From Erwinia pyri (GTDB lineage: Bacteria; Pseudomonadota; Gammaproteobacteria; Enterobacterales; Enterobacteriaceae), in the NCBI RefSeq assembly GCF_030758455.1, contig NZ_CP132353.1, forward strand, positions 2,108,001 through 2,172,000: a stretch of 64,000 nucleotides of DNA. The letters run 5' to 3'. Positions 1 to 64,000 of this stretch are shown here, piece after piece. How positions within the stretch are numbered: the first letter of the stretch is position 1; each line of letters opens with the position of its first letter. The notes under the pieces were generated by a model. The model ran no database searches. It saw only the letters and a program-made list of their open reading frames with translations, and was not told the origin of the DNA. A program made the position numbers and the translations under genes.

Positions 1-456
1 GGCAATCACGCGCGCACGGTATTTACCCGGAATCCAGTAAGTGAGATAAAGAATAACGCCAGGAAAGAATCCTGCTTCAGCCGCCCCCAATAAGAAGCGT
101 AACAGATACAGCATATTGGCACTTTCGACGAAAGCAGTACAAACCGAGACAATGCCCCAGGAGACCATGATGCGAGAGATCCAAATTTTGGCACCAATTT
201 TCTGCATCGCAAGGTTGCTGGGCACTTCAAACAGAAAATAACCCACAAAAAACAGGCTGCTTGCCAGACCAAAAACCGCTTTAGAGAGACCTAAATCTTC
301 GTTCATCTGCAGCGATGCCATACCGATATTACCGCGATCGATAATCGCAATCAGATAACAGACGATCAGAAAGGGCAAAATGCGCCAGACCACCTTCTTG
401 ACGGTCTGCTGCTCAATATCGGCAGAGAAAGTAGGGGTGTGCTTTTTCTCAGACAT
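1..456 (-). CDS. MFS transporter, ACS-type (5' part)
   Basis: Amino-terminal 152 residues of an inner-membrane major facilitator protein; the rest lies beyond the left edge. The protein starts MSEKKHTPTF. It has a first membrane segment near residues 26-45 ending in the signature IDRGNIGMAS, which is typical of the anion:cation symporter family (organic acid, aldonate and sialic-acid type carriers). A second helix (SSLFFVGYFLFEVPSN) follows, and the loop after helix 5 has the family GAAEAGFFPG motif. These carriers import organic anions with protons. The substrate cannot be read from this fragment. It is transcribed leftwards from a region with two inverted repeats (482-545), which suggests a dedicated regulator outside the window. 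Confidence 0.85.
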   Translation of the reverse strand, partial: MSEKKHTPTFSADIEQQTVKKVVWRILPFLIVCYLIAIIDRGNIGMASLQMNEDLGLSKAVFGLASSLFFVGYFLFEVPSNLAMQKIGAKIWISRIMVSWGIVSVCTAFVESANMLYLLRFLLGAAEAGFFPGVILYLTYWIPGKYRARVIA

Positions 457-481
457 GATGATCCTCACAATTTTTCATGGC

Positions 482-545
482 TTTACGTGATAAGCGTAAA
501 ATGCTTTTGTTTTACTGTGTAAAACTTGAGTGTATTCAGTAAAAC
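482..545. promoter_or_regulatory. inverted repeats upstream of MFS gene
   Basis: Two perfect inverted repeats lie just upstream of the MFS start. The first is TTTACG-7 nt-CGTAAA at 482-500. The second is GTTTTAC-TGT-GTAAAAC at 509-525, and its half-site GTAAAAC recurs once more at 539-545, 20 bp further on. The spacing by two helical turns suggests an operator for a dimeric regulator of the transporter. No regulator gene is visible in the window for it. Confidence 0.45.
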
Positions 546-1184
546 CATTATTACGATAATCTTTCCCGCCTGCCTGAAGATGTAATCAGATTGTGTCTAT
601 TGTCACAAAAAGGTGTCTGGTACTTATCGTTTATGTGATGAGTATGGTTTTTCAGGGCGAGCGGATGCGCTCAGGCGATCGGGACAGCTGCCCCACGGAA
701 AGCAACTGCTAAGCAGCCACAAAAATAAAACATTTCTTATAAATACCGGGCGAATTAATAGATTTTATTAAAACAGAGTAATTCCAATTCTTTATAGGGC
801 TGAGTATCTGGAGGAAATCGAAAGTAACAGGGGGGAAACAGTCATAATCTTTATAATTTAAATTACCCATATATCCGCAGTCGAACTTCATGGCTTTTTT
901 ATTTTCGGCAAAGAAAGCCAGAAAATCAGAGCGATGCAAAATGATTTAACGCCACGGCTTTTTGAATTTTGTCGTCGAAGTCTGCTTTTACTAAAGTACG
1001 TATTGATGATATTCGTTTTTTTCTCGTAGCCCATCAGCCACGCTTGTTTAATTCTGAAAAATTTCGTTGGAAACATTGTTCAAAAACAACCTTATGGCCC
1101 GGCATTTATCGTGCAGCCTGATTCAGTTGGCTTGCGCGGTCATTCGGCCTATGCTGAAGATCTACCGTGACAAGGAGAATACCG
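546..1184. other. AT-rich non-coding gap
   Basis: About 640 bases without a convincing gene. The part from about 720 to 1060 is clearly richer in A+T than its surroundings. It carries two overlapping short leftward open frames (709-939, 76 codons; 888-1076, 62 codons) without good ribosome sites. They look like the remnant of a decayed or acquired gene rather than a working one. The last 60 bases hold the leader of dcp. Confidence 0.4.
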
Positions 1185-3230
1185 ATGCAAGCCAATCCGT
1201 TCAGTCAGCCAAGTACCTTGCCCTATCAGGCTCCGCCGTTCGACAAAATAACGGATGAACATTACCGTCCGGCGCTGATCGAAGCGATAGCGCAAAAGCG
1301 CAGGGAAGTGCAGGCTATCGCTGATAATCGTGAAGAACCCAGCTTTGCCAATACTTTTGAGGCGTTGGAGAAATGTGGAAGTATGCTTCGTCGGGTGGAA
1401 AATGTGTTTGGAGCGATGACCTCCGCTAACACTAATCCCACGCTGCAGGCGCTGGACGAAGAGATGTCGCCACTGCTCGCCGCGCTGGATGATGATATCC
1501 ATCTTAACAGCGCGCTTTTCCGCCGCCTGAATGCTGTCTATGAGAAGCGCAACGCCGCAGGCCTTTCGCCGGAAGCTTTACGGCTTACCGAGGTGACGTG
1601 GCAGAGGTTTCAACTGGCGGGGGCCAGCCTTACAGAAGAGGCGAAAACAGAACTCAAAGCCCTGAATCAGCAGGCGGCCACGCTGAGCACACAGTTCACC
1701 AATCGTTTGCTGGCGGGTACCAAAGCGGGCGGCCTGAACGTTACCGATCCTGCATTGCTGGCTGGGCTTACCGACGCCGAACTCACCGTCGCCGCACAGG
1801 CTGCCGCTGAACGGGGCCTGGAGGGGCAATGGCTGCTGGCGTTGCAAAATACCACGCAGCAGCCGGTGTTGCAGGATCTCAGCAACCGCCAGACGCGGGA
1901 AGCGCTTTTCAGCCATGCCTGGCAGCGCTGCGAGAAAGACGATCTGAACGATACCCGTGGGCTGGTGACACAGCTTGCCGCTATTCGCGCGCAGCAGGCG
2001 AAGTTAATGGGCTTCAGCAGCTTTGCCGACTGGAAGCTTCAGGACCAGATGGCCAGAACGCCTGAGGCGGCGCTGGCGTTTATGCGCGCTATCGTGCCTG
2101 CTGCAACGGCACGTGCCAGCAGAGAAGCGGCAGATATTCAGAAGGTTATCGACCGGCAGCAGGGTGGTTTTACGCTTGAGGCGTGGGACTGGTTGTTCTA
2201 TGCCGAACAGGTTCGCCGCGAGAAGTACGATCTCGACGAAAGCCAGATCAAACCCTATTTTGAACTCACTAACGTGCTGGTAAACGGCGTCTTCTATGCC
2301 GCCACGCAGCTGTTCGGCATTACTTTTGCCCGCCGCGAGGATATCCCCGTCTGGCACCCGGATGTCTCAGTTTATGAGATCATCGACAGCAACGGTCTGC
2401 CGATGGCGCTGTTCTATACCGACTACTTTAAGCGAGACAATAAAGGCGGCGGCGCCTGGATGAGTAATTTCGTTGACCAGTCTAAATTGCTGGGGACGCA
2501 TCCGGTTATCTACAACGTTTGTAACTACACCAAACCAGCCGAGGGCAAACCAGCGCTGATCTCCTGGGATGATGTGATCACTCTGTTCCACGAATTTGGC
2601 CATACGCTGCACGGGCTGTTTGCTGAACAGTGTTATCCGACGCTTTCAGGCACCAACACACCACGAGATTTCGTCGAATTCCCTTCGCAGCTCAATGAAC
2701 ACTGGGCCAGTAACGAGCAGGTGTTTCGGCATTATGCGCGGCACTATGCCACCGGCGAGCTGATGCCTCAGGCTCTGCGCGATAAAATCGTTAATGCCAG
2801 CAAGTTCAACAAAGGGTACGACATGACCGAGCTGCTGGCCGCGGCGTTGCTGGATCAGCACTGGCATACGCTTTCTGCGGAGGCAGAAAAACAGGATGTG
2901 GCGCAGTTTGAAAAAGCGGCGCTTGCAGCCGACAACATTCTGTTGCCGCAGGTGCCGCCGCGCTACCGTTCAAGCTATTTCCAGCACATCTGGGGCGGGG
3001 GCTATGCGGCAGGCTATTACGCTTATATCTGGACGCAGATGCTGGCTGATGATGGCTTCGAATGGTTCAACGAGCAGGGGGGACTGAACCGTAAGAATGG
3101 TCAGCTTTTCCGGGAAAAAATCCTTTCACGGGGCAACAGCCAGGATCTTAAGCAGCTTTACGCCAGCTGGCGCGGGCGCGATCCGGTTATTGAACCGATG
3201 CTGATTAACCGCGGTTTGAAGGAGGAGTAA
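1185..3230 (+). CDS. dcp: peptidyl-dipeptidase Dcp
   Basis: Zinc metallopeptidase of family M3 that removes dipeptides from the C-terminus of peptides, acting in the cytoplasm or periplasmic side in peptide turnover. It is 681 residues long, the same length as the E. coli protein. The zinc motif HEFGH is at residues 469-473, followed by TLHGLFAEQ and the downstream glutamate region VEFPSQLNEHW. The start at 1185 is chosen because AAGGAG at 1172-1177 sits at the right distance; an in-frame GTG at 1167 lies before that site and is less likely. It stands alone, with a strong hairpin after the stop. Confidence 0.95.
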   Translation: MQANPFSQPSTLPYQAPPFDKITDEHYRPALIEAIAQKRREVQAIADNREEPSFANTFEALEKCGSMLRRVENVFGAMTSANTNPTLQALDEEMSPLLAALDDDIHLNSALFRRLNAVYEKRNAAGLSPEALRLTEVTWQRFQLAGASLTEEAKTELKALNQQAATLSTQFTNRLLAGTKAGGLNVTDPALLAGLTDAELTVAAQAAAERGLEGQWLLALQNTTQQPVLQDLSNRQTREALFSHAWQRCEKDDLNDTRGLVTQLAAIRAQQAKLMGFSSFADWKLQDQMARTPEAALAFMRAIVPAATARASREAADIQKVIDRQQGGFTLEAWDWLFYAEQVRREKYDLDESQIKPYFELTNVLVNGVFYAATQLFGITFARREDIPVWHPDVSVYEIIDSNGLPMALFYTDYFKRDNKGGGAWMSNFVDQSKLLGTHPVIYNVCNYTKPAEGKPALISWDDVITLFHEFGHTLHGLFAEQCYPTLSGTNTPRDFVEFPSQLNEHWASNEQVFRHYARHYATGELMPQALRDKIVNASKFNKGYDMTELLAAALLDQHWHTLSAEAEKQDVAQFEKAALAADNILLPQVPPRYRSSYFQHIWGGGYAAGYYAYIWTQMLADDGFEWFNEQGGLNRKNGQLFREKILSRGNSQDLKQLYASWRGRDPVIEPMLINRGLKEE

Positions 3231-3248
3231 AAAGATCCCGGCAGAATG

Positions 3249-3283
3249 CTCTGGCGCAGAGAGTGAATGACTCTGCGCCAGAG
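3249..3283 (+). terminator. hairpin after dcp
   Basis: Perfect 13-bp stem (CTCTGGCGCAGAG and its complement) with a 9-nt loop, 18 bases after the dcp stop. There is no clear T-run, so it may act as an mRNA-stabilising stem or a factor-assisted terminator. Confidence 0.55.
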
Positions 3284-3331
3284 AGGGCTTTATGCTGCCT
3301 GAAGCTGCCAGGCTCTTAAGCCACGGGGAAA

Positions 3332-3355
3332 CGGGGCGGGAAAGCCGCCCCGGAT
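3332..3355 (-). terminator. hairpin after hpxO
   Basis: Stem CGGGGCGG/CCGCCCCG with a 5-nt loop lies directly after the hpxO stop on the minus strand and is followed by a short T stretch. It likely ends the leftward transcript. Confidence 0.5.
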
Positions 3356-3357
3356 AG

Positions 3358-4515
3358 TCAGGCCAGCGGGCCACCCTGAATGGTGTCGCACATGCCTTTA
3401 ATGATGCGTTCACCGGTTTCTGTTTTCAGATCTTCATACCACTGCTGGGTGACCGCCTTCTCTTTGCCGTGCGTCACATCGCAGCGCTTACGCGCCTTCA
3501 GCACCAGATCTTTTACCCGCTCAGCACGCTTGTACTGATAGCGGATCAGCGCATCTTCAATCCCCAGCGAATTGGTCTGCAGCAGGGTAGCAAGCACCAC
3601 CGCATCCTCCATCGCAGCGCAACCGCCCTGGCCAATATCGGGCGTGGTGCTGTGTGCGGCATCGCCCAGCAACGCCACGCGCCCTTTAACCAGCTCCGGG
3701 AAAGGATCGATATCATGGATCTCCACTCGGTTAGTGGTGGCGGGATTGATCTGCGCAATCAGCTTCTGTACCGGCGCGGCCCAGCCGCTGAAATAGCGGG
3801 TTAAATCTTCGCGCAGGCTGCTGCGATCTTCTGCCAGGCCGGAAGGTAACGGCACATCAAAGAAGAAATAGAAGCGATTGTTCGCGACCGGCATCAGCGA
3901 TACGCGTTTGCCTTCGCCAACAAAGGTGGTCCACTGCTGCGCGGGGGCGATGCTCTCATCGATCTCTACCAGGCCGTTCCAGTTGACATAACCGGCGTAG
4001 CGGCGCTCTACCGTGCGGCCCAGCACATATTTTCGCACCACAGAATGGGTGCCGTCACAGGCGATAAGCAGGTCACCCCGGGCTTCACTGCCATCTTCAA
4101 AGCGCGCCGTTACGCCGTTTTCATGCTGTTCAACTTCAGAGACACGTTTACCAAAGTGGACTTTTTCACGACCATAGGTCTCCAGCAGCATCGCCTGCAA
4201 TTCTGCCCGCGCTACCGGATAGGGACGCTCGCCAGAATCCTGCACCAGCGGATCAAGACTAAACTGAGTCAGCTTGCTGCCCGTCTGGAAATCGTTATAG
4301 GCCATGGCGTGCATTGGCCCACCCAGCTTACGCAGCGGCTCCTTCATGCCCAGAAAGTTAAGGCATTTCACGCCATTCGGCCAGATGGAGATCGCAGCGC
4401 CCACCGGCCTGATCTCTTTAACGGCTTCAAAAACTTCCGTTTCAATCCCGACACGCTGCAGCGCGATGGCTGTACACATGCCGCCGATACCTGCGCCAAT
4501 CACTATTGCTTTCAT
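3358..4515 (-). CDS. hpxO: FAD-dependent urate hydroxylase HpxO
   Basis: Flavin monooxygenase converting urate to 5-hydroxyisourate with NADH and oxygen, a step of purine (hypoxanthine/urate) breakdown. It has 385 residues, the family length. The FAD-binding GAGIGG is at residues 7-12, and the second FAD motif VALLGDAAHSTTP is in the C-terminal half. Arg204 and Tyr216, the residues reported as important for urate handling in the Klebsiella enzyme, fall at exactly these positions. The start at 4515 has AAGGAGA in front of it; a longer frame upstream lacks a site. Other hpx genes (HpxP, Q, T type) are not next to it; its divergent neighbour is an Asp/Glu-racemase-like gene with a palindrome between them. 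Confidence 0.93.
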   Translation of the reverse strand: MKAIVIGAGIGGMCTAIALQRVGIETEVFEAVKEIRPVGAAISIWPNGVKCLNFLGMKEPLRKLGGPMHAMAYNDFQTGSKLTQFSLDPLVQDSGERPYPVARAELQAMLLETYGREKVHFGKRVSEVEQHENGVTARFEDGSEARGDLLIACDGTHSVVRKYVLGRTVERRYAGYVNWNGLVEIDESIAPAQQWTTFVGEGKRVSLMPVANNRFYFFFDVPLPSGLAEDRSSLREDLTRYFSGWAAPVQKLIAQINPATTNRVEIHDIDPFPELVKGRVALLGDAAHSTTPDIGQGGCAAMEDAVVLATLLQTNSLGIEDALIRYQYKRAERVKDLVLKARKRCDVTHGKEKAVTQQWYEDLKTETGERIIKGMCDTIQGGPLA

Positions 4516-4609
4516 CTGCTTCTCCTTTCGTTCATAAGAACTATTAAGCAATTTCCATACCAGATTCTTATGACGTGGGAGAGCGCTTAATGCAGGCATT
4601 TTCAGGTGC

Positions 4610-4627
4610 GTGAAACAATGGTTTCAC
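4610..4627. promoter_or_regulatory. palindromic operator candidate, hpxO/racemase region
   Basis: GTGAAACAATGGTTTCAC is a perfect inverted repeat (7-bp arms, 4-bp centre) in the divergent promoter region between hpxO and the gene at 4767. A further half-site AGTGAAAC lies at 4677-4684. This arrangement suits a dimeric repressor or activator controlling both genes; its identity is unknown. Confidence 0.5.
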
Positions 4628-4766
4628 TATTTCCCTGCATTACAGTGATGCATTGCACCATAAAAGTGAGCTAATAGTGAAACGACTGCAATTCAGCAGC
4701 GTCGTGGGTTGGCAAAGTGCGGGTTATTTGTCACAGTAGCAGAATACCCCCTTAAAGGACGCCGCT

Positions 4767-5402
4767 ATGGCCACTGTTGCCTGTCTTCATGCTGCAAGAA
4801 GTAATATCGCTGTTTTTGAAGAGGCGCTTCGGGCGCTCGATTATGCTGATATTCAGCTGCTGCACCGGGTGGAGAGCGAGCTGCTCGATCGTGCAGCAGA
4901 AGCCAATGAAGTTACGCCAGAGATCGCTGAGGCCACGCGAGTGGCCATTGCCGAGCTGTGTGAATATGCCGACGTGGTGATAGTGACCTGCACAACGCTG
5001 GGAATTGCCGCCTGCGACGCAAAGCAGTTCAGCAAGCCTGTGCTGCGCCTGGATACCACGCTGGCAAAAGTGGCGTCACGCTACCAGGGTTCCATCCTGG
5101 TGCTCTGCACCGCACACAGTACGCTGGAAAGTACCACGCATCTGTTCCAGGCCTTTATCCCTGGTGACCGGCTGGCCGTCGAGCTGATACCCCGTGCCTG
5201 GGCATCGTTTAACAGTGGGGATATTGAAGGCTATCATCGTGAGATTGCACACTACATCCAGCAACGTCCGGAGTGTTCGCTGGGCTGCATTGTGCTGGCG
5301 CAATCTTCAATGGCGGGCGCGGAAAAATATATCAACAGTACGCTCGCGGTCCTGACTGGCCCTCAGGTCACCCTTCAGGCCGCGATTGAAACGATTTTCT
5401 GA
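4767..5402 (+). CDS. Asp/Glu racemase family protein, single cysteine
   Basis: Protein of 211 residues related to the aspartate/glutamate/hydantoin racemase and arylmalonate decarboxylase superfamily. The first catalytic cysteine region is present (VIVTCTTLG, Cys75). In the second half the motif that should carry the partner cysteine reads IVLAQSSM, so the usual two-cysteine racemisation mechanism is unlikely. Divergence from hpxO with a shared palindrome suggests a role in purine or ureide breakdown, perhaps on an allantoin- or hydantoin-like compound; that is inference. The ATG is preceded by AAAGGACG. A second single-cysteine family member occurs at 41710-42378. Confidence 0.75.
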   Translation: MATVACLHAARSNIAVFEEALRALDYADIQLLHRVESELLDRAAEANEVTPEIAEATRVAIAELCEYADVVIVTCTTLGIAACDAKQFSKPVLRLDTTLAKVASRYQGSILVLCTAHSTLESTTHLFQAFIPGDRLAVELIPRAWASFNSGDIEGYHREIAHYIQQRPECSLGCIVLAQSSMAGAEKYINSTLAVLTGPQVTLQAAIETIF

Positions 5403-5474
5403 TGTGCCGCATAACGCTGATTTCCGGGGATCGCTCTGCTATGATTGCGCTCTTTTTATCGCAGGGGATGACCG

Positions 5475-5894
5475 GTGAGCAGTAAACAAGATAAACGAGC
5501 TAAGCGCGCCAAAGTAAAGGCCAGACAGGCTAATAATGCGCGGGCACGCGGCAAGCAGTTGGATGCCGTAGGGCGTCAGAGTTATGTGGCCACACCAGAG
5601 ATGCTGGCGCTGTTTGAGACGCTGCCCGCGCTGGATGACAACGGCGGCATGCCGTTTGTAGCCGATATTTACCGCTGGTCAGATGAAGAATATGGTTTTG
5701 AAGGCACCGGACGTGAAAACGACATGCTGCAGGTTGCCGCGTTAACTGTGCTCTATATCCACTGGCGCACCAGCAACGGGTCAACCACCTTAGTGCAAAA
5801 TGAGATGATCGAAGCGGCTATCCGCCTGACCGAAGAGAACGAGATATTTAAAGCTCAGTATGAGGCTGCCGAAGCGGCGGCTCAGGCAGAGTAG
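5475..5894 (+). CDS. conserved hypothetical protein, basic N-terminus
   Basis: 139 residues starting at GTG, with AGGGGA 7 bases upstream. The first 30 residues are very basic (KQDKRAKRAKVKARQ), then comes a mixed globular segment and an alanine/glutamate-rich helical tail. No membrane segment or signal peptide is seen. I do not recognise the family. The basic start suggests nucleic-acid or ribosome contact, but that is only a guess. It follows the racemase-like gene by 72 bases on the same strand. Confidence 0.65.
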   Translation: MSSKQDKRAKRAKVKARQANNARARGKQLDAVGRQSYVATPEMLALFETLPALDDNGGMPFVADIYRWSDEEYGFEGTGRENDMLQVAALTVLYIHWRTSNGSTTLVQNEMIEAAIRLTEENEIFKAQYEAAEAAAQAE

Positions 5895-5913
5895 AACCCC
5901 GCCTTAAGGCCGA

Positions 5914-6825
5914 TCAGAAACCAAGGTTGCGTAAATAGTGCAGGCTGGCAGTCACGTCTTTCAGACTGCCGGCAACGTCACGGGGATCGCGCTCCTGCTC
6001 AATGGTTATCCAGCCCTGCCAGTTCAGTTCGGCAAGCAACGCCCGCACAGCTGGATAGTCTACGTCGCCGGTGCCAAGCGGGCACATCACTCCTGCCGCG
6101 CACGCTTTAAAGAAATCCTGCTGCTGAGCGATGGCCGCCTCAAAGAGAGTTCGGTTCACATCTTTGAAATGAAGATAATCAATGCGATCGGCATATTTTC
6201 TCAGCCAGCAAACCGGATCCAGCCCGGCATAATAGAGGTGGCCGGTATCAAGACAAAACCCCGCCTCGCTGGCCGGGATAGCTGTCGCGATACGATCAAT
6301 CTCATCGCCAAACTCAATAAACCCGCCTGCATGAGGATGGATCACCGGGCGCACGTTATATTCACGGGCGATAGCGCTCAGTGCGCGGATATGAGAAACC
6401 ATCTGCTGCCACTCCGCCTCGGGCAGACGTCTGGCCCGGGCAGGCTGGCCTGCAGACCTAGCCCGCTCTGCATCGCCAAAGTCGATGATCACCAGATAGG
6501 GTGGGGGAACCGCACTTTGCGCGTGACTGACCGGCACCTTCTGCAGAGTTGCACAAATGTTGTGCGCCATTTCACGCAAATTTTCGAAGTTTGCTTCTGA
6601 AACCAGATCGTCAAAAATCGTTCCGGCAACCAGCGACAGGTTATGGCTTTCAAGCGCTTGTTTAAGCGCAGCCGGGTCAGCAGGGAGATAGCCCCAGGGT
6701 CCCAGCTCAATGCCTGGGTAGCCAGCTTCCTGCGCTTCGCTCAGCACCTGTTGCCATGGAGGTAAAAACGGGTTTTTCGGATCATCCACTCCCCAGCTGC
6801 AGGGGGCATTAGCGATTGAATACAT
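5914..6825 (-). CDS. sugar phosphate isomerase/epimerase family (IolE-like TIM barrel)
   Basis: 303 residues of the xylose-isomerase-like TIM-barrel fold. It opens with ANAPCSWGVDDPKNPF, as in myo-inosose dehydratase (IolE)-type proteins. Metal-ligand positions are recognisable in VIHPHAGGFIEF, CLDTGHLYYAG, LHFKDV and ITIEQERD. It likely dehydrates or isomerises a keto-sugar or inosose. It starts 9 bases after the stop of the LacI-family gene on the same strand, so the two are one transcript. The divergent Gfo/Idh dehydrogenase would supply the keto substrate. The exact sugar is unknown. Confidence 0.8.
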   Translation of the reverse strand: MYSIANAPCSWGVDDPKNPFLPPWQQVLSEAQEAGYPGIELGPWGYLPADPAALKQALESHNLSLVAGTIFDDLVSEANFENLREMAHNICATLQKVPVSHAQSAVPPPYLVIIDFGDAERARSAGQPARARRLPEAEWQQMVSHIRALSAIAREYNVRPVIHPHAGGFIEFGDEIDRIATAIPASEAGFCLDTGHLYYAGLDPVCWLRKYADRIDYLHFKDVNRTLFEAAIAQQQDFFKACAAGVMCPLGTGDVDYPAVRALLAELNWQGWITIEQERDPRDVAGSLKDVTASLHYLRNLGF

Positions 6826-6834
6826 TGCATTTCC

Positions 6835-7890
6835 TTACTGTTGTTGTTCATCACCAAAAGCGCTTCTGAGATGAGAGCGCCTTACCAGCAGCCGATCCTG
6901 ATGCTGAAAATCAGGCTGCGCGCGATCGCTCCCTGTCAGCCGAAGAAGAGCATCCTGCATCATGGCATTCAGCGGCTGGGCAAAAGTGGTCAGTTGATAA
7001 CGGGCAGATGAAGCCAGTTCGATATCGTCATAGCCGACAATTCCCAGATGATGGTGCGAGGCTAAGCTTTCCCGCGCATCTGTCACCCCGATCGCCAGGA
7101 TATCATTTTCACAAAAAAGCGCATCCACCCACCGCCCGGGGAGGGTGGTCTGCAGGTGTTGCTCAAAGGCGGTATAGCCGCTGATGCGGTTATAGTGATT
7201 GGCCTTTAACAACAGGATGCTTTGCTCCTCCACGCCAAGCTCTTTCAGCCTGTCGCGATAGCCTTCATACCGCAACAGCTGCGTCGATTCCGTATCAGGC
7301 CCCTTCATATAGCCAAATCGCTGATATCCCTGTTGATAAAGGAGATCAGCAGCCTGACCGCCTGCCCGATAGCCATCAGTATTTATGACCTGAATATAGG
7401 GGTTGTCATCATTGCGACAGAGCTGAACCAGAGGGATGCGGTGAATATCCTGCGCCAGCGCGATCAGGTCGTCACTCAGCAGCGTGCCTAAAAACAGCAG
7501 ACCATCCACCTGCAGCTGATCGGCAAGCTTCAGCACCGCTTCTTCACTCTGCTGCGCGCTGATGTTCAGCAACAGCGCCATGTAACCCCGCAGCTGAAGC
7601 TGCTGTGTAACCTGATCCAGCAACGTCAGCAGGTTAGGGTTAAGCATCTCATCCACCACCACACCAATCAGGCGTGAGCTTTTCTTCGACAGGCTGCGTG
7701 CCAGCAGATTAGGCCGATATCCCAGCTCTTTGGCCGCCAGCTGGACGCGAGCCAACGCCTGTTCTGAAATAGAAGCGCCATCAGTAAAGGCTCTGGAGAC
7801 AGTCCATTTGGATACTCCCGCTCGTCTGGCAACATCGCTGGCGGTTATTTTGCGTAGAACAGGGCGGTTGGCAGAGGCTTTTTCGTTCAT
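6835..7890 (-). CDS. LacI-family transcriptional regulator
   Basis: 351 residues. The N-terminal helix-turn-helix ITASDVARRAGVSKWTVSRAF is followed by the hinge region LGYRPNLLARSL and a periplasmic-binding-like effector domain (about residues 65-340). The start at 7890 gives the normal LacI length; the longer open frame adds 24 residues without family similarity. It is cotranscribed with the isomerase gene downstream and divergent from the Gfo/Idh gene. Three identical-type 16-bp operators sit between them, so it probably represses both directions until a sugar ligand binds. Confidence 0.92.
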   Translation of the reverse strand: MNEKASANRPVLRKITASDVARRAGVSKWTVSRAFTDGASISEQALARVQLAAKELGYRPNLLARSLSKKSSRLIGVVVDEMLNPNLLTLLDQVTQQLQLRGYMALLLNISAQQSEEAVLKLADQLQVDGLLFLGTLLSDDLIALAQDIHRIPLVQLCRNDDNPYIQVINTDGYRAGGQAADLLYQQGYQRFGYMKGPDTESTQLLRYEGYRDRLKELGVEEQSILLLKANHYNRISGYTAFEQHLQTTLPGRWVDALFCENDILAIGVTDARESLASHHHLGIVGYDDIELASSARYQLTTFAQPLNAMMQDALLRLTGSDRAQPDFQHQDRLLVRRSHLRSAFGDEQQQ

Positions 7891-7946
7891 GGTTATCGCT
7901 ATCTGGAGTGAGAAAAGCCAGTGTAATGCACAATCCGATCCGCATG

Positions 7947-8097
7947 TTGCAACCGGGTGCAAAATAATCTGTTCCTGTGATCCGCCCGGCGATATTCCCT
8001 GATGATGATTTACTTTTTATACAGCCTCACCGAAAGTGCAGCCGTTGGTTGATTAAATTGCACCCGGTTGCATTCGCTATTTTGCAACCGGGTGCAA
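7947..8097. promoter_or_regulatory. three LacI operators in divergent promoter
   Basis: Three copies of a 16-bp near-palindrome: TTGCAACCGGGTGCAA at 7947-7962, its reverse-complement form TTGCACCCGGTTGCAT at 8058-8073, and TTGCAACCGGGTGCAA again at 8082-8097. The CCGG centre with TTGCA arms is a typical LacI/GalR-type site. The first lies just upstream of the lacI-type gene and the other two in front of the Gfo/Idh gene. The 111-bp and 24-bp offsets would allow looping between them. Confidence 0.8.
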
Positions 8098-8146
8098 AAC
8101 ATAAAAAACAGGCAACAACTCTGAAAACCCTACAAAAGAGGTGGTT

Positions 8147-9325
8147 ATGCTGAATGGAGAAAAGAAAATTGCCCGTCCACTACGCTGGGCGATGGTAGGC
8201 GGTGGTCGGTTAAGTCAGGTGGGCTATAAACATCGCTGCGGCGCATTACGCGATAACACCGCCTATCAGCTGGTAGCGGGAGCTTTTGATATTGATGCCG
8301 CGCGTGGCAGAGAGTTCGGGGTCAATATCGGTGTGGAGGCGAATCGTTGCTATGAGAGCTATGTGCAGATGTTTGCTGAAGAGGCTGCGCGCTCTGACGG
8401 CATCGAAGTTGTTACCATTGCCACCCCCAATGGCACCCATTACGAGATAACCAAAGCCGCGCTGAATGCCGGGCTGCATGTTATTTGTGAAAAGCCGCTG
8501 TTTTTCACCAGCGCAGAGGTCCGCGAAATAAAGCAGCTGGCTTCAGAAAAGGGGCTGATAGTGGGGGTGACTTACGGTTACTCAGGCCACCAGATGCTGC
8601 TGCAGATGCGTCATATGATCGCTAACGGCGACATTGGCGAAGTGCGTATGGTAGAGATGCAATATACCCACGGCTTCAGCGCCAGCGACAGCGCCGATAA
8701 ATTCTCCGAGGCTCAGAAATGGCGAGTTGATCCCAACATAGCGGGGCCAAGTTTTGTGCTGGGCGATCTCTCAACCCATACCTTCTATATTTCCCAACTG
8801 GTTTTGCCGGAGCTGAAGCTGAAGTCGCTGCTCTGCGATCGTCAGAGCTTTATTCCCTCCCGGGCGCCGCTGGAAGATAACGCAATGGTGTTGATGCATT
8901 ATCACGGCGGCGCGGTAGGACGCTTGTGGACTTCCGCCATCAACGCCGGATCGATGAACAGCCAGTTCATCCGCGTGATAGGGTCTGAAGCCAGTCTGCA
9001 ATGGGGCGATTACCAGCCCAATGAGCTCGTTTATGAGGTACAGGGGCAACCAGGGCAGGTTATGCATCATGGGATGCCTTATCTGGATGAATCAGCGCTG
9101 GCAGACGACCGGTTGGGCGCGCTGCACACCGAAGGGTTAACGGAATCCTGGGCCAATATCTATCTGAAGCTGGCCGTCGCTATTGATGCCAGAACGCGCG
9201 GTGACGAAGCGGCGCTGGCGGCAATGGTCTATCCGGGAATTGAGGCAGGGCTGGACGGAGTACGCTGGGTGGAAAACTGCGTTCGCTCAGCAGAGCAGGG
9301 ATCGGGCTGGGTGAATTTCGAGTAG
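8147..9325 (+). CDS. Gfo/Idh/MocA family oxidoreductase
   Basis: 392 residues. There is an N-terminal Rossmann fold with a glycine-rich nucleotide loop (AMVGGGRLSQVG) and the family EKPL motif (HVICEKPLFF), followed by the alpha/beta C-terminal domain. It uses NAD(P) to oxidise or reduce a sugar, inositol or amino sugar in the cytoplasm. ATG at 8147 is preferred because AAAGAGG lies at 8135-8141, overlapping the in-frame GTG at 8141. It is controlled by the divergent LacI regulator through operators at 8058 and 8082. With the isomerase across the promoter it forms a small sugar or cyclitol catabolic module; the substrate is not known. Confidence 0.87.
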   Translation: MLNGEKKIARPLRWAMVGGGRLSQVGYKHRCGALRDNTAYQLVAGAFDIDAARGREFGVNIGVEANRCYESYVQMFAEEAARSDGIEVVTIATPNGTHYEITKAALNAGLHVICEKPLFFTSAEVREIKQLASEKGLIVGVTYGYSGHQMLLQMRHMIANGDIGEVRMVEMQYTHGFSASDSADKFSEAQKWRVDPNIAGPSFVLGDLSTHTFYISQLVLPELKLKSLLCDRQSFIPSRAPLEDNAMVLMHYHGGAVGRLWTSAINAGSMNSQFIRVIGSEASLQWGDYQPNELVYEVQGQPGQVMHHGMPYLDESALADDRLGALHTEGLTESWANIYLKLAVAIDARTRGDEAALAAMVYPGIEAGLDGVRWVENCVRSAEQGSGWVNFE

Positions 9326-9345
9326 AGACGTTATCAGGTAAAAGA

Positions 9346-9364
9346 GGGGCGGAGGATCCGCCCC
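9346..9364. terminator. hairpin between convergent genes
   Basis: GGGGCGG-AGGAT-CCGCCCC lies between the convergent Gfo/Idh and glutamate dehydrogenase genes. The stem is strong but lacks a T-run, so its efficiency as a terminator is uncertain. Confidence 0.45.
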
Positions 9365-9370
9365 AACTGC

Positions 9371-10645
9371 TTAGCCCGGATAGATACCGCGATCTTTACG
9401 CGCCATCAGAATACGTTCACAGGCCACAATATAAGCTGCCGTGCGCAGGCTACACGCTTTCTCGCTCGCCTTATCCCAGACATGGATCATCGCTTCTGTC
9501 ATGATCTTGTCCATGCGATCGTTAATCTCACTCTCGCTCCAGAAGAAGCTGGCCATATCCTGCACCCATTCGAAGTAGCTAACAGTTACCCCGCCTGCGT
9601 TGCAGATAACGTCCGGCACCACGGTAACGCCACGTGAGGTCAGCATATCGTCCGCATCAGGATAGGTTGGGCCGTTTGCCCCTTCCAGCACCAGCTTGCA
9701 GCTGAGCACTTCGGCACGTTCACGGGTGATCTGTCCTTCCAGTGCGGCAGGGATCAGAATATCCATCTGGGTGGTCCAGAAATCCTCGCTGGCTATCTCT
9801 TTTGCGCCCGGGAAACCGGCAATATTCTTGTTACTGTTCTGCCATTCGCTCAGCGCGGCAAGATCGATGCCTTCTGCGTTAAACAGCGTGGCGGAATGGT
9901 CCTGAATGACTACCACGCGCGCACCGGCCGCCACAAACAGGCGGGCGGCTTCGCTGCCTACGTTACCAAAACCCTGAACGGCGATTTTTGCGCCTTCGAT
10001 CTCGATGCCTGAGCGGCGGGCCACTTCACGGCCAGTGATATAGACGCCGCGCCCGGTGGCTTTTTCACGGCCTAAAGAGCCGCCAAGGTGGATCGGCTTG
10101 CCGGTTACCACGCCAGTAATGGTGGTGCCGTGGTTCATGGAGTAGGTGTCCATCATCCAGGCCATGACTTTGGCATTGGTGCCAACATCCGGGGCGGGAA
10201 TATCCTTCTGCGGGCCGATAATCAGTCCGATTTCGCTGGTATAGCGGCGGGTCAGACGTTCCAGCTCACCTTCCGACAGTTTGAACGGATCGACACGTAT
10301 GCCTCCCTTCGCGCCACCGTAAGGCAGATTAACCGCTGCGCATTTGATGGTCATCCACGCAGAGAGCGCCATCACCTCATTCAGATCGACATTAGGATGA
10401 TAGCGAACCCCCCCTTTACCCGGGCCGCGAGAGAGGTTGTGCTGTACGCGAAAACCTTCAAAGTGGCGAATAGAGCCGTCGTCCATCTGCAGCGGAATAT
10501 CCACTATCAACGCACGTTTAGGATGACGAAGAGTATCGATCCAGCGGGTCAGATCGCCCAGGTAGGGCGCCACGCGGTCGATCTGCTGTAAGTAAGTTGA
10601 CCAGGCCGTTGTGCTGCCTTCTGAAACGTAAGATAGCTTATCCAT
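9371..10645 (-). CDS. gdhA: Glu/Leu/Phe/Val dehydrogenase (glutamate dehydrogenase)
   Basis: 424 residues. It catalyses reversible oxidative deamination of glutamate to 2-oxoglutarate and ammonia. The substrate-binding lysine region [11 protein letters not shown] and the catalytic lysine motif PYGGAKGGI are present. So are the Rossmann loop [12 protein letters not shown] and the C-terminal [10 protein letters not shown]. The length is that of the smaller, Bacillus GudB/RocG-like class rather than the 447-residue E. coli GdhA, so NAD may be the cofactor and catabolism the role; this is inference. ATG is preceded by AGAAAGG. It is monocistronic and convergent with the preceding gene. Confidence 0.88.
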
Positions 10646-11164
10646 AACAAACCTTTCTTAAATTAGTTATATGTACTGCGAAACCGTGGAGGGGTCAGTG
10701 CATCTGACTTATGCGCGAGAGAATTTACCACTAATCAGACGTTTCCAATTCGTTAATTAAGTGTGAAATTTTGCGCTAAGAGGGGATAAGAAGGGGCGCA
10801 GGCGAATAATTAGTTATCCTTTATCCCGATCCAGCGGAAGGGGTGCTTAAAATGCTAATAATTATGCATTAAAGATGCATAGCAGACGCTTTGGCTTTAT
10901 TTATCAGAACTTTGAATGGGATCAAACTTTGGCCTCTCCCGCGCCGGGTAGCGGAAGGGAAAAGGTTACGACCAGCAGGACCAGTCGGGGCTTGAGGTAG
11001 GTCTACACTTTTCGTTACATTATAACAGTCCTCTTTTTAGCGCTTCGCTAAACTCTCACATCTTTACTTTGTCTGACACTCTGCTTACGCATTACTGTGG
11101 CAGTTTCCGGAACGTTAACCTTCGGCTGCTGGCACGCCATTCACCGGCAATAACGAAGAACCAG
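10646..11164. other. intergenic region between gdhA and eptB
   Basis: 519 bases containing the promoters of two divergent genes. I see AT-rich stretches (10700-10900) and a GC-rich part near 10940-11000, but no clear palindrome, small ORF or RNA. Possible -10 type elements (TATAAC near 11028) precede eptB. Confidence 0.4.
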
Positions 11165-12823
11165 ATGAAAAAACTGCATTTTCTGACCCAGACACGGGTC
11201 TGTTGTTTTCTTGCTTTCTATATTGGCATCCTGCTTAATTTCCCGATTTTTCTCCGTCGCTTTCATCAGCTTCATTATGATGCGGCGCTCTCAACCGGCA
11301 TTGAAATTGTCGCGGCCTTTATGCTGGTTCTGTTTACCACGCTGCTCGCTTCAATGGCTGGCCGCTGGCTGTTCAGAATTCTGGTTACGCTGCTGATCCT
11401 CTTTTCGGTCTGCGCCAGCTACTACATGATCTTCTTCAATGTCGATATAGGCTACGGCATCATCGCGGCAGTGATGGCGACCGATAGTCTTGATCTCTCC
11501 AGAGAGTCAGTCGGCTGGCATTTTACCCTGTGGACGGTGTTGGTGAGCCTGCTGCCGCTGCTGGTACTGTGGCTTGCCCCGATGCCCGAAGCGGCTATCC
11601 GGCGTAAAAATGGCTTCGCTTTCCTGCGCCGCGGCGGCATCATGCTGGCCGCCGCGCTCTGCTGCTTCCTGCCGCTGAAGGTAATGGGCAAGCATCAGGA
11701 CAAGCTGGACAAACAGCATAACCGGATGATGGCCAGCTACGGCGGCGTGGTGGCAGGAACCTATTCTCCCTCTAACTGGCTTTCCGGCATGGGGCTGCTT
11801 GCCTACAGCAGCTGGAGCCAGGCTGAGGACAGCCGCAATCTGTTTGACCCGGCAGCGCACTTTACCTATACGCCACCCAAGGATGTCAACGATCTCTATG
11901 TCGTCTTTGTGATTGGTGAAAGCGCGCGCCGCGATCATATGGGCCTCTACGGCTACGATCGTGACAACACGCCAAACCTGGATAAAGAACCCAATCTGGC
12001 TGCACTGCAGGGCTACTCCTGTGATACCTCCACCAAGCTCTCGCTGCGCTGCATGTTTGTCAGAGAAGGGGGCGCCTCTGAAGCGCCGCAGCGCACGTTA
12101 AAAGAGATGAACGTTTTCTCGGTGCTGAAAAAGCAGGGCTTCTCCTCGGAACTCTTCTCTATGCAGAGTGAAGCCTGGTTCTACAATAAAGTGCTGGCGG
12201 ATGATTACGCGCTGCGGGAAACCATTCAGTCAGAGAAGCGCAACGTCGGCAAGCCGATTGATGATATGGCGCTGGTCAGCGAGCTGAAAGATTCCATTGA
12301 GCGCCATCCTCAGGGCAAACATCTGGTTATTCTGCATACCAAAGGCTCTCACTACTTATATACCGAGCGCTATCCACGCTCCTTCGCCAGATATCAGCCG
12401 GAGTGTCAGGGGATTGATGACCAGTGTTCGACGGAAGAGATGGTAAATTCTTACGATAACAGCCTGCTCTACACCGACCATGTGCTGGAAGAGGTGTTCA
12501 ACCAGCTGCGGGACAAGAACGCCATTGTGTTTTATGCCTCCGATCACGGCGAGTCGATCTCAAAGAATATGCACTTCCACGGCACACCGCGCGATGAAGC
12601 GCCGATGGCGCAGCGTACCGTACCGATCATGGTCTGGGCCTCTGATAAATTCCTGCAGCAGCCTGATAATGCCAGCGCCTTCCGGCAGTTGAAAACGCTG
12701 GCAAAAAATAAGACGCCGGTCTTCCACGAGAAGCTGTTCGACAGCATCCTGGGCTGTATTGGTTATACTTCTCCGGATGGCGGCATTAATCAGCTGCGCA
12801 ACTGGTGCCACGTCAGCCACTGA
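11165..12823 (+). CDS. eptB: Kdo2-lipid A phosphoethanolamine transferase EptB
   Basis: 552 residues (E. coli 563). Five N-terminal membrane helices (about residues 12-170) are followed by a periplasmic alkaline-phosphatase-fold domain. It adds phosphoethanolamine to the outer Kdo of lipopolysaccharide, lowering negative surface charge. Family motifs are present: SYGGVVAGTYSPSNWLS, CDTSTKLSLRCMFV, LHTKGSHYLYTERYP, FYASDHGES and the ending GGINQLRNWCH. The nucleophile position reads GESARRDHMG (Ser253), where E. coli has GETTRWDHMG; a serine could still act. The start at 11165 (MKKLHF) matches the family; the open frame begins 32 codons earlier. Confidence 0.9.
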   Translation: MKKLHFLTQTRVCCFLAFYIGILLNFPIFLRRFHQLHYDAALSTGIEIVAAFMLVLFTTLLASMAGRWLFRILVTLLILFSVCASYYMIFFNVDIGYGIIAAVMATDSLDLSRESVGWHFTLWTVLVSLLPLLVLWLAPMPEAAIRRKNGFAFLRRGGIMLAAALCCFLPLKVMGKHQDKLDKQHNRMMASYGGVVAGTYSPSNWLSGMGLLAYSSWSQAEDSRNLFDPAAHFTYTPPKDVNDLYVVFVIGESARRDHMGLYGYDRDNTPNLDKEPNLAALQGYSCDTSTKLSLRCMFVREGGASEAPQRTLKEMNVFSVLKKQGFSSELFSMQSEAWFYNKVLADDYALRETIQSEKRNVGKPIDDMALVSELKDSIERHPQGKHLVILHTKGSHYLYTERYPRSFARYQPECQGIDDQCSTEEMVNSYDNSLLYTDHVLEEVFNQLRDKNAIVFYASDHGESISKNMHFHGTPRDEAPMAQRTVPIMVWASDKFLQQPDNASAFRQLKTLAKNKTPVFHEKLFDSILGCIGYTSPDGGINQLRNWCHVSH

Positions 12824-12963
12824 TGCCGGAGCAGCCAGGCTGCATGAAGAGTGAGCAAACGGCTGAATGAAAAGGTATCCTTTGCCCGTTAACTTTGCCT
12901 GAACCGGCACAAGCGGGTATTCTACTGCCCATATTTACTGTGACAGTATCAATTGAGGTCGAC

Positions 12964-14160
12964 ATGATTATTAAACCACGCATCCGTGGCTTTATCTGTG
13001 TTACTGCCCATCCGGCGGGTTGCAAAGCTAACGTTGAGAAACAAATCGACTATGTGACCAGCCACGGCAAAATTGCCAACGGCCCGAAAAAGGTGCTGGT
13101 GATCGGTGCTTCTACAGGTTACGGCCTGGCAGCACGTATCTCTGCTGCTTTCGGCTGTGAAGCCGATACGCTGGGCGTATTCTTTGAGCGTGCTGGTGAA
13201 GAAACCAAACCGGCTACCGCTGGCTGGTACAACTCTGCTGCCTTTGAAGAGCTGGCGGAGGCCAAAGGTCTCTATGCTAAAAGCATCAATGGCGATGCCT
13301 ATTCGGATGCTGTGAAGCAGAAGACCATTGAACTGATCAAACAGGATATGGGGCAGGTCGATCTGGTGGTCTACAGCCTGGCGGCACCACGTCGTACCCA
13401 TCCGAAAACGGGTGAAGTGTTTAACTCTACCCTGAAACCAGTGGGCAAAACCCTGACCACTCGTGGCCTGAACACCGATAAAGAAACCATCACCGATATC
13501 ACCCTGGAGCCAGCCTCGCAGGAAGAGATCGACGGTACCGTGGCGGTGATGGGCGGTGAAGACTGGCAGATGTGGATTGACGATCTGAAAGCCGCAGGCG
13601 TACTGGCTGATGGTGCCAAAACCACTGCCTTTACCTATCTGGGTGAGCAGATCACCCATGATATCTACTGGAACGGCTCAATCGGCGAAGCGAAAAAGGA
13701 TCTGGACAAGCGCGTCCTGACTATTCGCGACACCCTGGCAGAGAAGGGCGGCGACGCGCGCGTTTCCGTACTGAAAGCGGTAGTGACTCAGGCCAGCTCC
13801 GCTATTCCGGTGATGCCGCTTTACCTCTCGCTGCTGTTCAAGGTGATGAAAGCTAACGGCACCCACGAAGGCTGCATCGAGCAGGTCTATGGCCTGTTCA
13901 AAGAGAGCCTGTACGGCAGTTCACCAATTGTGGATGAGGTAGGGCGTCTGCGTGCCGACTATAAAGAGCTGGCGCCGGAAGTGCAGGATGAAGTCACCAG
14001 GCTCTGGCCAACGGTGACCAACGAAAACCTGAATGAGCTGACCGATTTTGTCGGCTATAAAACCGAGTTTATGCACCTGTTTGGTTTCGGCCTTGAGGGC
14101 GTGGACTACGAAGCGGACGTTAACCCGGACGTGAAAATCAAAAATCTGGTACAGATGTAA
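12964..14160 (+). CDS. fabV: trans-2-enoyl-ACP/CoA reductase FabV
   Basis: 398 residues. NADH-dependent enoyl-ACP reductase of the last step of fatty-acid elongation, the triclosan-resistant alternative to FabI. The FabV-type catalytic motif Tyr-X8-Lys is seen as [10 protein letters not shown] (Tyr235, Lys244). The nucleotide loop is [16 protein letters not shown], and the N-terminal signature [17 protein letters not shown] is complete. The start at 12964 follows a weak GAGG. It is a single gene ending in a clear terminator. FabV is common in Erwinia, Pantoea, Vibrio and Pseudomonas but absent from E. coli K-12. Confidence 0.95.
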
Positions 14161-14179
14161 TTCTGTCAGAGTGTTGATC

Positions 14180-14208
14180 AAGCCTGTCTCCGGACAGGCT
14201 TTTTTTTG
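14180..14208 (+). terminator. rho-independent terminator of fabV
   Basis: AGCCTGTC-TCCG-GACAGGCT stem followed by eight T residues, 20 bases after the fabV stop. Confidence 0.9.
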
Positions 14209-14276
14209 CGATATTTTCAGGAAATCAACGCTCTGTCAGCTGTCTGTGCTGGGACGCCCCCCCAAAATTAACCTGT

Positions 14277-15152
14277 TCAAACGGTCACGCCTGCCGGTTG
14301 CGCTTCAAGCATATTCATCATCGCACGCAGATTGGCGGAGGCGTTCCCTTTGCGCCACACCAGCCAGATATTGAGGTGCCCGCGCTGTTCAGCCAGCGGC
14401 CAGGCGAGTACGCTCTCTCTGCCCGGCATATTTTGCAGCATACTTTCCGGGATCATCGCCAGACCCGCCCCCGCGCTGACGCAGGCCACAATACCGTGAT
14501 AGGACTCCATCTCGAAAATTTTGCCCGGTGCGGCGTTATCCCGCGCAAACCAGTTCTCAAACAGTCGGCGATAGGAACAGTTGGCGCGAAAAGCGTAGAT
14601 GGTTGCTCCGGCAATATCCGCCGCACGCGCTACCGGCGGATGATTAAGGGAGGAGATAAGCACCATCTCTTCAGCAAAAGCCGGTATGCCTTCCAGCTGC
14701 GGCTGTTTGGGGGGCCCGTCAACAAATACCGCGCTGAAGCGGCCTGCAAGCAGGCCATCAATCATATCGCCGGAAGGGCCGGTTGAGAGATCCAGCTCCA
14801 CCTCAGGCCAGGCCTGATGGTAGCGGGCAATCAGCGGCGGCAGGCGCACGGCCGCAGTGCTTTCAATAGCGCCCAGGGTGAATACCCCAGCTGGCTGCTG
14901 GCTGGAAACCCGCTGGCGCGCCTCTTCAGTGAGCGCCAGAATTCTGCCCGCGTAATCCAGCAGCGTCCTGCCTGCGTCAGTGATATGCAGGCGCAGTTTT
15001 TCCCGGGTAAACAGGGCGACGCCTAACTCCTCCTCAAGCTGGCGTAGCCGCGTGGATATATTGGAAGGTACGCGATGCAGCCTCTCTGCGGCAGCGGTAA
15101 CGCTTCCCTGTTCCGCGATCGCCCGGAACACTTCCAGCTGAGTTAAATCCAT
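14277..15152 (-). CDS. ptrR: LysR-family regulator PtrR (YneJ-like)
   Basis: 291 residues. An N-terminal winged helix-turn-helix (LEVFRAIAEQGSVTAAAERLHRV and following) is joined to a LysR substrate-binding domain. It is divergent from the succinate-semialdehyde dehydrogenase gene sad, exactly as yneJ (ptrR) and yneI (sad) are placed in E. coli, where PtrR acts on sad. The 131-base intergenic space is AT-rich and would contain the binding site. Effector unknown from sequence; putrescine/GABA metabolism is the established context. Confidence 0.87.
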   Translation of the reverse strand: MDLTQLEVFRAIAEQGSVTAAAERLHRVPSNISTRLRQLEEELGVALFTREKLRLHITDAGRTLLDYAGRILALTEEARQRVSSQQPAGVFTLGAIESTAAVRLPPLIARYHQAWPEVELDLSTGPSGDMIDGLLAGRFSAVFVDGPPKQPQLEGIPAFAEEMVLISSLNHPPVARAADIAGATIYAFRANCSYRRLFENWFARDNAAPGKIFEMESYHGIVACVSAGAGLAMIPESMLQNMPGRESVLAWPLAEQRGHLNIWLVWRKGNASANLRAMMNMLEAQPAGVTV

Positions 15153-15283
15153 AACATTCTCGAAATGAGTAAGATATTTTCATTATTATTCATTTTTAAA
15201 GAAGGTATCGCAAGCCTATGATAAGGGCATCAACCGTTAAATCTTTTATTACCGGCCAGTAAGTCTGGTCTTCAGGAGAGTTT

Positions 15284-16663
15284 ATGACTGCACCCACTGG
15301 CGCCGTATCACGTAATCCCCTCACTGGCGAAATCTCTCGCCAGACGCCTTTTGCCTCCGCTGCAGAAGTGGACTTTGCCCTGCAGGAAACCTGGTCTGCC
15401 TTTCAGGCCTGGCGTGGTAGCGCAGTTGCCACCCGCAGCCAGCTGTTGCTGAAGATGGCCGATGGGCTGCGTCAGCATGCCCGTGAGCTGGCAGAAATGA
15501 TGACTGATGAAATGGGCAAACCCATTACTCAGGGGCTGGCAGAAGTAGAGAAAAGCGCAGGGCTGTGCGAATGGTATGCGGAACAAGGCCCGGCGTTCCT
15601 TAAGCCGGAACCCACGCTGGTAGAAAACAATAAGGCCTTTGTGCAGTATCTGCCGCTTGGCCCGATCCTGGCCGTGATGCCGTGGAACTTCCCGGTCTGG
15701 CAGATCATGCGTGGCGCCGTGCCGATACTGATGGCCGGTAACAGCTACTTCCTGAAACCTGCGCCAAACGTGATGGGCTGTGCGCTGCTGCTGCAATCCA
15801 TTCTGGTAGAAGCAGGCCTGCCTGAAGGGTTGTTTAAGGTAGTGAATGCCGATAACGAGGCGGTGGCAAAAATCATCAAAGATCGTCGAATCGCTGCCGT
15901 GACGCTGACCGGCAGCGTACGTGCCGGGGCGGCCATTGCCGCTATGGCCGGGGCGGCTATCAAGAAAAGCGTATTGGAGCTGGGCGGATCGGACGCCTTT
16001 ATCGTGCTGGCCGATGCGGATATCGACGCTGCGGTTAAAGGAGCCATTTCCGGGCGCTTTATGAACAGCGGGCAGATCTGTATTGCCGCCAAGCGCATTA
16101 TTGTGGAAGAGTCTGTTTTTGAGCAGTTCCGCGACAAATTCGTCGCCGCCGTCAAAGAGATGAAAGTGGGCGATCCGCGTGAAGCGGAGACTTATATCGG
16201 TCCAATGGCGCGCTACGATCTGCGCGATGAGCTGGACACGCAGGTTCAGGCAACCTTAAAAGAGGGGGCGGAATGTCTGCTGGGCGGTCATATCATTCCG
16301 GGCGCAGGTAATTTCTACGCGCCGACCGTTTTAAGTAACGTCAAGTCAGGCATGACCAGCTTTAAACAGGAGCTGTTCGGACCGGTTGCCTCACTGATCG
16401 TGGCGAAAGATGCCAGTGAAGCCGTTGCCATGGCCAACGATTCCGAATTTGGCCTGGGCGGCAGCCTGTGGAGCCGCGATACCGAGCGGGCCAGAGCGCT
16501 GGCGGCGCAGATTGAAACCGGCGGCGTTTTCATTAACTCTCCGAGCTTCTCCGATCCGCGCGTACCCATCGGCGGCGTCAAGCAGAGTGGCTTTGGCCGC
16601 GAGCTGTCCCATTTCGGCATCCGCGAATTCACTAATGCGCAAACCGTCTGGCAGGAAGGCTGA
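15284..16663 (+). CDS. sad: NAD(P)+-dependent succinate semialdehyde dehydrogenase Sad
   Basis: 459 residues of the aldehyde dehydrogenase superfamily. It oxidises succinate semialdehyde to succinate in the GABA/putrescine pathway. The catalytic glutamate is in LELGGSD (Glu232) and the nucleophile in SGQICIA (Cys266). MPWNFPVWQ and KPAPN of the cofactor site are intact. The position next to ptrR and the length (E. coli YneI 462) separate it from GabD. The ATG follows AGGAGAG. The stop lies one base from the stop of the convergent EAL gene, with no room for a terminator between them. Confidence 0.93.
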   Translation: MTAPTGAVSRNPLTGEISRQTPFASAAEVDFALQETWSAFQAWRGSAVATRSQLLLKMADGLRQHARELAEMMTDEMGKPITQGLAEVEKSAGLCEWYAEQGPAFLKPEPTLVENNKAFVQYLPLGPILAVMPWNFPVWQIMRGAVPILMAGNSYFLKPAPNVMGCALLLQSILVEAGLPEGLFKVVNADNEAVAKIIKDRRIAAVTLTGSVRAGAAIAAMAGAAIKKSVLELGGSDAFIVLADADIDAAVKGAISGRFMNSGQICIAAKRIIVEESVFEQFRDKFVAAVKEMKVGDPREAETYIGPMARYDLRDELDTQVQATLKEGAECLLGGHIIPGAGNFYAPTVLSNVKSGMTSFKQELFGPVASLIVAKDASEAVAMANDSEFGLGGSLWSRDTERARALAAQIETGGVFINSPSFSDPRVPIGGVKQSGFGRELSHFGIREFTNAQTVWQEG

Positions 16664-16664
16664 G

Positions 16665-18443
16665 TCAGCCTGCTGGCTTACTCTGCCCATTCAGCCACTG
16701 CTCGACCCCTTCAGGCAGAAGGGGTCTGCTGCAGAAAAAGCCCTGCACTTCGTCGCAGCCAAACTGGCGTAAGGCAAGCAGAGTTTGTTCATCCTCCACG
16801 CCCTCGGCCAACACGACGTAATTCAGCTCTTTCAGCATGGTGATCACATGCCTGGCGATGGTGCGGCTGGCGTCATCCGTCGCGAGTTTATAGATCAACG
16901 AGCGATCGAGCTTGATCACATCCACCGGAATACGTTGCAGATAGTTAATGTTGCTGTAACCAGAGCCGAAATCGTCCAGTGACAGGTTGAATCCCCGACG
17001 TTTTAACAAATTGAGTCCGGCCATTGCCAGCGGGCTTTCCAGCACTTTCTCCGTTTCCAGGCACTCAATTCGCAACAGTTTGACGGGCAGTCCGGCCTGC
17101 ACCATTTTCTTTTCAAGCCAGTCGGCAAAGCCGGGGCGGGCGAAATCACTCACGCTGACGTTAACCGAAACGGGCAGCAGCAGCCCTTTCGCAACCCACT
17201 TCTTAAGCTGGGCCAGCACTGTCAGGATCACCCAGTCGGTCACTTCGGCCATCAGGCTGGTTTTTTCCACCAGCGGCAGGAACCCGGCGGGAGGAAGATT
17301 ACCCAGTTCAGGATGTTCCCAGCGGATCAGCGCTTCCAGCCCGACAGGTGTGCCGCTGTGCAACGAAACCTGCGGCTGATAGACCAGATAGAGGCCGCTG
17401 CTGCTGCGCAAAGCGGCGGCTAAATCATGCATCAGCCTGAAATCAAGGTTACGACGGCTGTCGATCTGCGCGTCATAACTCAGGAAAGCTTTGTTCTGAC
17501 CGATCGCTTCATGCAGCGCACTGACGCTGCGGCGAAGCACTTCCGGCGCCGGGCATTGGGTCGGGTTAAAGCTGACTTCCCCCAGCCGGATGGCCAGATC
17601 GATGGAGATATTCTCATGGAGCTGTGCATGAACATTGCCCAGACGCTCGCTGAGCCGTTTGAGCCATAACGGCGACTTAACGCTGGTAAGCAGGGCAAAA
17701 CGGCCGGTAGCAATAGAATAAAGAACCTCTTCTTCACTCAGCTTCAGCCGTTCACGCAGCAGACTGGTCATCCCTTTCAGGATCGATTCCATCGTAGCCA
17801 TCCCCAGAGAGCGGGAAATCTCATACGCTCTGGGCATATCTATACAGTCAATTAGCACCAGACTGTGGGGAGCCTCTACCGACAGCGTTTCCAGCTGCTC
17901 AATATCGCGCATCAGCTTCTGACGATTGGGCAGCAACGTTACAACGTCACGGTAGTCACTGCTGTACCACGCGTCCAGCCAGGCAGTCATAATGGCCGCC
18001 AGCAGCTCCAGCAGTTCGACCTGCTTCTGAGAGAATTCATGGGGACGGGTATCAGCCACACAGAGCGTGCCGATGACCGCACCATCCCGCGTCCTTAAAG
18101 GCGCCCCGGCATAAAAGCGGATGTAGGGCGCGGCCAGAATCAGCGGATGGTCTGCGAAACGCTCATCCTGCAGCGTATCCTGGCAGACCAGCACGGTGCC
18201 GCAGCTGGCCGTATGGCGGCATAACGCATCTTCCAGTGAGGTCTGCTCCAGGGCGAACTGTTGCGCACCTCTGATATATTGGTGCTGGTCATCCAGCACC
18301 GAGACAAAACTGCCCGGCACGCCCAGCAGCTGGCTGGTAAGCGAGGTAAATTTACTGAGGATATCCTCCAGGCCTGCGTCGTCCTGTTTAAGCATCTCCA
18401 GGGCCAGCTGGTGTCTGGACTCTGCAGGGGTACTCGGCGTCAT
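16665..18443 (-). CDS. GAF - degenerate GGDEF - EAL cyclic-di-GMP phosphodiesterase
   Basis: 592 residues, no membrane segment. A GAF sensor (about 25-155) is followed by a GGDEF-like domain (165-320) whose active-site motif reads ATGRF at 245-249, so it cannot make c-di-GMP. The EAL domain (340-585) keeps the catalytic set: EALIRW (Glu370), Asn428, Glu460/463, DDFGSG (Asp490/491), Lys511 and the late EGVE. It should hydrolyse c-di-GMP, with the GAF and degenerate domain as regulators. It is transcribed alone. The ligand of the GAF domain is not predictable. Confidence 0.9.
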   Translation of the reverse strand: MTPSTPAESRHQLALEMLKQDDAGLEDILSKFTSLTSQLLGVPGSFVSVLDDQHQYIRGAQQFALEQTSLEDALCRHTASCGTVLVCQDTLQDERFADHPLILAAPYIRFYAGAPLRTRDGAVIGTLCVADTRPHEFSQKQVELLELLAAIMTAWLDAWYSSDYRDVVTLLPNRQKLMRDIEQLETLSVEAPHSLVLIDCIDMPRAYEISRSLGMATMESILKGMTSLLRERLKLSEEEVLYSIATGRFALLTSVKSPLWLKRLSERLGNVHAQLHENISIDLAIRLGEVSFNPTQCPAPEVLRRSVSALHEAIGQNKAFLSYDAQIDSRRNLDFRLMHDLAAALRSSSGLYLVYQPQVSLHSGTPVGLEALIRWEHPELGNLPPAGFLPLVEKTSLMAEVTDWVILTVLAQLKKWVAKGLLLPVSVNVSVSDFARPGFADWLEKKMVQAGLPVKLLRIECLETEKVLESPLAMAGLNLLKRRGFNLSLDDFGSGYSNINYLQRIPVDVIKLDRSLIYKLATDDASRTIARHVITMLKELNYVVLAEGVEDEQTLLALRQFGCDEVQGFFCSRPLLPEGVEQWLNGQSKPAG

Positions 18444-18579
18444 TGTTGCCTGCCAGCTCTTCGAAATTGGGGAAGAAGTAAATGGATGCCAGATTAAAAG
18501 AGTATGCCAGGCTATAGCAATGTCATTGGAAGGTTAGCGTGCATTAAAGCGTGTATTTCTTCAGATAGGCGGATCGAAA

Positions 18580-19011
18580 ATGCAGAAGATGAACCCAAAC
18601 GGCGAACACGAAGCCAACCCGCGAATTGTTTTATATGATGGCGTCTGCAAGCTCTGCAGGGGCTGGGTCAATTTTATTATCCGACACGATCGTAAACATC
18701 AGATCAGGCTGTGTGCCGTGCAGACCCAAACTGGCCGGGATCTGTTAATTAAAGCTGGCTTATCGCCTGACAACATCAATACCATTGTGTTGATGGAAGA
18801 GGGCAAAGTCTATTTTCGCGCAGAAGCGATCTTCCGCGTAATGAGACAGTTACCGCAGCCGTGGCGCTGCTTCTCCGTGCTGCGCTTCCTGCCGAAAGCG
18901 TTAAGTAATCGTTGCTACGATATGATTGCCAAAAACCGCTATCGCCTGTTCGGGCGATATAATGATTACCAGCAGCCGCAGGCGGATTATCCTGAACGCT
19001 TTTTGCAGTAA
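18580..19011 (+). CDS. DCC-family thiol-disulfide oxidoreductase (DUF393)
   Basis: 143 residues. The name-giving motif is DGVCKLC (Cys23, Cys26) preceded by IVLYD, and the C-terminal part reads RYNDYQQPQADYPERF. Members have a thioredoxin-like fold and are thought to be thiol-disulfide oxidoreductases; the physiological partner is not known. No signal peptide, so cytoplasmic. A later start at the second methionine (codon 4) is possible. It stands alone between divergent and tandem neighbours. Confidence 0.82.
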   Translation: MQKMNPNGEHEANPRIVLYDGVCKLCRGWVNFIIRHDRKHQIRLCAVQTQTGRDLLIKAGLSPDNINTIVLMEEGKVYFRAEAIFRVMRQLPQPWRCFSVLRFLPKALSNRCYDMIAKNRYRLFGRYNDYQQPQADYPERFLQ

Positions 19012-19105
19012 CGTCTGCAGGATCGCCAACCTCTTCTCAGACTGCCAGTGGAGAAGTAGCCTGCATTCAGGGGAAAACCTCAGATTATGTTAAAGGAGAG
19101 AAGCC

Positions 19106-19819
19106 GTGACTGTCAGAGTGAATGAATATCAGCAACCGGTTGGCGAAGCGATGGAAGAGTGGACTTCGCGCCCGCTTCCGGGGCGTGTGGTTCTGTCAGG
19201 ACGTTTCTGTCGGTTAGAGCCTCTGGAGAGTGAGAAACATTTTCACGATCTCTGGGAGGCCTATGGTAATGCGCCCGATGGCCGGGACTGGACCTATATG
19301 TTCACCGGGCCATTTGAGGATGAAAGTCAGTTCCGTGGTCATCTTAACGCTGCCGCCGCCAGCGGAGATGCGGTGCATTTTGCAGTTATCGATCTCAAAA
19401 GCAACAGGGCGGCAGGTACGCTGGCACTGATGCGCATCGAGCCGGTTCATGGCGTGATGGAAGTAGGGCATGTCGCCTTTTCCCCCTCTCTCAAGCGTAC
19501 CCCTCTCTCCACGGAAGCCCATTTCCTGCTGATGACTTATGCATTCGAGCGGCTGGGCTACCGCCGTTATGAATGGAAATGCGACGCTCTTAATGCGCCT
19601 TCACGCAAGGCTGCTGAACGCCTTGGCTTCAGCTTTGAAGGCGTATTCCGCCAGGCGCTGGTCTACAAGGGCCGTACCCGGGATACCGCGTGGTTCTCAA
19701 TAATTGACAGCGAGTGGCCAGCGGTGCGGGCAGGATTTGAGCGCTGGCTGCATGCCGGTAATTTTGATGCGCACGGGCAGCAGATCCGCAGCCTTTCCGC
19801 CGTGAGGAATGCGTTTTAA
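19106..19819 (+). CDS. GNAT-family N-acetyltransferase (RimJ/RimL type)
   Basis: 237 residues beginning at GTG with AAAGGAGA at 19092-19099. The acetyl-CoA binding region is in the second half (HVAFSPSLKRTPLSTEAHFLLM, then NAPSRKAAERLGFSFEGVFRQ), as in the RimJ/RimL branch. Length and motifs fit the enterobacterial/Pseudomonas group of uncharacterised acetyltransferases acting on small molecules or protein N-termini. Nothing nearby identifies the acceptor. Confidence 0.85.
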   Translation: MTVRVNEYQQPVGEAMEEWTSRPLPGRVVLSGRFCRLEPLESEKHFHDLWEAYGNAPDGRDWTYMFTGPFEDESQFRGHLNAAAASGDAVHFAVIDLKSNRAAGTLALMRIEPVHGVMEVGHVAFSPSLKRTPLSTEAHFLLMTYAFERLGYRRYEWKCDALNAPSRKAAERLGFSFEGVFRQALVYKGRTRDTAWFSIIDSEWPAVRAGFERWLHAGNFDAHGQQIRSLSAVRNAF

Positions 19820-19958
19820 CAGGGGGCAATTGTGCTGCCCGGAAAAATCTGGTCACTTTTACAAACAGAAAGTTGTTAAATTTACTAACCTTTTACAGGC
19901 ATGCGTGACGGCGATCGAAAAACGCGCCGTTACGTGCTTACTTATAAGGAGCCTGTAA

Positions 19959-20393
19959 ATGTCAACCCAAGTACCCTCGCGTAATTCCACGCTGGCTATT
20001 GCGCTCTACTCACTGTTGAACCCCGTGCCGCTCGGCTTTTTTGTCGCCGCCTGGATCTTCGATATCATCTACGTCTACAGCACGGAAGTCTTCTGGACGC
20101 ACGCTGCCAGCTGGCTGATCGCCTTTGGTCTGATCCTGGCCATTATTCCCCGGCTGATTAACCTTGTGCAGGTCTGGGTAGGCCACGCTTATCCGCAGGG
20201 GTCTGCTGTAAAGCTCCATTTCTGGGCCTGGCTGCTGGCTATCGTACTGGCGATCCTCAACGCTTTTATTCACAGCCGCGATGCTTATGCCGTTGTCCCG
20301 GCGGGCGTCATTTTGTCTACGCTGGTGGTTCTCCTGCTGCTGTTTTCTAATGTTCAGTACGCGCTGCGTACCCGTACTCAGGAGGTTATCTGA
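19959..20393 (+). CDS. DUF2231-family four-helix membrane protein
   Basis: 144 residues with four hydrophobic segments (about 25-45, 50-70, 88-105, 115-135), predicted in the inner membrane. DUF2231 proteins often sit beside periplasmic oxidoreductases and may bind haem or pass electrons to quinone. Here the stop overlaps the next start (TGATG, 20391-20395), so translation is coupled to a PQQ-type sugar dehydrogenase. I infer that it acts as a membrane partner of that enzyme. AAGGAG precedes the ATG. Confidence 0.8.
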   Translation: MSTQVPSRNSTLAIALYSLLNPVPLGFFVAAWIFDIIYVYSTEVFWTHAASWLIAFGLILAIIPRLINLVQVWVGHAYPQGSAVKLHFWAWLLAIVLAILNAFIHSRDAYAVVPAGVILSTLVVLLLLFSNVQYALRTRTQEVI

Positions 20394-21706
20394 TGAAAAC
20401 AGTCCTCTCATTACTGGCCCTCTCCGTTGCGCTAACGCTTACCGGCTGTGACGATGGTGCAAAAATCGATCCTTCCCGCCAGACAGGGGCCAGCCCCGAA
20501 TTACCTGAGGCGAAAAACTTCCTTCTTCCTCCGATGCAGGTACCAAGCAGCACCGACTGGAAGCAGGGTGAAAAACCCAAGGTGGCTGAAGGACTGCAAA
20601 TTGAGCAGATTGCCGACGGTCTGAAACATCCACGCCAGCTCTATACCTTGCCTGATGGCGATATCCTGGTGGTGGAAGGCAGCGCGCCAGCATCGCCGAC
20701 TTCGCAGCCCAAAGAGCTGATCACCGGTCTTGTGCAGAGTTCCTCTGGTAAAGGCGGTGCGGGCGGCGATCGCATTACCCTGCTACGCAACAGCAGTGGC
20801 GACGGTAAAACCTGGGAAAAACACGTTTTCCTGGAGAATCTTTCCTCGCCGTTTGGCGTGCAGCTGATTGGCGATACCCTGTACGTGGCGAATGCGGATG
20901 CGGTCAGAAAATATCCCTATAAAAGTGGTGAAACGAAAATCACCGACGCGGGCAGTGAGCTGACTGAACTACCCGGTGGGCCGATTAACCACCACTGGAC
21001 AAAATCGTTGCTCGCCAGTCCTGACGGCAGCAAACTCTACGTTGGCGTGGGCTCCAACAGTAATATCACCGAAAATGGCATTGGAGCAGAATACCGCCGC
21101 GCCGATATTCTGGAGGTGGATGTCGCCTCGGGCGCCAGCCGCATCTATGCCAGCGGCTTACGTAACCCGACGGGCCTGCAGTGGGAACCACAGAGCGGCA
21201 AGCTGTGGGCAATCGTCAATGAACGTGACGAAATCGGGGCCGATTTGGTGCCTGACTATATGACTGCGGTGCAGGAGGGGGGCTTCTACGGCTGGCCTTA
21301 CAGCTATTACGGTCAGCATGTTGATGAGCGGGTCAGACCACAGCGTCCGGATCTGGTGGCCAAAGCGCTGAAACCCGATTATGCGCTGAGTTCGCACGTC
21401 GCCCCGCTGGGATTATGGTTCTATCAGGGCAGTAACCTTGCAGATTACCGTGGCGGTGCCTTTGTCAGCGAGCATGGTAGCTGGAACCGCAAACCGCTGA
21501 ATGGCTATCAGGTAGTCTGGGTCGCTTTCAAAGATGGTAAGCCGGTAGGTCAGCCAAAGCAGGTTGTCAGCGGTTTCCTGACGGACGATCAGAAAGAAGT
21601 CCGCGGGTTACCAGTAGGGTTGACGGAAGATCGGCAGGGCGGCTTGCTGATTGCCGATGATGCCGGAAACCGGGTCTGGCGAGTCTCTGCGGCCGCCAAG
21701 CCTTAG
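20393..21706 (+). CDS. sorbosone-dehydrogenase-like PQQ sugar dehydrogenase, lipoprotein
   Basis: 437 residues. A lipoprotein signal peptide ends in LTGC (Cys19), so the mature protein is membrane-anchored in the periplasm. The rest is a beta-propeller of the soluble PQQ glucose/L-sorbosone dehydrogenase superfamily: GLKHPRQLYTLPDGDILVVEG at the start, GLRNPTGLQWEP in the middle, and APLGLWFYQG then FVSEHGSWNRKPLNGY near the end. It would oxidise an aldose or aldehyde sugar using PQQ. The overlapping upstream DUF2231 gene is its likely membrane partner. PQQ biosynthesis genes are not in this window. Confidence 0.85.
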   Translation: MKTVLSLLALSVALTLTGCDDGAKIDPSRQTGASPELPEAKNFLLPPMQVPSSTDWKQGEKPKVAEGLQIEQIADGLKHPRQLYTLPDGDILVVEGSAPASPTSQPKELITGLVQSSSGKGGAGGDRITLLRNSSGDGKTWEKHVFLENLSSPFGVQLIGDTLYVANADAVRKYPYKSGETKITDAGSELTELPGGPINHHWTKSLLASPDGSKLYVGVGSNSNITENGIGAEYRRADILEVDVASGASRIYASGLRNPTGLQWEPQSGKLWAIVNERDEIGADLVPDYMTAVQEGGFYGWPYSYYGQHVDERVRPQRPDLVAKALKPDYALSSHVAPLGLWFYQGSNLADYRGGAFVSEHGSWNRKPLNGYQVVWVAFKDGKPVGQPKQVVSGFLTDDQKEVRGLPVGLTEDRQGGLLIADDAGNRVWRVSAAAKP

Positions 21707-21749
21707 CCGTTCCTGAACGCTTACAGCACGGATCATCCTTGTAGTTAAG

Positions 21750-21766
21750 ATATATCATAGATATAT
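21750..21766. promoter_or_regulatory. palindrome upstream of yqjH-like gene
   Basis: ATATATC-ATA-GATATAT is a perfect inverted repeat 64 bases before the ferric-reductase start. The next gene encodes a PadR-family regulator of the YqjI type, which in E. coli represses yqjH and itself, so this is the natural operator candidate. Confidence 0.55.
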
Positions 21767-21829
21767 TTTAGCGCATTCCGGTCAGGCGGGCTCGTGACGG
21801 GCCCGCCATCCTTACAGGGGAGATTTAGC

Positions 21830-22624
21830 TTGGAACTGATTGAAAAAGTCCGTCGCGTGCCGCGTCGGGTCAGAAATGAACTGCGTTTTCGTCCGGTTGA
21901 GGTCATCGCCAGCGAGTTTATTGCCAACAGTTTTTACCGCATCACTTTCGCAGGAGCGGCGCTGGAAGGGTTTACCTCATCCGGTTTTGATGACCATATC
22001 AAAGTTTTTTTCCCGGATCGGCAAACCGGGGAGTTCCATCTTCCGGAAATCACTGAAGACGGGGTGGTGTGGAAGGATGGCGTAAGGCCGGTCGCCCGCG
22101 ATTACACCCCTCTCTTTTTTGATCCCCAACACCAGCGCCTGACCATCGACTTCTATGTGCATGAATCTGGCGTGGCCAGCGACTGGGCAGCCAGAGCCAG
22201 ACCGGGCGATCGGCTGGCGATTGGCGGACCCAGAGGCTCGCTGGTGGTGCCAGAAGATTATGACTTCCAGCTCTATGTCTGTGACGAAACGGGCCTGCCT
22301 GCCTTTAAACGTCGTCTGCGGACCTTCAGCGGCAGCCAGATCAAGCTGTTTGCCTGGACAGATGAAGCCACGGGCAGGGAGTACCTGGAGTCTCTGGAAA
22401 ACGTTGAGGTTACCTGGCTGGGAAGCGGCAGCATGAGCAGCGAGAAGGTTGCCCCTCTGATTGCTCAACTGGACAACATTACGCTGCCGGATGAAGATTA
22501 TTTCATCTGGCTCACTGGCGAAGGCGCGGTGGTAAAACTGCTGAGCGATTACTTCACCGGCCAGCGCGGACGGGAAAGTGATTTTGTCAGAGCCGTGGCT
22601 TACTGGCATCAGAAACAGGCTTAA
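21830..22624 (+). CDS. yqjH: NADPH-dependent ferric-chelate reductase (YqjH/ViuB family)
   Basis: 264 residues of the siderophore-interacting flavoprotein family. It releases iron from ferric siderophores in the cytoplasm by reduction. The N-terminal FAD domain has the RDYTPLF flavin motif. It is followed by GPRGSLVVPEDYDFQLYVCDETGLPA and the C-terminal YFIWLTGEGAVVKLL of the NADPH domain, both close to E. coli YqjH. A TTG start at 21830 (LELIEKV) is chosen because AGGGGAGA lies at 21816-21823; an in-frame GTG 36 bases earlier lacks a site. Its downstream neighbour is the PadR-type regulator, in the same direction, unlike E. coli where yqjH and yqjI diverge. Confidence 0.87.
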   Translation: MELIEKVRRVPRRVRNELRFRPVEVIASEFIANSFYRITFAGAALEGFTSSGFDDHIKVFFPDRQTGEFHLPEITEDGVVWKDGVRPVARDYTPLFFDPQHQRLTIDFYVHESGVASDWAARARPGDRLAIGGPRGSLVVPEDYDFQLYVCDETGLPAFKRRLRTFSGSQIKLFAWTDEATGREYLESLENVEVTWLGSGSMSSEKVAPLIAQLDNITLPDEDYFIWLTGEGAVVKLLSDYFTGQRGRESDFVRAVAYWHQKQA

Positions 22625-22681
22625 TTGAAATCTATCAGGGGGTCATTTACACTTGCTCCCCCTAATTTGCTCAGGCTGGCA

Positions 22682-23215
22682 ATGAAAATCTCCTCTCACG
22701 TCTCTCAGGATGCCGCTCAATACGACGCTAGCGCCACCGTGCGCAGAAAACGGCGCGAAAAAATGCTGGATGCTGCTGATATTCGCCTGCTTATCCTGCA
22801 CTTTATCTCGCAGGGGGCAGCTTACGGCTATGAGCTGATCAAATCGATTGAAGAGTTATCAAAAGGGGAATATACCCCAAGCCCGGGGATCATCTACCCT
22901 AATCTGGCGCTGCTGGAAGAGATGGAGTGCATTCGCATCAAAGAGCCGCAGGCGGCAAGAAAGGCTTTTGTGCTGCTGCCTGAGGGCGAGAAACAGCTGC
23001 TGGAGAATCATGCCCACCTGCAGACGCTGATTGCCCGCCTGACTTCAATGGCGGTACTGGTGAATAACCGCTCTATCCCGGAAGTGGAGCGCGCCATTCA
23101 TAATATGAAAATGGCGCTGAATGGCCGTCTCTCCCAATCCGGCGTCAGCCAGCAAACGCTTTATGCCATCATTGACGCGCTTGACGATGCGGCTAAAAAA
23201 ATTGAACGAAGCTGA
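22682..23215 (+). CDS. PadR-family regulator, YqjI-like without metal-binding tail
   Basis: 177 residues. The winged helix domain (about residues 30-110) reads DIRLLILHFISQGAAYGYELIKS and YTPSPGIIYPNLALLEE, matching YqjI strongly. E. coli YqjI carries a long His/Cys-rich N-terminus that binds nickel or iron; here the first 30 residues are ordinary (MKISSHVSQDAAQYDAS) and hold only one histidine and no cysteine. It probably represses the yqjH-like gene and itself. A TTG at 22625, immediately after the previous stop, is an alternative start giving 19 more residues. Confidence 0.85.
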   Translation: MKISSHVSQDAAQYDASATVRRKRREKMLDAADIRLLILHFISQGAAYGYELIKSIEELSKGEYTPSPGIIYPNLALLEEMECIRIKEPQAARKAFVLLPEGEKQLLENHAHLQTLIARLTSMAVLVNNRSIPEVERAIHNMKMALNGRLSQSGVSQQTLYAIIDALDDAAKKIERS

Positions 23216-23218
23216 ACG

Positions 23219-24244
23219 TTAAGGCATTTTACCTGACCCGGCCGGGGAGAAGGTGCCTTCACGGACTTTCACTCTCTTCTCTTTCGCAAAACGGCGGCTG
23301 AGCTTCATACGGATCAGCGAGGAGTAGAGGGGGGGCTGATTGAGCAGGATAAAATTGATCAGTGAGCCTGGTTTTATATCCCGTCCCAGATACTTCACCG
23401 CATCGACGATATAGGGTGGTGGCGCAGCATTGTCCCAGGCGCACAAATAGATCATCAACTTAAACGAGTGGATGGCGTAGAGCCGCTTCAGATAGTCGCG
23501 CTCGGGCTGTTTATCCAGCAGCATCAGCAGCATGTTGTAAGAGCATAAAAAAGCGTCATAGCGCTGACGGTAGAATCTGTCGTCACGCACGCTGTTGGTC
23601 AGCGAGCCGCTTCTTATACGCTGTTTATAATAGATATTTTTGCTGACAAAGGCCTGACCACTGCGTAAGAAAGCCTCAACCGTGAAGATATGATCCTCAT
23701 GCAATCTTCTGCTGTATTTCATGCCATGTCGTTCAATGACGTCACGTCTGAGGGCGTAATTCCAGGTGGCGGAGGTGTAGCTCTCCGTCTCCAGCAGAGA
23801 GGTAAACACACGCCGTGCCGGCATCAGGCCAAATCGCTGATGGGTCAGCTTGGGCTGCGTACGGGCTTCAGCGTCATCATCAAACATTACTGAATTAAAG
23901 CAGAAGAGTTCAACCTCAGGATTTTGCAGGCTGACACGACTGAGCTCGTTAAAAAAGCCCTCGCCCAGGATATCGTCCGGATCGCAACAAAAAATAAAGT
24001 CGCCTTTTGCTCTGGCAATGCCGTAGTCACGCGCATGACCGAGACCACCATTAGGAATGGTATAGATAGTGACGTTAGGAATATTTCTGTAATTACGCTC
24101 TACAAGTGAGAGCGTATTATCGCTGGAGCCATCATTAACAATAATCAACTCATTGGGATCCGGGATCTGAGCCAGTAGAGAATCAATACACTCTACAATA
24201 TAATTTTCGACATTATAGGCAGGGATGATTACGGATAGCTTCAT
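23219..24244 (-). CDS. family 2 glycosyltransferase
   Basis: About 341 residues. The GT-A fold is seen in LSVIIPAYNVENYIVECIDSLL, then LIIVNDGSSDNT and the metal-binding region FIFCCDPDDI. It transfers a sugar from a nucleotide-sugar donor to a surface polysaccharide or glycolipid acceptor. There is no membrane segment. Start at MKLSV (24244) follows GGGAAA; a start 12 bases upstream is also possible. It is isolated from any capsule or O-antigen cluster and diverges from another glycosyltransferase across an AT-rich gap. Confidence 0.87.
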   Translation of the reverse strand: MKLSVIIPAYNVENYIVECIDSLLAQIPDPNELIIVNDGSSDNTLSLVERNYRNIPNVTIYTIPNGGLGHARDYGIARAKGDFIFCCDPDDILGEGFFNELSRVSLQNPEVELFCFNSVMFDDDAEARTQPKLTHQRFGLMPARRVFTSLLETESYTSATWNYALRRDVIERHGMKYSRRLHEDHIFTVEAFLRSGQAFVSKNIYYKQRIRSGSLTNSVRDDRFYRQRYDAFLCSYNMLLMLLDKQPERDYLKRLYAIHSFKLMIYLCAWDNAAPPPYIVDAVKYLGRDIKPGSLINFILLNQPPLYSSLIRMKLSRRFAKEKRVKVREGTFSPAGSGKMP

Positions 24245-24816
24245 AGGGTTTCCCATCTTGCTGCGGCGTTTTTAATAATGCTATCTGGCGCCTGGCAGCA
24301 AAATAAGTCAACATTTTGTCTGTGGAGGGTTTTATATTCAGAGGATTCGCAGTGCATAACGTGCTCTGATTATAAAATCTGATATTTTTTATTAAACCGC
24401 AGTAAGTTAAGATCTGAGGATTATCTTAGGTGATTAAATTTATTACTATTCTACACTCTCTTTTACCGCTGGAAATAACTTAAATAATTAATTAAAATCA
24501 AGCAGATAAATTACTTCCTTCCTGCGCGCCGTCACCTGCCGGGTTGAGACGCCTGAAGGGCATTGAGTCTGGGTTCCCGGCATGCCAGCAACAAACAGTT
24601 CGACTTCTTAACAATAAGTGAAATTAATAAAAGAGAGGCTAATAGATCGCCGTTAATGCATTGCCTGCAATTATTCTTAAATCAGCAGTAACAAGGCGAA
24701 ACGGGTATTTACAAGACCAGGTGTTCATGATGTTCTGCTGATGAAGATAACAATAAAAATCCATACCCCCTTTTAAACACACAGTGCTACAGGCGCAATT
24801 CTGAGAAGGTGGAAAA
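24245..24816. other. AT-rich divergent gap between glycosyltransferases
   Basis: About 570 bases of A+T-rich DNA holding the promoters of two divergent glycosyltransferase genes. The short leftward open frame at 24639-24830 overlaps the start of the downstream gene and has no ribosome site. I see no operator-like palindrome. The composition differs from the surrounding chromosome and suggests acquired DNA. Confidence 0.4.
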
Positions 24817-25968
24817 ATGATAGTGGGCATCTCGAATGATAACTATCCTGAAAAAAGAACAATAATGGTCGATAGCAGCGTCAAATATGTCAATTTCAAA
24901 ACCAATAATTACTATTATTATATCAATCTGCTCAATATGAAGTTACTGAAGAAAAGAAAGAACTTTATCTTCAAGCCTCTTCGCAGCAGTGAGAAAGAGC
25001 ATGTCGATATTTTCCATTTATTCAATGAAGTGGCAATAACCGGGCAGAAGTGGATTGCTACCTTTGAAACCGAACTCCCCAGAATTTTGCCTAAAAAGAG
25101 TGGCCTTAAAAGCGAAATTTTTCCGGAGCTGGACAGACTTGCCCCGGCCCTTACTGCGGAGAACTGTCTGGCGTTAATCGCGATTTCTGATGCAGCCTGG
25201 CAGATGGAAAAAAAGCTTTACCAGCGCCGTCCTGAACTGGCAAAGGTGATAATGGAGAAAACCGTTATCATGCATCCACCACAAAAATTACATCTTACTG
25301 AACGGCCGGAACGCGACCCGGCCCAACCTATCCATTTTGTCTTTATTGGTAATGAGTTTTACCGCAAAGGGGGCGGGGAAGTGGTGCGCGCGTTTGCCGA
25401 ACTGGTGGAAGAGGGGCAGTTACAACCGGATCAGATCCAGGTTTCTCTGATTGGCGATCTGGAAAAAAAACACAACTATGCCCACGGTGAGTATCAGGAC
25501 GATCCGCTCTTTAGTAGTTATACCGAATCGGTTATTGCCCGCTACAGCTTCTTCAGCCATGTCAGCTTTATGCCTAATGATAAGGTCCTGGACCTTCTGC
25601 AACGGGCCGACGTCGGTCTGTTGCCTACCTGGGCTGAAACCTACGGTTTCTCTGTGCTGGAGATGCAGTCCTGCGGCTGCCCGGTGATCACTTCAAACGT
25701 CAGGGCGCTGCCGGAAATTAATCCTGTGAGTGCTGGCTGGCAGGTTATCACTGCTCTTAATGACGATTTAGACTACAGCGTAAACTCGGTTCAGGAACGT
25801 AATTACTTGCGTCAGCAGATTATTACCCAGCTTAAGGGGCTGATCCTGACGATAGTTAAAGACCCTACTCAAATTAGCCAGAAAGCAGCGGCATCTATTG
25901 AAAGAATTAAGAACGAGCATGATATATCGGCCTATCAGGAAAAACTCAGGGCGTTATACCAGCGCTGA
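24817..25968 (+). CDS. family 4 glycosyltransferase
   Basis: 383 residues of GT-B fold. The donor-binding C-terminal half shows VFIGNEFYRKGGGEVVRAF and the E-X7-E type motif ETYGFSVLEMQSCGCPVIT. The N-terminal 70 residues are rich in Asn, Tyr and Lys, and their codons are A+T rich, unlike neighbours. The acceptor is unknown; the separated position suggests modification of a surface glycan or exopolysaccharide. AAGGTGG lies 6 bases before the ATG. It ends in a good terminator. Confidence 0.86.
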   Translation: MIVGISNDNYPEKRTIMVDSSVKYVNFKTNNYYYYINLLNMKLLKKRKNFIFKPLRSSEKEHVDIFHLFNEVAITGQKWIATFETELPRILPKKSGLKSEIFPELDRLAPALTAENCLALIAISDAAWQMEKKLYQRRPELAKVIMEKTVIMHPPQKLHLTERPERDPAQPIHFVFIGNEFYRKGGGEVVRAFAELVEEGQLQPDQIQVSLIGDLEKKHNYAHGEYQDDPLFSSYTESVIARYSFFSHVSFMPNDKVLDLLQRADVGLLPTWAETYGFSVLEMQSCGCPVITSNVRALPEINPVSAGWQVITALNDDLDYSVNSVQERNYLRQQIITQLKGLILTIVKDPTQISQKAAASIERIKNEHDISAYQEKLRALYQR

Positions 25969-26010
25969 ATCGATTATACTCGTCTGAATGCTTCATGCCT
26001 TTTTTAACTA

Positions 26011-26036
26011 AGCCTCTGTTTAAGAGGCTTTTTTAT
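26011..26036 (+). terminator. rho-independent terminator of glycosyltransferase
   Basis: AGCCTC-7 nt-GAGGCT stem followed by a T-run, 42 bases after the stop. Confidence 0.85.
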
Positions 26037-26218
26037 ACCATTTTCTTCTCCAGCAGCCTTTTCCCGCAGTTATCACAAAAGTATAACCAGCATGAAACTA
26101 TAACCTTGTATACATTAAATAAATGGGTTTTATTTCTAATGTTTTTTTAGTTAAATTTGTGTTGTCGAATTGTAAGGGTTCGTTAGGATATTATTTATCC
26201 ATTCGTATACATTGAGAG

Positions 26219-28618
26219 ATGAAAATGATTAACAAGTTGACGAGTATCGTAATAGCGATTGCAGGTCTCGCTATGCTTTACATGGGTGGTCAGCTGCTGA
26301 TGATCGGCGGCTCACCATTTTACGCCATTATGGCAATCGGACTGCTGATTACCGCAGTCGCACTGTTTAAGAATAAAAAAATCGCCCTCACCATCTACGC
26401 CATATTAATGTGGATCGTACTGGCATGGATGATTTATGAAGTTGGCTTCGATAAATGGCAGTGGATCCCTCGCGGCGATCTGATTGGTCTCTTCGGTGTC
26501 TGGCTTGCTCTGCCTTGGGTGGTTCGCCCGCTGTCAAAAGCGCAGAATCCGGCTAAGCCTGCCAGTTTCCATCCGTTCCTGGGAACAACGGTTATCGTCA
26601 TGATCGCCATTGTGATTGGCATGATGTTCTACGACCCCTATCCAAAAGAGGGGACTATCACCAACCAGCGTGCGGCAACGGATAGCGACCTGGCGGCGAA
26701 TGACTGGTCTGCTTATGGCGGCACCAACAACGGCACCCGCTTCTCTACCCTGAAACAGATCACCGCAGATAACGTCAGCAACCTTGAAGTAGCCTGGACC
26801 TATCACACAGGCGATCTGCGTGACCCTAAAGACGATGCGACAGAATATACCTTTGAAGCAACGCCGCTGAAGGTCAACAACACCCTCTACTTCTGTACCC
26901 CTCATAACGAAGTGCATGCGCTGAACCCGGAAACGGGCGAGGTGAAGTGGAAATATGAGCCGACTAAAGATCGCTCGTACCTGCAGCAGCACCAGACTTG
27001 TCGTGGCGTAAGCTACTATGAAGCGGGCGCGGCAGATGCCTCGAATACCGTACAGCCTGCTGCTGTCGCTAATTCACCAGCCATTTGTCGTAAGCGTATT
27101 TTCAATGCGACTACCGACGCTAAGCTGCTGGCGCTGGATGCGGACACCGGTAAACTGTGTGCCGATTTCGGTAACAACGGTATCGTCAATCTGCGTGACA
27201 ACATGGGCGAAATTCGTCCGCATGCGCTGATGCAGACCGCTGCACCGCTGGTTGCCGGAAACCTGGTGATTGTGGGTGGCTCGGTGATGGATAACGGCTT
27301 TAATGCCGGTAACCCATCAGGCGTTATTCGCGCTTACGACGTTATCACTGGTCAACTGGTCTGGAACTTTGATCCGGCTAACCCGGAGAAGACTCAGCCA
27401 ATTGCGGCCGGTCAGACTTACCCGCAGGATACGCCTATTGCCTGGGCCACGCTGAGTGCAGACATGAAAAATGGTCTGGTCTACGTGCCATTTGGTAACG
27501 CCTCCCCGGATGAGCTGGGCCTGAACCGTGATGCGAACAGCAACACCGAAAAATTCCGCGACACGCTGGTGGCGCTGGATCTGAAAACGGGTGCTTTCAA
27601 ATGGCGCTTCCAGTCCTCCAAACATGACCTGTGGGATCGTGATAATCCTTCTCAGCCTTCTCTGCTGGATATCGATTATCAGGGAACGAAGCAGCCTGTT
27701 GTCGTCCTGCCAACCAAGACCGGCAACCTGTTTGTATTGAACCGTCTGACTGGCCAGCCTGTCTATCCGATTAATCAGGTAGATGTTTCAACCAAAGGGA
27801 TTGAAGGTGAGAAGTATTCTCCAACGCAGCCGGTTTCTGCGCTGAACTTCATTCCGGATCCCCTCAGTGAGAAATCGATGTGGGGCATCACGCCGTTTGA
27901 TCAGATGGCCTGCCGCATCGACTTCAAATCTCTGCGTTATGATGGCAACCCGTGGACGCCAGCCACCGAAGGCGGTTCGATTATTTTCCCTGGCAACATC
28001 GGCGTCTTTAACTGGGGTTCTGTCTCTGTAGATCCACAGCGTCAGATCCTGATCGCCTCTCCGGTTCGTCTGGCTTACAAATACAATCTGATTAAGCGTA
28101 CGCCAGAAACGGCAGAAAAACGTCTGTTTACCAAAGATGGCACCCCGTACTGGAATGAAAACTTCCAGGGCGATTACGCTATCCACATCCAGCAGCTCTC
28201 ATCTGGTCTGGGTATCCCTTGTATCGCTCCACCTTGGGGTCGTATGGTTGGCGTGGATCTGAAAACTGGTAAAACCGAGTGGCTGCGCCGCGTGGGAACC
28301 ACCAAAAACCTGAAAACTACCTTCCTGCCGGGCCGTTTCCCAATTGGCTTCCCAATGGGAATGGTGGCGCACGGTGGACCGCTGACCACGGCGGGCGATC
28401 TGGTATTCCACGGCGCAACGGCAGATAACTTCTTCCGCGCCTACGATATCAGCACCGGTAAGCTGCTGTGGCAGACCGAACTGCCAGCAGGCGGTCAGGC
28501 TACGCCAGCAACCTATATGGGTGCCGACAACAAGCAGTATGTGGTGATTGCGGCCGGTGGCCACGGTTCACTGGGCACCAAAGAGGGTGATGCCGTTGTG
28601 GCATATCGTCTGAAGTAA
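26219..28618 (+). CDS. gcd: membrane-bound PQQ dehydrogenase, glucose/quinate/shikimate family
   Basis: 799 residues. Five N-terminal helices (to about residue 140) anchor it in the inner membrane, and an eight-bladed propeller faces the periplasm and binds PQQ. The enzyme oxidises glucose or a related polyol or acid and feeds electrons to ubiquinone. Family features include the opening WSAYGGTNNGTRFSTLKQI, HQTCRGVSYYE, and the ending LPAGGQATPATYMG with VVIAAGGHGSLGT. The active-site stretch reads KHDLWDRDNPSQP, where typical glucose dehydrogenases have HHDLWDMDLPAQP, so the substrate may differ. A second, truncated copy lies at 59279. ATG at 26219 or 26225 can serve. Confidence 0.88.
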   Translation: MKMINKLTSIVIAIAGLAMLYMGGQLLMIGGSPFYAIMAIGLLITAVALFKNKKIALTIYAILMWIVLAWMIYEVGFDKWQWIPRGDLIGLFGVWLALPWVVRPLSKAQNPAKPASFHPFLGTTVIVMIAIVIGMMFYDPYPKEGTITNQRAATDSDLAANDWSAYGGTNNGTRFSTLKQITADNVSNLEVAWTYHTGDLRDPKDDATEYTFEATPLKVNNTLYFCTPHNEVHALNPETGEVKWKYEPTKDRSYLQQHQTCRGVSYYEAGAADASNTVQPAAVANSPAICRKRIFNATTDAKLLALDADTGKLCADFGNNGIVNLRDNMGEIRPHALMQTAAPLVAGNLVIVGGSVMDNGFNAGNPSGVIRAYDVITGQLVWNFDPANPEKTQPIAAGQTYPQDTPIAWATLSADMKNGLVYVPFGNASPDELGLNRDANSNTEKFRDTLVALDLKTGAFKWRFQSSKHDLWDRDNPSQPSLLDIDYQGTKQPVVVLPTKTGNLFVLNRLTGQPVYPINQVDVSTKGIEGEKYSPTQPVSALNFIPDPLSEKSMWGITPFDQMACRIDFKSLRYDGNPWTPATEGGSIIFPGNIGVFNWGSVSVDPQRQILIASPVRLAYKYNLIKRTPETAEKRLFTKDGTPYWNENFQGDYAIHIQQLSSGLGIPCIAPPWGRMVGVDLKTGKTEWLRRVGTTKNLKTTFLPGRFPIGFPMGMVAHGGPLTTAGDLVFHGATADNFFRAYDISTGKLLWQTELPAGGQATPATYMGADNKQYVVIAAGGHGSLGTKEGDAVVAYRLK

Positions 28619-28682
28619 TAAAAGAGGAGGGAGGATGAGCTGAACTTTACTTCAGCTCAGTGAAATCACTCTCAGCCTGTGA

Positions 28683-28717
28683 ATGAGCCCGATAATCTCT
28701 CGGGCTCATTTTTTTTG
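28683..28717 (+). terminator. rho-independent terminator of gcd
   Basis: ATGAGCCCGA-7 nt-TCGGGCTCAT stem followed by eight T residues, 65 bases after the gcd stop. Confidence 0.88.
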
Positions 28718-28746
28718 TCCCGCTTCAGCAACAAATCGTGATGAGC

Positions 28747-29496
28747 TTAAAAAGTCAGCGAGCCAGGCTCAAACTCAACAAAAGCATTATCTGCAGGCTG
28801 ATAACCGAGAACTTCTCGCGTATGTGATAAATCGAAGCGTTTAAAGCGGTTGTCCGAAATTCCATAGCCAATAAAGAAGGTAATATTTTCAGTTTCTATC
28901 GCGCTGTTGAGGAGCCTGACGGCATCCTCCGGGCTAAGCCAGGCACTGTAATCTCTGGCGTTTTTAAGGGCTTTCGCCTCTGCTGGCTCGAAGGCGCCGA
29001 TCCTTAAGGCGACACAGGATAAACCGCGCTGGGTGGCATAAAAGGAGCACAGCGCCTCGCCATAACATTTTGTCACGCCATAAAGATTGGCAGGTGATAC
29101 GGCCATTCCGGGATGTATCTGTACATCAACCGGGTAACCTTCAATCGTCTGGGCGCTGCTGGCAAACACGAAGCGTCGACATGATGTCGCTGCCACCGCT
29201 TCAAGCAGATAAGTGACGGCTAAAATGTTCGCCGGCAACAGCTGCGCAAAAGTGGCATCTGCATCTGGAATCCCCGCCAGATGAACGATCGTATCGGGGG
29301 CCTCTCCACTCAGGAGTTGTTCTGCAGAACCCGGCAGAGAAAGGTCGGCGGCAATGAACTTGTGTGGGGAACCAATTTTATAATCCGGGGCAGTGAGATC
29401 GGTCAGAATAAAAGCGTATGTGTTACACATGGCATTGAAGAAAGTACGCCCTATACGGCCGCTGGCACCTGTAAGCAAGATTTTTTTTACTGCCAT
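28747..29496 (-). CDS. NAD-dependent epimerase/dehydratase (uronate-dehydrogenase-like SDR)
   Basis: 249 residues of the extended short-chain dehydrogenase fold. The nucleotide loop is LLTGASGRIGRTFF, an acidic residue follows in LTDLT, then VHLAGIPDA, the catalytic Ser region FASSAQTIEGYP and YGVTKCYGEAL (Tyr-X3-Lys). The size and the motif order resemble uronate dehydrogenases that oxidise galacturonate or glucuronate to the lactone. Substrate assignment is tentative; other sugar epimerases share these motifs. The ATG is preceded by AAGGAG. It is convergent with gcd. Confidence 0.8.
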   Translation of the reverse strand: MAVKKILLTGASGRIGRTFFNAMCNTYAFILTDLTAPDYKIGSPHKFIAADLSLPGSAEQLLSGEAPDTIVHLAGIPDADATFAQLLPANILAVTYLLEAVAATSCRRFVFASSAQTIEGYPVDVQIHPGMAVSPANLYGVTKCYGEALCSFYATQRGLSCVALRIGAFEPAEAKALKNARDYSAWLSPEDAVRLLNSAIETENITFFIGYGISDNRFKRFDLSHTREVLGYQPADNAFVEFEPGSLTF

Positions 29497-29681
29497 AATA
29501 GTGACTCCTTATGTCGTGGAACAATTATGGAGATCAAATTGGATCGCGAATGGCCTGATTGACTCTGAAGAAGTAAAGAAGAGTAAATTAAAAAAATAAT
29601 ATTATCTTCATATAACGATAATATTTCAGCTTCTGATTAACGGGGAAAAACAGGATGGGGGAGAAGAGAGGGCTAAAATGC

Positions 29682-29707
29682 AAAAAACCCGCACAAGGCG
29701 GGTTTTT
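29682..29707 (-). terminator. rho-independent terminator of csp gene
   Basis: CCCGC-5 nt-GCGGG stem flanked by A-run and T-run, so it can work in both directions; it lies about 70 bases after the cold-shock gene stop. Confidence 0.8.
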
Positions 29708-29777
29708 AGTTTCACTGGAAGTCGCTGCTCAGGCCGGGGCCGTCATCGCTAACGTCATTCACAGGATAAGGTCTGAC

Positions 29778-29990
29778 TTACAGCGCTACTACGTTAGCAG
29801 CTGAAGGACCTTTAGCACCGTTTTCAATGGTGAATTCAACAGTTTGACCTTCGTCCAGCGTTTTGTAATCAGTACCCTGGATTGCAGAGAAATGTACGAA
29901 TACATCTTTGCTGCCGTCCTGAGGAGAGATAAAGCCGAAACCTTTTTCAGGGTTAAACCATTTTACTAAACCAGTCATTTTGTTAGACAT
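29778..29990 (-). CDS. cold-shock protein, CspA family
   Basis: 70 residues. Single OB-fold RNA chaperone with both RNA-binding motifs, KGFGFI and VFVHFSAI, and the ending [13 protein letters not shown]. The N-terminus [13 protein letters not shown] is closest to CspA, the C-terminus to CspE, so the exact paralogue is left open. AGGAAAT lies before the ATG. A promoter about 175 bases upstream (30170-30199) leaves a long untranslated leader of about 170 nt, as in cspA-type cold-inducible genes. Confidence 0.93.
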
Positions 29991-30169
29991 AAATATTTCC
30001 TGTTATTTTCTGAGCCACTCAGTGTGGCGATTGAAACCTGATTTGAAGAGATTTTCTTATTGGGCACTTAGGAGGAGGCTCATGAGAAAGGATATCTATG
30101 GATAGCACTTAAACGAGGACTGCTTTACTAAAACTGCTTTCATAAGGTCTGTGTTCCAAACCGATGACC

Positions 30170-30199
30170 TATAAAAACACGTTAGCTAAAATAATGCAA
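30170..30199 (-). promoter_or_regulatory. predicted sigma-70 promoter of csp gene
   Basis: On the minus strand, TTGCAT (-35) and TTTATA (-10) are 18 bases apart. Transcription from here would give a leader of about 170 nt before the cold-shock ORF, a length usual for cold-inducible csp mRNAs. No exact cold-box sequence was found. Confidence 0.5.
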
Positions 30200-30213
30200 G
30201 GCCTAATGAATAT

Positions 30214-30459
30214 TCAGGCTTGAGTGAGCGGTTTCCCTGAATAATTGAGCAGCCCCTTTTCCAGCCTGATAAGGTTTTTTTCTTTCAGGCTGTTTTCTTT
30301 CCAGACCAGATAATAGGTTAGCGCTGAGCTTTCCAGATCCCGCCAGAAAGGGAAATCGTCAGGGTTCAGGTGCCAGACTTCAGCCCACAGACGCCAGTCG
30401 TCAGGCCTGCCCCGCACGCGAAGCAGCGTCTGCTGCGGTAAATCCTGCAGATTCAGCAT
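30214..30459 (-). CDS. small hypothetical protein (81 aa)
   Basis: 81 residues: MLNLQDLPQQTLLRVRG, then a Trp-rich stretch (DDWRLWAEVWHLNPDDFPFWRDL) and a basic tail. No signal peptide or membrane segment. It is unrecognised. The composition looks protein-like and codon use resembles neighbours, but the ribosome site is weak. It lies between the csp promoter and the FAD dehydrogenase operon. Confidence 0.45.
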   Translation of the reverse strand: MLNLQDLPQQTLLRVRGRPDDWRLWAEVWHLNPDDFPFWRDLESSALTYYLVWKENSLKEKNLIRLEKGLLNYSGKPLTQA

Positions 30460-30517
30460 CGCTAACGGTGAAGAAGGCGGGGAAGTTTTAAGGAACCACT
30501 TTGTCAGGGCGGATAAG

Positions 30518-30593
30518 AAAGGGCGGAGAACAGAGGGACTCTGACCAGAGGCAGTAATACTCCGATCGGATGCCGCTCTGTTATTCCGCCCTT
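30518..30593. repeat. long imperfect inverted repeat after FAD dehydrogenase operon
   Basis: AAAGGGCGGA-GAACAGAG at 30518-30535 pairs with CTCTGTT-AT-TCCGCCCTT at 30576-30593 around a 40-base centre that itself contains CCGATCGG. It is 30 bases past the stop of the large subunit gene and may end or stabilise that long transcript. Confidence 0.5.
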
Positions 30594-30621
30594 AGCTGAG
30601 CTTACGCCGGGCGTTACTCCG

Positions 30622-32256
30622 TTATACTTTCACCACCTTCAGCAGGTGATCCGCCAGCCGCAGGCTTAATGCGGCCCCCGTCAGCGTGGGGTTCATACAC
30701 GAAGCGGAGGGCATTACGCTGGTTCCGGCGATAAACAGGTTGGGATGATCGTGCGTCTGGCAGTGGCTGTTCACCACTGAGTTGCTGGCATCCTCTCCCA
30801 TGATGGTGGTTCCCATAATGTGCTGACGATCCTGATAGCCGGTGTCGATTTTCGACACGTCGGCGTTGAGCAGTCGCGCAAAATTATCGAAATCTTTCAA
30901 TCCTTCTGCTTTTCCGGCGTGCCAGTAATCGGTCACGCTGTAGTAAATTTCCGGCACGGGAATGCCTATCGCATCTTTTTTGGTTTTACTCGGCACAACT
31001 CTGTTTTCCGGCAGGGGCAGGGTCTCAAAATCGATAGCGAAGTTCAGCGATCTCGCGGACATCCTGCGCAGCTCTTCATCCAGTTTTGAACCCAGCACCC
31101 CTTTTTTAATAAGCCCGGCCGCATAGTCCGCAGTAGGCACGGTGTTGCGCACTTTGATTTTGTAGCTCGGGAAATCCTTACGGAACTCGCCGTCACGGTT
31201 ATTCAGATAAACCAGCAGCTCGGTGGGCCCCTGTCCCGGCCAGACATCCTCTTTCATCATCACGTTCATACTGATGCCGGTATGCCCCATCAGATTCCGG
31301 CCTACCTGATCTGAACTGTTGGCGATGCCGTTGGGATAACGTTCTGAAGTGGACATCAGCAGCAGCTTAGGGGATTCGATACCGTAGGCAGCCAGCACAA
31401 AATAGTTTGCCGTCAGATGATGTTCCGAACCGTCGGGTTTTTTGTACCAGATGCCGGTAATACTGCCGTCATCGCCAGCTTCAATGCGGTAGACCACCGC
31501 ATTGTCCAGCAGCTTCGCACCGTGCCGTTCAGCCTCATCGATATGCATCGACCCATCATATTTTGCGGCAATGGGGCAAACCGGATTACAGTTGTTGTTG
31601 CCCGCGCAGACCGGACGCTTGCCATAAGGTCGGGTCGCCCGGCCGTTTGGCTCCATAACCGGGTTATAGCCGCCTGCAGAGAGCAGCGTGGAGAGGCGTT
31701 TAAACAGGTAGCTCGGTTCCAGTCCCTCCATCGGGAAAGGAGTGGAGCGGGGCGGCCAGGCCTCGCCGCCATGTCCGCTTTCATCCTGGCCTTCCATCCC
31801 GGAGACGCCCAGCTCCCGCTCCGCTTCGCCATACCAGCTCTCCAGGTCGTTATAGCCGAACGGCCAGTCGCGCCCCCGTCCGTAAAGGCTTTGCAGCTTG
31901 AAATCGTTAGGGATCATCCGCCACAGGGCCGATCCAAAGTGCCAGGTGGTTCCGCCCACCACGCGCAGATATTTGGTGGGATATTTCACTGGCCCGGTCT
32001 GTTGCAGGTAGTCACCATAAGTGGAGGGCACATGCGGGAGATCGGGATAGGGTGACCCTACACCCTGAAGCTTCATGTTGGTCAGCGACATTTTGAACGG
32101 CGAGTTGCGGAACCGCTCCACAATATCCTGACGTTTAATGCGTGGGCCTGCCTCGACGATAATCACCGACTTACCCGCCCTGGCCAGCTGGGTTGCCACC
32201 AGCCCGCCCATTACGCCCGACCCGATAATGATCACATCGGCATCAACGTTGTTCAT
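30622..32256 (-). CDS. FAD-dependent GMC dehydrogenase large subunit (gluconate 2-dehydrogenase type)
   Basis: 544 residues of the glucose-methanol-choline family. The N-terminal FAD loop is DADVIIIGSGVMGGLVATQL, with GGTTWHFGSALWRM near residue 100 and the C-terminal active-site region ending SASCMNPTLTGAAL. It is the catalytic subunit of a three-part periplasmic dehydrogenase of the gluconate 2-/2-ketogluconate/sorbitol dehydrogenase group. It lacks a signal peptide and is presumably exported together with the Tat-signal small subunit. Its ATG overlaps the small-subunit stop by 4 bases (ATGA). Operon context with OtnC, lactonase and carrier argues for a sugar or aldonate that ends in C4 acid metabolism. 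Confidence 0.9.
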   Translation of the reverse strand: MNNVDADVIIIGSGVMGGLVATQLARAGKSVIIVEAGPRIKRQDIVERFRNSPFKMSLTNMKLQGVGSPYPDLPHVPSTYGDYLQQTGPVKYPTKYLRVVGGTTWHFGSALWRMIPNDFKLQSLYGRGRDWPFGYNDLESWYGEAERELGVSGMEGQDESGHGGEAWPPRSTPFPMEGLEPSYLFKRLSTLLSAGGYNPVMEPNGRATRPYGKRPVCAGNNNCNPVCPIAAKYDGSMHIDEAERHGAKLLDNAVVYRIEAGDDGSITGIWYKKPDGSEHHLTANYFVLAAYGIESPKLLLMSTSERYPNGIANSSDQVGRNLMGHTGISMNVMMKEDVWPGQGPTELLVYLNNRDGEFRKDFPSYKIKVRNTVPTADYAAGLIKKGVLGSKLDEELRRMSARSLNFAIDFETLPLPENRVVPSKTKKDAIGIPVPEIYYSVTDYWHAGKAEGLKDFDNFARLLNADVSKIDTGYQDRQHIMGTTIMGEDASNSVVNSHCQTHDHPNLFIAGTSVMPSASCMNPTLTGAALSLRLADHLLKVVKV

Positions 32257-32789
32257 GCTGTCACTCCTTTATTTGTCTGCGGATCGGCTGGTTTACTGCC
32301 CCATGAATCGGGGCCGCCGCCGTAGCTGGGTACTACCAGGATGCCTCTGGTCGGCAGGTACATCATGGCGTCTGAGTAGGCGATAAGTTCACTTTCCGCC
32401 CCTTCACCTACCACGCCGGTGTACCAGCTACCGATAATCAGTGCGGCACTCTGCCTGAGCAGATCGTTATCGCCCACCGTTTGTAAAAAGTCATCGACAT
32501 GAGTAAAGGAGTGAGCAGCCAGATAGCTGTTCAGCGCGGAAAGACGCTGCGGGAAATCTTTAACGTGACGTTGTAACGCCTGATAGTAGCGCTGGCTCAA
32601 GAGGGGCGAGACCGGACGGCTGACTAAAAAGGCGGAGACGGATGAAAAATTGCTGTCAACGCCCTCACGCGCCTGGGCCATCTCCGCTGGGAACAGCGAG
32701 GCGCAAGCGGCACTGAGGGAAAGCGCCGCCATCCCCTGTAGCAAACGGCGGCGGCTTAGCGAACGGGGAGAAGAATTAACGGCTGGCAT
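32253..32789 (-). CDS. FAD dehydrogenase small (gamma) subunit, Tat-exported
   Basis: 178 residues of the gluconate 2-dehydrogenase/sorbitol dehydrogenase small-subunit family. The twin-arginine signal is clear (SLSRRRLLQGMAALSLSAACA, residues about 10-32). The mature part is all-helical and ends near GSKPADPQTNKGVTA. It carries the large subunit through the Tat pathway and helps FAD insertion. Its start lies inside the cytochrome c gene (14-base overlap) and its stop overlaps the large-subunit start, so the three are one translational unit. Confidence 0.9.
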   Translation of the reverse strand: MPAVNSSPRSLSRRRLLQGMAALSLSAACASLFPAEMAQAREGVDSNFSSVSAFLVSRPVSPLLSQRYYQALQRHVKDFPQRLSALNSYLAAHSFTHVDDFLQTVGDNDLLRQSAALIIGSWYTGVVGEGAESELIAYSDAMMYLPTRGILVVPSYGGGPDSWGSKPADPQTNKGVTA

Positions 32790-34176
32790 GCTGCCTCCTT
32801 TTACGACTAAGCGAGATAAACGCCGCGATGATCAACAGCAGAGCGACTGCACCCACACCCATTACCTTTGGTTGAGTAAGGCGCACCAACAGCGGCTTTT
32901 CTCCGCCTTCACGCAGCGTTTTAACCTGTTCTTCGCTGACGCTGATTTGCGGATTGCCGTAGTGCTTCAGTACGTAATTGCTGACGTCAGCGATCTCTTT
33001 GTCGCTGAGCCGCGTGGTGAAATCTGCGTCAGGGCCAAAAGCAGGCATAGCGACAGCCTCACCATTAACCGTACGCTGAACGCCAAACAGAATGGCTGAC
33101 ACCAGATTATCCGGGTTATCGGCGCCGGTAGCGGTGTTGTGGAACAGCGAAGGATAGCGGGCGTTACCCTGGCCGTCAGGCTGATGGCAGTTAGCACAGC
33201 TGCCGCTGAAGACCTTCCAGCCAGCGTCCTGCTGCGCTTTATCCCCACGGATTTGCTGTTCAGACGTTGAGGGCTGGCCATAACTCTCCCGTGGCATCAC
33301 CGCACCCGTGCTGATGGCAGGAACCTGACGCAAATAGGCGACCATCGCCTGAATATCATTATCAGAGAGATGCTGGAAGCTATGCTCGACAGCTTCAGCC
33401 ATCGGCCCTGCCGCCTGAGCTTTTCCTGCTACGTGACCGGTCTTGAGATAGGTTGCCAGTTCGTCTGCGCTCCAGTTGCCGATGCCTGATTGCGGATCTG
33501 GCGTGATATTGGGGACATACCAGCTGCCGAGGCTGCCACCTGATAAGGCCTGGTCGTCCTGCTGGCCCATCAGTGTGTTACGCGGCGTATGGCAGGTGTC
33601 GCAGTGCGCCAGCGCATTCACCAGATAGTCGCCACGGTTGATGGTCTCAGAGCGGGAAGCGTCTGGCGTAAACGGCTTCGCCTGGGAGAAGAGCCAGTTC
33701 CAGACGGCCATTGAGCTGCGGATACTGAACGGGAAGGGTAAGGCTGTTTTCGGCGGATCGGATTCAACCGGCGCAACACCCCGCATAAAGTAAACATACA
33801 AGGCATGCATATCCTCATCGCTGATCCTGGCGTAGGAGGGATAAGGCATTGCCGGATAAAGATGCTCGCCCTGTTTATTGATGCCTTGCCGCACGGCACG
33901 GGAGAACTCCTCTTCGCTGTAATCCCCAATTCCATGCTCTCTGGAGGGCGTGATATTGCTGGCATAAATGGTGCCCATTGGCGAGGAGATTGCGTATCCG
34001 CCCGCCATGGGTTCGCCCTGATGTGGTGAAGTGTGGCAGGCGCCGCAGTCGGCTGCGGTGGCAAGATATTTTCCTTTCGCTATCAGCGCCTGATCTTCCT
34101 GAGGCAGAGAAGCAGCAACGCTTCCCGCCGTAAAAAGGCTCAGAGTGATGGCGAAAGGCAGACAGAGTCGTCTCAA
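32776..34176 (-). CDS. three-haem membrane-anchored cytochrome c subunit
   Basis: 466 residues. A Sec signal peptide (MRRLCLPFAITLSLFTAGSVAA) is followed by three CXXCH haem sites (CGACHTSPH, CDTCHTPRN, CANCHQPDG) and a C-terminal membrane helix (VMGVGAVALLLIIAAFISL) with basic anchor KRRQ. This is the electron-transfer subunit that passes electrons from the FAD subunit to ubiquinone. It leads the three-gene dehydrogenase block. A 125-base gap with a small hairpin (34261-34283) separates it from the cupin gene. Confidence 0.92.
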   Translation of the reverse strand: MRRLCLPFAITLSLFTAGSVAASLPQEDQALIAKGKYLATAADCGACHTSPHQGEPMAGGYAISSPMGTIYASNITPSREHGIGDYSEEEFSRAVRQGINKQGEHLYPAMPYPSYARISDEDMHALYVYFMRGVAPVESDPPKTALPFPFSIRSSMAVWNWLFSQAKPFTPDASRSETINRGDYLVNALAHCDTCHTPRNTLMGQQDDQALSGGSLGSWYVPNITPDPQSGIGNWSADELATYLKTGHVAGKAQAAGPMAEAVEHSFQHLSDNDIQAMVAYLRQVPAISTGAVMPRESYGQPSTSEQQIRGDKAQQDAGWKVFSGSCANCHQPDGQGNARYPSLFHNTATGADNPDNLVSAILFGVQRTVNGEAVAMPAFGPDADFTTRLSDKEIADVSNYVLKHYGNPQISVSEEQVKTLREGGEKPLLVRLTQPKVMGVGAVALLLIIAAFISLSRKRRQHASR

Positions 34177-34301
34177 CTGACATGCTCCTGTAAAAAGAAA
34201 AAAGGACGTTTATAGGGTGCAAAGGCGCTTCTGCGTGCGCTTTTTGTCACAACAACAGTGCCCCGCTTCCAGAGGAAGCAGGGTAAAAAAGGTGGAAAGG
34301 A

Positions 34302-35006
34302 TCAAAGCAGTTCGTAGTCGTTGAACACCAGAGGCGTTTCGCCGCCGTTGGTCAGCTCGATTTTATCCGCCTGCGTCAGGAAAGCGTCGCCGCGGTGGAT
34401 CCACTGCTCTTTATTACGGTTAGGCTGGCCCGGCACGGAGGTCAGCAACCTTCCTTCGGTAAAGAACACCCGGACGCCAGGCCCGTGCTGGGTATAGAGC
34501 GTGGTGCTTTCGCCAGGTTGCAGCGTGACTTTCCAGCCTTTTACCGTTTTCTGATCCAGCACCTGCTGGAATTGTGGAATAGCGGGGCGCGTAGCTCCGC
34601 CAAAGTTAAGCGGGCCAGGCTGTTTAATCTCAAAAGAGACCTGATGATTCAGCGTGGTGCCGGTGTTGGTGACCTTATCGGTTTCAGACTTGCCCTGATG
34701 CGCGCCAAACTTGACGTTGCCGCTTTTCATCTCGTGATCTTTGGCCGGTTTATCCGGGTAGGAGATATGCACCATGCTGCCGTTCACATGCGTGTTGACG
34801 TAATCCAGATGTTGCTCGTGGAACATCGTGGAGTGGCCAGGCCGCAGCATTACCCGCATCACCGTCACGTACTCATTTTCCAGAATCACGTGGTGCAGCG
34901 GCTCCAGATTGGTGGCAATCACCTGTTCAGCAGCCTGAGTGGCAGGGGGGGCGCTCAACGCCAGGAAACCTGCGCTCAGCAGGCAGGGCAACAGTTTACT
35001 TTTCAT
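34302..35006 (-). CDS. secreted cupin-domain protein
   Basis: 234 residues. A Sec signal peptide (MKSKLLPCLLSAGFLALSAPPATQA) places it in the periplasm. A cupin-like barrel follows with a metal-site pattern PGHSTMFHEQHLDYV and a second half LQPGESTTLYTQHGPGVRV. It may be a metal-dependent enzyme acting on the oxidised sugar or lactone, or a binding protein. The function is not established. It lies between the lactonase and the cytochrome c in the operon, so it belongs to the periplasmic stage of the pathway. Confidence 0.75.
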   Translation of the reverse strand: MKSKLLPCLLSAGFLALSAPPATQAAEQVIATNLEPLHHVILENEYVTVMRVMLRPGHSTMFHEQHLDYVNTHVNGSMVHISYPDKPAKDHEMKSGNVKFGAHQGKSETDKVTNTGTTLNHQVSFEIKQPGPLNFGGATRPAIPQFQQVLDQKTVKGWKVTLQPGESTTLYTQHGPGVRVFFTEGRLLTSVPGQPNRNKEQWIHRGDAFLTQADKIELTNGGETPLVFNDYELL

Positions 35007-35070
35007 AGATAACTCCAGTTAGTAGAGCGGCAGCCCGGCACAAAACCACGTACCGGGCCTCAAGATAACG

Positions 35071-36219
35071 TTACTTCTCAACCATCGAGACCCAGTTGGC
35101 GCCTTTGCCTGTCGGGTAGCGTCCTACCAGCGTCAGCGCGCCGGTGGCGCCGTTAATGGTATAGAGGGAGAGCTGAGTGGATTTCTGTCCGGACTCGATC
35201 AGGAAACGGCCGCTGTTATCAATGGCGAAACCACGCGGCTGCTGTTCGGTCTTGATACTGGTGAGATAAGTTAAATGCCCATCATTGGGGTCAACGGCGA
35301 AAGAGGAGAGCGTGCTGCTGGTGCGCTCCGTTGAATAGAGATAACGGCCATCAGGCGTAAGACGCAGGTCAGCCTGCCAGATGCGGGGTTTGTGCGAAGG
35401 AGGAAGATCGTCATCGCCGGTTAGCGGACGCGCTTCGCCGCGCTGCATATCCTCTTTTGGCGAGACTGAACTCACCACTTCGGCCGGGGTGGCAGTGCCA
35501 TCTTTGTTCAGCGTCAGGCGGTTAATATTGCCCGCCATCTCGGTAAGGATATAGAGGGAGCGCTTGCCCTGTTTATCCAGATTTGGCGCGATAACAAAGT
35601 GGCGGGGGCCGGTTGCCGCTTCGCTCTGAATATTGATAAAAGGGGGATCGTTTGGCGTAACCTGCCCGGTGGCGGCATTGAAATGGTACTGAAGCAGCTG
35701 ATCGGCACCCAGCAGCGTCACGTAGAGCGAGCGGTTATCCGGGCTGACCTGAATGGCGTGCGCCCGTTTACCGGTATGCACCACCTGCACCGGTTTTGCC
35801 TCGACTTCGCCACGGCTGTTGATGCGGTTAATGCTGAACAGATCGCCGCCGTAGGAGGCACTCAGCAGAAAGTGACCCTGCTTATCCATCGACAGATAGG
35901 CCATGCTCTCCGGCAAAGGGGACTCGCTGGCTTTTACCAGCTTGCCATCTGGCTGAATGTCATAGACCACCACGTGGTATGGCTTACTGCGTACCGAGAC
36001 ATAGAGTTTTTTCTTGTCAGGTGAGACGACAGAAGACATCGCCTTGCTCCCTGCCGGGAAGTCCCCTACAGGGATCAGCGTCATTTTCTCTTTATCGAGT
36101 TGATAGCCGGTAACGGTGCCGCTCTCGGCATTGGAAACGTAGACCAGGCTCTGCGCCTGGGCACCCGCGGCAAACAGCATCACTGACGCCACCATGCCTG
36201 CACAAATACTCTTTTTCAT
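35071..36219 (-). CDS. secreted lactonase-family beta-propeller
   Basis: 382 residues. Sec signal peptide MKKSICAGMVASVMLFAAGAQAQ, then repeated propeller blades (SPDKKKLYVSVRS, SPDNRSLYVTLLG, TPDGRYLYSTERT, DNSGRFLIESGQ) as in the seven-bladed 6-phosphogluconolactonase/lactonase family. Being exported, it cannot act on phosphorylated lactones, so a free sugar lactone made by the neighbouring FAD or PQQ dehydrogenases is the likely substrate. It is in the same leftward operon as OtnC. Confidence 0.83.
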   Translation of the reverse strand: MKKSICAGMVASVMLFAAGAQAQSLVYVSNAESGTVTGYQLDKEKMTLIPVGDFPAGSKAMSSVVSPDKKKLYVSVRSKPYHVVVYDIQPDGKLVKASESPLPESMAYLSMDKQGHFLLSASYGGDLFSINRINSRGEVEAKPVQVVHTGKRAHAIQVSPDNRSLYVTLLGADQLLQYHFNAATGQVTPNDPPFINIQSEAATGPRHFVIAPNLDKQGKRSLYILTEMAGNINRLTLNKDGTATPAEVVSSVSPKEDMQRGEARPLTGDDDLPPSHKPRIWQADLRLTPDGRYLYSTERTSSTLSSFAVDPNDGHLTYLTSIKTEQQPRGFAIDNSGRFLIESGQKSTQLSLYTINGATGALTLVGRYPTGKGANWVSMVEK

Positions 36220-36249
36220 TATTATATCCTTGCCGTAGGGAAGAAATGG

Positions 36250-36888
36250 TTACCAGCGGGTAGAGAAAACCTCGCAAAGTTCCTGTACCGCATCCAGGCT
36301 TAGCGGTTGCGGTTTGGTCGCGGCCTGCTGCCATAATTTGGCGGTCTCTTCCAGCTCTTCTAAGGCTGCGCAGGCGGTGGACACGGAAGGCCCCCAGATA
36401 ACCGGGCCAAGACGCTCAAGCATCACTCCCCGCACCTTGCAGGCTAATTCAGCAACCTGCTCAGCCACTTCTGCCGCGCCCGGACGGCGATAGGTAATCA
36501 GCGGAATGCGGCCCACTTTCATCACCTGGTAAGGCGTAATGGGCGGCAGAATGCTTTCTGGCTGCCATACGCCCGCCAGTGTCAGCCCGACCAGATGGGT
36601 GGAGTGGGTGTGAACCACGCCGTTTACCTCCGGGTTACGGTCATAGACCTGACGATGAAGCTGCAGCGTTTTCGACGGTTTATCACCGGAAATCCATTCG
36701 CCGCTGGAAGAGACTTTGGCAATGCTGGCCGGGTCTAAACGACCCAGACAGGCATCCGTTGGCGTAATCAGCCAGCCATCTTCCAGCCTGGCGCTGATAT
36801 TGCCCGCCGTTCCCACGGTATATCCCCGGTTGAACAGGCTGGCGCCTGCCCAGCAGATCTCTTCACGCAGCTGGTTTTCGTTTTTCAT
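36250..36888 (-). CDS. otnC: 3-oxo-tetronate 4-phosphate decarboxylase OtnC-like (class II aldolase)
   Basis: 212 residues, the length of E. coli YgbL/OtnC. Class II aldolase/adducin fold with GYTVGTAGNISARL and zinc ligands in NGVVHTHSTHLVGLTL (His-X-His) plus a late histidine region. In the C4 acid-sugar route OtnC decarboxylates 3-oxo-tetronate 4-phosphate to dihydroxyacetone phosphate. OtnK and OtnI partners are encoded 6 kb away under the same type of operator. The ATG at 36888 has GAGG 6 bases upstream; a GTG 12 bases earlier overlaps that site. Confidence 0.85.
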   Translation of the reverse strand: MKNENQLREEICWAGASLFNRGYTVGTAGNISARLEDGWLITPTDACLGRLDPASIAKVSSSGEWISGDKPSKTLQLHRQVYDRNPEVNGVVHTHSTHLVGLTLAGVWQPESILPPITPYQVMKVGRIPLITYRRPGAAEVAEQVAELACKVRGVMLERLGPVIWGPSVSTACAALEELEETAKLWQQAATKPQPLSLDAVQELCEVFSTRW

Positions 36889-36908
36889 CAACATCCTCAC
36901 AAACAGAC

Positions 36909-38216
36909 TTAACGATCGGCGGTGGCTACTTCATTCGCCGCCTGCTCGTTTTTGATATCAAGCGGCTCAACCTTGCCCATGATGAACAGGAAGTTGAACG
37001 CGCCAAACAGACAGATCCCACCGGCAACCAGCAGGGGCACCACAAAAGAGCCGTGGCTCAGGGTCAGCATCAGCCCGGTAAAGGAGGCAGTAACAATCCC
37101 CGCCAGGTTACCGGCAAAGTTCTGAATACCGCCCAGCGTGCCGACGTAACCCGAGCTTGGCGCAACGTCTGCAGGTAAGGTCCAGATATTGGCAGCGGTA
37201 AAGGCCAGGCCTGCATAGGTCAGAGAGAAGAGGGTGAGGATCACTGCAATGCTGTCGGTAAAGGCGGCGAAGGCAATCACGGAGGAGAGCAGCATGCCGG
37301 CAATCAGACAGGTTTTTCTGGCGGTGGTCAGCGAGTAGCCTTTGCGGTACATCCAGTCGGAAGCCATGCCGCCGAGCAGACTGCCCGGGATCCCCATCAG
37401 CGCCGGAATGGCTCCCAGCGTGCCCAGCTCTTTCAGCGAGAAGCCATGTGCCATGGTCAGGTAGGTTGGGAACCAGGTAACAAAGAAGTAGGTGGCGAAG
37501 TTCATGCAGAAGAAGCCGATCATCATGCCCCAGACGGTTCTGTAGCGGAACAGGGGAGCAATACGGACCTTCTCTGTTTTATCCACCACGTGAACGCTGC
37601 GATCTTCCAGCAGATTCTGCCGTTCCTGCTCGTCCAGCCCTTTCATCTCTTCAGGTTCGCGATAAAATGCCAGCCAGACGACAACCCAAATCAGACCCAG
37701 CGCGCCGGTTACCACAAAAGAGGTTTCCCAGTCCCAGGTACTGATCAGCCAGGCAACCAGCGGCAGAGCCAGCGCGCTACCGGCACGTGGGCCTGCATCA
37801 AAGATCCCGCTGGCGGTGCCACGCTCTTTTTTGGCAAACCAGGAGTAAACCACTTTGGCACAGCCAGGATAGCCGCCCGATTCGCCCAGCCCCAGCATCA
37901 GGCGTGAAGCGAAAATCGACGTGAATCCTTTGCCGAAAGCGGTGAAGACGGTGAAAAGCGACCACCAGCCCACGGCAATAGCGAGACCTGCACGGGCGCC
38001 TAACCGGTCAATCAGGCGGCCGGCCGGGATCTGCATCAGCGCATAGGTCCAGAAGAATGCGCCCAGAATCAGACCCATACTGGTGTCATCCAGCCCCAAA
38101 TCCGCCTTAATATGTGGCGCAGCGATCGCCAGATTGATACGGTCAATATAGTTGATGGCGATGGCGAGGAAGCAGAACGCAATCATCAGCCAGCGAACCC
38201 TCGGGTATCTACGCAT
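36909..38216 (-). CDS. MFS transporter, ACS family (aldonate/hexuronate type)
   Basis: 435 residues, twelve membrane helices. The family signature AINYIDRINLAIAAPHI is in helix 1 and GLGESGGYPGCAKVVYSWF after helix 4. Relatives carry galactonate, glucarate, hexuronates and tetronates with protons. It is the first gene of the leftward operon containing otnC, the lactonase and the FAD dehydrogenase, and it diverges from the LacI gene across two operators. I infer import of the tetronate or aldonate formed in the periplasm. AAAGGAA precedes the ATG. Confidence 0.9.
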   Translation of the reverse strand: MRRYPRVRWLMIAFCFLAIAINYIDRINLAIAAPHIKADLGLDDTSMGLILGAFFWTYALMQIPAGRLIDRLGARAGLAIAVGWWSLFTVFTAFGKGFTSIFASRLMLGLGESGGYPGCAKVVYSWFAKKERGTASGIFDAGPRAGSALALPLVAWLISTWDWETSFVVTGALGLIWVVVWLAFYREPEEMKGLDEQERQNLLEDRSVHVVDKTEKVRIAPLFRYRTVWGMMIGFFCMNFATYFFVTWFPTYLTMAHGFSLKELGTLGAIPALMGIPGSLLGGMASDWMYRKGYSLTTARKTCLIAGMLLSSVIAFAAFTDSIAVILTLFSLTYAGLAFTAANIWTLPADVAPSSGYVGTLGGIQNFAGNLAGIVTASFTGLMLTLSHGSFVVPLLVAGGICLFGAFNFLFIMGKVEPLDIKNEQAANEVATADR

Positions 38217-38339
38217 GGTGAATTCCTTTATTATCCTGGTGTTTTGAGGGCTGGGTAACAGCGAAATAGTGTCACTGTTATCCGCTTCTTTGTTATCAAT
38301 TAGTGATGCGATGGACTACTTTTGATAATATGATGTTAA

Positions 38340-38387
38340 AAGTAAGCGATTACAAAAATCAGTCAAGTCAAAAGTAAGCGCTTTCAA
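38340..38387. promoter_or_regulatory. two LacI-type operators, MFS/lacI promoter
   Basis: AAGTAAGCGATTACAA at 38340-38355 and AAGTAAGCGCTTTCAA at 38372-38387, 32 bp apart, match a consensus TTGTAAGCGCTTACAA of the LacI/GntR type. They lie between the divergent carrier operon and the LacI gene. The same element occurs twice more at 41517 and 41619. Confidence 0.82.
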
Positions 38388-38452
38388 AACGAAGCTTTGG
38401 TTGTCTGCAAATTTTGTGGGCGATGTCACTAATTTGAGTCTGGAGTCCGATC

Positions 38453-39490
38453 ATGTCCGATAAGCCCTCTCCCTCTTCACGAGTTTCTCTGGAAGATGTT
38501 GCCCTGCGATCGGGCGTATCGACAGCAACGGTTTCCAGAGTACTGAATGGCAGCACTACGGTGCGGCAGTCGAGGCGTGAGGCCGTTGAACGAGCCTGCG
38601 AGGAGCTGGGCTATGTGATTAACCGAGCAGCCCGCACCCTGGCATCGCGACGCAGCATGACCATTGGCGCCGTGGTGCCCACGCTTGCCACCGAGACCTT
38701 TTCCCGCCCGCTGGCTACCTTTCAGCAGAAGATCCACCACTCCGGCTATACGCTGCTGCTGGCAAATTCAGATTTCGACCCTGATACCGAGCTGAAAGAG
38801 GTGAACAAACTGGTGGAGTACGGCATTGATGCCCTGATGCTGGTGGGGAATTCACACCATCCCAAACTATGGGAGCGGATCACCCAGCAGGGGATCCCCT
38901 GTATCCAGACCTTTTCCGTGGATCGGCGCTATCCCAGCGTGGGGTACGATAATGAACAGGCTGCCGCAGAAATGACGGCGCATCTGCTGGCGCTGGGCCA
39001 CACGAATTTTGGCGTCATCGTGGGCACGCCGCCATCAAACGACCGCGTGTCAGACCGCATTACCGGGACAAAGCAGGCGCTGGCCGCCGCCGGCCTGACT
39101 CTGGATGAGAGCCAGCTGATTAACAGCGCCTTTACCATGAACGATGCGCGGCAGGCGATGTTCAAACTGCTGGACAGGCCGAACCCGCCGACTGCGGTGA
39201 TTTGCGGTAATGATTTACTGGCGTTTGGCGCGATGCGGGGGGCGAGTGAACGCTATCTGCGCATACCCAACGATATCTCCATTACCGGCTTTAACGATTA
39301 CGAGTATTCGGAGCACCTTGAGCATCCGCTGACCACCATGCGGGTTGAACTGGATGCAATTGGCCTCTGCGCCGCAGAATTCCTGCTTGCAGAACTGAAT
39401 GGTGAAGAGACTGCCCGCCAGACGGTATTAAAACCGGAATTAATTGTGCGGGGCAGCTCGGGATCGGCTCCCCGTACGTCGCGTGGTTAA
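38453..39490 (+). CDS. LacI-family regulator of the C4 acid-sugar island
   Basis: 345 residues. Helix-turn-helix SLEDVALRSGVSTATVSRVLN at residues 10-32, hinge LGYVINRAARTLASRRS, then the effector domain. The family branch is close to GntR/IdnR-type repressors, whose operators contain GTAAGCGCTTAC, matching the four palindromes found around this gene. It probably represses all three transcription units of the island. TGGAG lies 8 bases before the ATG. Its stop overlaps that of the convergent binding-protein gene by 4 bases. Confidence 0.92.
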   Translation: MSDKPSPSSRVSLEDVALRSGVSTATVSRVLNGSTTVRQSRREAVERACEELGYVINRAARTLASRRSMTIGAVVPTLATETFSRPLATFQQKIHHSGYTLLLANSDFDPDTELKEVNKLVEYGIDALMLVGNSHHPKLWERITQQGIPCIQTFSVDRRYPSVGYDNEQAAAEMTAHLLALGHTNFGVIVGTPPSNDRVSDRITGTKQALAAAGLTLDESQLINSAFTMNDARQAMFKLLDRPNPPTAVICGNDLLAFGAMRGASERYLRIPNDISITGFNDYEYSEHLEHPLTTMRVELDAIGLCAAEFLLAELNGEETARQTVLKPELIVRGSSGSAPRTSRG

Positions 39491-40188
39491 ACGCGCCACT
39501 GCAGCCCGAACGCTTTAAAGGCGGCGCGGGCTTTCTCCGATCGCAGTGACTGCAGCAATAACGCCGCACCTTCAGGGTTTTCTGCCTGCCTGAAAATCCC
39601 GCCGGAAAACGAGGTCACTTTTTGCACCGCTTCCGGCAGCGGGCCGATCACTTTTATCCCTTCCACCATCAGCAGTTCGCTGATTTGCTGCACGGCAATA
39701 TCCGCCTCTCCTGCAGTCAACTGGCTGGCCGTAAAGCCTTCCGGGATAGTGGTGGCACGCGCCATAATCTGCTCTTTGATGCCCAGTTTTTCCAGCAGCG
39801 TCAGGAAGTAGATACCGCTGGCCCCGCCCAGGGTAATCGCTACCGAGCGGGCATTCAGCAGTGCCGAGGTTAAGGCTTCCACGCTGCTGATATCCGGCGC
39901 TTCAGCGTCGGGCAGCATCGCCAGCCCCACCTGAGAATCCACCAGCTCAACGCGGCTGGCGGGATCGATCAGCCCTTCGGCAATCAGCCTGTCCATAACC
40001 GGCACGGTAAGGATCACGGCGTCGGCCTGTTCGCCGCTGGCGATTTTCTTTTCAATCACCGTGGTGGGATTCCACTCTATCGCCAGCGTTTTCTCCGGGT
40101 GCTGGCGGCTCCATTCCGCCTCCAGCTCAATGAACGGGGCGCGAATGGCTAAAGCGCTGAACACGCGAATCGGGTGTTGTTGACTCAT
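39487..40188 (-). CDS. type II solute-binding-like protein without signal peptide
   Basis: 233 residues resembling molybdate/ModA-type periplasmic binding proteins: IRVFSALAIRAPFIELEAEW, then GEQADAVILTVPVMDRLIAEG and TLGGASGIYFLTLLEKLG. No signal peptide is present and no ABC partner is nearby, so it should stay in the cytosol. It is cotranscribed (17-base gap) with the FMN hydroxyacid oxidase. It may bind the acid substrate or act as an enzyme or sensor; no function is established. AGGAGAG precedes the ATG. Confidence 0.78.
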   Translation of the reverse strand: MSQQHPIRVFSALAIRAPFIELEAEWSRQHPEKTLAIEWNPTTVIEKKIASGEQADAVILTVPVMDRLIAEGLIDPASRVELVDSQVGLAMLPDAEAPDISSVEALTSALLNARSVAITLGGASGIYFLTLLEKLGIKEQIMARATTIPEGFTASQLTAGEADIAVQQISELLMVEGIKVIGPLPEAVQKVTSFSGGIFRQAENPEGAALLLQSLRSEKARAAFKAFGLQWRV

Positions 40189-40205
40189 TATGACTCTCCT
40201 GTGGG

Positions 40206-41444
40206 TCAGAACATGGGCTTAAGATAAGAGCTGTCCAGCTCAGAGGGGGTTCTTACGCCAATCAGCGCCAGATCGCGATCTATCTCATCGCGCAAAATAT
40301 GCATGGCATGCTCAACGCCTGCCTGTCCGCCAATCACCGCACCGTAAAGGAAAGGGCGGCCGAGGAAGACAAAATCTGCGCCCAGCGCCATCGCTTTCAT
40401 CACATCCGTACCGCGACGGATGCCGCTGTCGATGATCACTTTCATTGACCCTTTTTTCTCCGCAATTTCCGGCAGGGAGTAAAGCGGTGGAATAGTGTGA
40501 TCCAGCTGACGGCCGCCGTGGTTGGAAAGGATCACTGCATCTGCGCCCAAATCGCGGGCGATAAAGGCATCCTGCGGGGACATCAGACCTTTGATGACCA
40601 GATTACCTTTCCACTTTTTACGGATCGCCTCCACATGTTTCCAGTTCAGCTTGTCACGCGCCTGGGTGTTACGGACTTTGCTGGACATCATTGGCGGGCC
40701 GCGCTCCGCATCAGTATTTTCAAAATGGGGCGCCCCATGCCGCAGGAAAGTTTGCGCCACGGTGCCCAGCAGCCAGCGGGGACTCATGGCGCTCTCAAAA
40801 GCGACCTTTGGCGTGATTTTGATCGGCATGCTGAAGCCGCTACGCGTGTTGTGTTCGCGGTTACCCAGCATTGGCGTATCGCCCGTCACTACCAGCGTCT
40901 GATAACCCGCCGCGGCTACACGGTCGACCAGACGGTCAATACGCGGCTGATCGCCAGCCAGATAAGCCTGGAACCAGGCATCCGGGTTCGCCGCATGCAC
41001 ATCCTCCAGCTTCACCAGCGACGAGGCGCTGAGGATCATCGGGACATTCATTTCCCGCGCGGCCCGCGCCATTGCCACATCCGCCTGATAAGCCACAAAC
41101 GAAGCGCCGCCGAGGGGAGCCACGCCAAAAGGGTGCTGCCAGGTATGGCCAAACAGGGTGGTGCGCTGGTCGCGTCCCGAGACATCGCGGAACATACGCG
41201 GGATAAAGGTATATCGCCGGTAGGCCTCGAAATTACCGGCGATGCCGCGGCCGGTTTCCACCCCTCCGGCTACGTACTGATAGATCATGTTGGGTAGTCT
41301 GCGGCGCGCGTGACGTTCAAAATCGTCCAGCGCCAGCAGGTCACGGAACTGCCTCGGTAATGTTTTAACCGCCGGGCTGGTCACGGTCTGTCCCGGGCTG
41401 GAAGCCACGGCCTGAGATAAAGAAGAGTTGGCAGGGGATGTCAT
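40206..41444 (-). CDS. FMN-dependent alpha-hydroxy-acid oxidase/dehydrogenase
   Basis: 412 residues. TIM-barrel flavoprotein of the LldD/glycolate oxidase/lactate monooxygenase family, with an extra N-terminal segment of about 35 residues. The flavin and substrate residues are recognisable: MIYQYVAGG, VAPLGGASF, VIKGLMSPQDA (Lys) and the catalytic His-Arg in SNHGGRQLD. It oxidises a 2-hydroxyacid to a 2-oxoacid. In this island it is the best candidate to make 2-oxo-tetronate from threonate or erythronate, replacing the NAD-dependent LtnD or DenD enzymes of other bacteria. It is controlled by a LacI operator at 41517. Confidence 0.9.
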   Translation of the reverse strand: MTSPANSSLSQAVASSPGQTVTSPAVKTLPRQFRDLLALDDFERHARRRLPNMIYQYVAGGVETGRGIAGNFEAYRRYTFIPRMFRDVSGRDQRTTLFGHTWQHPFGVAPLGGASFVAYQADVAMARAAREMNVPMILSASSLVKLEDVHAANPDAWFQAYLAGDQPRIDRLVDRVAAAGYQTLVVTGDTPMLGNREHNTRSGFSMPIKITPKVAFESAMSPRWLLGTVAQTFLRHGAPHFENTDAERGPPMMSSKVRNTQARDKLNWKHVEAIRKKWKGNLVIKGLMSPQDAFIARDLGADAVILSNHGGRQLDHTIPPLYSLPEIAEKKGSMKVIIDSGIRRGTDVMKAMALGADFVFLGRPFLYGAVIGGQAGVEHAMHILRDEIDRDLALIGVRTPSELDSSYLKPMF

Positions 41445-41516
41445 AAGGCGTTCTCACACTCCATAAGTCGTTAGCGCCAGAGCGTGCCGGAAGGGCACGT
41501 CGTGACCAGTTTAATT

Positions 41517-41634
41517 TTGTAAGCGCTTTCAATTCTGGTCAATCATCGCTAACATTTCAATAACACCCTAACATTACCAATACGATTTTATGTGATCTGG
41601 TTCACTTTACAGAAACAATTGTAAGCCCTTACAT
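41517..41634. promoter_or_regulatory. two LacI-type operators, oxidase/otnK divergent promoter
   Basis: TTGTAAGCGCTTTCAA at 41517-41532 and TTGTAAGCCCTTACAT at 41619-41634 are the third and fourth copies of the palindrome found at 38340-38387. They flank the divergent promoter of the FMN oxidase operon (left) and the racemase-otnK-otnI operon (right). Confidence 0.82.
41591..41606. promoter_or_regulatory. predicted CRP site
   Basis: TGTGATCTGGTTCACT matches the CRP consensus TGTGA-N6-TCACA at nine of ten defined positions. It lies between the two operators, about 110 bases before the racemase-like gene, and implies catabolite control of the C4 acid-sugar genes. Confidence 0.7.
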
Positions 41635-41709
41635 TTAAGGGGCGCCTTCCGTCTGCCGTTTTTATCCGCTGAGCGGGCGCGACCCGACACCCATTGCCAG
41701 GAGTTAATA

Positions 41710-42378
41710 ATGACTGCACGAATCGTCCTACTGCATGCCACACCGGTGGCGATGGCGCCCATCCATGCTGCTTTTAATGAAGTCTGGCCCGAGGCTGAAC
41801 TGATTAATCTGCTTGATGACGGACTCTCCCTCGATCGCTCAAGGGAGCCGGATCTCAGCCCGGCAATGATTGGACGGTTTGTCCGCTTCGGCCAGTACGC
41901 TTATGACATGCAGGCGGACGGCATCCTGGTGACATGCTCCGCTTTTGGTCCCGCTATTGACGAGTTGGCCGAAAAGCTGCCGGTGCCGGTGCTGAAGCCA
42001 AATGAAGCGATGTTTCATGAGGCGGTAGCGCAGGGCAAGAATATCGGCATGCTTGCTACCTTTGGTCCGGCAGTAGAAACCATGACCGAAGAGTTCAACG
42101 AATACATTGCTCAGCATAACTCTCCGGCTACGCTGACCACCATCCTGGTGGCGGACGCGATCGATCTGCTGAAAAAAGGCGATGCGGAAAGCCATAACCG
42201 GCTGGTTGCCGCAAGGGCCAGAGAGCTTGCCCATTGCGACGTCATTATGCTGGCGCATTTCTCAACCTCACGCGCCCTGGATGCCGTACGTGAACAGGTC
42301 TCCATCCCGGTGCTGACCGCGCCTCATGCGGCGGTAAAGCGCATCAAAGCCAGCGTGCTGGCCGGAAATCAGGAGTAA
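41710..42378 (+). CDS. Asp/Glu/hydantoin racemase-like protein, single cysteine
   Basis: 222 residues of the Asp/Glu racemase superfamily. The first cysteine motif is ILVTCSAFGPA (Cys76); the second site reads VIMLAHFSTSRA and has no cysteine. A two-base racemase is therefore unlikely, and a one-cysteine reaction (decarboxylation, isomerisation) or a binding role is more probable. It is first in the operon with otnK (3-base gap) and otnI, so it probably handles a tetronate or 2-oxo-tetronate. AGGAG lies 6 bases before the ATG. Confidence 0.78.
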   Translation: MTARIVLLHATPVAMAPIHAAFNEVWPEAELINLLDDGLSLDRSREPDLSPAMIGRFVRFGQYAYDMQADGILVTCSAFGPAIDELAEKLPVPVLKPNEAMFHEAVAQGKNIGMLATFGPAVETMTEEFNEYIAQHNSPATLTTILVADAIDLLKKGDAESHNRLVAARARELAHCDVIMLAHFSTSRALDAVREQVSIPVLTAPHAAVKRIKASVLAGNQE

Positions 42379-42381
42379 GCC

Positions 42382-43650
42382 ATGTTAATTGGAGTGATAG
42401 CGGACGATTTTACCGGGGCCAGCGATATCGCTGTAACGCTCTCGAAAGGACTGCAGGGAGAAGGTGGCCTGCGCACTACGCAATACCTCGGCATTCCTTC
42501 CCGGCCCGCCACGCCTGAGGTTGAAGCGGGCGTGATCGCCCTTAAAAGCCGCTCCATTCCGGCAGAAGAAGCGGTGGCTCAGTCGCTTGCCGCCTGCCGC
42601 TGGTTACTGGAGCAGGGCTGCGAGCAGATTATCTTTAAGTACTGTTCAACCTTTGATTCAACGGATGAAGGCAACATCGGCCCGGTCGCTGATGCGCTGG
42701 CTGAAATGCTGGAAGCCAACAGCGTGGTGGTCTGCCCGGCTTTCCCGGCGATGGGGCGGACGGTTTATCAGGGGCATCTGTTTGTTCATGACCGGTTACT
42801 GAATGAATCGGGCATGGAGCATCATCCGCTGACGCCGATGAAAGATGCCGATTTGCGTCGGGTTTTAGCCCGCCAGAGCAAAAACCGCGTGGCGCATATC
42901 GGCTGGAACACCGTGGTACAGGGCAGCCAGACGCTGCGGGAAGCTTTTCAGCAGCAGGGTGAAGAAGCACGCACGCTGCTCATTGTTGATGCGGTCAGCG
43001 AGCACGATCTCACGGCGATTGGTCGTGCCTGCCAGGGCGCTGCACTGGTTACCGGCGGGTCGGGCATTGCGTTAGCCTTGCCGCACAACTTTATCGCCAC
43101 CGGACGGGCGAAAGGCCAGGCCGCCAGCGTCCCGGAGATCACCGGTCCCGAGGCGATTCTGGTAGGAAGCTGTTCAGGCGCTACTCGCCAGCAAATAGCA
43201 GAGCACCAGAAGCATTATCCGGTGATGATGGTCGAGGTGAAAGATGTGCTCAGCGGCAAAACCGGCGCTGACGAACTGGTGGCCTTTATCCAGGCTAACG
43301 AGGGCAGATTGCCGCTGGTCTACTCCTCGGGCGATCCGGAATCGGTAAAACAGACTCAGCAGCAATATGGGCGTGAGAAAGTCGCCGAAGCGCTGGATAC
43401 GCTGTTTGGCAGTACGGCACAAAAACTGGTGGCGGCAGGGGTACGGCGGCTGGTAGTGGGCGGCGGAGAAACCTCCGGCGCGGTAGTCAGCGCCCTGAAT
43501 CTGGGGGCTTTAATTATTGGTGAAGAGATTGATGTGGGCGTACCTGCCCTGGTTTCGCAGGGGGAAAGCCCCATCGCGCTGGCGCTGAAATCTGGCAACT
43601 TCGGCGGCAAAGACTTCTTCGCCCGCGCCGTCAATACCCTTAGCGGCTGA
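42382..43650 (+). CDS. otnK: 3-oxo-tetronate kinase OtnK (DUF1537 family)
   Basis: 422 residues, close to E. coli YgbK/OtnK. Four-carbon acid sugar kinase that phosphorylates 3-oxo-tetronate at C4 with ATP. N-terminal substrate domain begins MLIGVIADDFTGASDIAVTL (the conserved DDFTGA) and has KYCSTFDST; the C-terminal nucleotide domain holds VGSCSGATRQQI and VGGGETSGAVVSAL. It is translationally adjacent to the racemase-like gene and upstream of otnI. Together with otnC it completes conversion to dihydroxyacetone phosphate. Confidence 0.93.
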   Translation: MLIGVIADDFTGASDIAVTLSKGLQGEGGLRTTQYLGIPSRPATPEVEAGVIALKSRSIPAEEAVAQSLAACRWLLEQGCEQIIFKYCSTFDSTDEGNIGPVADALAEMLEANSVVVCPAFPAMGRTVYQGHLFVHDRLLNESGMEHHPLTPMKDADLRRVLARQSKNRVAHIGWNTVVQGSQTLREAFQQQGEEARTLLIVDAVSEHDLTAIGRACQGAALVTGGSGIALALPHNFIATGRAKGQAASVPEITGPEAILVGSCSGATRQQIAEHQKHYPVMMVEVKDVLSGKTGADELVAFIQANEGRLPLVYSSGDPESVKQTQQQYGREKVAEALDTLFGSTAQKLVAAGVRRLVVGGGETSGAVVSALNLGALIIGEEIDVGVPALVSQGESPIALALKSGNFGGKDFFARAVNTLSG

Positions 43651-43753
43651 CGGAGCACGACGAACAGGGGCAAGCGGGGCTGCTTCAACAAGCCGAAATG
43701 GCTGATGCGGCAAACGCGAACTTCAGCAATATAAAACAGCTTATGAGGTAAAG

Positions 43754-44554
43754 ATGAGCGGGTTACGCTTTTGCGCCAATCTGAAGTGGCTGTTTACCGA
43801 GCTGCCCTTTGTTGAACGCTTTGCAGCAGCGGCTGAGGCGGGCTTCACGGCGGTGGAGTATGCTTCTCCCTATGCGTTTTCACCCGCCATTCTGCAGCAG
43901 CAGCTGCAGGCCAACGGCCTGAAGCAGATCCTGATCAATACGCCAACCGGCGCACCGGACTCGGCCTTAAGAGCCGGTGCCGCTTGCCATCCTGACTTCC
44001 GGCCCGCTTTTCAGGCCGCTCTGTTACAGGCGCTGGAGTATGCCGCCGCATTAAGCTGTCCGTTCATCCATTTGCAGGCAGGGATAGCGCCTGCGGGCGT
44101 TTCGCACCAGCGTGCGCTGCGTCAGTTTGAAGAGAATATCCACTGGTCGGTTGAAAAGGCGGAGAAACAGGGCGTTATCCTGCTGCTGGAAGCGATTAAT
44201 TTACGGGATATCCCCGGCTTCTTTCTGCACGATTATCATCTGGCCGCAGAGATTGTGCGTCGAATCAACCATCCCTCACTGCGCCTGATGCTGGATCTCT
44301 ACCATTGTCAGGTTTTGCATGGCGATATCAGCCATAACATCAGCCGACTATTACCGCTTGCTGACCATATTCAGATTGCCGACGCCCCCACGCGCAGCGA
44401 GCCAGGCAGCGGAGAGCTGCACTGGCCGTTTATCTTCCGGCAACTGGAGCAGCAGGGCTACAGGGGATGGATTGGCTGCGAATATCGCCCTTTACACCAC
44501 AGCAGTGAGAGTTTTAATTGGCTCAGGCAATACCAAGATCAACAGGGCCGCTAA
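43754..44554 (+). CDS. otnI: 2-oxo-tetronate isomerase OtnI (hydroxypyruvate isomerase family)
   Basis: 266 residues; TIM-barrel of the Hyi/OtnI family. It starts MSGLRFCANLKWLFTELPFVERF and shows LLLEAINLRDIPGFFL, LMLDLYHCQVLHGD and IQIADAPTRSEPGSGEL, which carry the metal and substrate residues. It isomerises 2-oxo-tetronate to 3-oxo-tetronate, the substrate of OtnK. It lies 103 bases after otnK in the same direction. A glyoxylate-pathway hydroxypyruvate isomerase is the alternative, but the otnK neighbour decides. Confidence 0.88.
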   Translation: MSGLRFCANLKWLFTELPFVERFAAAAEAGFTAVEYASPYAFSPAILQQQLQANGLKQILINTPTGAPDSALRAGAACHPDFRPAFQAALLQALEYAAALSCPFIHLQAGIAPAGVSHQRALRQFEENIHWSVEKAEKQGVILLLEAINLRDIPGFFLHDYHLAAEIVRRINHPSLRLMLDLYHCQVLHGDISHNISRLLPLADHIQIADAPTRSEPGSGELHWPFIFRQLEQQGYRGWIGCEYRPLHHSSESFNWLRQYQDQQGR

Positions 44555-44725
44555 CACATACCGCAGCTGAAATACAGGGCGGATGGCCATTCAAACCAGC
44601 CCGTCCACTCCGGTTACGGGTGATATCGGCAAATAGCAGAAGTGCATTTTGGACAGGGGATACTGCGGGAAATCTTGCCAGAACCTTACAGCCGCCGCCT
44701 GTTCAGGCTGCGGCTGCACGTTTTA

Positions 44726-45397
44726 TTACCAGCTAAGCTGTTTGCCAGCGTAGTCCAGATAATGGTGGCCGCCTTTGCCGGACCAAAGCTCCAGCTGATC
44801 GGCAATGCCTTTGGTACTCTGCTCAATGGTCAGCGTGGCGTTTTCCCCTCCCATATCGGTTTGCACCCAACCCGGGTGAACATTCAGCAGCGTCTGGTTT
44901 GGCGCTAAACGCCCGCTCAGCCCGCGCGACAGCATATTCAGCGCGCTTTTGCTGGCGGAATAGAGCGGGTGGGTAGCGGAAGGATTTTCCGTGACGCTTG
45001 CCAGTTGTGAACTCATTAAAGCGAGTACGCTATCGGCAGGGGAAAGCAGAGGCAACAGCTCTGTTGCGCAGCGAACCGGCGAGATGGCATTGGTGAGAAA
45101 CAGTTCGCTTAACTCTTCATCCTTTGCCTGTTCAATGTCCTGATGGTCAGGCCCAAAAATGCCGGCGTTAATGAAGATCAGATCGAAAAGCGTCTCTTCA
45201 ATCTCATTTTTCAGGGTTTGCCGTTGTGTCGGCTCGTTGATATCAACCGTCAGCCAGTGGATAGCAGAATCAGAAACGGGCGAGGCGTGACGGCTGGTAG
45301 CGAAGACTTTCCAGCCACGGTGCGCCAGGGTGTTTGCCAGGCCCAGACCCAGCCCGCGAGAGGCACCAATAATCAGCGCTTGTTTTTGGGTTTCCAT
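44726..45397 (-). CDS. short-chain dehydrogenase/reductase
   Basis: 223 residues of the classical SDR fold. Cofactor loop ALIIGASRGLGLGLA, an Arg in ATSRHA that suggests NADP, the NAG-type motif FINAGIFG, and the catalytic Ser and YSASKSALN (Tyr-X3-Lys). It resembles the CsgA/sniffer-like carbonyl reductases. The substrate is unknown. It follows idnD by 50 bases on the same strand and may share its transcript. AAAGGAAAG lies before the ATG. Confidence 0.88.
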   Translation of the reverse strand: METQKQALIIGASRGLGLGLANTLAHRGWKVFATSRHASPVSDSAIHWLTVDINEPTQRQTLKNEIEETLFDLIFINAGIFGPDHQDIEQAKDEELSELFLTNAISPVRCATELLPLLSPADSVLALMSSQLASVTENPSATHPLYSASKSALNMLSRGLSGRLAPNQTLLNVHPGWVQTDMGGENATLTIEQSTKGIADQLELWSGKGGHHYLDYAGKQLSW

Positions 45398-45447
45398 AAG
45401 CTTTCCTTTGGTGAAAGAATCAAAAGAGTCGTTAACACTGTAACCGA

Positions 45448-46491
45448 TCAGTTAAAAGTTAACTGGACTTTGGCCGCCTGATTTTTGTCACAGGCCATTT
45501 GCAGTGCGCTGACTATCTCCTGCTGCGGGAAAACGGCAGAGAGCAGGGGCAGCGGATTGATGCGCCCGCTTTCCAGCCAGCGTACCGCAATGGCGAACTC
45601 GTTGATAAAACGGAAGGATCCCGCCAGCTCAATCTCCTTAACCAGCAGCAGACCGAGCGGAAAATCGAGGGAGGCCGCACCCATCCCGAGCTGCACAATC
45701 CGGCCTTTCGGACGGGTGAATCCCACGGTGGAGGCGATGGCAGCAGGCGCGCCAGAGGCTTCAAAACAGAGATCAAAATAGCCGCCGTTTTCCTGCCATT
45801 TGCCGGTGGTCTCCTGGTCTGCAGGGTCCACAGCTTTTGAGGCGCCCATCTCAAGCGCCAGCGCGCGGCAGCGTTCGCTCATGTCGGTGGCGACTATCTC
45901 CGAGGCGCCAGCGGCAAAGGCGGAAGCGATCACCAGGCACCCGATAGGGCCGGAACCGGTAACCAGCACTTTCTTGCCGACCAGATCCCCCGCCTGATGC
46001 ACCGCATGAATAGCCACGGCCAAAGGTTCGGCAAAGGCGATGACTCTGGCATCGGCTTCTTCAGCATAGGGCACACACTGCTCAGGGCTGACAGCGACAA
46101 AGCTGGCAAAGCCGCCCTGAACATGCGGGAAGAACTGCGCGCTCCCCATGAACTTCATAGCGCGGCAGTGATTCTGTTTACCGGCCAGACAAAATTCACA
46201 GTGATTACAGGGGCTGGAGGGGTTAATGGCGACACGCTGGCCAACTTTCAGCGTGCTGTCCGCTGGCGCTTCCGCGATCTTGCCGACGAACTCGTGGCCG
46301 AGGATCATCGGCTCTTTCAGAACGGACATGCCTGCGCGGCCGTGCTGGTAATAGTGGATGTCCGACCCACAGATCCCGCCGCGCTCCACTTCTACCAGCA
46401 CCCGATCCTCAGAGTATTCCAGCGTCCGTGGCTGATTGCTGACTTCCAGCGCTGCGCTGACCACGATGGCAGTGACCTCTTTCTGCTTCAT
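45448..46491 (-). CDS. idnD: L-idonate 5-dehydrogenase
   Basis: 347 residues of the zinc medium-chain dehydrogenase family, close to E. coli IdnD. The catalytic zinc site is GGICGSDIHYYQHG with GHEFVG, and the structural zinc cluster is CNHCEFCLAGKQNHC. The cofactor loop is VLVTGSGPIGCL. IdnD oxidises L-idonate to 5-keto-gluconate with NAD(P). E. coli idnO, idnT and idnR partners are not adjacent; only an unrelated SDR follows. A strong AGGAGGAG precedes the ATG. It fits the sugar-acid theme of the window. Confidence 0.92.
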   Translation of the reverse strand: MKQKEVTAIVVSAALEVSNQPRTLEYSEDRVLVEVERGGICGSDIHYYQHGRAGMSVLKEPMILGHEFVGKIAEAPADSTLKVGQRVAINPSSPCNHCEFCLAGKQNHCRAMKFMGSAQFFPHVQGGFASFVAVSPEQCVPYAEEADARVIAFAEPLAVAIHAVHQAGDLVGKKVLVTGSGPIGCLVIASAFAAGASEIVATDMSERCRALALEMGASKAVDPADQETTGKWQENGGYFDLCFEASGAPAAIASTVGFTRPKGRIVQLGMGAASLDFPLGLLLVKEIELAGSFRFINEFAIAVRWLESGRINPLPLLSAVFPQQEIVSALQMACDKNQAAKVQLTFN

Positions 46492-46507
46492 GACTCCTCC
46501 TCAGGGC

Positions 46508-47062
46508 TTAAACGGTTCCTGCTCTACCTGAAAGCGTAGTCGAGGTAACCGGAAGCGTGGTGTCACCTGCACCTAGCGTGCACTGCATCATCACGGTATC
46601 TACCCAGCGGCCATGCTTAAAGCCCACTGACTTCAGCACGCCGGTAAGCTGAAAGCCGAGCGAGCGGTGCAGCGCCAGGGATGCTGCATTTTCGCTGTTG
46701 CCAATAACGGAAACGACCTGACGAAAGCCGTCGGCTTCCGCAAGGCGTAACGCCTCACCCAGCAGTGCACGACCGATACCGCGACCGGCTGCCTCGGGAT
46801 GCATATAGATGGAGTCTTCCAGGGTAAACCGGTAAGCGTAGCGGGGCCGGTAGGGCGCCAGGTAGCAGTATCCCAGCACCTGGCCCGCTTCCAGCGCCAC
46901 CAGCCAGTAGCCGCCGCTCTCAATGACTTTGGTCAGCCTGGAGTGCATCTCCTGTGCTGTCGGAGGTTCTGTTTCAAACGTGGCCAGGCCGTGCAGAACG
47001 TGCCAGGCATAAATCTCTGCTATTCCTGTGATATGAGCCGAATGCGCCTGCGTTATTTCCAT
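46508..47062 (-). CDS. GNAT acetyltransferase, phosphinothricin/methionine-sulfone type
   Basis: 184 residues. The acetyl-CoA loop is HPEAAGRGIGRALLGEAL. ATFETEPPTAQEM, YCYLAPYRPRYAYRFTLEDSIY and HRSLGFQLTGVLKSVGFKHGRWVDTV are hallmarks of the Pat/MddA (YncA) group. Those enzymes acetylate phosphinothricin-like or methionine sulfone compounds. It ends 16 bases before the idnD start region and may be cotranscribed. The C-terminal tail is longer than usual. Confidence 0.87.
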   Translation of the reverse strand: MEITQAHSAHITGIAEIYAWHVLHGLATFETEPPTAQEMHSRLTKVIESGGYWLVALEAGQVLGYCYLAPYRPRYAYRFTLEDSIYMHPEAAGRGIGRALLGEALRLAEADGFRQVVSVIGNSENAASLALHRSLGFQLTGVLKSVGFKHGRWVDTVMMQCTLGAGDTTLPVTSTTLSGRAGTV

Positions 47063-47112
47063 TATTTTCTCGCTGCCAGGTTAAGCTGTTGCCTGCGATG
47101 CCGCTAAATCTT

Positions 47113-47418
47113 TCAGAGCAGGAGTGGCTGTTGGCCTTCTGGTTGAGAGATTACGTCCGGTGTGACTTTTAAACCCTCTGCAGGCACCCACTGGTGCCAC
47201 ATTTCCCAGAACACCTCTGCCACCACCTCTTTAAGAGCTTCAGGACGGAACGTTACACCTTTATATGCCGAACCCATTTTTGCATCAATACGCGCGTCGC
47301 GGTCATGGGTGCCGAGATTCATCACAAAAAAGTCACAGTTCATCGTTAACCAGATGATCCTGCCGCAGGTGCAGGAGGAGGGGTTATGAAGAGTGAGATC
47401 TGTTTTAATAGTGTTCAT
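47113..47418 (-). CDS. small unknown protein coupled to norW
   Basis: 101 residues. It starts in a 4-base ATGA overlap with the norW stop, so it is probably cotranslated as third gene of norVW. It contains a Cys-X-Cys-Gly stretch (SSCTCGRI) and an aromatic/acidic segment (EVVAEVFWEMWHQWVP). A second methionine at codon 26 could also start it. No signal peptide. I do not recognise the family; position suggests a part in NO detoxification or flavorubredoxin maturation. Confidence 0.6.
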   Translation of the reverse strand: MNTIKTDLTLHNPSSCTCGRIIWLTMNCDFFVMNLGTHDRDARIDAKMGSAYKGVTFRPEALKEVVAEVFWEMWHQWVPAEGLKVTPDVISQPEGQQPLLL

Positions 47419-48566
47419 AGCAGGTTTGTCCCGGTGAGCTTAATTTCTTTAAGCATGCTGAACGCCAGCTTCATATGATCTTCACTGACGACAAATGCTC
47501 TTAACAGGTCGTTCTCATCAAAGCCTCTGGCGATAATGCCTGCCGGAGATAACGCCATCTCCCATCGGTAAGAGGCGTTAGCCGGATCGCCTGCAAGATG
47601 AAGGGGCATATCAGGCGTTTTTACCTTGATAAGCATCGCAGGCAGGGTGAGTTTTGCAGGGTTACCGGTCAGGTTCCTGGCAAGAGTCATCGCTGCGAGC
47701 GTTGCGGGTTGCAGGTAGGGCAGCAGTTTTCCCGCTATTTCGGCACAGTCGCCCAGCGCATACACATCGGGAGCGGATGTGGCGAGGGTTTCATCGACGA
47801 CAACCCCATGGCGCACCTCAATGCCCGCACCGCGCGCCAGCGTAAGATCCGGGCGTAAGCCGATGGCACACACAACGGCATCAAAGGTTCTCTTCAGCCC
47901 ATTGCTGAATGAAGCCTGCAGGGCGTCCTGATATCGCGAAAGCTCAGTGAGTTCACTCCTGAAGATGAACTCAACCCCGCTGTGCATTAACCGATTCTGC
48001 AGGCGGGCAGCGATCTCCGGCGGCAGCAGCGCCGAGAGCAGGCTGCTGCTGCGATCCACCACCGTCACAGATTTACCGGCGCGGCTGAAGTCCATCGCAA
48101 GTTCTGTTCCGATAAGTCCACCACCGATCATCAGTACCCGTTCAGCCTCAGCGAGCTTTGCCTGGTAACTGCGGTATTCCTGCTGACTGTTCAGCGTGCA
48201 GATGAAATCACTGCCCTTAACAGCCGGGACGAGAGCCTGAGCACCGGTGGCAAGCACAAGCTTGCCATAGGAGAAGTCGCCAGCGGAGGTTGTGACGACG
48301 TGTGCTGCGGTATCAATTGCTGTGACGCGGGTAAAAGGGTGCAGCATGATGCCCTGACTTTCGGCCCACTCTGCCGCCGTCTGCCGCGTCAGTGAATCAG
48401 CATGACACCCCATACTGAAAACATGACTCAGTTCAGGCTTGTTGTACTCATCACAACTGTCGGCAGCGATAAGACGAACCGGCACATTTTTATCCTGATA
48501 GCGCAGGTTTTTGATCAGCTGCCGGGCAGCGAAGCCGGAGCCAATAACAACAATTTCTGCTGACAC
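47415..48566 (-). CDS. norW: NADH:flavorubredoxin reductase NorW
   Basis: 383 residues. FAD/NAD(P)-disulfide-type reductase with the FAD loop IVVIGSGFAARQLIKNL at the start, the NADH loop VLMIGGGLIGTELAMDF and the second FAD motif VYALGDCAEI. It passes electrons from NADH to the rubredoxin domain of NorV for reduction of nitric oxide to nitrous oxide. It begins at GTG, with GGGAGGG overlapping the end of norV. Four bases separate the norV stop and this start. Confidence 0.93.
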   Translation of the reverse strand: MSAEIVVIGSGFAARQLIKNLRYQDKNVPVRLIAADSCDEYNKPELSHVFSMGCHADSLTRQTAAEWAESQGIMLHPFTRVTAIDTAAHVVTTSAGDFSYGKLVLATGAQALVPAVKGSDFICTLNSQQEYRSYQAKLAEAERVLMIGGGLIGTELAMDFSRAGKSVTVVDRSSSLLSALLPPEIAARLQNRLMHSGVEFIFRSELTELSRYQDALQASFSNGLKRTFDAVVCAIGLRPDLTLARGAGIEVRHGVVVDETLATSAPDVYALGDCAEIAGKLLPYLQPATLAAMTLARNLTGNPAKLTLPAMLIKVKTPDMPLHLAGDPANASYRWEMALSPAGIIARGFDENDLLRAFVVSEDHMKLAFSMLKEIKLTGTNLL

Positions 48567-48569
48567 AGT

Positions 48570-50039
48570 TTAGCCCTCCCAGGGATCGAACACGGATTTA
48601 CCCAGCGCGCATCCGGGACATAAGAAATCATCCGGGACCGCTTCCCACGGGGTTCCTGGCGCTACGTCCTGATCAGGCTCACCCTCTGCCGGATCGTAAA
48701 CCCACTGGCAGACCGTACAGATCATTTTCTGCCCGAGATCTTCACCCGCTTCAACCACGCCAACTCCGTTGCCGTTAACGGGCGCGGCGGCTGCAATAGC
48801 GACAGAGTTGGTATCAGCCACTGGGGCTGGCACAGGCAGCGGCGACAGCGCCCACTCACGGGCAATTTTCCGGCCATGCTCCCGGCACGTTTCCAGAGCG
48901 GAAAGATCGGGGCGCCACTTGGTTTTGAGGGCGATGGTCATATCAAAACCGGCATCCTGCAGACGGGTCGCCACACGATCAACCGCGCCGCCCGTCCAGC
49001 CATAAGAGCCGAAGGCAGAGGCGCGTTTATTGCGGAACTTCAGGCCGGTGATCTCTTCCAGCATCCCCGCGACTTTGGGCATCATCACGTTGTTCATGGT
49101 GGACGATCCCACCAGAATGCCCTTAGAGCGGAAGCAGGAGGTGATAATTTCATTCTTGTCATGGGTGGAGACGTTGTAAACCTTCACGGCGACGCGCGGA
49201 TCGGTTTCCCGGATGCCCTGAGCGATCGCTTCTGCCATCCTGCGCGTATTGTCAGACATGGCGTCATAGAAAAGGGTGATCCGGTCTTCCTGATAATCGG
49301 CAGCCCATTTCAGGTAGAGCTCAATAATCTGGGCAGGATTATCGCGCCACACCACGCCGTGCGAGGTAGCAATCATGCTCACCGGCAGGTTGAATCCCAG
49401 GATTTCGTTAATTTTTGGCGCAACCAGGCGCGCAAAAGGGGTAAGAATATTGGAAAAGTAGCGCTGGCACTGGTCAAACAATTCGTTCTGGTCCACTTCG
49501 TCGTTGAACAGATGCTCATCGCAATAGTGCTGGCCGAAGGCGTCATTGCTGAACAGTACCGCATCTTCGGTGATATAGGTCATCATGCTGTCAGGCCAGT
49601 GCAGCATCGGCGTTTCCACAAAGATAAGTTTTTTACCGTTGCCGATATCGAGCGAATCGCCGGTTTTAACAATGTTGAAATTCCATTCAGGGTGATGATG
49701 ATGCCCGTTGATGGAATCGACGCCGTTGGCCGTGCAGTAAATCGGGGTTCCCGGGATCAGTGCCAGCAGTTCAGCGAGTGCGCCGGCATGATCTTCTTCC
49801 GCATGGTTAATCACGATGGCATCGATGGTTTTCAGATCGATCTCTTCCGCCAGATTGTTGACGAAATCGCTGCGGAATTTCAGATCAACGGTATCGATAA
49901 GGATGTTTTTCCCTTCGCGGATCAGGTAGCTGTTGTAACTGGTGCCACGCTGCATTTTGTATTCTTTGCCGTGAAAATGCTCAACTTCCCAGTCTCTTTT
50001 ACCTACCCAGAATATGTTGTTTTTTACGTGAATATTCAT
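48570..50039 (-). CDS. norV: anaerobic nitric oxide reductase flavorubredoxin NorV
   Basis: 489 residues. An N-terminal beta-lactamase-like diiron domain carries ligands His79, Glu81, Asp83 and His84 in [11 protein letters not shown], at the E. coli numbering. Next come a flavodoxin domain (about 250-395, [18 protein letters not shown]) and, after a linker, a rubredoxin domain with two CXXC pairs ([17 protein letters not shown]). Cytoplasmic NO reductase used under low oxygen. It is driven by the sigma-54 promoter at 50080 with three NorR boxes upstream. Confidence 0.96.
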
Positions 50040-50079
50040 TTAATGCCCCGTTAGCGTAAATTGATTTCACGGAGACAAT

Positions 50080-50095
50080 TGCATTAAGTATGCCA
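50080..50095 (-). promoter_or_regulatory. sigma-54 promoter of norVW
   Basis: On the minus strand TGGCATACTTAATGCA shows the -24 GG and -12 GC at the required 10-base interval, about 40 bases before the norV ATG. Confidence 0.82.
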
Positions 50096-50138
50096 ATTTT
50101 TAAGCTATTGATCTGATGATCTATTTTTCAATTACCTT

Positions 50139-50192
50139 GTTTTTATGACTATAACTATTTTTGTGTTTTAAACAATGAGTTGTTTTAATGAC
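50139..50192 (-). promoter_or_regulatory. three NorR boxes upstream of norV
   Basis: Three GT-N7-AC elements: GTTTTTATGAC (50139), GTGTTTTAAAC (50163) and GTTTTAATGAC (50182), starts 24 and 19 bp apart. NorR of E. coli binds three GT-N7-AC sites upstream of its norV promoter. The nearest box lies 45 bp from the -24 GG element. Confidence 0.75.
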
Positions 50193-50205
50193 AAAGCGTC
50201 AGGCA

Positions 50206-50228
50206 TAAAAAAACCCGCCGGAGCGGGT
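50206..50228 (-). terminator. rho-independent terminator of ydcY-yeaR operon
   Basis: On the minus strand ACCCGC-TCCG-GCGGGT followed by seven T residues, just past the yeaR-like stop at 50245. It insulates that operon from the norV enhancer. Confidence 0.88.
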
Positions 50229-50244
50229 AAAGGGCAAGCAGTAG

Positions 50245-50604
50245 TCATGACGATTTAGGGATATGAACTTCACGTGAAAATCCTTGCCCCTCCAATATCA
50301 CATTCGGATCGGCAAAAAAATCAATATTAAAATAAGTATCGTCACTTAAAAGCTCAATGCAATGCCAGTATTGCGGCGGGCTGATGCCAAATTCTCCTGC
50401 CGTGATGGTGACCTCCATTTCATGCTCACGCGCTGTTTCACTGGCGTAGCCATAATATTTTACGGCGCCACGCATTACTGACAGCCTGCCGTACACGCCT
50501 TTTTTGGTGTTGTGGTGTGTCAACAGGGCCTTTGGCACGCTCTCTTGATCCCAGAAAGGAGTAGAGCGGGTATGAGTAAAATTTTTAGGGATGGTATGGG
50601 ACAT
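50245..50604 (-). CDS. yeaR: YeaR-like DUF1971 protein
   Basis: 119 residues of the DUF1971/cupin-like family, close to E. coli YeaR: FTHTRSTPFWDQESVPKALL, GVYGRLSVMRGAVKYYGYA and WHCIELLSDDTYFNIDFFADP. E. coli yeaR is induced by nitrate and nitric oxide and is reported to be NsrR-repressed; its biochemical role is unclear. Here it is the last gene of a three-gene operon next to norVW. The ATG at 50604 follows CAGGAGAT; longer frames lack a site. Confidence 0.88.
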   Translation of the reverse strand: MSHTIPKNFTHTRSTPFWDQESVPKALLTHHNTKKGVYGRLSVMRGAVKYYGYASETAREHEMEVTITAGEFGISPPQYWHCIELLSDDTYFNIDFFADPNVILEGQGFSREVHIPKSS

Positions 50605-50617
50605 CAGAGATCTCCTG

Positions 50618-50851
50618 TTAACTAATGAGGCCGCCGTGGGTAAGCCAGTTACGGCGCTGTTCGGCCAGCTCTTCTTTCTCGGTAGCGTGTTTGAAAACGG
50701 CCAGGCGCAGGCGCTGTTGCTGCTCAAAACGTTCCTCACGGGTGAGCGCGTGGTCGTCGCTGAGTTGACACAAAAGCACGTTCATATCGTGGATCACATT
50801 CTTCAGGATGGCGGCATCGACCGCTTTAATGACTTCATCTGTATGGTTCAT
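50618..50851 (-). CDS. ydcY: YdcY-like DUF2526 protein
   Basis: 77 residues, the same length as E. coli YdcY, with matching DEVIKAVDAAI, HMNVLL-like and LSDDHALTREERFEQQQRLR segments. Helical, soluble, of unknown function. It has no ribosome site of its own; its ATG overlaps the stop of the 53-codon ORF upstream (ATGA), so translation is probably coupled. The yeaR-like gene follows by 13 bases. Location suggests induction by nitric oxide. Confidence 0.85.
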   Translation of the reverse strand: MNHTDEVIKAVDAAILKNVIHDMNVLLCQLSDDHALTREERFEQQQRLRLAVFKHATEKEELAEQRRNWLTHGGLIS

Positions 50852-51009
50852 GGTTTAACCCAGCGTATGGAGCTGTTGCAAAAGGAGCTTTGTTTATATT
50901 TTAGGGCAGGTCCGCGATGCGTGCTGCCGAAAGCTGCCCATCTCAGGGCGCTGGCGGCACATTTCATCTCTTCAGCGCTGAGCGCTCTGGCGGGTTCGCG
51001 ATTTAACAT
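50848..51009 (-). CDS. 53-residue ORF leading the ydcY-yeaR operon
   Basis: Starts MLNREPARALSAEEMKCAAS and ends SSIRWVKP. A strong GAGGAG (51017-51022) lies 7 bases before the ATG, and the stop overlaps the ydcY start by four bases. The promoter at 51046 would place the transcript start about 25 bases upstream. It could be a leader that couples translation, or a real small protein; its N-terminal half looks like a short helix rich in Ala. No homologue is recalled. Confidence 0.6.
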   Translation of the reverse strand: MLNREPARALSAEEMKCAASALRWAAFGSTHRGPALKYKQSSFCNSSIRWVKP

Positions 51010-51045
51010 GGTTCTACTCCTCAAATAAATGACCTGACCTTATTA

Positions 51046-51061
51046 CGCATATTCCGTGCCA
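51046..51061 (-). promoter_or_regulatory. sigma-54 promoter of the 53-aa ORF-ydcY-yeaR operon
   Basis: On the minus strand TGGCACGGAATATGCG matches the sigma-54 consensus TGGCACG-N4-TTGC with both GG and GC at correct spacing. It is 37 bases before the first ATG of the operon. Confidence 0.85.
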
Positions 51062-51105
51062 ATTGATAAGAGGTTGATTTAAAACAAACGGACAAAGGGA
51101 TGATT

Positions 51106-51157
51106 GTTATAATTACAAAGATTCTCTTGTTATAAAGACAAGGTTTGTAAAGGTGAC
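51106..51157. promoter_or_regulatory. three NorR boxes between yeaR operon and norR
   Basis: GTTATAATTAC (51106), GTTATAAAGAC (51129) and GTAAAGGTGAC (51147) are three GT-N7-AC elements with starts 23 and 18 bp apart. The nearest is 46 bp from the -24 GG of the leftward sigma-54 promoter. The last box overlaps the norR ribosome site, so binding would also limit norR expression. Confidence 0.78.
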
Positions 51158-51160
51158 AAT

Positions 51161-52681
51161 ATGACTTTATCTGTCGGGACGCTGGCTTCGCTGGCTGTCG
51201 ATATTCAGAATGGTGTGCGCGGCCGCGATCGTTTTATGCGGATGATTAACAGTATCCACAGCGCCTTAGGCTGTGATGCTACTGCGCTGCTACGTTATGA
51301 AAATCAGCAGTTCCGCCCGCTGGCCACGGCCGGTCTGGCGCCGGATGTGATGGGCCGCCGGTTTAACCTTGAAGCCCATCCGCGGCTTGAAGCGATCGCC
51401 CGCGCCGGGGATGTGGTGCGCTTTCCCGCCGAGAGCGATTTACCCGATCCCTATGACGGGCTTATCCCGGAACAGGGCGATCTGCATGTCCACGCCTGCG
51501 TCGGCATGCCTCTTTTTGCGGGGCAGACGCTGATCGGCGCGCTGACCCTGGACGGTATGAACGCCACCCAGTTTGATGATTACAGCGATGAAGAGTTGCG
51601 GGTTCTGGCCAGCCTGACTGCGGGGGCGCTGAACAACGCATTACTGGTTGAAGAGCTGGAAAAACCTGCATCGTCATTTACGCCACAGCCGCACCGGCCG
51701 GAGGAAAATGAGGAAGTTGAAATTATCGGCAAGTCAGCGGCATTGACGCATCTTAAAAAAGAGATAAGCGTCGTTGCCCCCTCTGACCTGAGCGTGCTGA
51801 TAATGGGCGAAACGGGGACCGGCAAAGAGCTGGTCGCCCGGGCTGTTCATCAACAATCCCATCGCGCTGCGCAACCGCTGATCTATCTCAACTGCGCCGC
51901 GTTACCGGAAAGCGTGGCGGAAAGCGAGCTGTTTGGTCACGTTAAAGGGGCCTTTACCGGCGCTATACACGACCGGCCAGGAAAGTTTGAGCTGGCGGAT
52001 AAAGGGACGCTGTTTCTGGATGAAATTGGCGAGTTGCCGCTTGCGCTACAGGCTAAACTTTTACGCGTGCTGCAGTATGGCGATTTACAACGGGTCGGCG
52101 AAGATAAGCCGCTTACTGTCGATGTGCGGATTATTGCGGCCACTAACCTGAATATGCGCACGGCAGTTACGGAGGGTAAATTCAGGGCCGATCTCTATCA
52201 CCGTCTGAGCGTTTTCCCCCTGTTTGTCCCGTCGCTTAACGAGCGTCGTGACGATATTGTGTTACTGGCTGGCTACTTCAGTGAAAAGTGTCGGATAAAA
52301 TTTGGCCTTACCAGCGTCGCGCTCAGCCCGGCCTTCAGCGCTATGCTTGAAGCGGCAGAGTGGCCGGGCAATATTCGCGAGCTGGAACATACTCTCTATC
52401 GCGCGGTAATCATCGCCCAGGCAGAGTCGCACAGCGGGGAAATCATTCTGCTTCCACACCATTTCAATTCAGAGGGCGGTAAACCCCTTTATCCAGCGCA
52501 GACCACTTCCCAGAAGATAACGCCGGCGATGAGTTTGCATGATGCGACCCGCCAGTTTCAGTACGATTATATAAAACAAGCGTATGAAAGCAGCGGGCGG
52601 GTCTGGGTCAGAACGGCGCGGACGTTGGGAGTTGATCCTGGCAATCTTCACAGGTTGGCAGTAAAACTTGGCCTGAAGTAA
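51161..52681 (+). CDS. norR: nitric oxide-responsive transcription activator NorR
   Basis: 506 residues (E. coli 504). The N-terminal GAF domain holds the ferrous iron ligands implicated in NO sensing at the same numbers as in E. coli: Arg75, Asp96, Asp99, His111, Cys113 and Asp131. The AAA+ domain follows with Walker A GETGTGKE (216-223) and the sigma-54 contact loop GAFTGA (263-268); a C-terminal helix-turn-helix ends in [18 protein letters not shown] binding relieves GAF repression and activates sigma-54 promoters. AAAGGTGAC precedes the ATG. Confidence 0.96.
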
Positions 52682-52721
52682 AACAGAAAAATTACCTGCC
52701 GGGGTTTTCTGTTGCCACTTC

Positions 52722-53339
52722 TCAGCTTTTGCTTATCGCCATCGCTCCCGTGATCAGCGAGGTGAAGGAGGTCACGGCTTCATCCTGATCAAGTTGTCCA
52801 CGGGCGATCGCAGCGGAAAGCGCTTCGCCTGCGCCCACCAGGCCAATGCAACATTGCTGCAGCGAGCGGGGCGGCATGTTTACATGTGGCGTCAGCACTG
52901 ATACGAACATCGCCACGCAGTTATCCAGAAGCTCCTGAAAAACCGCTGACTTCTCTTCACTCCCCGCCAGCGCGGCCCCTACTGAGTGAAACTCATCTGT
53001 TTTGTCTGCTGCACAGTTGATGTAGGCGCTGGCCAGCACCTGGGCGGTTTCCTGCGCACTTCTGGGGGTGGTGGTCATCGCCTCAGCAAACGTTCTGACC
53101 CGCTCCATATCTATCCACCTGTACAGCTCGATCAGCAATGCGGAGCGGGTGGCGAAATGATCGTAAACCACAGGTTTGGAGACGCCTGCACGCACGGCAA
53201 GGTGCCCCAGAGTAAGTCGATCCGCGTTCTCCTCGCGCACGATGAGAAGGGCGTTATCGAGAAGCTGCTTGCGCCGCTCTGCCTTCGCTAACCTGCGCGA
53301 GGGGGAGGCGGGCGTCGGAGTATTGCTCTTTTTCATCAT
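52722..53339 (-). CDS. TetR-family repressor
   Basis: 205 residues. N-terminal helix-turn-helix LTLGHLAVRAGVSKPVVYDHFATRSALL (about residues 40-67), then a helical ligand domain. It diverges from the saccharopine-dehydrogenase-like gene across a region with two copies of an 18-bp inverted repeat, which should be its operators. The ligand is unknown. The second methionine (53336) may be the true start. Confidence 0.9.
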   Translation of the reverse strand: MMKKSNTPTPASPSRRLAKAERRKQLLDNALLIVREENADRLTLGHLAVRAGVSKPVVYDHFATRSALLIELYRWIDMERVRTFAEAMTTTPRSAQETAQVLASAYINCAADKTDEFHSVGAALAGSEEKSAVFQELLDNCVAMFVSVLTPHVNMPPRSLQQCCIGLVGAGEALSAAIARGQLDQDEAVTSFTSLITGAMAISKS

Positions 53340-53353
53340 CTCTCTCAGTAAAA

Positions 53354-53412
53354 CCTACTAAAAGTAGCTTAGTGACATAATGCGTGCTACCTTTCCTACT
53401 AATGGTAGCTTA
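53354..53412. promoter_or_regulatory. two TetR operator copies
   Basis: CCTACTAAAAGTAGCTTA at 53354-53371 and CCTACTAATGGTAGCTTA at 53395-53412 differ at two positions and contain the inverted repeat CTAC(T)-N4-GTAG. They are 41 bp apart (about four helical turns) and sit in the divergent promoter. Confidence 0.78.
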
Positions 53413-53436
53413 CCACGTACATAAGGAAACATACCT

Positions 53437-54456
53437 ATGTCATTTGATCCCATACTGATCCTGGGCGGGTCCGGCGCTATTGGGCACCAGACCGTTCGGG
53501 CAATACAGGCAACTTATCCTGACCTTCCCCTGCTTATAGGCGGTCGTGACCTGACCAGGGCGCAGAACGCAGCGGCAGAATTTAGCGGAGTAGAGGGGGT
53601 GGAGATCGACGCGGCCTCGGCCGATCTGGGTCTCGGTCAGCGGAAAATCAGTGCTGTCGTGGTGCTCTACAAGGATCACTCGCTTGCTGCTCTCCGCTTC
53701 GCGCAATCGCGAGGCGTGCCGCATCTGAGCATCTCATCGGGCGTATTCGAGATCGCGCCGGAAATCGCAAGCTTTATGAACGCTCCGGGTGCAGCCGCGG
53801 TGGTGCTGGGATATGAGTGGCTGGTGGGGGCCACCACTGTTCCTGCGCTCCATCTGACTAAGCAATTCAGTCAGGTTCATGAAATCCGTATTGGTGCGCT
53901 GGTTGATGAAGAAGATGTTGGCGGTCCGGCGGTCGCGGCTGATTTCGAACATCTTAACCACCTGCTTCCTGCGGCACTCACGCGCCGGGATGGCGTCTAC
54001 CTGTGGCGTGAAGGCAGTGAGACAAAGGCAGTGTTCTCAGCAGTTGACGGAACCCAGATTGATGCCACGGGCTTCTCATCGATTGACGTGGTCGGACTGG
54101 CTTCAGCAACGGGCGCGCAAAGCGTCAGGTTTGACCTGGGGATGGGCATCAGTTCGAGCCGACGCAAAGGCGGAGCGTTCTCGACCGAAATCCTCATTAA
54201 TATTTCTGGTCTGGGGGCTGAGGGAGAGACGCTTTGCACCCGCCATGCCGTAGTGCATCCGGGCGGCGCGGCACCGCTGACAGGAATGGGAATAGCCTTG
54301 CTGCTGGAACGACTGGTTGGCCTGGATGGAAAGCCGCCGGTCAAGGCTGGCCTCTATTTTCCCTACCAGATAGTGGATGCATCGCATTACCTGGCGCGTC
54401 TGGCGCAGGAGGGAGGTCAGTTGCTTGCCCTCCCGGCCAACCCGACATCCGGTTAA
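53437..54456 (+). CDS. NAD(P)-binding oxidoreductase, saccharopine-dehydrogenase-like
   Basis: 339 residues. The Rossmann loop ILGGSGAIGHQTVRAIQ is followed by LLIGGRDLTRAQNAAAEF, as in saccharopine dehydrogenase N-terminal domains. The C-terminal two thirds (FSSIDVVGLASATGAQSVRFDLGMGISS) is less familiar. It is likely an oxidoreductase for a compound sensed by the divergent TetR protein. AAGGAAA precedes the ATG. Substrate unknown. Confidence 0.72.
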   Translation: MSFDPILILGGSGAIGHQTVRAIQATYPDLPLLIGGRDLTRAQNAAAEFSGVEGVEIDAASADLGLGQRKISAVVVLYKDHSLAALRFAQSRGVPHLSISSGVFEIAPEIASFMNAPGAAAVVLGYEWLVGATTVPALHLTKQFSQVHEIRIGALVDEEDVGGPAVAADFEHLNHLLPAALTRRDGVYLWREGSETKAVFSAVDGTQIDATGFSSIDVVGLASATGAQSVRFDLGMGISSSRRKGGAFSTEILINISGLGAEGETLCTRHAVVHPGGAAPLTGMGIALLLERLVGLDGKPPVKAGLYFPYQIVDASHYLARLAQEGGQLLALPANPTSG

Positions 54457-54547
54457 AACAGAGAAAGAGCTCATTAAGCATGGCTCGCCGACAGCTGCAA
54501 TTTGCTGTCGGACGAGTCGTGATGTGTGACCTTCAGGAGTTTGGCGG

Positions 54548-55207
54548 TCAGTTCAGGGCGCTGAGGACTCCAGCCATCCGCTGTTCAACTTCATCACGAG
54601 TAGCGGCCCATGCGGGTACGGTATCGAGCAGGCGCTGTTGCCAGGCGGAGAGATTTGGGTAATCTTCAAAAGGTGCACCAGTCCGTTTGTATTGCGAAAA
54701 AGGCGCGGCAATATCAATATCTGCCAGCGTCAACGCATCTCCGACAATAAAATTACGGGTCGCGAGATGGCGTTCCAGAACGTTTGCAGCATTGCTAATG
54801 TTAGTCATCGCTAACTGGACGATCGCCTCGGTTTTTGGCTTATCCATGAACGTCGCGTTCGCCCACTCATTAAAGAGCAGGGTCGAGAATATCCGCCACT
54901 GCTCTCCAGACCAGAACATCCATTGCAGGACTTCCAGCTTCTCTGTGGGTGTCCGACCAAGCAGGCTGGAATTCTTTTTCCCTGCAAGGTAGAGGTTAAT
55001 GGCTGACGCTTCCCAGATAAGGGTATCCCCGTCCTGAAGTACGGGGGTGAGCCCGTGCGGGTTCAGGCGCAGAAATTCGGGGGTATGACTTTCACCCTTG
55101 AACAAATCGATGTTCATACGTTCGATATCAATATCCATGATAGCGGCAGCGGCAGTAACCCGGCGAAGGCTGCCAGAACCTGGATCGCCGTAGATTTTAA
55201 TGGACAT
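54548..55207 (-). CDS. glutathione S-transferase family protein
   Basis: 219 residues. Thioredoxin-like N-terminal domain MSIKIYGDPGSGSLRRVT with the glutathione contacts NPHGLTPVLQDGDTLIWEASAI, and a helical C-terminal domain ending LADIDIAAPFSQYKRTG and YPNLSAWQQRLL. Theta/phi-like class; conjugates or reduces electrophiles with glutathione. The start at 55207 has GAGGA before it. It diverges from a LysR gene (55324) that probably controls it. Confidence 0.88.
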   Translation of the reverse strand: MSIKIYGDPGSGSLRRVTAAAAIMDIDIERMNIDLFKGESHTPEFLRLNPHGLTPVLQDGDTLIWEASAINLYLAGKKNSSLLGRTPTEKLEVLQWMFWSGEQWRIFSTLLFNEWANATFMDKPKTEAIVQLAMTNISNAANVLERHLATRNFIVGDALTLADIDIAAPFSQYKRTGAPFEDYPNLSAWQQRLLDTVPAWAATRDEVEQRMAGVLSALN

Positions 55208-55323
55208 AGTTTTCCTCATATTTCGCTGTTGGTTTTTAAATCAAAGGATGACGAAACCAGGATAAACCTTTTCTCCGGATAAAATTATACTGTCGTTTTG
55301 CAGAACACTTATTTGGAATATGA

Positions 55324-56211
55324 ATGAGCGATCGTTGGCTGGAGATTGAAGTTTTCACCCGTGTAGCAGAATCGGGAAGTTTTTCTCGTGCCGCTCAGGA
55401 GCTTGGGCTGTCACAACCATCAACCTCTCGTATCGTCACGGGGCTGGAAACGCGTCTGGGAGTAAAGCTCTTACTACGTACGACCCGGAACATGGCGCTC
55501 ACTGAAGCAGGCGCTGCGTTTCTGGAAAGGGCTCGCCAGGCCGCTGCCGACCTTGAGGACGCGGAAGATGCAGCCAGGGGAATCGATTCCCTGCGTGGCA
55601 CTATCCGTCTTGCGGTACCTGTTATGTACGGTACACGAGCAATCATTCCCGCCTTGCCTGGTTTTCTTGAACGCTATCCCGAGCTGCGCGTTGAGATCAC
55701 CATGCGGGATGAGAGGCAAAATCTGATAACAAACGGCGTCGACATGGCAATCCGAATGGGTACGCTTGAGGATTCCACATTTGGCGCCCGGCAAATTGCA
55801 TCGGTGGCACGGATGTTAGTGGCTTCGCCAGCTTATCTTGCCAGAAGAGGAGTACCTGAAACGCCTGAAGAACTGATGTTTCACGAGATGCTGTTGCACC
55901 AACAAAGCTTTCCTGAGAAAAGCATCTTAAAATTGATGAAAGCTGGTATAGAGCATGTCGTGACGTTGCGTGGGAGAATTAAAATCGATGCTGCGCCCGG
56001 GATTCTGGCAGCGGCGGCGGCAGGCCTTGGCATTGCAAACGTGACAACTATCATGTCTGCACCAGAGCGGCAGGATGGCAGCCTCGTTCAGATCTTGCCT
56101 GACTACGAGCTTGAGCCTTTGAAAGCGTTTGCCCTGTTTCCTTCAGGGCCTAAGCCTTCAGCTAAGGTACGGGCGCTGACAACTTATCTCATTGAGGTAT
56201 CTGGAAACTAA
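55324..56211 (+). CDS. LysR-family transcriptional regulator
   Basis: 295 residues. Winged helix-turn-helix EIEVFTRVAESGSFSRAAQELGLSQPSTSRIVTGLE, then substrate-binding domain (MRDERQNLITNGVDMAIRMG, LAAAAAGLGIANVTTIMS). Typical of the AaeR/DmlR-like group that controls a divergent detoxification or dehydrogenase gene; here the glutathione S-transferase. GGA lies before the ATG. Effector unknown. Confidence 0.9.
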   Translation: MSDRWLEIEVFTRVAESGSFSRAAQELGLSQPSTSRIVTGLETRLGVKLLLRTTRNMALTEAGAAFLERARQAAADLEDAEDAARGIDSLRGTIRLAVPVMYGTRAIIPALPGFLERYPELRVEITMRDERQNLITNGVDMAIRMGTLEDSTFGARQIASVARMLVASPAYLARRGVPETPEELMFHEMLLHQQSFPEKSILKLMKAGIEHVVTLRGRIKIDAAPGILAAAAAGLGIANVTTIMSAPERQDGSLVQILPDYELEPLKAFALFPSGPKPSAKVRALTTYLIEVSGN

Positions 56212-56368
56212 TTTCCCTCTATTCCTGGAAGGCCTGTGGGAATTTTTCAGGAAAATAAAAGTGTGCTCGCGGCCTCAGCTTTGCTCCCTGTCTGAGGGGA
56301 CGATCTTCGCACTGTTATACGCTTCTCAGGTACCGTTATAAATAACGAAAGTGAAAAGAGGTGACGCT

Positions 56369-57067
56369 GTGAGTCTGTCGATGCTTGATGCGGTAAAAGG
56401 AAAATTAATCGTCTCTTGCCAGGCGCTGGAAGAGGAGCCGCTGCACAGCGACTTCATCATGAGCCGGATGGCGCTTGCCGCCCAGGCTGGCGGCGCGGCT
56501 GGCATTCGTGCCAACAGTCTGGTGGATATCCGGGCCATAAAACAGACGGTCAGTCTGCCGGTGATTGGCCTTCTGAAGCGAAACTATCCCGGCAGTGATG
56601 TCTATATCACCGCCACGATGCGGGAAGTGGATGAGCTGATGGTTGCCGCACCGGAAGCGATCGCTCTGGACGCGACTTCTCATGCCAGGCCGGATGGCGT
56701 ATCGCTCGCTCAGCTGGTTGTACAGATCCGCCAGCGCTATCCCCGGCTGTTGCTGATGGCCGATATTGCCACTGTGGCGGAAGCAGAGACGGCTTCTTCA
56801 CTGGGCTTTGACTGCATTGGCACCACGCTTTATGGCTATACCTCTGAGACGCAAGGTAAAGTGCTGTCCGATGATGATTTTGCTTTTCTGCGCGCGGTGT
56901 TAAGCGTGGTGAATAAACCGGTTATTGCGGAAGGCAATATCAGCACCCCGGCGATGATGGCGCGCTGCCTGCAGCTTGGTGCGCATGCGGTGGTGGTAGG
57001 CGGCGCAATTACGCGTCCGCAGCAAATTACCGCCCGCTTTGTTGAGGCGTTACCGTCACGTACCTGA
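56369..57067 (+). CDS. nanE: N-acylglucosamine-6-phosphate 2-epimerase NanE
   Basis: 232 residues (E. coli 229). TIM-barrel enzyme converting ManNAc-6-phosphate to GlcNAc-6-phosphate in sialic-acid use. Signatures: [67 protein letters not shown] and PVIAEGNI. The GTG at 56369 is chosen because AAAAGAGGTGA ends 5 bases before; a GTG at 56351 lies upstream of it. No nanA, nanT or nanK gene is near, so it is a stand-alone copy. Confidence 0.92.
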
Positions 57068-57116
57068 ACTCCATATTCGTCTGAGCAACTGATATCCCGG
57101 TTGCGGATGAAACGCA

Positions 57117-57143
57117 TAAAAAAAGCCTCCCGTTCGGGAGGCT
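57117..57143 (-). terminator. rho-independent terminator between nanE and SDR
   Basis: AGCCTCCC-GTTC-GGGAGGCT with a T-run on the minus strand, 40 bases after the SDR stop. It can also stop nanE transcripts weakly. Confidence 0.85.
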
Positions 57144-57182
57144 CTTATTCAGGCTGTCAGCCCGTTTAACTGATAACAGTTT

Positions 57183-58076
57183 TTACAGCGTGCCGGTGCC
57201 GCCATCGGTGCACCAGACCTGACCGGAAGTGTAGCTGCTCTCGGTAGAAGCCAGCGTCACATAGAGCGGTGCGATCTCAGCAGGCTGTCCCGGACGGCCC
57301 AGTGGGGCAGAGGCGCCAAACTGTTTTACTTTTTCCTGAGGCTGACCGCCGCTTGACTGCAACGGGGTCCAGAACGGGCCAGGCGCTACCGCATTCACAC
57401 GAATGCCTTCTTCACCCAGCTGTTGCGCCAGAGATTTGGTGAAGGCAACAATACAGGCTTTAGTCTGCGCATAATCCAGCAGAATATCGCTGGGCTGAAA
57501 AGCCTGCACGGAAGAGGTATTAATAATCGATGCGCCACGCGGTAAATAATCTACTGCCGCTTTGGTGATCCAAAACATGGCGTAAACATTTGTTTTGAAT
57601 GTTGCATCAAAATCTTCAGTGCTTAACGTGCGGATAGATTCATTAAACTGCTGGCGTCCGGCATTGTTAACCAGAATATCCAGGCCGCCCAGCTTCGTTG
57701 CCGCTTCTTTTACCAGAGTCTGGCAGAAAGCTTCGGTACGAATATCGCCCGGAATGGCAAACGCTTTACGACCTTCCGCTTCAATCAGCTTAATAACTTC
57801 AGCCGCATCGGACTCTTCTTCAGGGAGATAATTAATAGCGACGTCAGCACCTTCACGTGCATAAGCAATAGCCACTGCGCGGCCAATACCGGAGTCACCA
57901 CCTGTGATTAAAGCCTTGCGTCCTGCCAGACGGCCTGAGCCACGATAGGAAGTTTCACCATGATCGGGAACCGGGATCATTTTACTGGCCAGGCCTGGAA
58001 CTGGCTGGGGTTGCTCCGCAAATGGCGGCGCAGGGTAATCAACGGATAAGAGAGATTTTTTATCGTTGCTGGACAT
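57183..58076 (-). CDS. yghA: SDR-family oxidoreductase, YghA-like
   Basis: 297 residues. The extended N-terminus (YPAPPFAEQPQPVPG and PDHGETSYRGSGRLAGRKALITGG) is typical of the YghA/general-stress-protein 39 branch. Cofactor loop GGDSGIGRAVA, NNAGRQQ, catalytic Ser in NTSSVQAF and YAQTKACIVAF (Tyr-X3-Lys), then GPFWTPLQ. NAD(P)-dependent; aldehyde or steroid-like substrates have been proposed for relatives. AAGGAGC precedes the ATG. Stress-type genes follow on the other strand. Confidence 0.9.
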   Translation of the reverse strand: MSSNDKKSLLSVDYPAPPFAEQPQPVPGLASKMIPVPDHGETSYRGSGRLAGRKALITGGDSGIGRAVAIAYAREGADVAINYLPEEESDAAEVIKLIEAEGRKAFAIPGDIRTEAFCQTLVKEAATKLGGLDILVNNAGRQQFNESIRTLSTEDFDATFKTNVYAMFWITKAAVDYLPRGASIINTSSVQAFQPSDILLDYAQTKACIVAFTKSLAQQLGEEGIRVNAVAPGPFWTPLQSSGGQPQEKVKQFGASAPLGRPGQPAEIAPLYVTLASTESSYTSGQVWCTDGGTGTL

Positions 58077-58433
58077 ATTTAGCTCCTTCTTTATTCATTC
58101 GAGTAGCAATAAGCCTGGCACAAATGTGAGGGTTGTCACATATAAACTGGAAAAAAATGCCTTCGGGGGAAATATTTTTTTCTGTAAAGAGCCAGAGGCA
58201 ATTAATTCATTTCAAAAAGCGTGGCCTGCTGATGCGGTTATTTTAAACAGCGCGCTTCAGGCTGAAGTGGAAGGGGAGAGAACAACGACTATAATATTCT
58301 TCGGGCCTGATTTTGCCCGAGTGGTAATAAAGGTTAAGTAAGTTTTACAAAGGGTGTTGCTGCTTGTTTACTCTGTGAATATTTGCCAGGGTTAGGCCAC
58401 AACGGTGTGAGACAAAGGTAAAAAGGAACAGCT
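58077..58433. other. divergent gap between yghA and ymgB-like gene
   Basis: 357 bases holding two divergent promoters. A rightward open frame runs to a stop at 58341 (protein end FFGPDFARVVIKVK) but lacks a ribosome site and starts inside yghA; it is probably chance. No palindrome or RNA was recognised. Confidence 0.35.
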
Positions 58434-58643
58434 ATGAAACGTGACGTGCTGAGTGAAGAGTATTATGACGAAGTCTGCCGGGTGATTGGTGACGCTGTGA
58501 TTGTGCTGGCGGAAAGCGGCTATAATACTCACCGCGAAGTGCTGACGGATCTCTTAAAGAAAACCCGACATGATCGTGCCGACGCGGACAGGGATGAGCA
58601 GAAGGTTCTTGAGCACGCCATTCGTTTGATTAAACCAGAATAA
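58434..58643 (+). CDS. YmgB/AriR-like small regulator
   Basis: 69 residues. The segment EVCRVIGDAVIVLAESGYNTHREVLTDLLKK aligns by eye with the AriR/YmgB helical pair (LGQAVTNLMLSG then IILSLIHSL). Family members influence biofilm formation and acid resistance, mostly by binding other proteins or DNA. AAAAAGGA precedes the ATG. It lies near other stress genes (yghA, ygiW type). The assignment rests on short similarity. Confidence 0.65.
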   Translation: MKRDVLSEEYYDEVCRVIGDAVIVLAESGYNTHREVLTDLLKKTRHDRADADRDEQKVLEHAIRLIKPE

Positions 58644-58785
58644 GAGAGATCGTCGCTGCTCGCCTCACTTACTGGGCGCTCTTTTAAGGCGAGCGGGTTA
58701 TTTTATAAGGAAAATTTCCGCTGATGTGCCAGGCTTAAAGAAGACACATCGAGCAGGGCAAAGCCTGAGACATTAAGGAGAAAGA

Positions 58786-59178
58786 ATGAAAAAGATGCTG
58801 GCACTGGCCGCAATACTTGCCTTCACGGGCCATGCAATGGCTGCGGAAGGGGGATTCAAAAGTGGTGAAACACCGCCTCCGGTTCATAAGAAAGATGCCG
58901 GTTATAAAGGCTCTGAAGATACCGGAGAAAGTACCATTCACTCCCTGTTCTCACAGCGTGACAATGCCTGGGTTACCGTTGAAGGCTATCTGATCAAACA
59001 GACTGATGATAAGAGCTACATGCTGCGTGACGACTCCGGCAAAATTAACATTAAGGTTCCCACACCTGCCTGGGACGGTAAAGAGTACAACTCCAAGGAT
59101 ATGGTGCGGGTAAGCGGATATGTGAAAGGGAAAGGGGACGCACGTTATCTTCAGGTACAGAGAGTCGAAAAGCCCTGA
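58786..59178 (+). CDS. YgiW/YdeI-family periplasmic stress protein (BOF domain)
   Basis: 130 residues. Signal peptide MKKMLALAAILAFTGHAMA, then a linker and one bacterial OB fold (VTVEGYLIKQTDDKSYMLRDDSGKI and the ending YLQVQRVEK). Family members help tolerance to peroxide, cadmium and antimicrobial peptides. AAGGAG lies 6 bases before the ATG. A strong terminator follows. Confidence 0.9.
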   Translation: MKKMLALAAILAFTGHAMAAEGGFKSGETPPPVHKKDAGYKGSEDTGESTIHSLFSQRDNAWVTVEGYLIKQTDDKSYMLRDDSGKINIKVPTPAWDGKEYNSKDMVRVSGYVKGKGDARYLQVQRVEKP

Positions 59179-59240
59179 TCCTTTTCTGACCTCTGTCTGA
59201 AGAGGTTTGAGTCACTGAAACTCTCTCCTTTCATGAATAA

Positions 59241-59276
59241 AAGCCCCTGTAGTTTTAACGCTACAGGGGCTTTTTT
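59241..59276. terminator. bidirectional terminator
   Basis: AAGCCCCTGTAG-8 nt-CTACAGGGGCTT with a T-run, placed between the convergent ygiW-like gene and the truncated gcd copy. Confidence 0.9.
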
Positions 59277-59278
59277 CG

Positions 59279-60466
59279 CTAGCGAGCGGGCAGCGCATAG
59301 GCCATTAACGCATCTCCCGAAGGAGTACCAAGCCCGCCATGGCCGCCCGCGGCGATCACCACAAACTGCCTGCCATCGCTACCGGTATAGGTCATCGGCG
59401 TCGCCTGACCGCCTGCCGGCAATCTTGCCCGCCAGAGTTCCTGCCCGCTGCGTTCGTCGAAAGCACGCAGGTAATCATCGGCCGTTGCGCCCATAAAGAT
59501 CAGCCCGCTACCGGTAATCACGTTTCCACCCATCATAAAAATACCCGTAGGGAGCGGGGCATTAGTATGCGTGCCAAAGACGTTCATATCTCTGGTGGTA
59601 CCGGCTGGCCGTTCCCAGGCAATTTTGCGCGTAGTAAGATCAATCGCCACTAACTTACCCCACGGCGGTGCGCTGCAGGGCGCGCCAAGCGCGGTAAGCC
59701 AGGGCTTAACAATCGCCGCCCAGGGCGTGCCATATTGTGGCCCGACGGAGAACTCTTTGGGTTTAGGGTAGGCCTGCTTACTACCCCAGCCAGCCCAATC
59801 CTGCATCAGACCCTGTTTTTTGGCCTCGCTGGCTTTCATCATCTCCATGGTGAAAGGGATATAACTGGTATTGGCAATCAGCAGGTGCCGTTGCGGATCT
59901 ACCGACGCACCGTACCAGTCCATCACACCATCAAAAGCTGGATAGGCGATGGAAGTGCCTTCGGCGGGCGGCGTGTACTGTCCCTGATAGCGATACCGAT
60001 GAAACTGAATGCGGCAGAGCAGCTGATCCACCGGCGTTGCCCCCCACATATCCCTCTCTTTCAGATCGGGTGGCGAGAGGTTGGGCATGCCCACAGAATC
60101 TGGCTGCGTAGGTGACAGGTGTTCCCCTGGCAGGGCTGGGGTGACAGGAACCGGCTTCTCAGTGACCTGAGCCAGCGGCTTGCCTGTTTCCCGGTTCAGC
60201 AGGAACAGCTGGCCCATTTTGGTGGTCTGTACCAGTGCAGGGATGGTTGCACCCTTGCCATCAGGCAGATCCACAAGCGTAGGGCCAATGGGCAGATCGA
60301 AATCCCAGACGTCGTGGTGCACCATCTGATAATGCCAGCGCTCTGCTCCGGTATGGATATCGAGCGCCACCAGCGAAGTCGAATATTTTTCATCGAACGG
60401 CCGACGTTGGCCGCCAAAATAGTCGGGCGTGGCGTTACCCAGCGGGATAAAGATCAAACCTTCCGA
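59279..60466 (-). pseudogene. 5'-deleted second membrane PQQ glucose dehydrogenase
   Basis: About 395 codons covering only the C-terminal half of a gcd-type enzyme (full length near 800). The remaining part is open and well conserved: LVALDIHTGAERWHYQ, the canonical active-site stretch HHDVWDFDLPIGP, WGATPVDQLLCRIQFHRY, and the ending LPAGGQATPMTYTG with VVIAAGGHGGLGT. Missing are the membrane helices and the first half of the propeller, so it cannot bind PQQ normally. Similarity starts at GLIFIPLGN, directly after a hairpin belonging to the upstream GH15 gene, which marks the deletion junction. A TTG could start translation at 60457. Probably inactive. Confidence 0.8.
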
Positions 60467-60493
60467 AAAGGGATGCGTTATCCCTTTCCGGAA
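60461..60493 (-). terminator. hairpin between GH15 gene and truncated gcd
   Basis: 14-bp arms (TTCCGAAAAGGGAT and ATCCCTTTCCGGAA, one mismatch) with a 5-nt loop, 24 bases after the GH15 stop. No T-run follows because the gcd remnant begins immediately. Confidence 0.55.
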
Positions 60494-60516
60494 GTCACTT
60501 CAGTTCAGGCCGGGCG

Positions 60517-62340
60517 TTAACCAGCGCGATCTGCTTCAGAGAGTGCCTGCGCCGCACAGATAAGCGCCAGATGACTCAAACCCTGAGGCAGGTTGCCCCG
60601 CCAGCTATTGGTGCGCACGTCAAACATCTCATTGAAGGTTTCCACATTGCCCTTATCGCACAGGCAGGAGAGGATGTCATCCATCGCCTTCTGTGCACGC
60701 TCTTTTTCACCCATTGAGGCAAAAGCCTCCGCCAGCCAGAAAGAGCAGGCTACAAAGGTGCTCTCTTCCTGCTCCACGCCGCTGTAGCGATAGATCATCG
60801 CGCTGTTATGCCCCAGCTCGCTGTAGATCGCCTCATAGGTCGCCAGCATTCTTTTGCGATTCACGCTGTTGCCGTAGTGATAAACCAGCGCCATTGAAGC
60901 GTCCAGCCGATCCTCACTCCCGGCATAAAAGAGATAGGCCTGGCGCTTTTCAGACCAGCAGTGCGTTTCAATCCATTCACTGATACGGTCGCGCTCACGC
61001 TCCCACCGTCCAACCCAGGTGGGTTCGATATGCTGGTCCTTCGCCATCGCCACTGCCCGGTCAAGCGCCAGCCAGCAGGCCATTTTGGAATGGGTGTAAT
61101 GCTGTTCGTCAGGCAACTCCCAGATCCCGGAATCCTTTTGCCGCCAGTGGTCAGCGCTGCAGTTAGCCAGCTCTCCCAACATGCGCGAGGTGGCAATATC
61201 CAGAACGTGTCCCGCCTCTACAAACAGCTGGGCGGTAGCCAGCATATCGCCATACATACTCAGCTGAACCTGATCCCGGGCGTTATTGCCTACCCGAACG
61301 GGCTGCGACCCCTTATAGCCCTCCAGCGGCAGGAAACGCTCGGCAGGCACCTCATCACCCTTAAGGGTGTAGCAGGCACGAAGCTTCACGCCATGGCGAA
61401 TAATGGTATGGGTCAGCCAGGAGAAGGCCGCTTTAGAGTCTTCAAGCGCGCCAAGATAGACAAAGGATTTGATAATCAGGCAGGCATCGCGCACCCACGC
61501 ATAGCGATAGTCATAGTTTTTCTCGCCGCCAATGCCTTCCGGCAGGGAGGTGGTTGCCGCTGCGGCAAGCGCGCCGGTGGGGGAATACCAGAGGAACTTC
61601 AGCGAAAGCGCAGAACGTTTTACATGCAGCGGAAACAGGCCATCGTAGCTGAGACTTTTAACCCAGTCGCGCCAGGCGAGGTGACTGGTTTCAATTCGTT
61701 CATCAATCGCCGCCAGCGTGGGCACAGCCAGCGGCTCCTTTTCGGTGGCCAGCAACGCCACCAGCGAGCTGGAACCGGCAGAGGTGGTGACTTTTCCCTC
61801 GACCTTTTCATCGTCGCAATGGGTGAGCTGGATATCTTCGCTGGTACGCAGCATTGCCATCAGATCGGCAATGTGGAAAACCGTGCCCTGCGCCGTCTCG
61901 GCCAGCCACGGCGAGCGCGTTTCTGCGGCGGTGCCGAAGCGCAGCCTGAGGTTCAGTACCACTTCGCCTTCAACGCCTTCAATACGCCGCGCCAGCTCAC
62001 TCCATGGCAGCCTGCCAGCCAGCGTACTGTTGATGGACTCGGTGATTAACACGCTTCCGGTTTCAGTCTTGAAGGAGGTTTCCAGAATATTGCTGTCTTT
62101 GCGGTAGCGCCGCTCAACGGTATAAGGCTGGTTGGGTTCCAGCTGAAAATAACCTCCTATGCCGCTATCCAGAATGCGGTCAAACAGGGGGGGGGAATCA
62201 AGATTGGGCGCGCACCACCAGTCGATCGAGCCGTCGGGTGCAATTAACGCCACGGACCGGCCCTCGCCGATGGCCGCATAGTCACCTAATTCGGCATAAC
62301 CATTATCCCGCTCTGGCGTGTTATAGCTTTTATTCTTCAT
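60517..62340 (-). CDS. glycoside hydrolase family 15 protein (glucoamylase/trehalase-like)
   Basis: 607 residues. N-terminal beta-sandwich domain (GYAELGDYAAIGEGRSVALIAPDGSIDWWCAP) and an (alpha/alpha)6 barrel with KNYDYRYAWVRDACL, RVGNNARDQVQLSMYGDML and ERDRISEWIETHCW. It releases glucose from alpha-glucosides, or cleaves trehalose; actinobacterial relatives include trehalases. No signal peptide, so cytoplasmic. The start at 62340 follows AAGGA. Two repeats of GTGACAACGTCACG lie upstream. It would supply sugar next to a lost glucose dehydrogenase gene. Confidence 0.88.
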   Translation of the reverse strand: MKNKSYNTPERDNGYAELGDYAAIGEGRSVALIAPDGSIDWWCAPNLDSPPLFDRILDSGIGGYFQLEPNQPYTVERRYRKDSNILETSFKTETGSVLITESINSTLAGRLPWSELARRIEGVEGEVVLNLRLRFGTAAETRSPWLAETAQGTVFHIADLMAMLRTSEDIQLTHCDDEKVEGKVTTSAGSSSLVALLATEKEPLAVPTLAAIDERIETSHLAWRDWVKSLSYDGLFPLHVKRSALSLKFLWYSPTGALAAAATTSLPEGIGGEKNYDYRYAWVRDACLIIKSFVYLGALEDSKAAFSWLTHTIIRHGVKLRACYTLKGDEVPAERFLPLEGYKGSQPVRVGNNARDQVQLSMYGDMLATAQLFVEAGHVLDIATSRMLGELANCSADHWRQKDSGIWELPDEQHYTHSKMACWLALDRAVAMAKDQHIEPTWVGRWERERDRISEWIETHCWSEKRQAYLFYAGSEDRLDASMALVYHYGNSVNRKRMLATYEAIYSELGHNSAMIYRYSGVEQEESTFVACSFWLAEAFASMGEKERAQKAMDDILSCLCDKGNVETFNEMFDVRTNSWRGNLPQGLSHLALICAAQALSEADRAG

Positions 62341-62492
62341 CGTTCGTTCATCCTTGTCAGGGAAAGTTATACGCCTGGAAGGGAGCTGGCGTAACTGCAA
62401 CGGGTGCCTGAAAGGAAGTGTTCCCGGCTCCTGATTGAAAAGTATAGATAAAGGAGCCGGGAATGGAGGGTTAACAGAGCAATCATTTCATG

Positions 62493-62537
62493 GTGACAAC
62501 GTCACGTATTCAGTTGCGCCCATGTGACAACGTCACG
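62493..62537. repeat. duplicated GTGACAACGTCACG element
   Basis: GTGACAACGTCACG at 62493-62506 and again at 62524-62537, 31 bp apart. Each contains a perfect inverted repeat GTGAC-AAC-GTCAC. They lie upstream of the GH15 gene and right after the stop of the HD-domain gene, so either operator sites or a terminator-like pair. Confidence 0.6.
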
Positions 62538-62540
62538 AAA

Positions 62541-63182
62541 TCAGCCCGGCCAGCGTGACTGCCGGATGACCTGACAGAAATTACCCGCTGTAAAGCCCGG
62601 CTCTTTATCTGCGATAACATCAGCCTTTACGTTGCCGAAGGTGGTTTGCGGTTTCTGTTTGATGCCCTCATAAAACGCCTGAATGATCTCCTCCTTGAAT
62701 GCCAGCGGACGGGGATGTAAGCCTGTCACTGCTCTAATCTCCTGTGGCGAAAACTGGTCGAACCCTATACCCAACACATCCATCTCCACGCCGGCAGTCA
62801 CCAGTGCTATCTCGGGATCCATAAATTCCGGAATACCGGGCGTGGTATGCAGGGCAATCGCGGTCCAGACCTTGTTAATATCTTGCCGGGAGATGCCGTA
62901 ACGTTGCAGAAAATCCCTTGCTGCATTGGCGCCATCCACTTCAAACCGCTTATCGCAGCTGCAGTGATCGTGCGTCAGCCCCATATCGTGAAACATGCAG
63001 CCGACGTAGAGCAGCTCGGCATCCACCTTCACGCCTCGCTGCTGGCCCGCCAGTGCTCCCCAGTAATAGATGCGGCTGGAGTGATGGAACAGCAGGTCAG
63101 ATTCCGTATCGCGTACTAACTCGGTAACTTCCTGCGCCATCTTACTCTGTGGGATCGCTACGCCATTTATCGACTTGGTCAT
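62541..63182 (-). CDS. HD-domain protein, cyanamide-hydratase-like
   Basis: 213 residues. Metal-binding HD superfamily: HHSSRIYYWG, then the signature YVGCMFHDMGLTHDH and later TAIALHTTPGIPEF with VTAGVEMDVLGIGF. This pattern is that of the fungal/yeast cyanamide hydratase (DDI2-like) group of HD hydrolases. The actual substrate in bacteria is unclear. Start at 63182 (MTKSINGVAI) is chosen on family length; a much longer frame upstream runs into the divergent gene. Diverges from a GlxA-type regulator. Confidence 0.83.
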   Translation of the reverse strand: MTKSINGVAIPQSKMAQEVTELVRDTESDLLFHHSSRIYYWGALAGQQRGVKVDAELLYVGCMFHDMGLTHDHCSCDKRFEVDGANAARDFLQRYGISRQDINKVWTAIALHTTPGIPEFMDPEIALVTAGVEMDVLGIGFDQFSPQEIRAVTGLHPRPLAFKEEIIQAFYEGIKQKPQTTFGNVKADVIADKEPGFTAGNFCQVIRQSRWPG

Positions 63183-63297
63183 TTTTTTATACTCTTCAGG
63201 ATTGATTTGCCCCAGTCTGAAGGCGATCATTAATGGCTTAAACCGTCTCTTTACGACGAAATGAGACAAAACGATCCTTAAGGACACCGGAGGAGCA

Positions 63298-64000
63298 ATG
63301 CCACATGAAATGGTTATTCTGGCCGTGCCTGGCGTGCAGTTGCTGGACGTTTCCGGCCCCGTAGACGTCTTTACCGAGGCCAATCGCATCCTGAACCGTC
63401 AGGTCTATTCCGCAAGCGTTATGGCGACAGAGTCGCTTACCATCCACTCATCTTCCGGAGTCAGAGTGCTGGCAGACCGCCTGCTCAGCGAGAAGCAAGG
63501 GATTGCTACTAACACCTTTCTTGTTGCGGGCGCGCCTGAGATGGCTCACTACCTGCCGGAAGCGGCGGCATTGGCCGCCATCAGCCGTTACTGTCTGCAA
63601 AGCCAGCGCTATGGCTCGATCTGCAGCGGCGCTCTGCTTCTGGCGCAGACAGGATTGCTGAAGGGAAAGAGGGTAACGACGCACTGGGCCTGCGCCAGCG
63701 AGCTGGCGCGTTATCCGGAGGTCAGGGTAGACGCGGATGCACTCTATGTTGCGGACGGGCGGCTGCGAACCGCGGCGGGCGTCACCTCGGGTCTGGACCT
63801 TGCGCTCAGGCTGGTCGAGGAGGATCTGGGACAAGAAGTCGCGCTGGAAGTAGCGAATAACCTGGTAATGTTCTTTCGTCGGCCGGTTAATCAGAGCCAT
63901 TTTATGCGGAGCGCCTCCATTACCTTAAGTGGCCGTTCCTCCTTCCAGGATTTGCTGCGCTGGAGCAGCAGCAACCTGCAGAGCGTGAAAAATGTCGCCA
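63298..64000 (+). CDS. GlxA-family AraC-type regulator (5' part)
   Basis: First 234 codons; continues past the right edge. The N-terminal DJ-1/PfpI-like domain (residues 1-190) reads MVILAVPGVQLLDVSGPVDVF and GSICSGALLLAQTGLLKGKRVTTHW with the nucleophile-elbow cysteine. The missing C-terminus should hold the AraC DNA-binding domain. GGAGGAG lies 4 bases before the ATG. It diverges from the HD-domain gene, which it may regulate, sharing a 115-base promoter region. Confidence 0.9.
   Translation, partial: MPHEMVILAVPGVQLLDVSGPVDVFTEANRILNRQVYSASVMATESLTIHSSSGVRVLADRLLSEKQGIATNTFLVAGAPEMAHYLPEAAALAAISRYCLQSQRYGSICSGALLLAQTGLLKGKRVTTHWACASELARYPEVRVDADALYVADGRLRTAAGVTSGLDLALRLVEEDLGQEVALEVANNLVMFFRRPVNQSHFMRSASITLSGRSSFQDLLRWSSSNLQSVKNVA

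Follow-up and report, generated by a model that had tools for sequence, protein, structure and literature searches.

The flavorubredoxin operon norVW of E. coli is known from the literature to be controlled by NorR, acting through three enhancer sites and a sigma-54 promoter, with IHF included in the promoter scheme published in PMC4601167. On the basis of genomic SELEX, NorR of E. coli K-12 has been described as having a single target (PMC8249747). Outside the enterobacteria, NorR regulons set a precedent for targets beyond norVW: in PMC1274295, Rodionov et al. 2005 assign norVW, norB, hmp, hcp, dnrN and nnrS to NorR in various bacteria, a second NorR target is on record for V. cholerae, tehB homologues are placed in NsrR regulons, and the main text contains 0 mentions of yeaR. 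In E. coli, the yeaR-yoaG operon codes for a DUF1971 protein and responds to NO (PMC5320621, PMC7082413). In a nitrate/NO experiment with E. coli CFT073, yeaR was 160-fold up and among the most strongly induced genes, and in the same strain yeaR-yoaG, tehAB and ydcX were described as dispensable for one inducible NO-scavenging activity (PMC5320621). Our search of the open-access literature, in which "yeaR" is confounded with "year", turned up no paper stating that NorR controls yeaR or ydcY.

Here, we analyzed a 64,000-nucleotide stretch of the Erwinia pyri genome, hereafter the window. Its norR-norVW region resembles that of E. coli in having three GT-N7-AC boxes, a sigma-54 promoter, an IHF-like site between them, a divergent norR and the same NorR iron ligands, but it holds two such units and a second operon. 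It resembles yeaR-yoaG in placing a DUF1971 protein under a predicted NO-responsive promoter, but has no DUF1869 gene and carries NorR-type sites, NsrR and NarL being the regulators of the E. coli operon. The YeaR domain is also found at the N terminus of the Haemophilus type of TehB (PDB 3m70), a methyltransferase fusion that is absent from the window's cluster. From comparative sequence analysis, we consider it likely that the cluster comprises two separate NorR switches, the norR-side one driving a small operon with its own terminator and the other driving norVW, so that one NO signal would turn on flavorubredoxin together with a YeaR-type protein.

A small operon with its own putative NorR switch

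In the window, norR (51161..52681, plus strand) and norVW (minus strand) lie about 1.1 kb apart, with three minus-strand frames between them. The norR gene, the only copy in this genome, encodes a 506-aa NO-sensing sigma-54 activator with GAF and sigma-54 activator domains; the protein carries the GAFTGA motif together with R75, R81, D96, D99, C113 and D131, where we assume that R81 belongs with the iron ligands. The remaining five are ligands named in PMC4601167. On the other side, norV (48570..50039, minus strand) encodes a flavorubredoxin with ODP/lactamase, flavodoxin and rubredoxin domains, and norW (47415..48566, minus strand) its reductase, with Pyr_redox_2 and Rbx_binding domains. Right after norW, a 101-aa frame (47113-47418, minus strand) that is without a Pfam match shares 58-72% identity with frames downstream of norW at 7 of the 13 Pantoea- or Erwinia-type loci searched, and probably belongs to the norVW operon as an additional gene.

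The intervening frames, all on the minus strand, are a 53-aa ORF (50848..51009), a ydcY-type gene for a 77-aa DUF2526 protein (50618..50851; Pfam PF10735, E 8e-25, the full-length domain at residues 1-76) and a yeaR-type gene for a 119-aa DUF1971 protein (50245..50604; Pfam PF09313, E 2e-27; solved relatives 3bb6, 3dl3 and 3m70). Upstream of this operon, far (51147..51157), middle (51129..51139) and near (51106..51116) GT-N7-AC boxes precede a predicted sigma-54 promoter, the 16-mer TGGCACGGAATATGCG at 51046..51061; upstream of norV, far (50182..50192), middle (50163..50173) and near (50139..50149) boxes precede the predicted sigma-54 promoter TGGCATACTTAATGCA at 50080..50095, with all of these elements again on the minus strand. 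The geometry of the original prediction was reproduced exactly, with box starts at 50139, 50163 and 50182 (24 and 19 bp apart) for norV and at 51106, 51129 and 51147 (23 and 18 bp apart) for the small operon, nearest boxes lying 45 and 46 bp, respectively, from the -24 GG, and a good sigma-54 promoter beside each triple. Counted to the sigma-54 match, the near box lies 43-44 bp away at both switches, with a gap of 44 at the small operon.

The same prediction had overlooked an IHF-like site in each switch. Scored against WATCARNNNNTTR, which we take to be the IHF consensus, AATCAACCTCTTA at the small operon (51067..51079, minus strand) is a strict match and GATCAATAGCTTA at norV (50101..50113, minus strand) has one mismatch, both sites lying at the same offset. 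Strict matches occur in 11 of 26 aligned switches, all at one offset, against a mean of 0.5 and a maximum of 4 in shuffles; none was found in the other 15 aligned switches or in nine separate yeaR switches described below.

Neither main motif proves anything alone, since GT-N7-AC is common (163 matches in the window, mean of 144 in shuffles) and a loose sigma-54 scan gives fewer matches (88) than the shuffle mean (127). Triples of GT-N7-AC boxes with 15-27 bp spacing number exactly two in the window, the norV and small-operon switches. The 200 locally shuffled windows together contained 17 triples, and a triple with a sigma-54 match at 40-47 bp was found neither in them (0 of 200) nor in a control set of 30 ydcY loci taken from other genomes of the family and totalling 96,951 bases, so a chance origin of the two joint motifs was rejected.

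Downstream of yeaR, an intrinsic terminator is predicted at 50203..50228 (minus strand), with a stem at 50213-50228 followed by a T-rich tail. The terminator scan is weak by itself (1 found, 1.4 expected in shuffles); by eye, stem-loops of like kind occupy the corresponding position in 8/8 relatives, the weakest being that of P. deserta. Such a terminator would make the small operon and norVW separate units, which would explain why norV keeps a switch of its own.

Conservation, origin and decay of the cluster

The order norR, switch, small protein, ydcY, yeaR, switch, norVW was found in nine clusters, with yeaR missing in P. piersonii: that of the window, those of six Pantoea genomes, and those of two Pantoea plasmids (P. 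agglomerans Pa58 and Pantoea sp. S18). Both triples and both sigma-54 sites are present in all nine. Boxes are spaced 18/23-24 in the small-operon switch and 19/24-25 in the norV switch, and the promoter stands 41-45 bp away from the near box, the small-operon values being 42-44 bp (44 in the window, 42-43 in the relatives). Identity is 100% in the box and promoter cores, a value partly built in because GT and AC were required in finding the triples, and averages only 53-55% outside them. Loss of the boxes in relatives that keep the operon had been named beforehand as an observation that would speak against a second NorR-type operon carrying ydcY and yeaR; none of the eight relatives checked had lost them, and this conservation strongly supports the predicted operon.

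The further proposal that the NorR module is duplicated holds for its architecture and fails for its sequence, as the global alignment of the two regions was equalled by 21 of 500 shuffles. Switches at the same position are on average 60% (small operon) and 59% (norV) identical across genomes, and the two switches within one genome 50%, against 52% for unrelated pairs; a recent duplication of the norV control region was therefore rejected.

In a tree of 41 NorR proteins (12 from cluster or genus loci and 29 from the 63 other family loci), the nine same-layout clusters form one clade (100/100), which shows a single origin for them as far as the NorR tree can be read. The window NorR falls inside this clade, beside that of a P. 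agglomerans plasmid. Within its own genus, NorR was detected at E 1e-100 in 4 of 37 genomes, and the other three copies, all beside norV, are 67-69% identical to it, compared with 85% for P. piersonii. SspA of the window genome has the opposite affinity, being 97-99% identical to that of five members of the genus but 90% identical to that of P. piersonii. Because SspA is nearer to the genus members and NorR nearer to P. piersonii, the cluster was probably acquired horizontally, from the Pantoea side; its presence on plasmids fits such an acquisition.

A reading of the 53-aa ORF as a normal gene was rejected: an 85-86-aa protein is encoded at the same place in 8/8 relatives, and the window copy is a frameshifted remnant. 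Relative to P. piersonii, the window is 104 bp shorter within the small gene, which shifts the frame, and the start-to-start distance to ydcY is 158 bp instead of 262. The window copy, cut to 53 aa, does not have the full-length frame with a conserved C-terminal half that characterizes the 85-86-aa family. As a query, the 53-aa ORF found one other locus in the 37 genus genomes, a weak match in Pantoea sp. IMH. The small protein of Pantoea sp. IMH in turn found 13 homologues among 5.8 billion proteins and matches in 2/392 family genomes, while an alignment search of the genome-contig collection gave seven loci, all labelled Pantoea. AlphaFold produced a moderate model (mean pLDDT 74.5) with a helix, three strands and a helix, and because the best Foldseek hit in the PDB, at E 0.14, fell short of the 0.001 cutoff, we claim no fold for it.

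Pantoea sp. IMH, the seventh of these loci, has norR adjoining norV and carries a small-protein-ydcY pair elsewhere in its genome, with its own triple (19/25) and sigma-54 promoter and no norR beside it. The gene ahead of this pair is presumably opgD.

The operon decays. Its small gene is broken in the window, yeaR is missing from the P. piersonii cluster, and three further P. agglomerans plasmids (L238-L240) have all lost the small gene, ydcY and the 5' portion of yeaR through a deletion that fuses the first codons of the small-protein frame with yeaR at about its codon 25. As a consequence, a 5'-truncated yeaR now stands directly behind a NorR-type promoter. The norR-side triple is whole in two of these plasmids, the middle box being changed in L239, and the norV triple is whole in all three.

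A YeaR lineage recurs at NorR-type switches

YeaR was matched in 114/392 genomes, and we examined the best 30 loci from these 114, or 29 without the window's own. Among these 29 nearest loci, nine yeaR genes have a NorR-type switch of their own, seven stand behind norVW and 13 follow a yoaG-type gene. Each of the nine separate switches combines a triple and a sigma-54 site 53-88 bp before the gene, with a box-to-promoter gap of 54-56. Where yeaR lies behind norW, a triple is found upstream of norV in 7/7 loci, with norR elsewhere in the genome in three. All 15 such genomes searched proved to have NorR. The 13 yoaG-linked loci consist of a yeaR, a yoaG-type gene (the one protein checked is DUF1869) and a second yeaR of the window's lineage, and no NorR-type switch was found at them. 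Nor was one found within the 9-10 kb examined around yeaR in E. sorbitola, in Pantoea sp. IMH (copy C6) and in a third genome (G006). In one genome (G251; L224 and L245), yeaR stands behind norW although a separate triple and sigma-54 site lie between the two genes, with norR far away.

On the YeaR tree, which is built from a short protein and whose bootstrap had not settled, the copies that precede yoaG split off as a lineage of their own (100/100). Within the window's lineage, the arrangements are interleaved, and "own switch" and "behind norW" each require three or more forced changes, counts that are slightly off because P. deserta was placed in the wrong label group (14 labelled, 13 true; the operon group should be 8). 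E. coli YeaR groups with the yoaG-linked copies, being 64-69% identical to copies upstream of DUF1869 (yoaG) and 48-58% to the window's lineage. The window gene had been taken for E. coli yeaR, and the tree and these identities together place the two in different lineages.

The DUF1971 domain also follows norW in other forms. Stand-alone YeaR occurs there in 4/57 family loci, two of them with two copies, and TehB with an N-terminal DUF1971 domain in 9/57; the same fusion follows norW in two genus members (G021, Pantoea sp. IMH, for which the domains were confirmed, and G012), and TehB without the DUF1971 domain in a third (G025). The NorR-yeaR link had been proposed for the source lineage and is not confined to it. 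With NorR-type switches or norVW-linked positions found in several genera, the link of the window's YeaR lineage to NorR is, on this gene-context evidence, a wide one.

YdcY differs in this respect. It was matched in 37/119 family genomes, and none of the 30 loci examined has a triple, which led us to reject a NorR-type switch as the usual context of ydcY. We found ydcY behind a NorR-type switch in no setting other than the Pantoea-type clusters and the Pantoea sp. IMH genome, so that YdcY is, as judged from its predicted promoters, without a wide NorR link.

A proposed one-signal regulon and its alternatives

In the scheme we favor, NO would activate NorR at the three boxes of each switch, and an IHF bend would help NorR act on sigma-54 RNA polymerase at each promoter. 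The norR-side switch would drive the small-protein gene (here a remnant), ydcY and yeaR, ending at its own terminator, while the second switch would drive norVW, so that flavorubredoxin and the YeaR-type protein would be turned on together by one NO signal. For the second promoter, binding by NorR and induction by NO are inferred, as is the idea that YeaR limits or repairs nitrosative damage.

The norR-side boxes might instead be an ancestral triple left in place that serves only norR autoregulation, which is known in E. coli (PMC8249747), with the small-operon sigma-54 site idle; the far box indeed stops 3 bp before norR, as it does in genus relatives where norR lies directly beside norV. We regard this as highly improbable, since the sigma-54 match is kept in 9/9 clusters at 42-44 bp and a triple with a promoter also occurs at the unlinked small-protein-ydcY locus of Pantoea sp. 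IMH and at the nine unlinked yeaR genes. The operon could also be mainly under another regulator, NsrR or NarL, as is E. coli yeaR-yoaG, with NorR adding little. E. coli yeaR is NsrR-controlled (PMC5320621, PMC7082413), and NorR could leave such control in place, but the best NsrR match before the operon, scored without a control, covers 10/16 positions, and a loose sigma-70 scan upstream of the operon found no site; such control as the main one is likewise highly improbable in our estimation. The NsrR motif used in this scoring is our own assumption, close to that in PMC5320621.

How the second switch arose, and what its products do, are questions on which the alternatives weigh more. That the norV control region was duplicated around an inserted gene, instead of an operon arriving with its own switch, we regard as less likely than not: the architecture is the same on both sides of the insertion, and norV switches are slightly nearer to loci without the insertion (58%) than small-operon switches are (53%), but the two switches within one genome are no more alike than unrelated pairs, and Pantoea sp. 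IMH carries an unlinked small-protein-ydcY unit that already includes a switch. It is unlikely, though less so than the alternatives on control, that NorR controls the operon while its products are irrelevant to NO defence and merely co-expressed, for instance with a tellurite or metal function. To our knowledge, YeaR has no known biochemical function, its domain is shared with the tellurite protein TehB, and the operon has decayed repeatedly. Against this, several genera repeatedly show either the window's YeaR lineage or a TehB fusion with this domain at NorR-type switches or after norVW, and the NorR-linked arrangements are interleaved on the YeaR tree. The claim that both proteins act in NO defence therefore stands in part, for the YeaR-type protein; YdcY is much less supported.

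We accordingly return to two NorR switches sharing one NO signal, and read YeaR as an NO-stress accessory protein repeatedly taken up by NorR systems. More broadly, we lean slightly towards the view that the YeaR lineage apart from E. coli yeaR-yoaG is an overlooked, recurrent enterobacterial member of the NorR regulon, captured independently several times (with its own three-box switch, behind norVW, in the small operon, and as the front domain of TehB), which would identify DUF1971 as a functional partner in flavorubredoxin-type NO defence and the 85-86-aa protein as a further new NO-response family. What appears new here is that a NorR regulon grows by gaining whole enhancer-promoter units, YeaR-type proteins being the recurrent cargo, and the comparison would offer a clear case of a regulator gaining targets in this way. 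If YeaR relatives do answer to a dedicated NO sensor, their function would lie near NO detoxification or repair, and simple genetics would become possible on a one-signal regulon of norVW and yeaR.

norR-norV loci across the family

In a sample of 198 family genomes, we found 63 other NorR loci, 58 of them with norV close by and 57 of these 58 with a triple in between. Insertion of the small protein, ydcY or yeaR between norR and norV was seen in none of these. At the remaining five loci (L120, L122, L126, L127 and L136), norV is absent from the 3 kb upstream. Two genomes (G135 and G145) carry a norVW-yeaR set with a triple elsewhere in the genome. The third gene after norW was checked in 57 of the 58 loci, one (G086) being left out at a contig end, and at one locus (L147) over only 767 bases.

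Our sigma-54 filter requires GC at -12, and many norV promoters of the E. coli type, which by eye read GT, escape it, so that promoters were found at 32 of the 58 loci. The gap between near box and promoter, 41-45 bp in the Pantoea/Erwinia type, is 54-55 bp in most of these family loci (17/32, a count that does not include the E. coli norV region). The norV switches fall into two main classes, of 42-43 bp (13/32) and 54-55 bp, with a gap of 62 bp in 2/32; the two classes lie about one helical turn apart.
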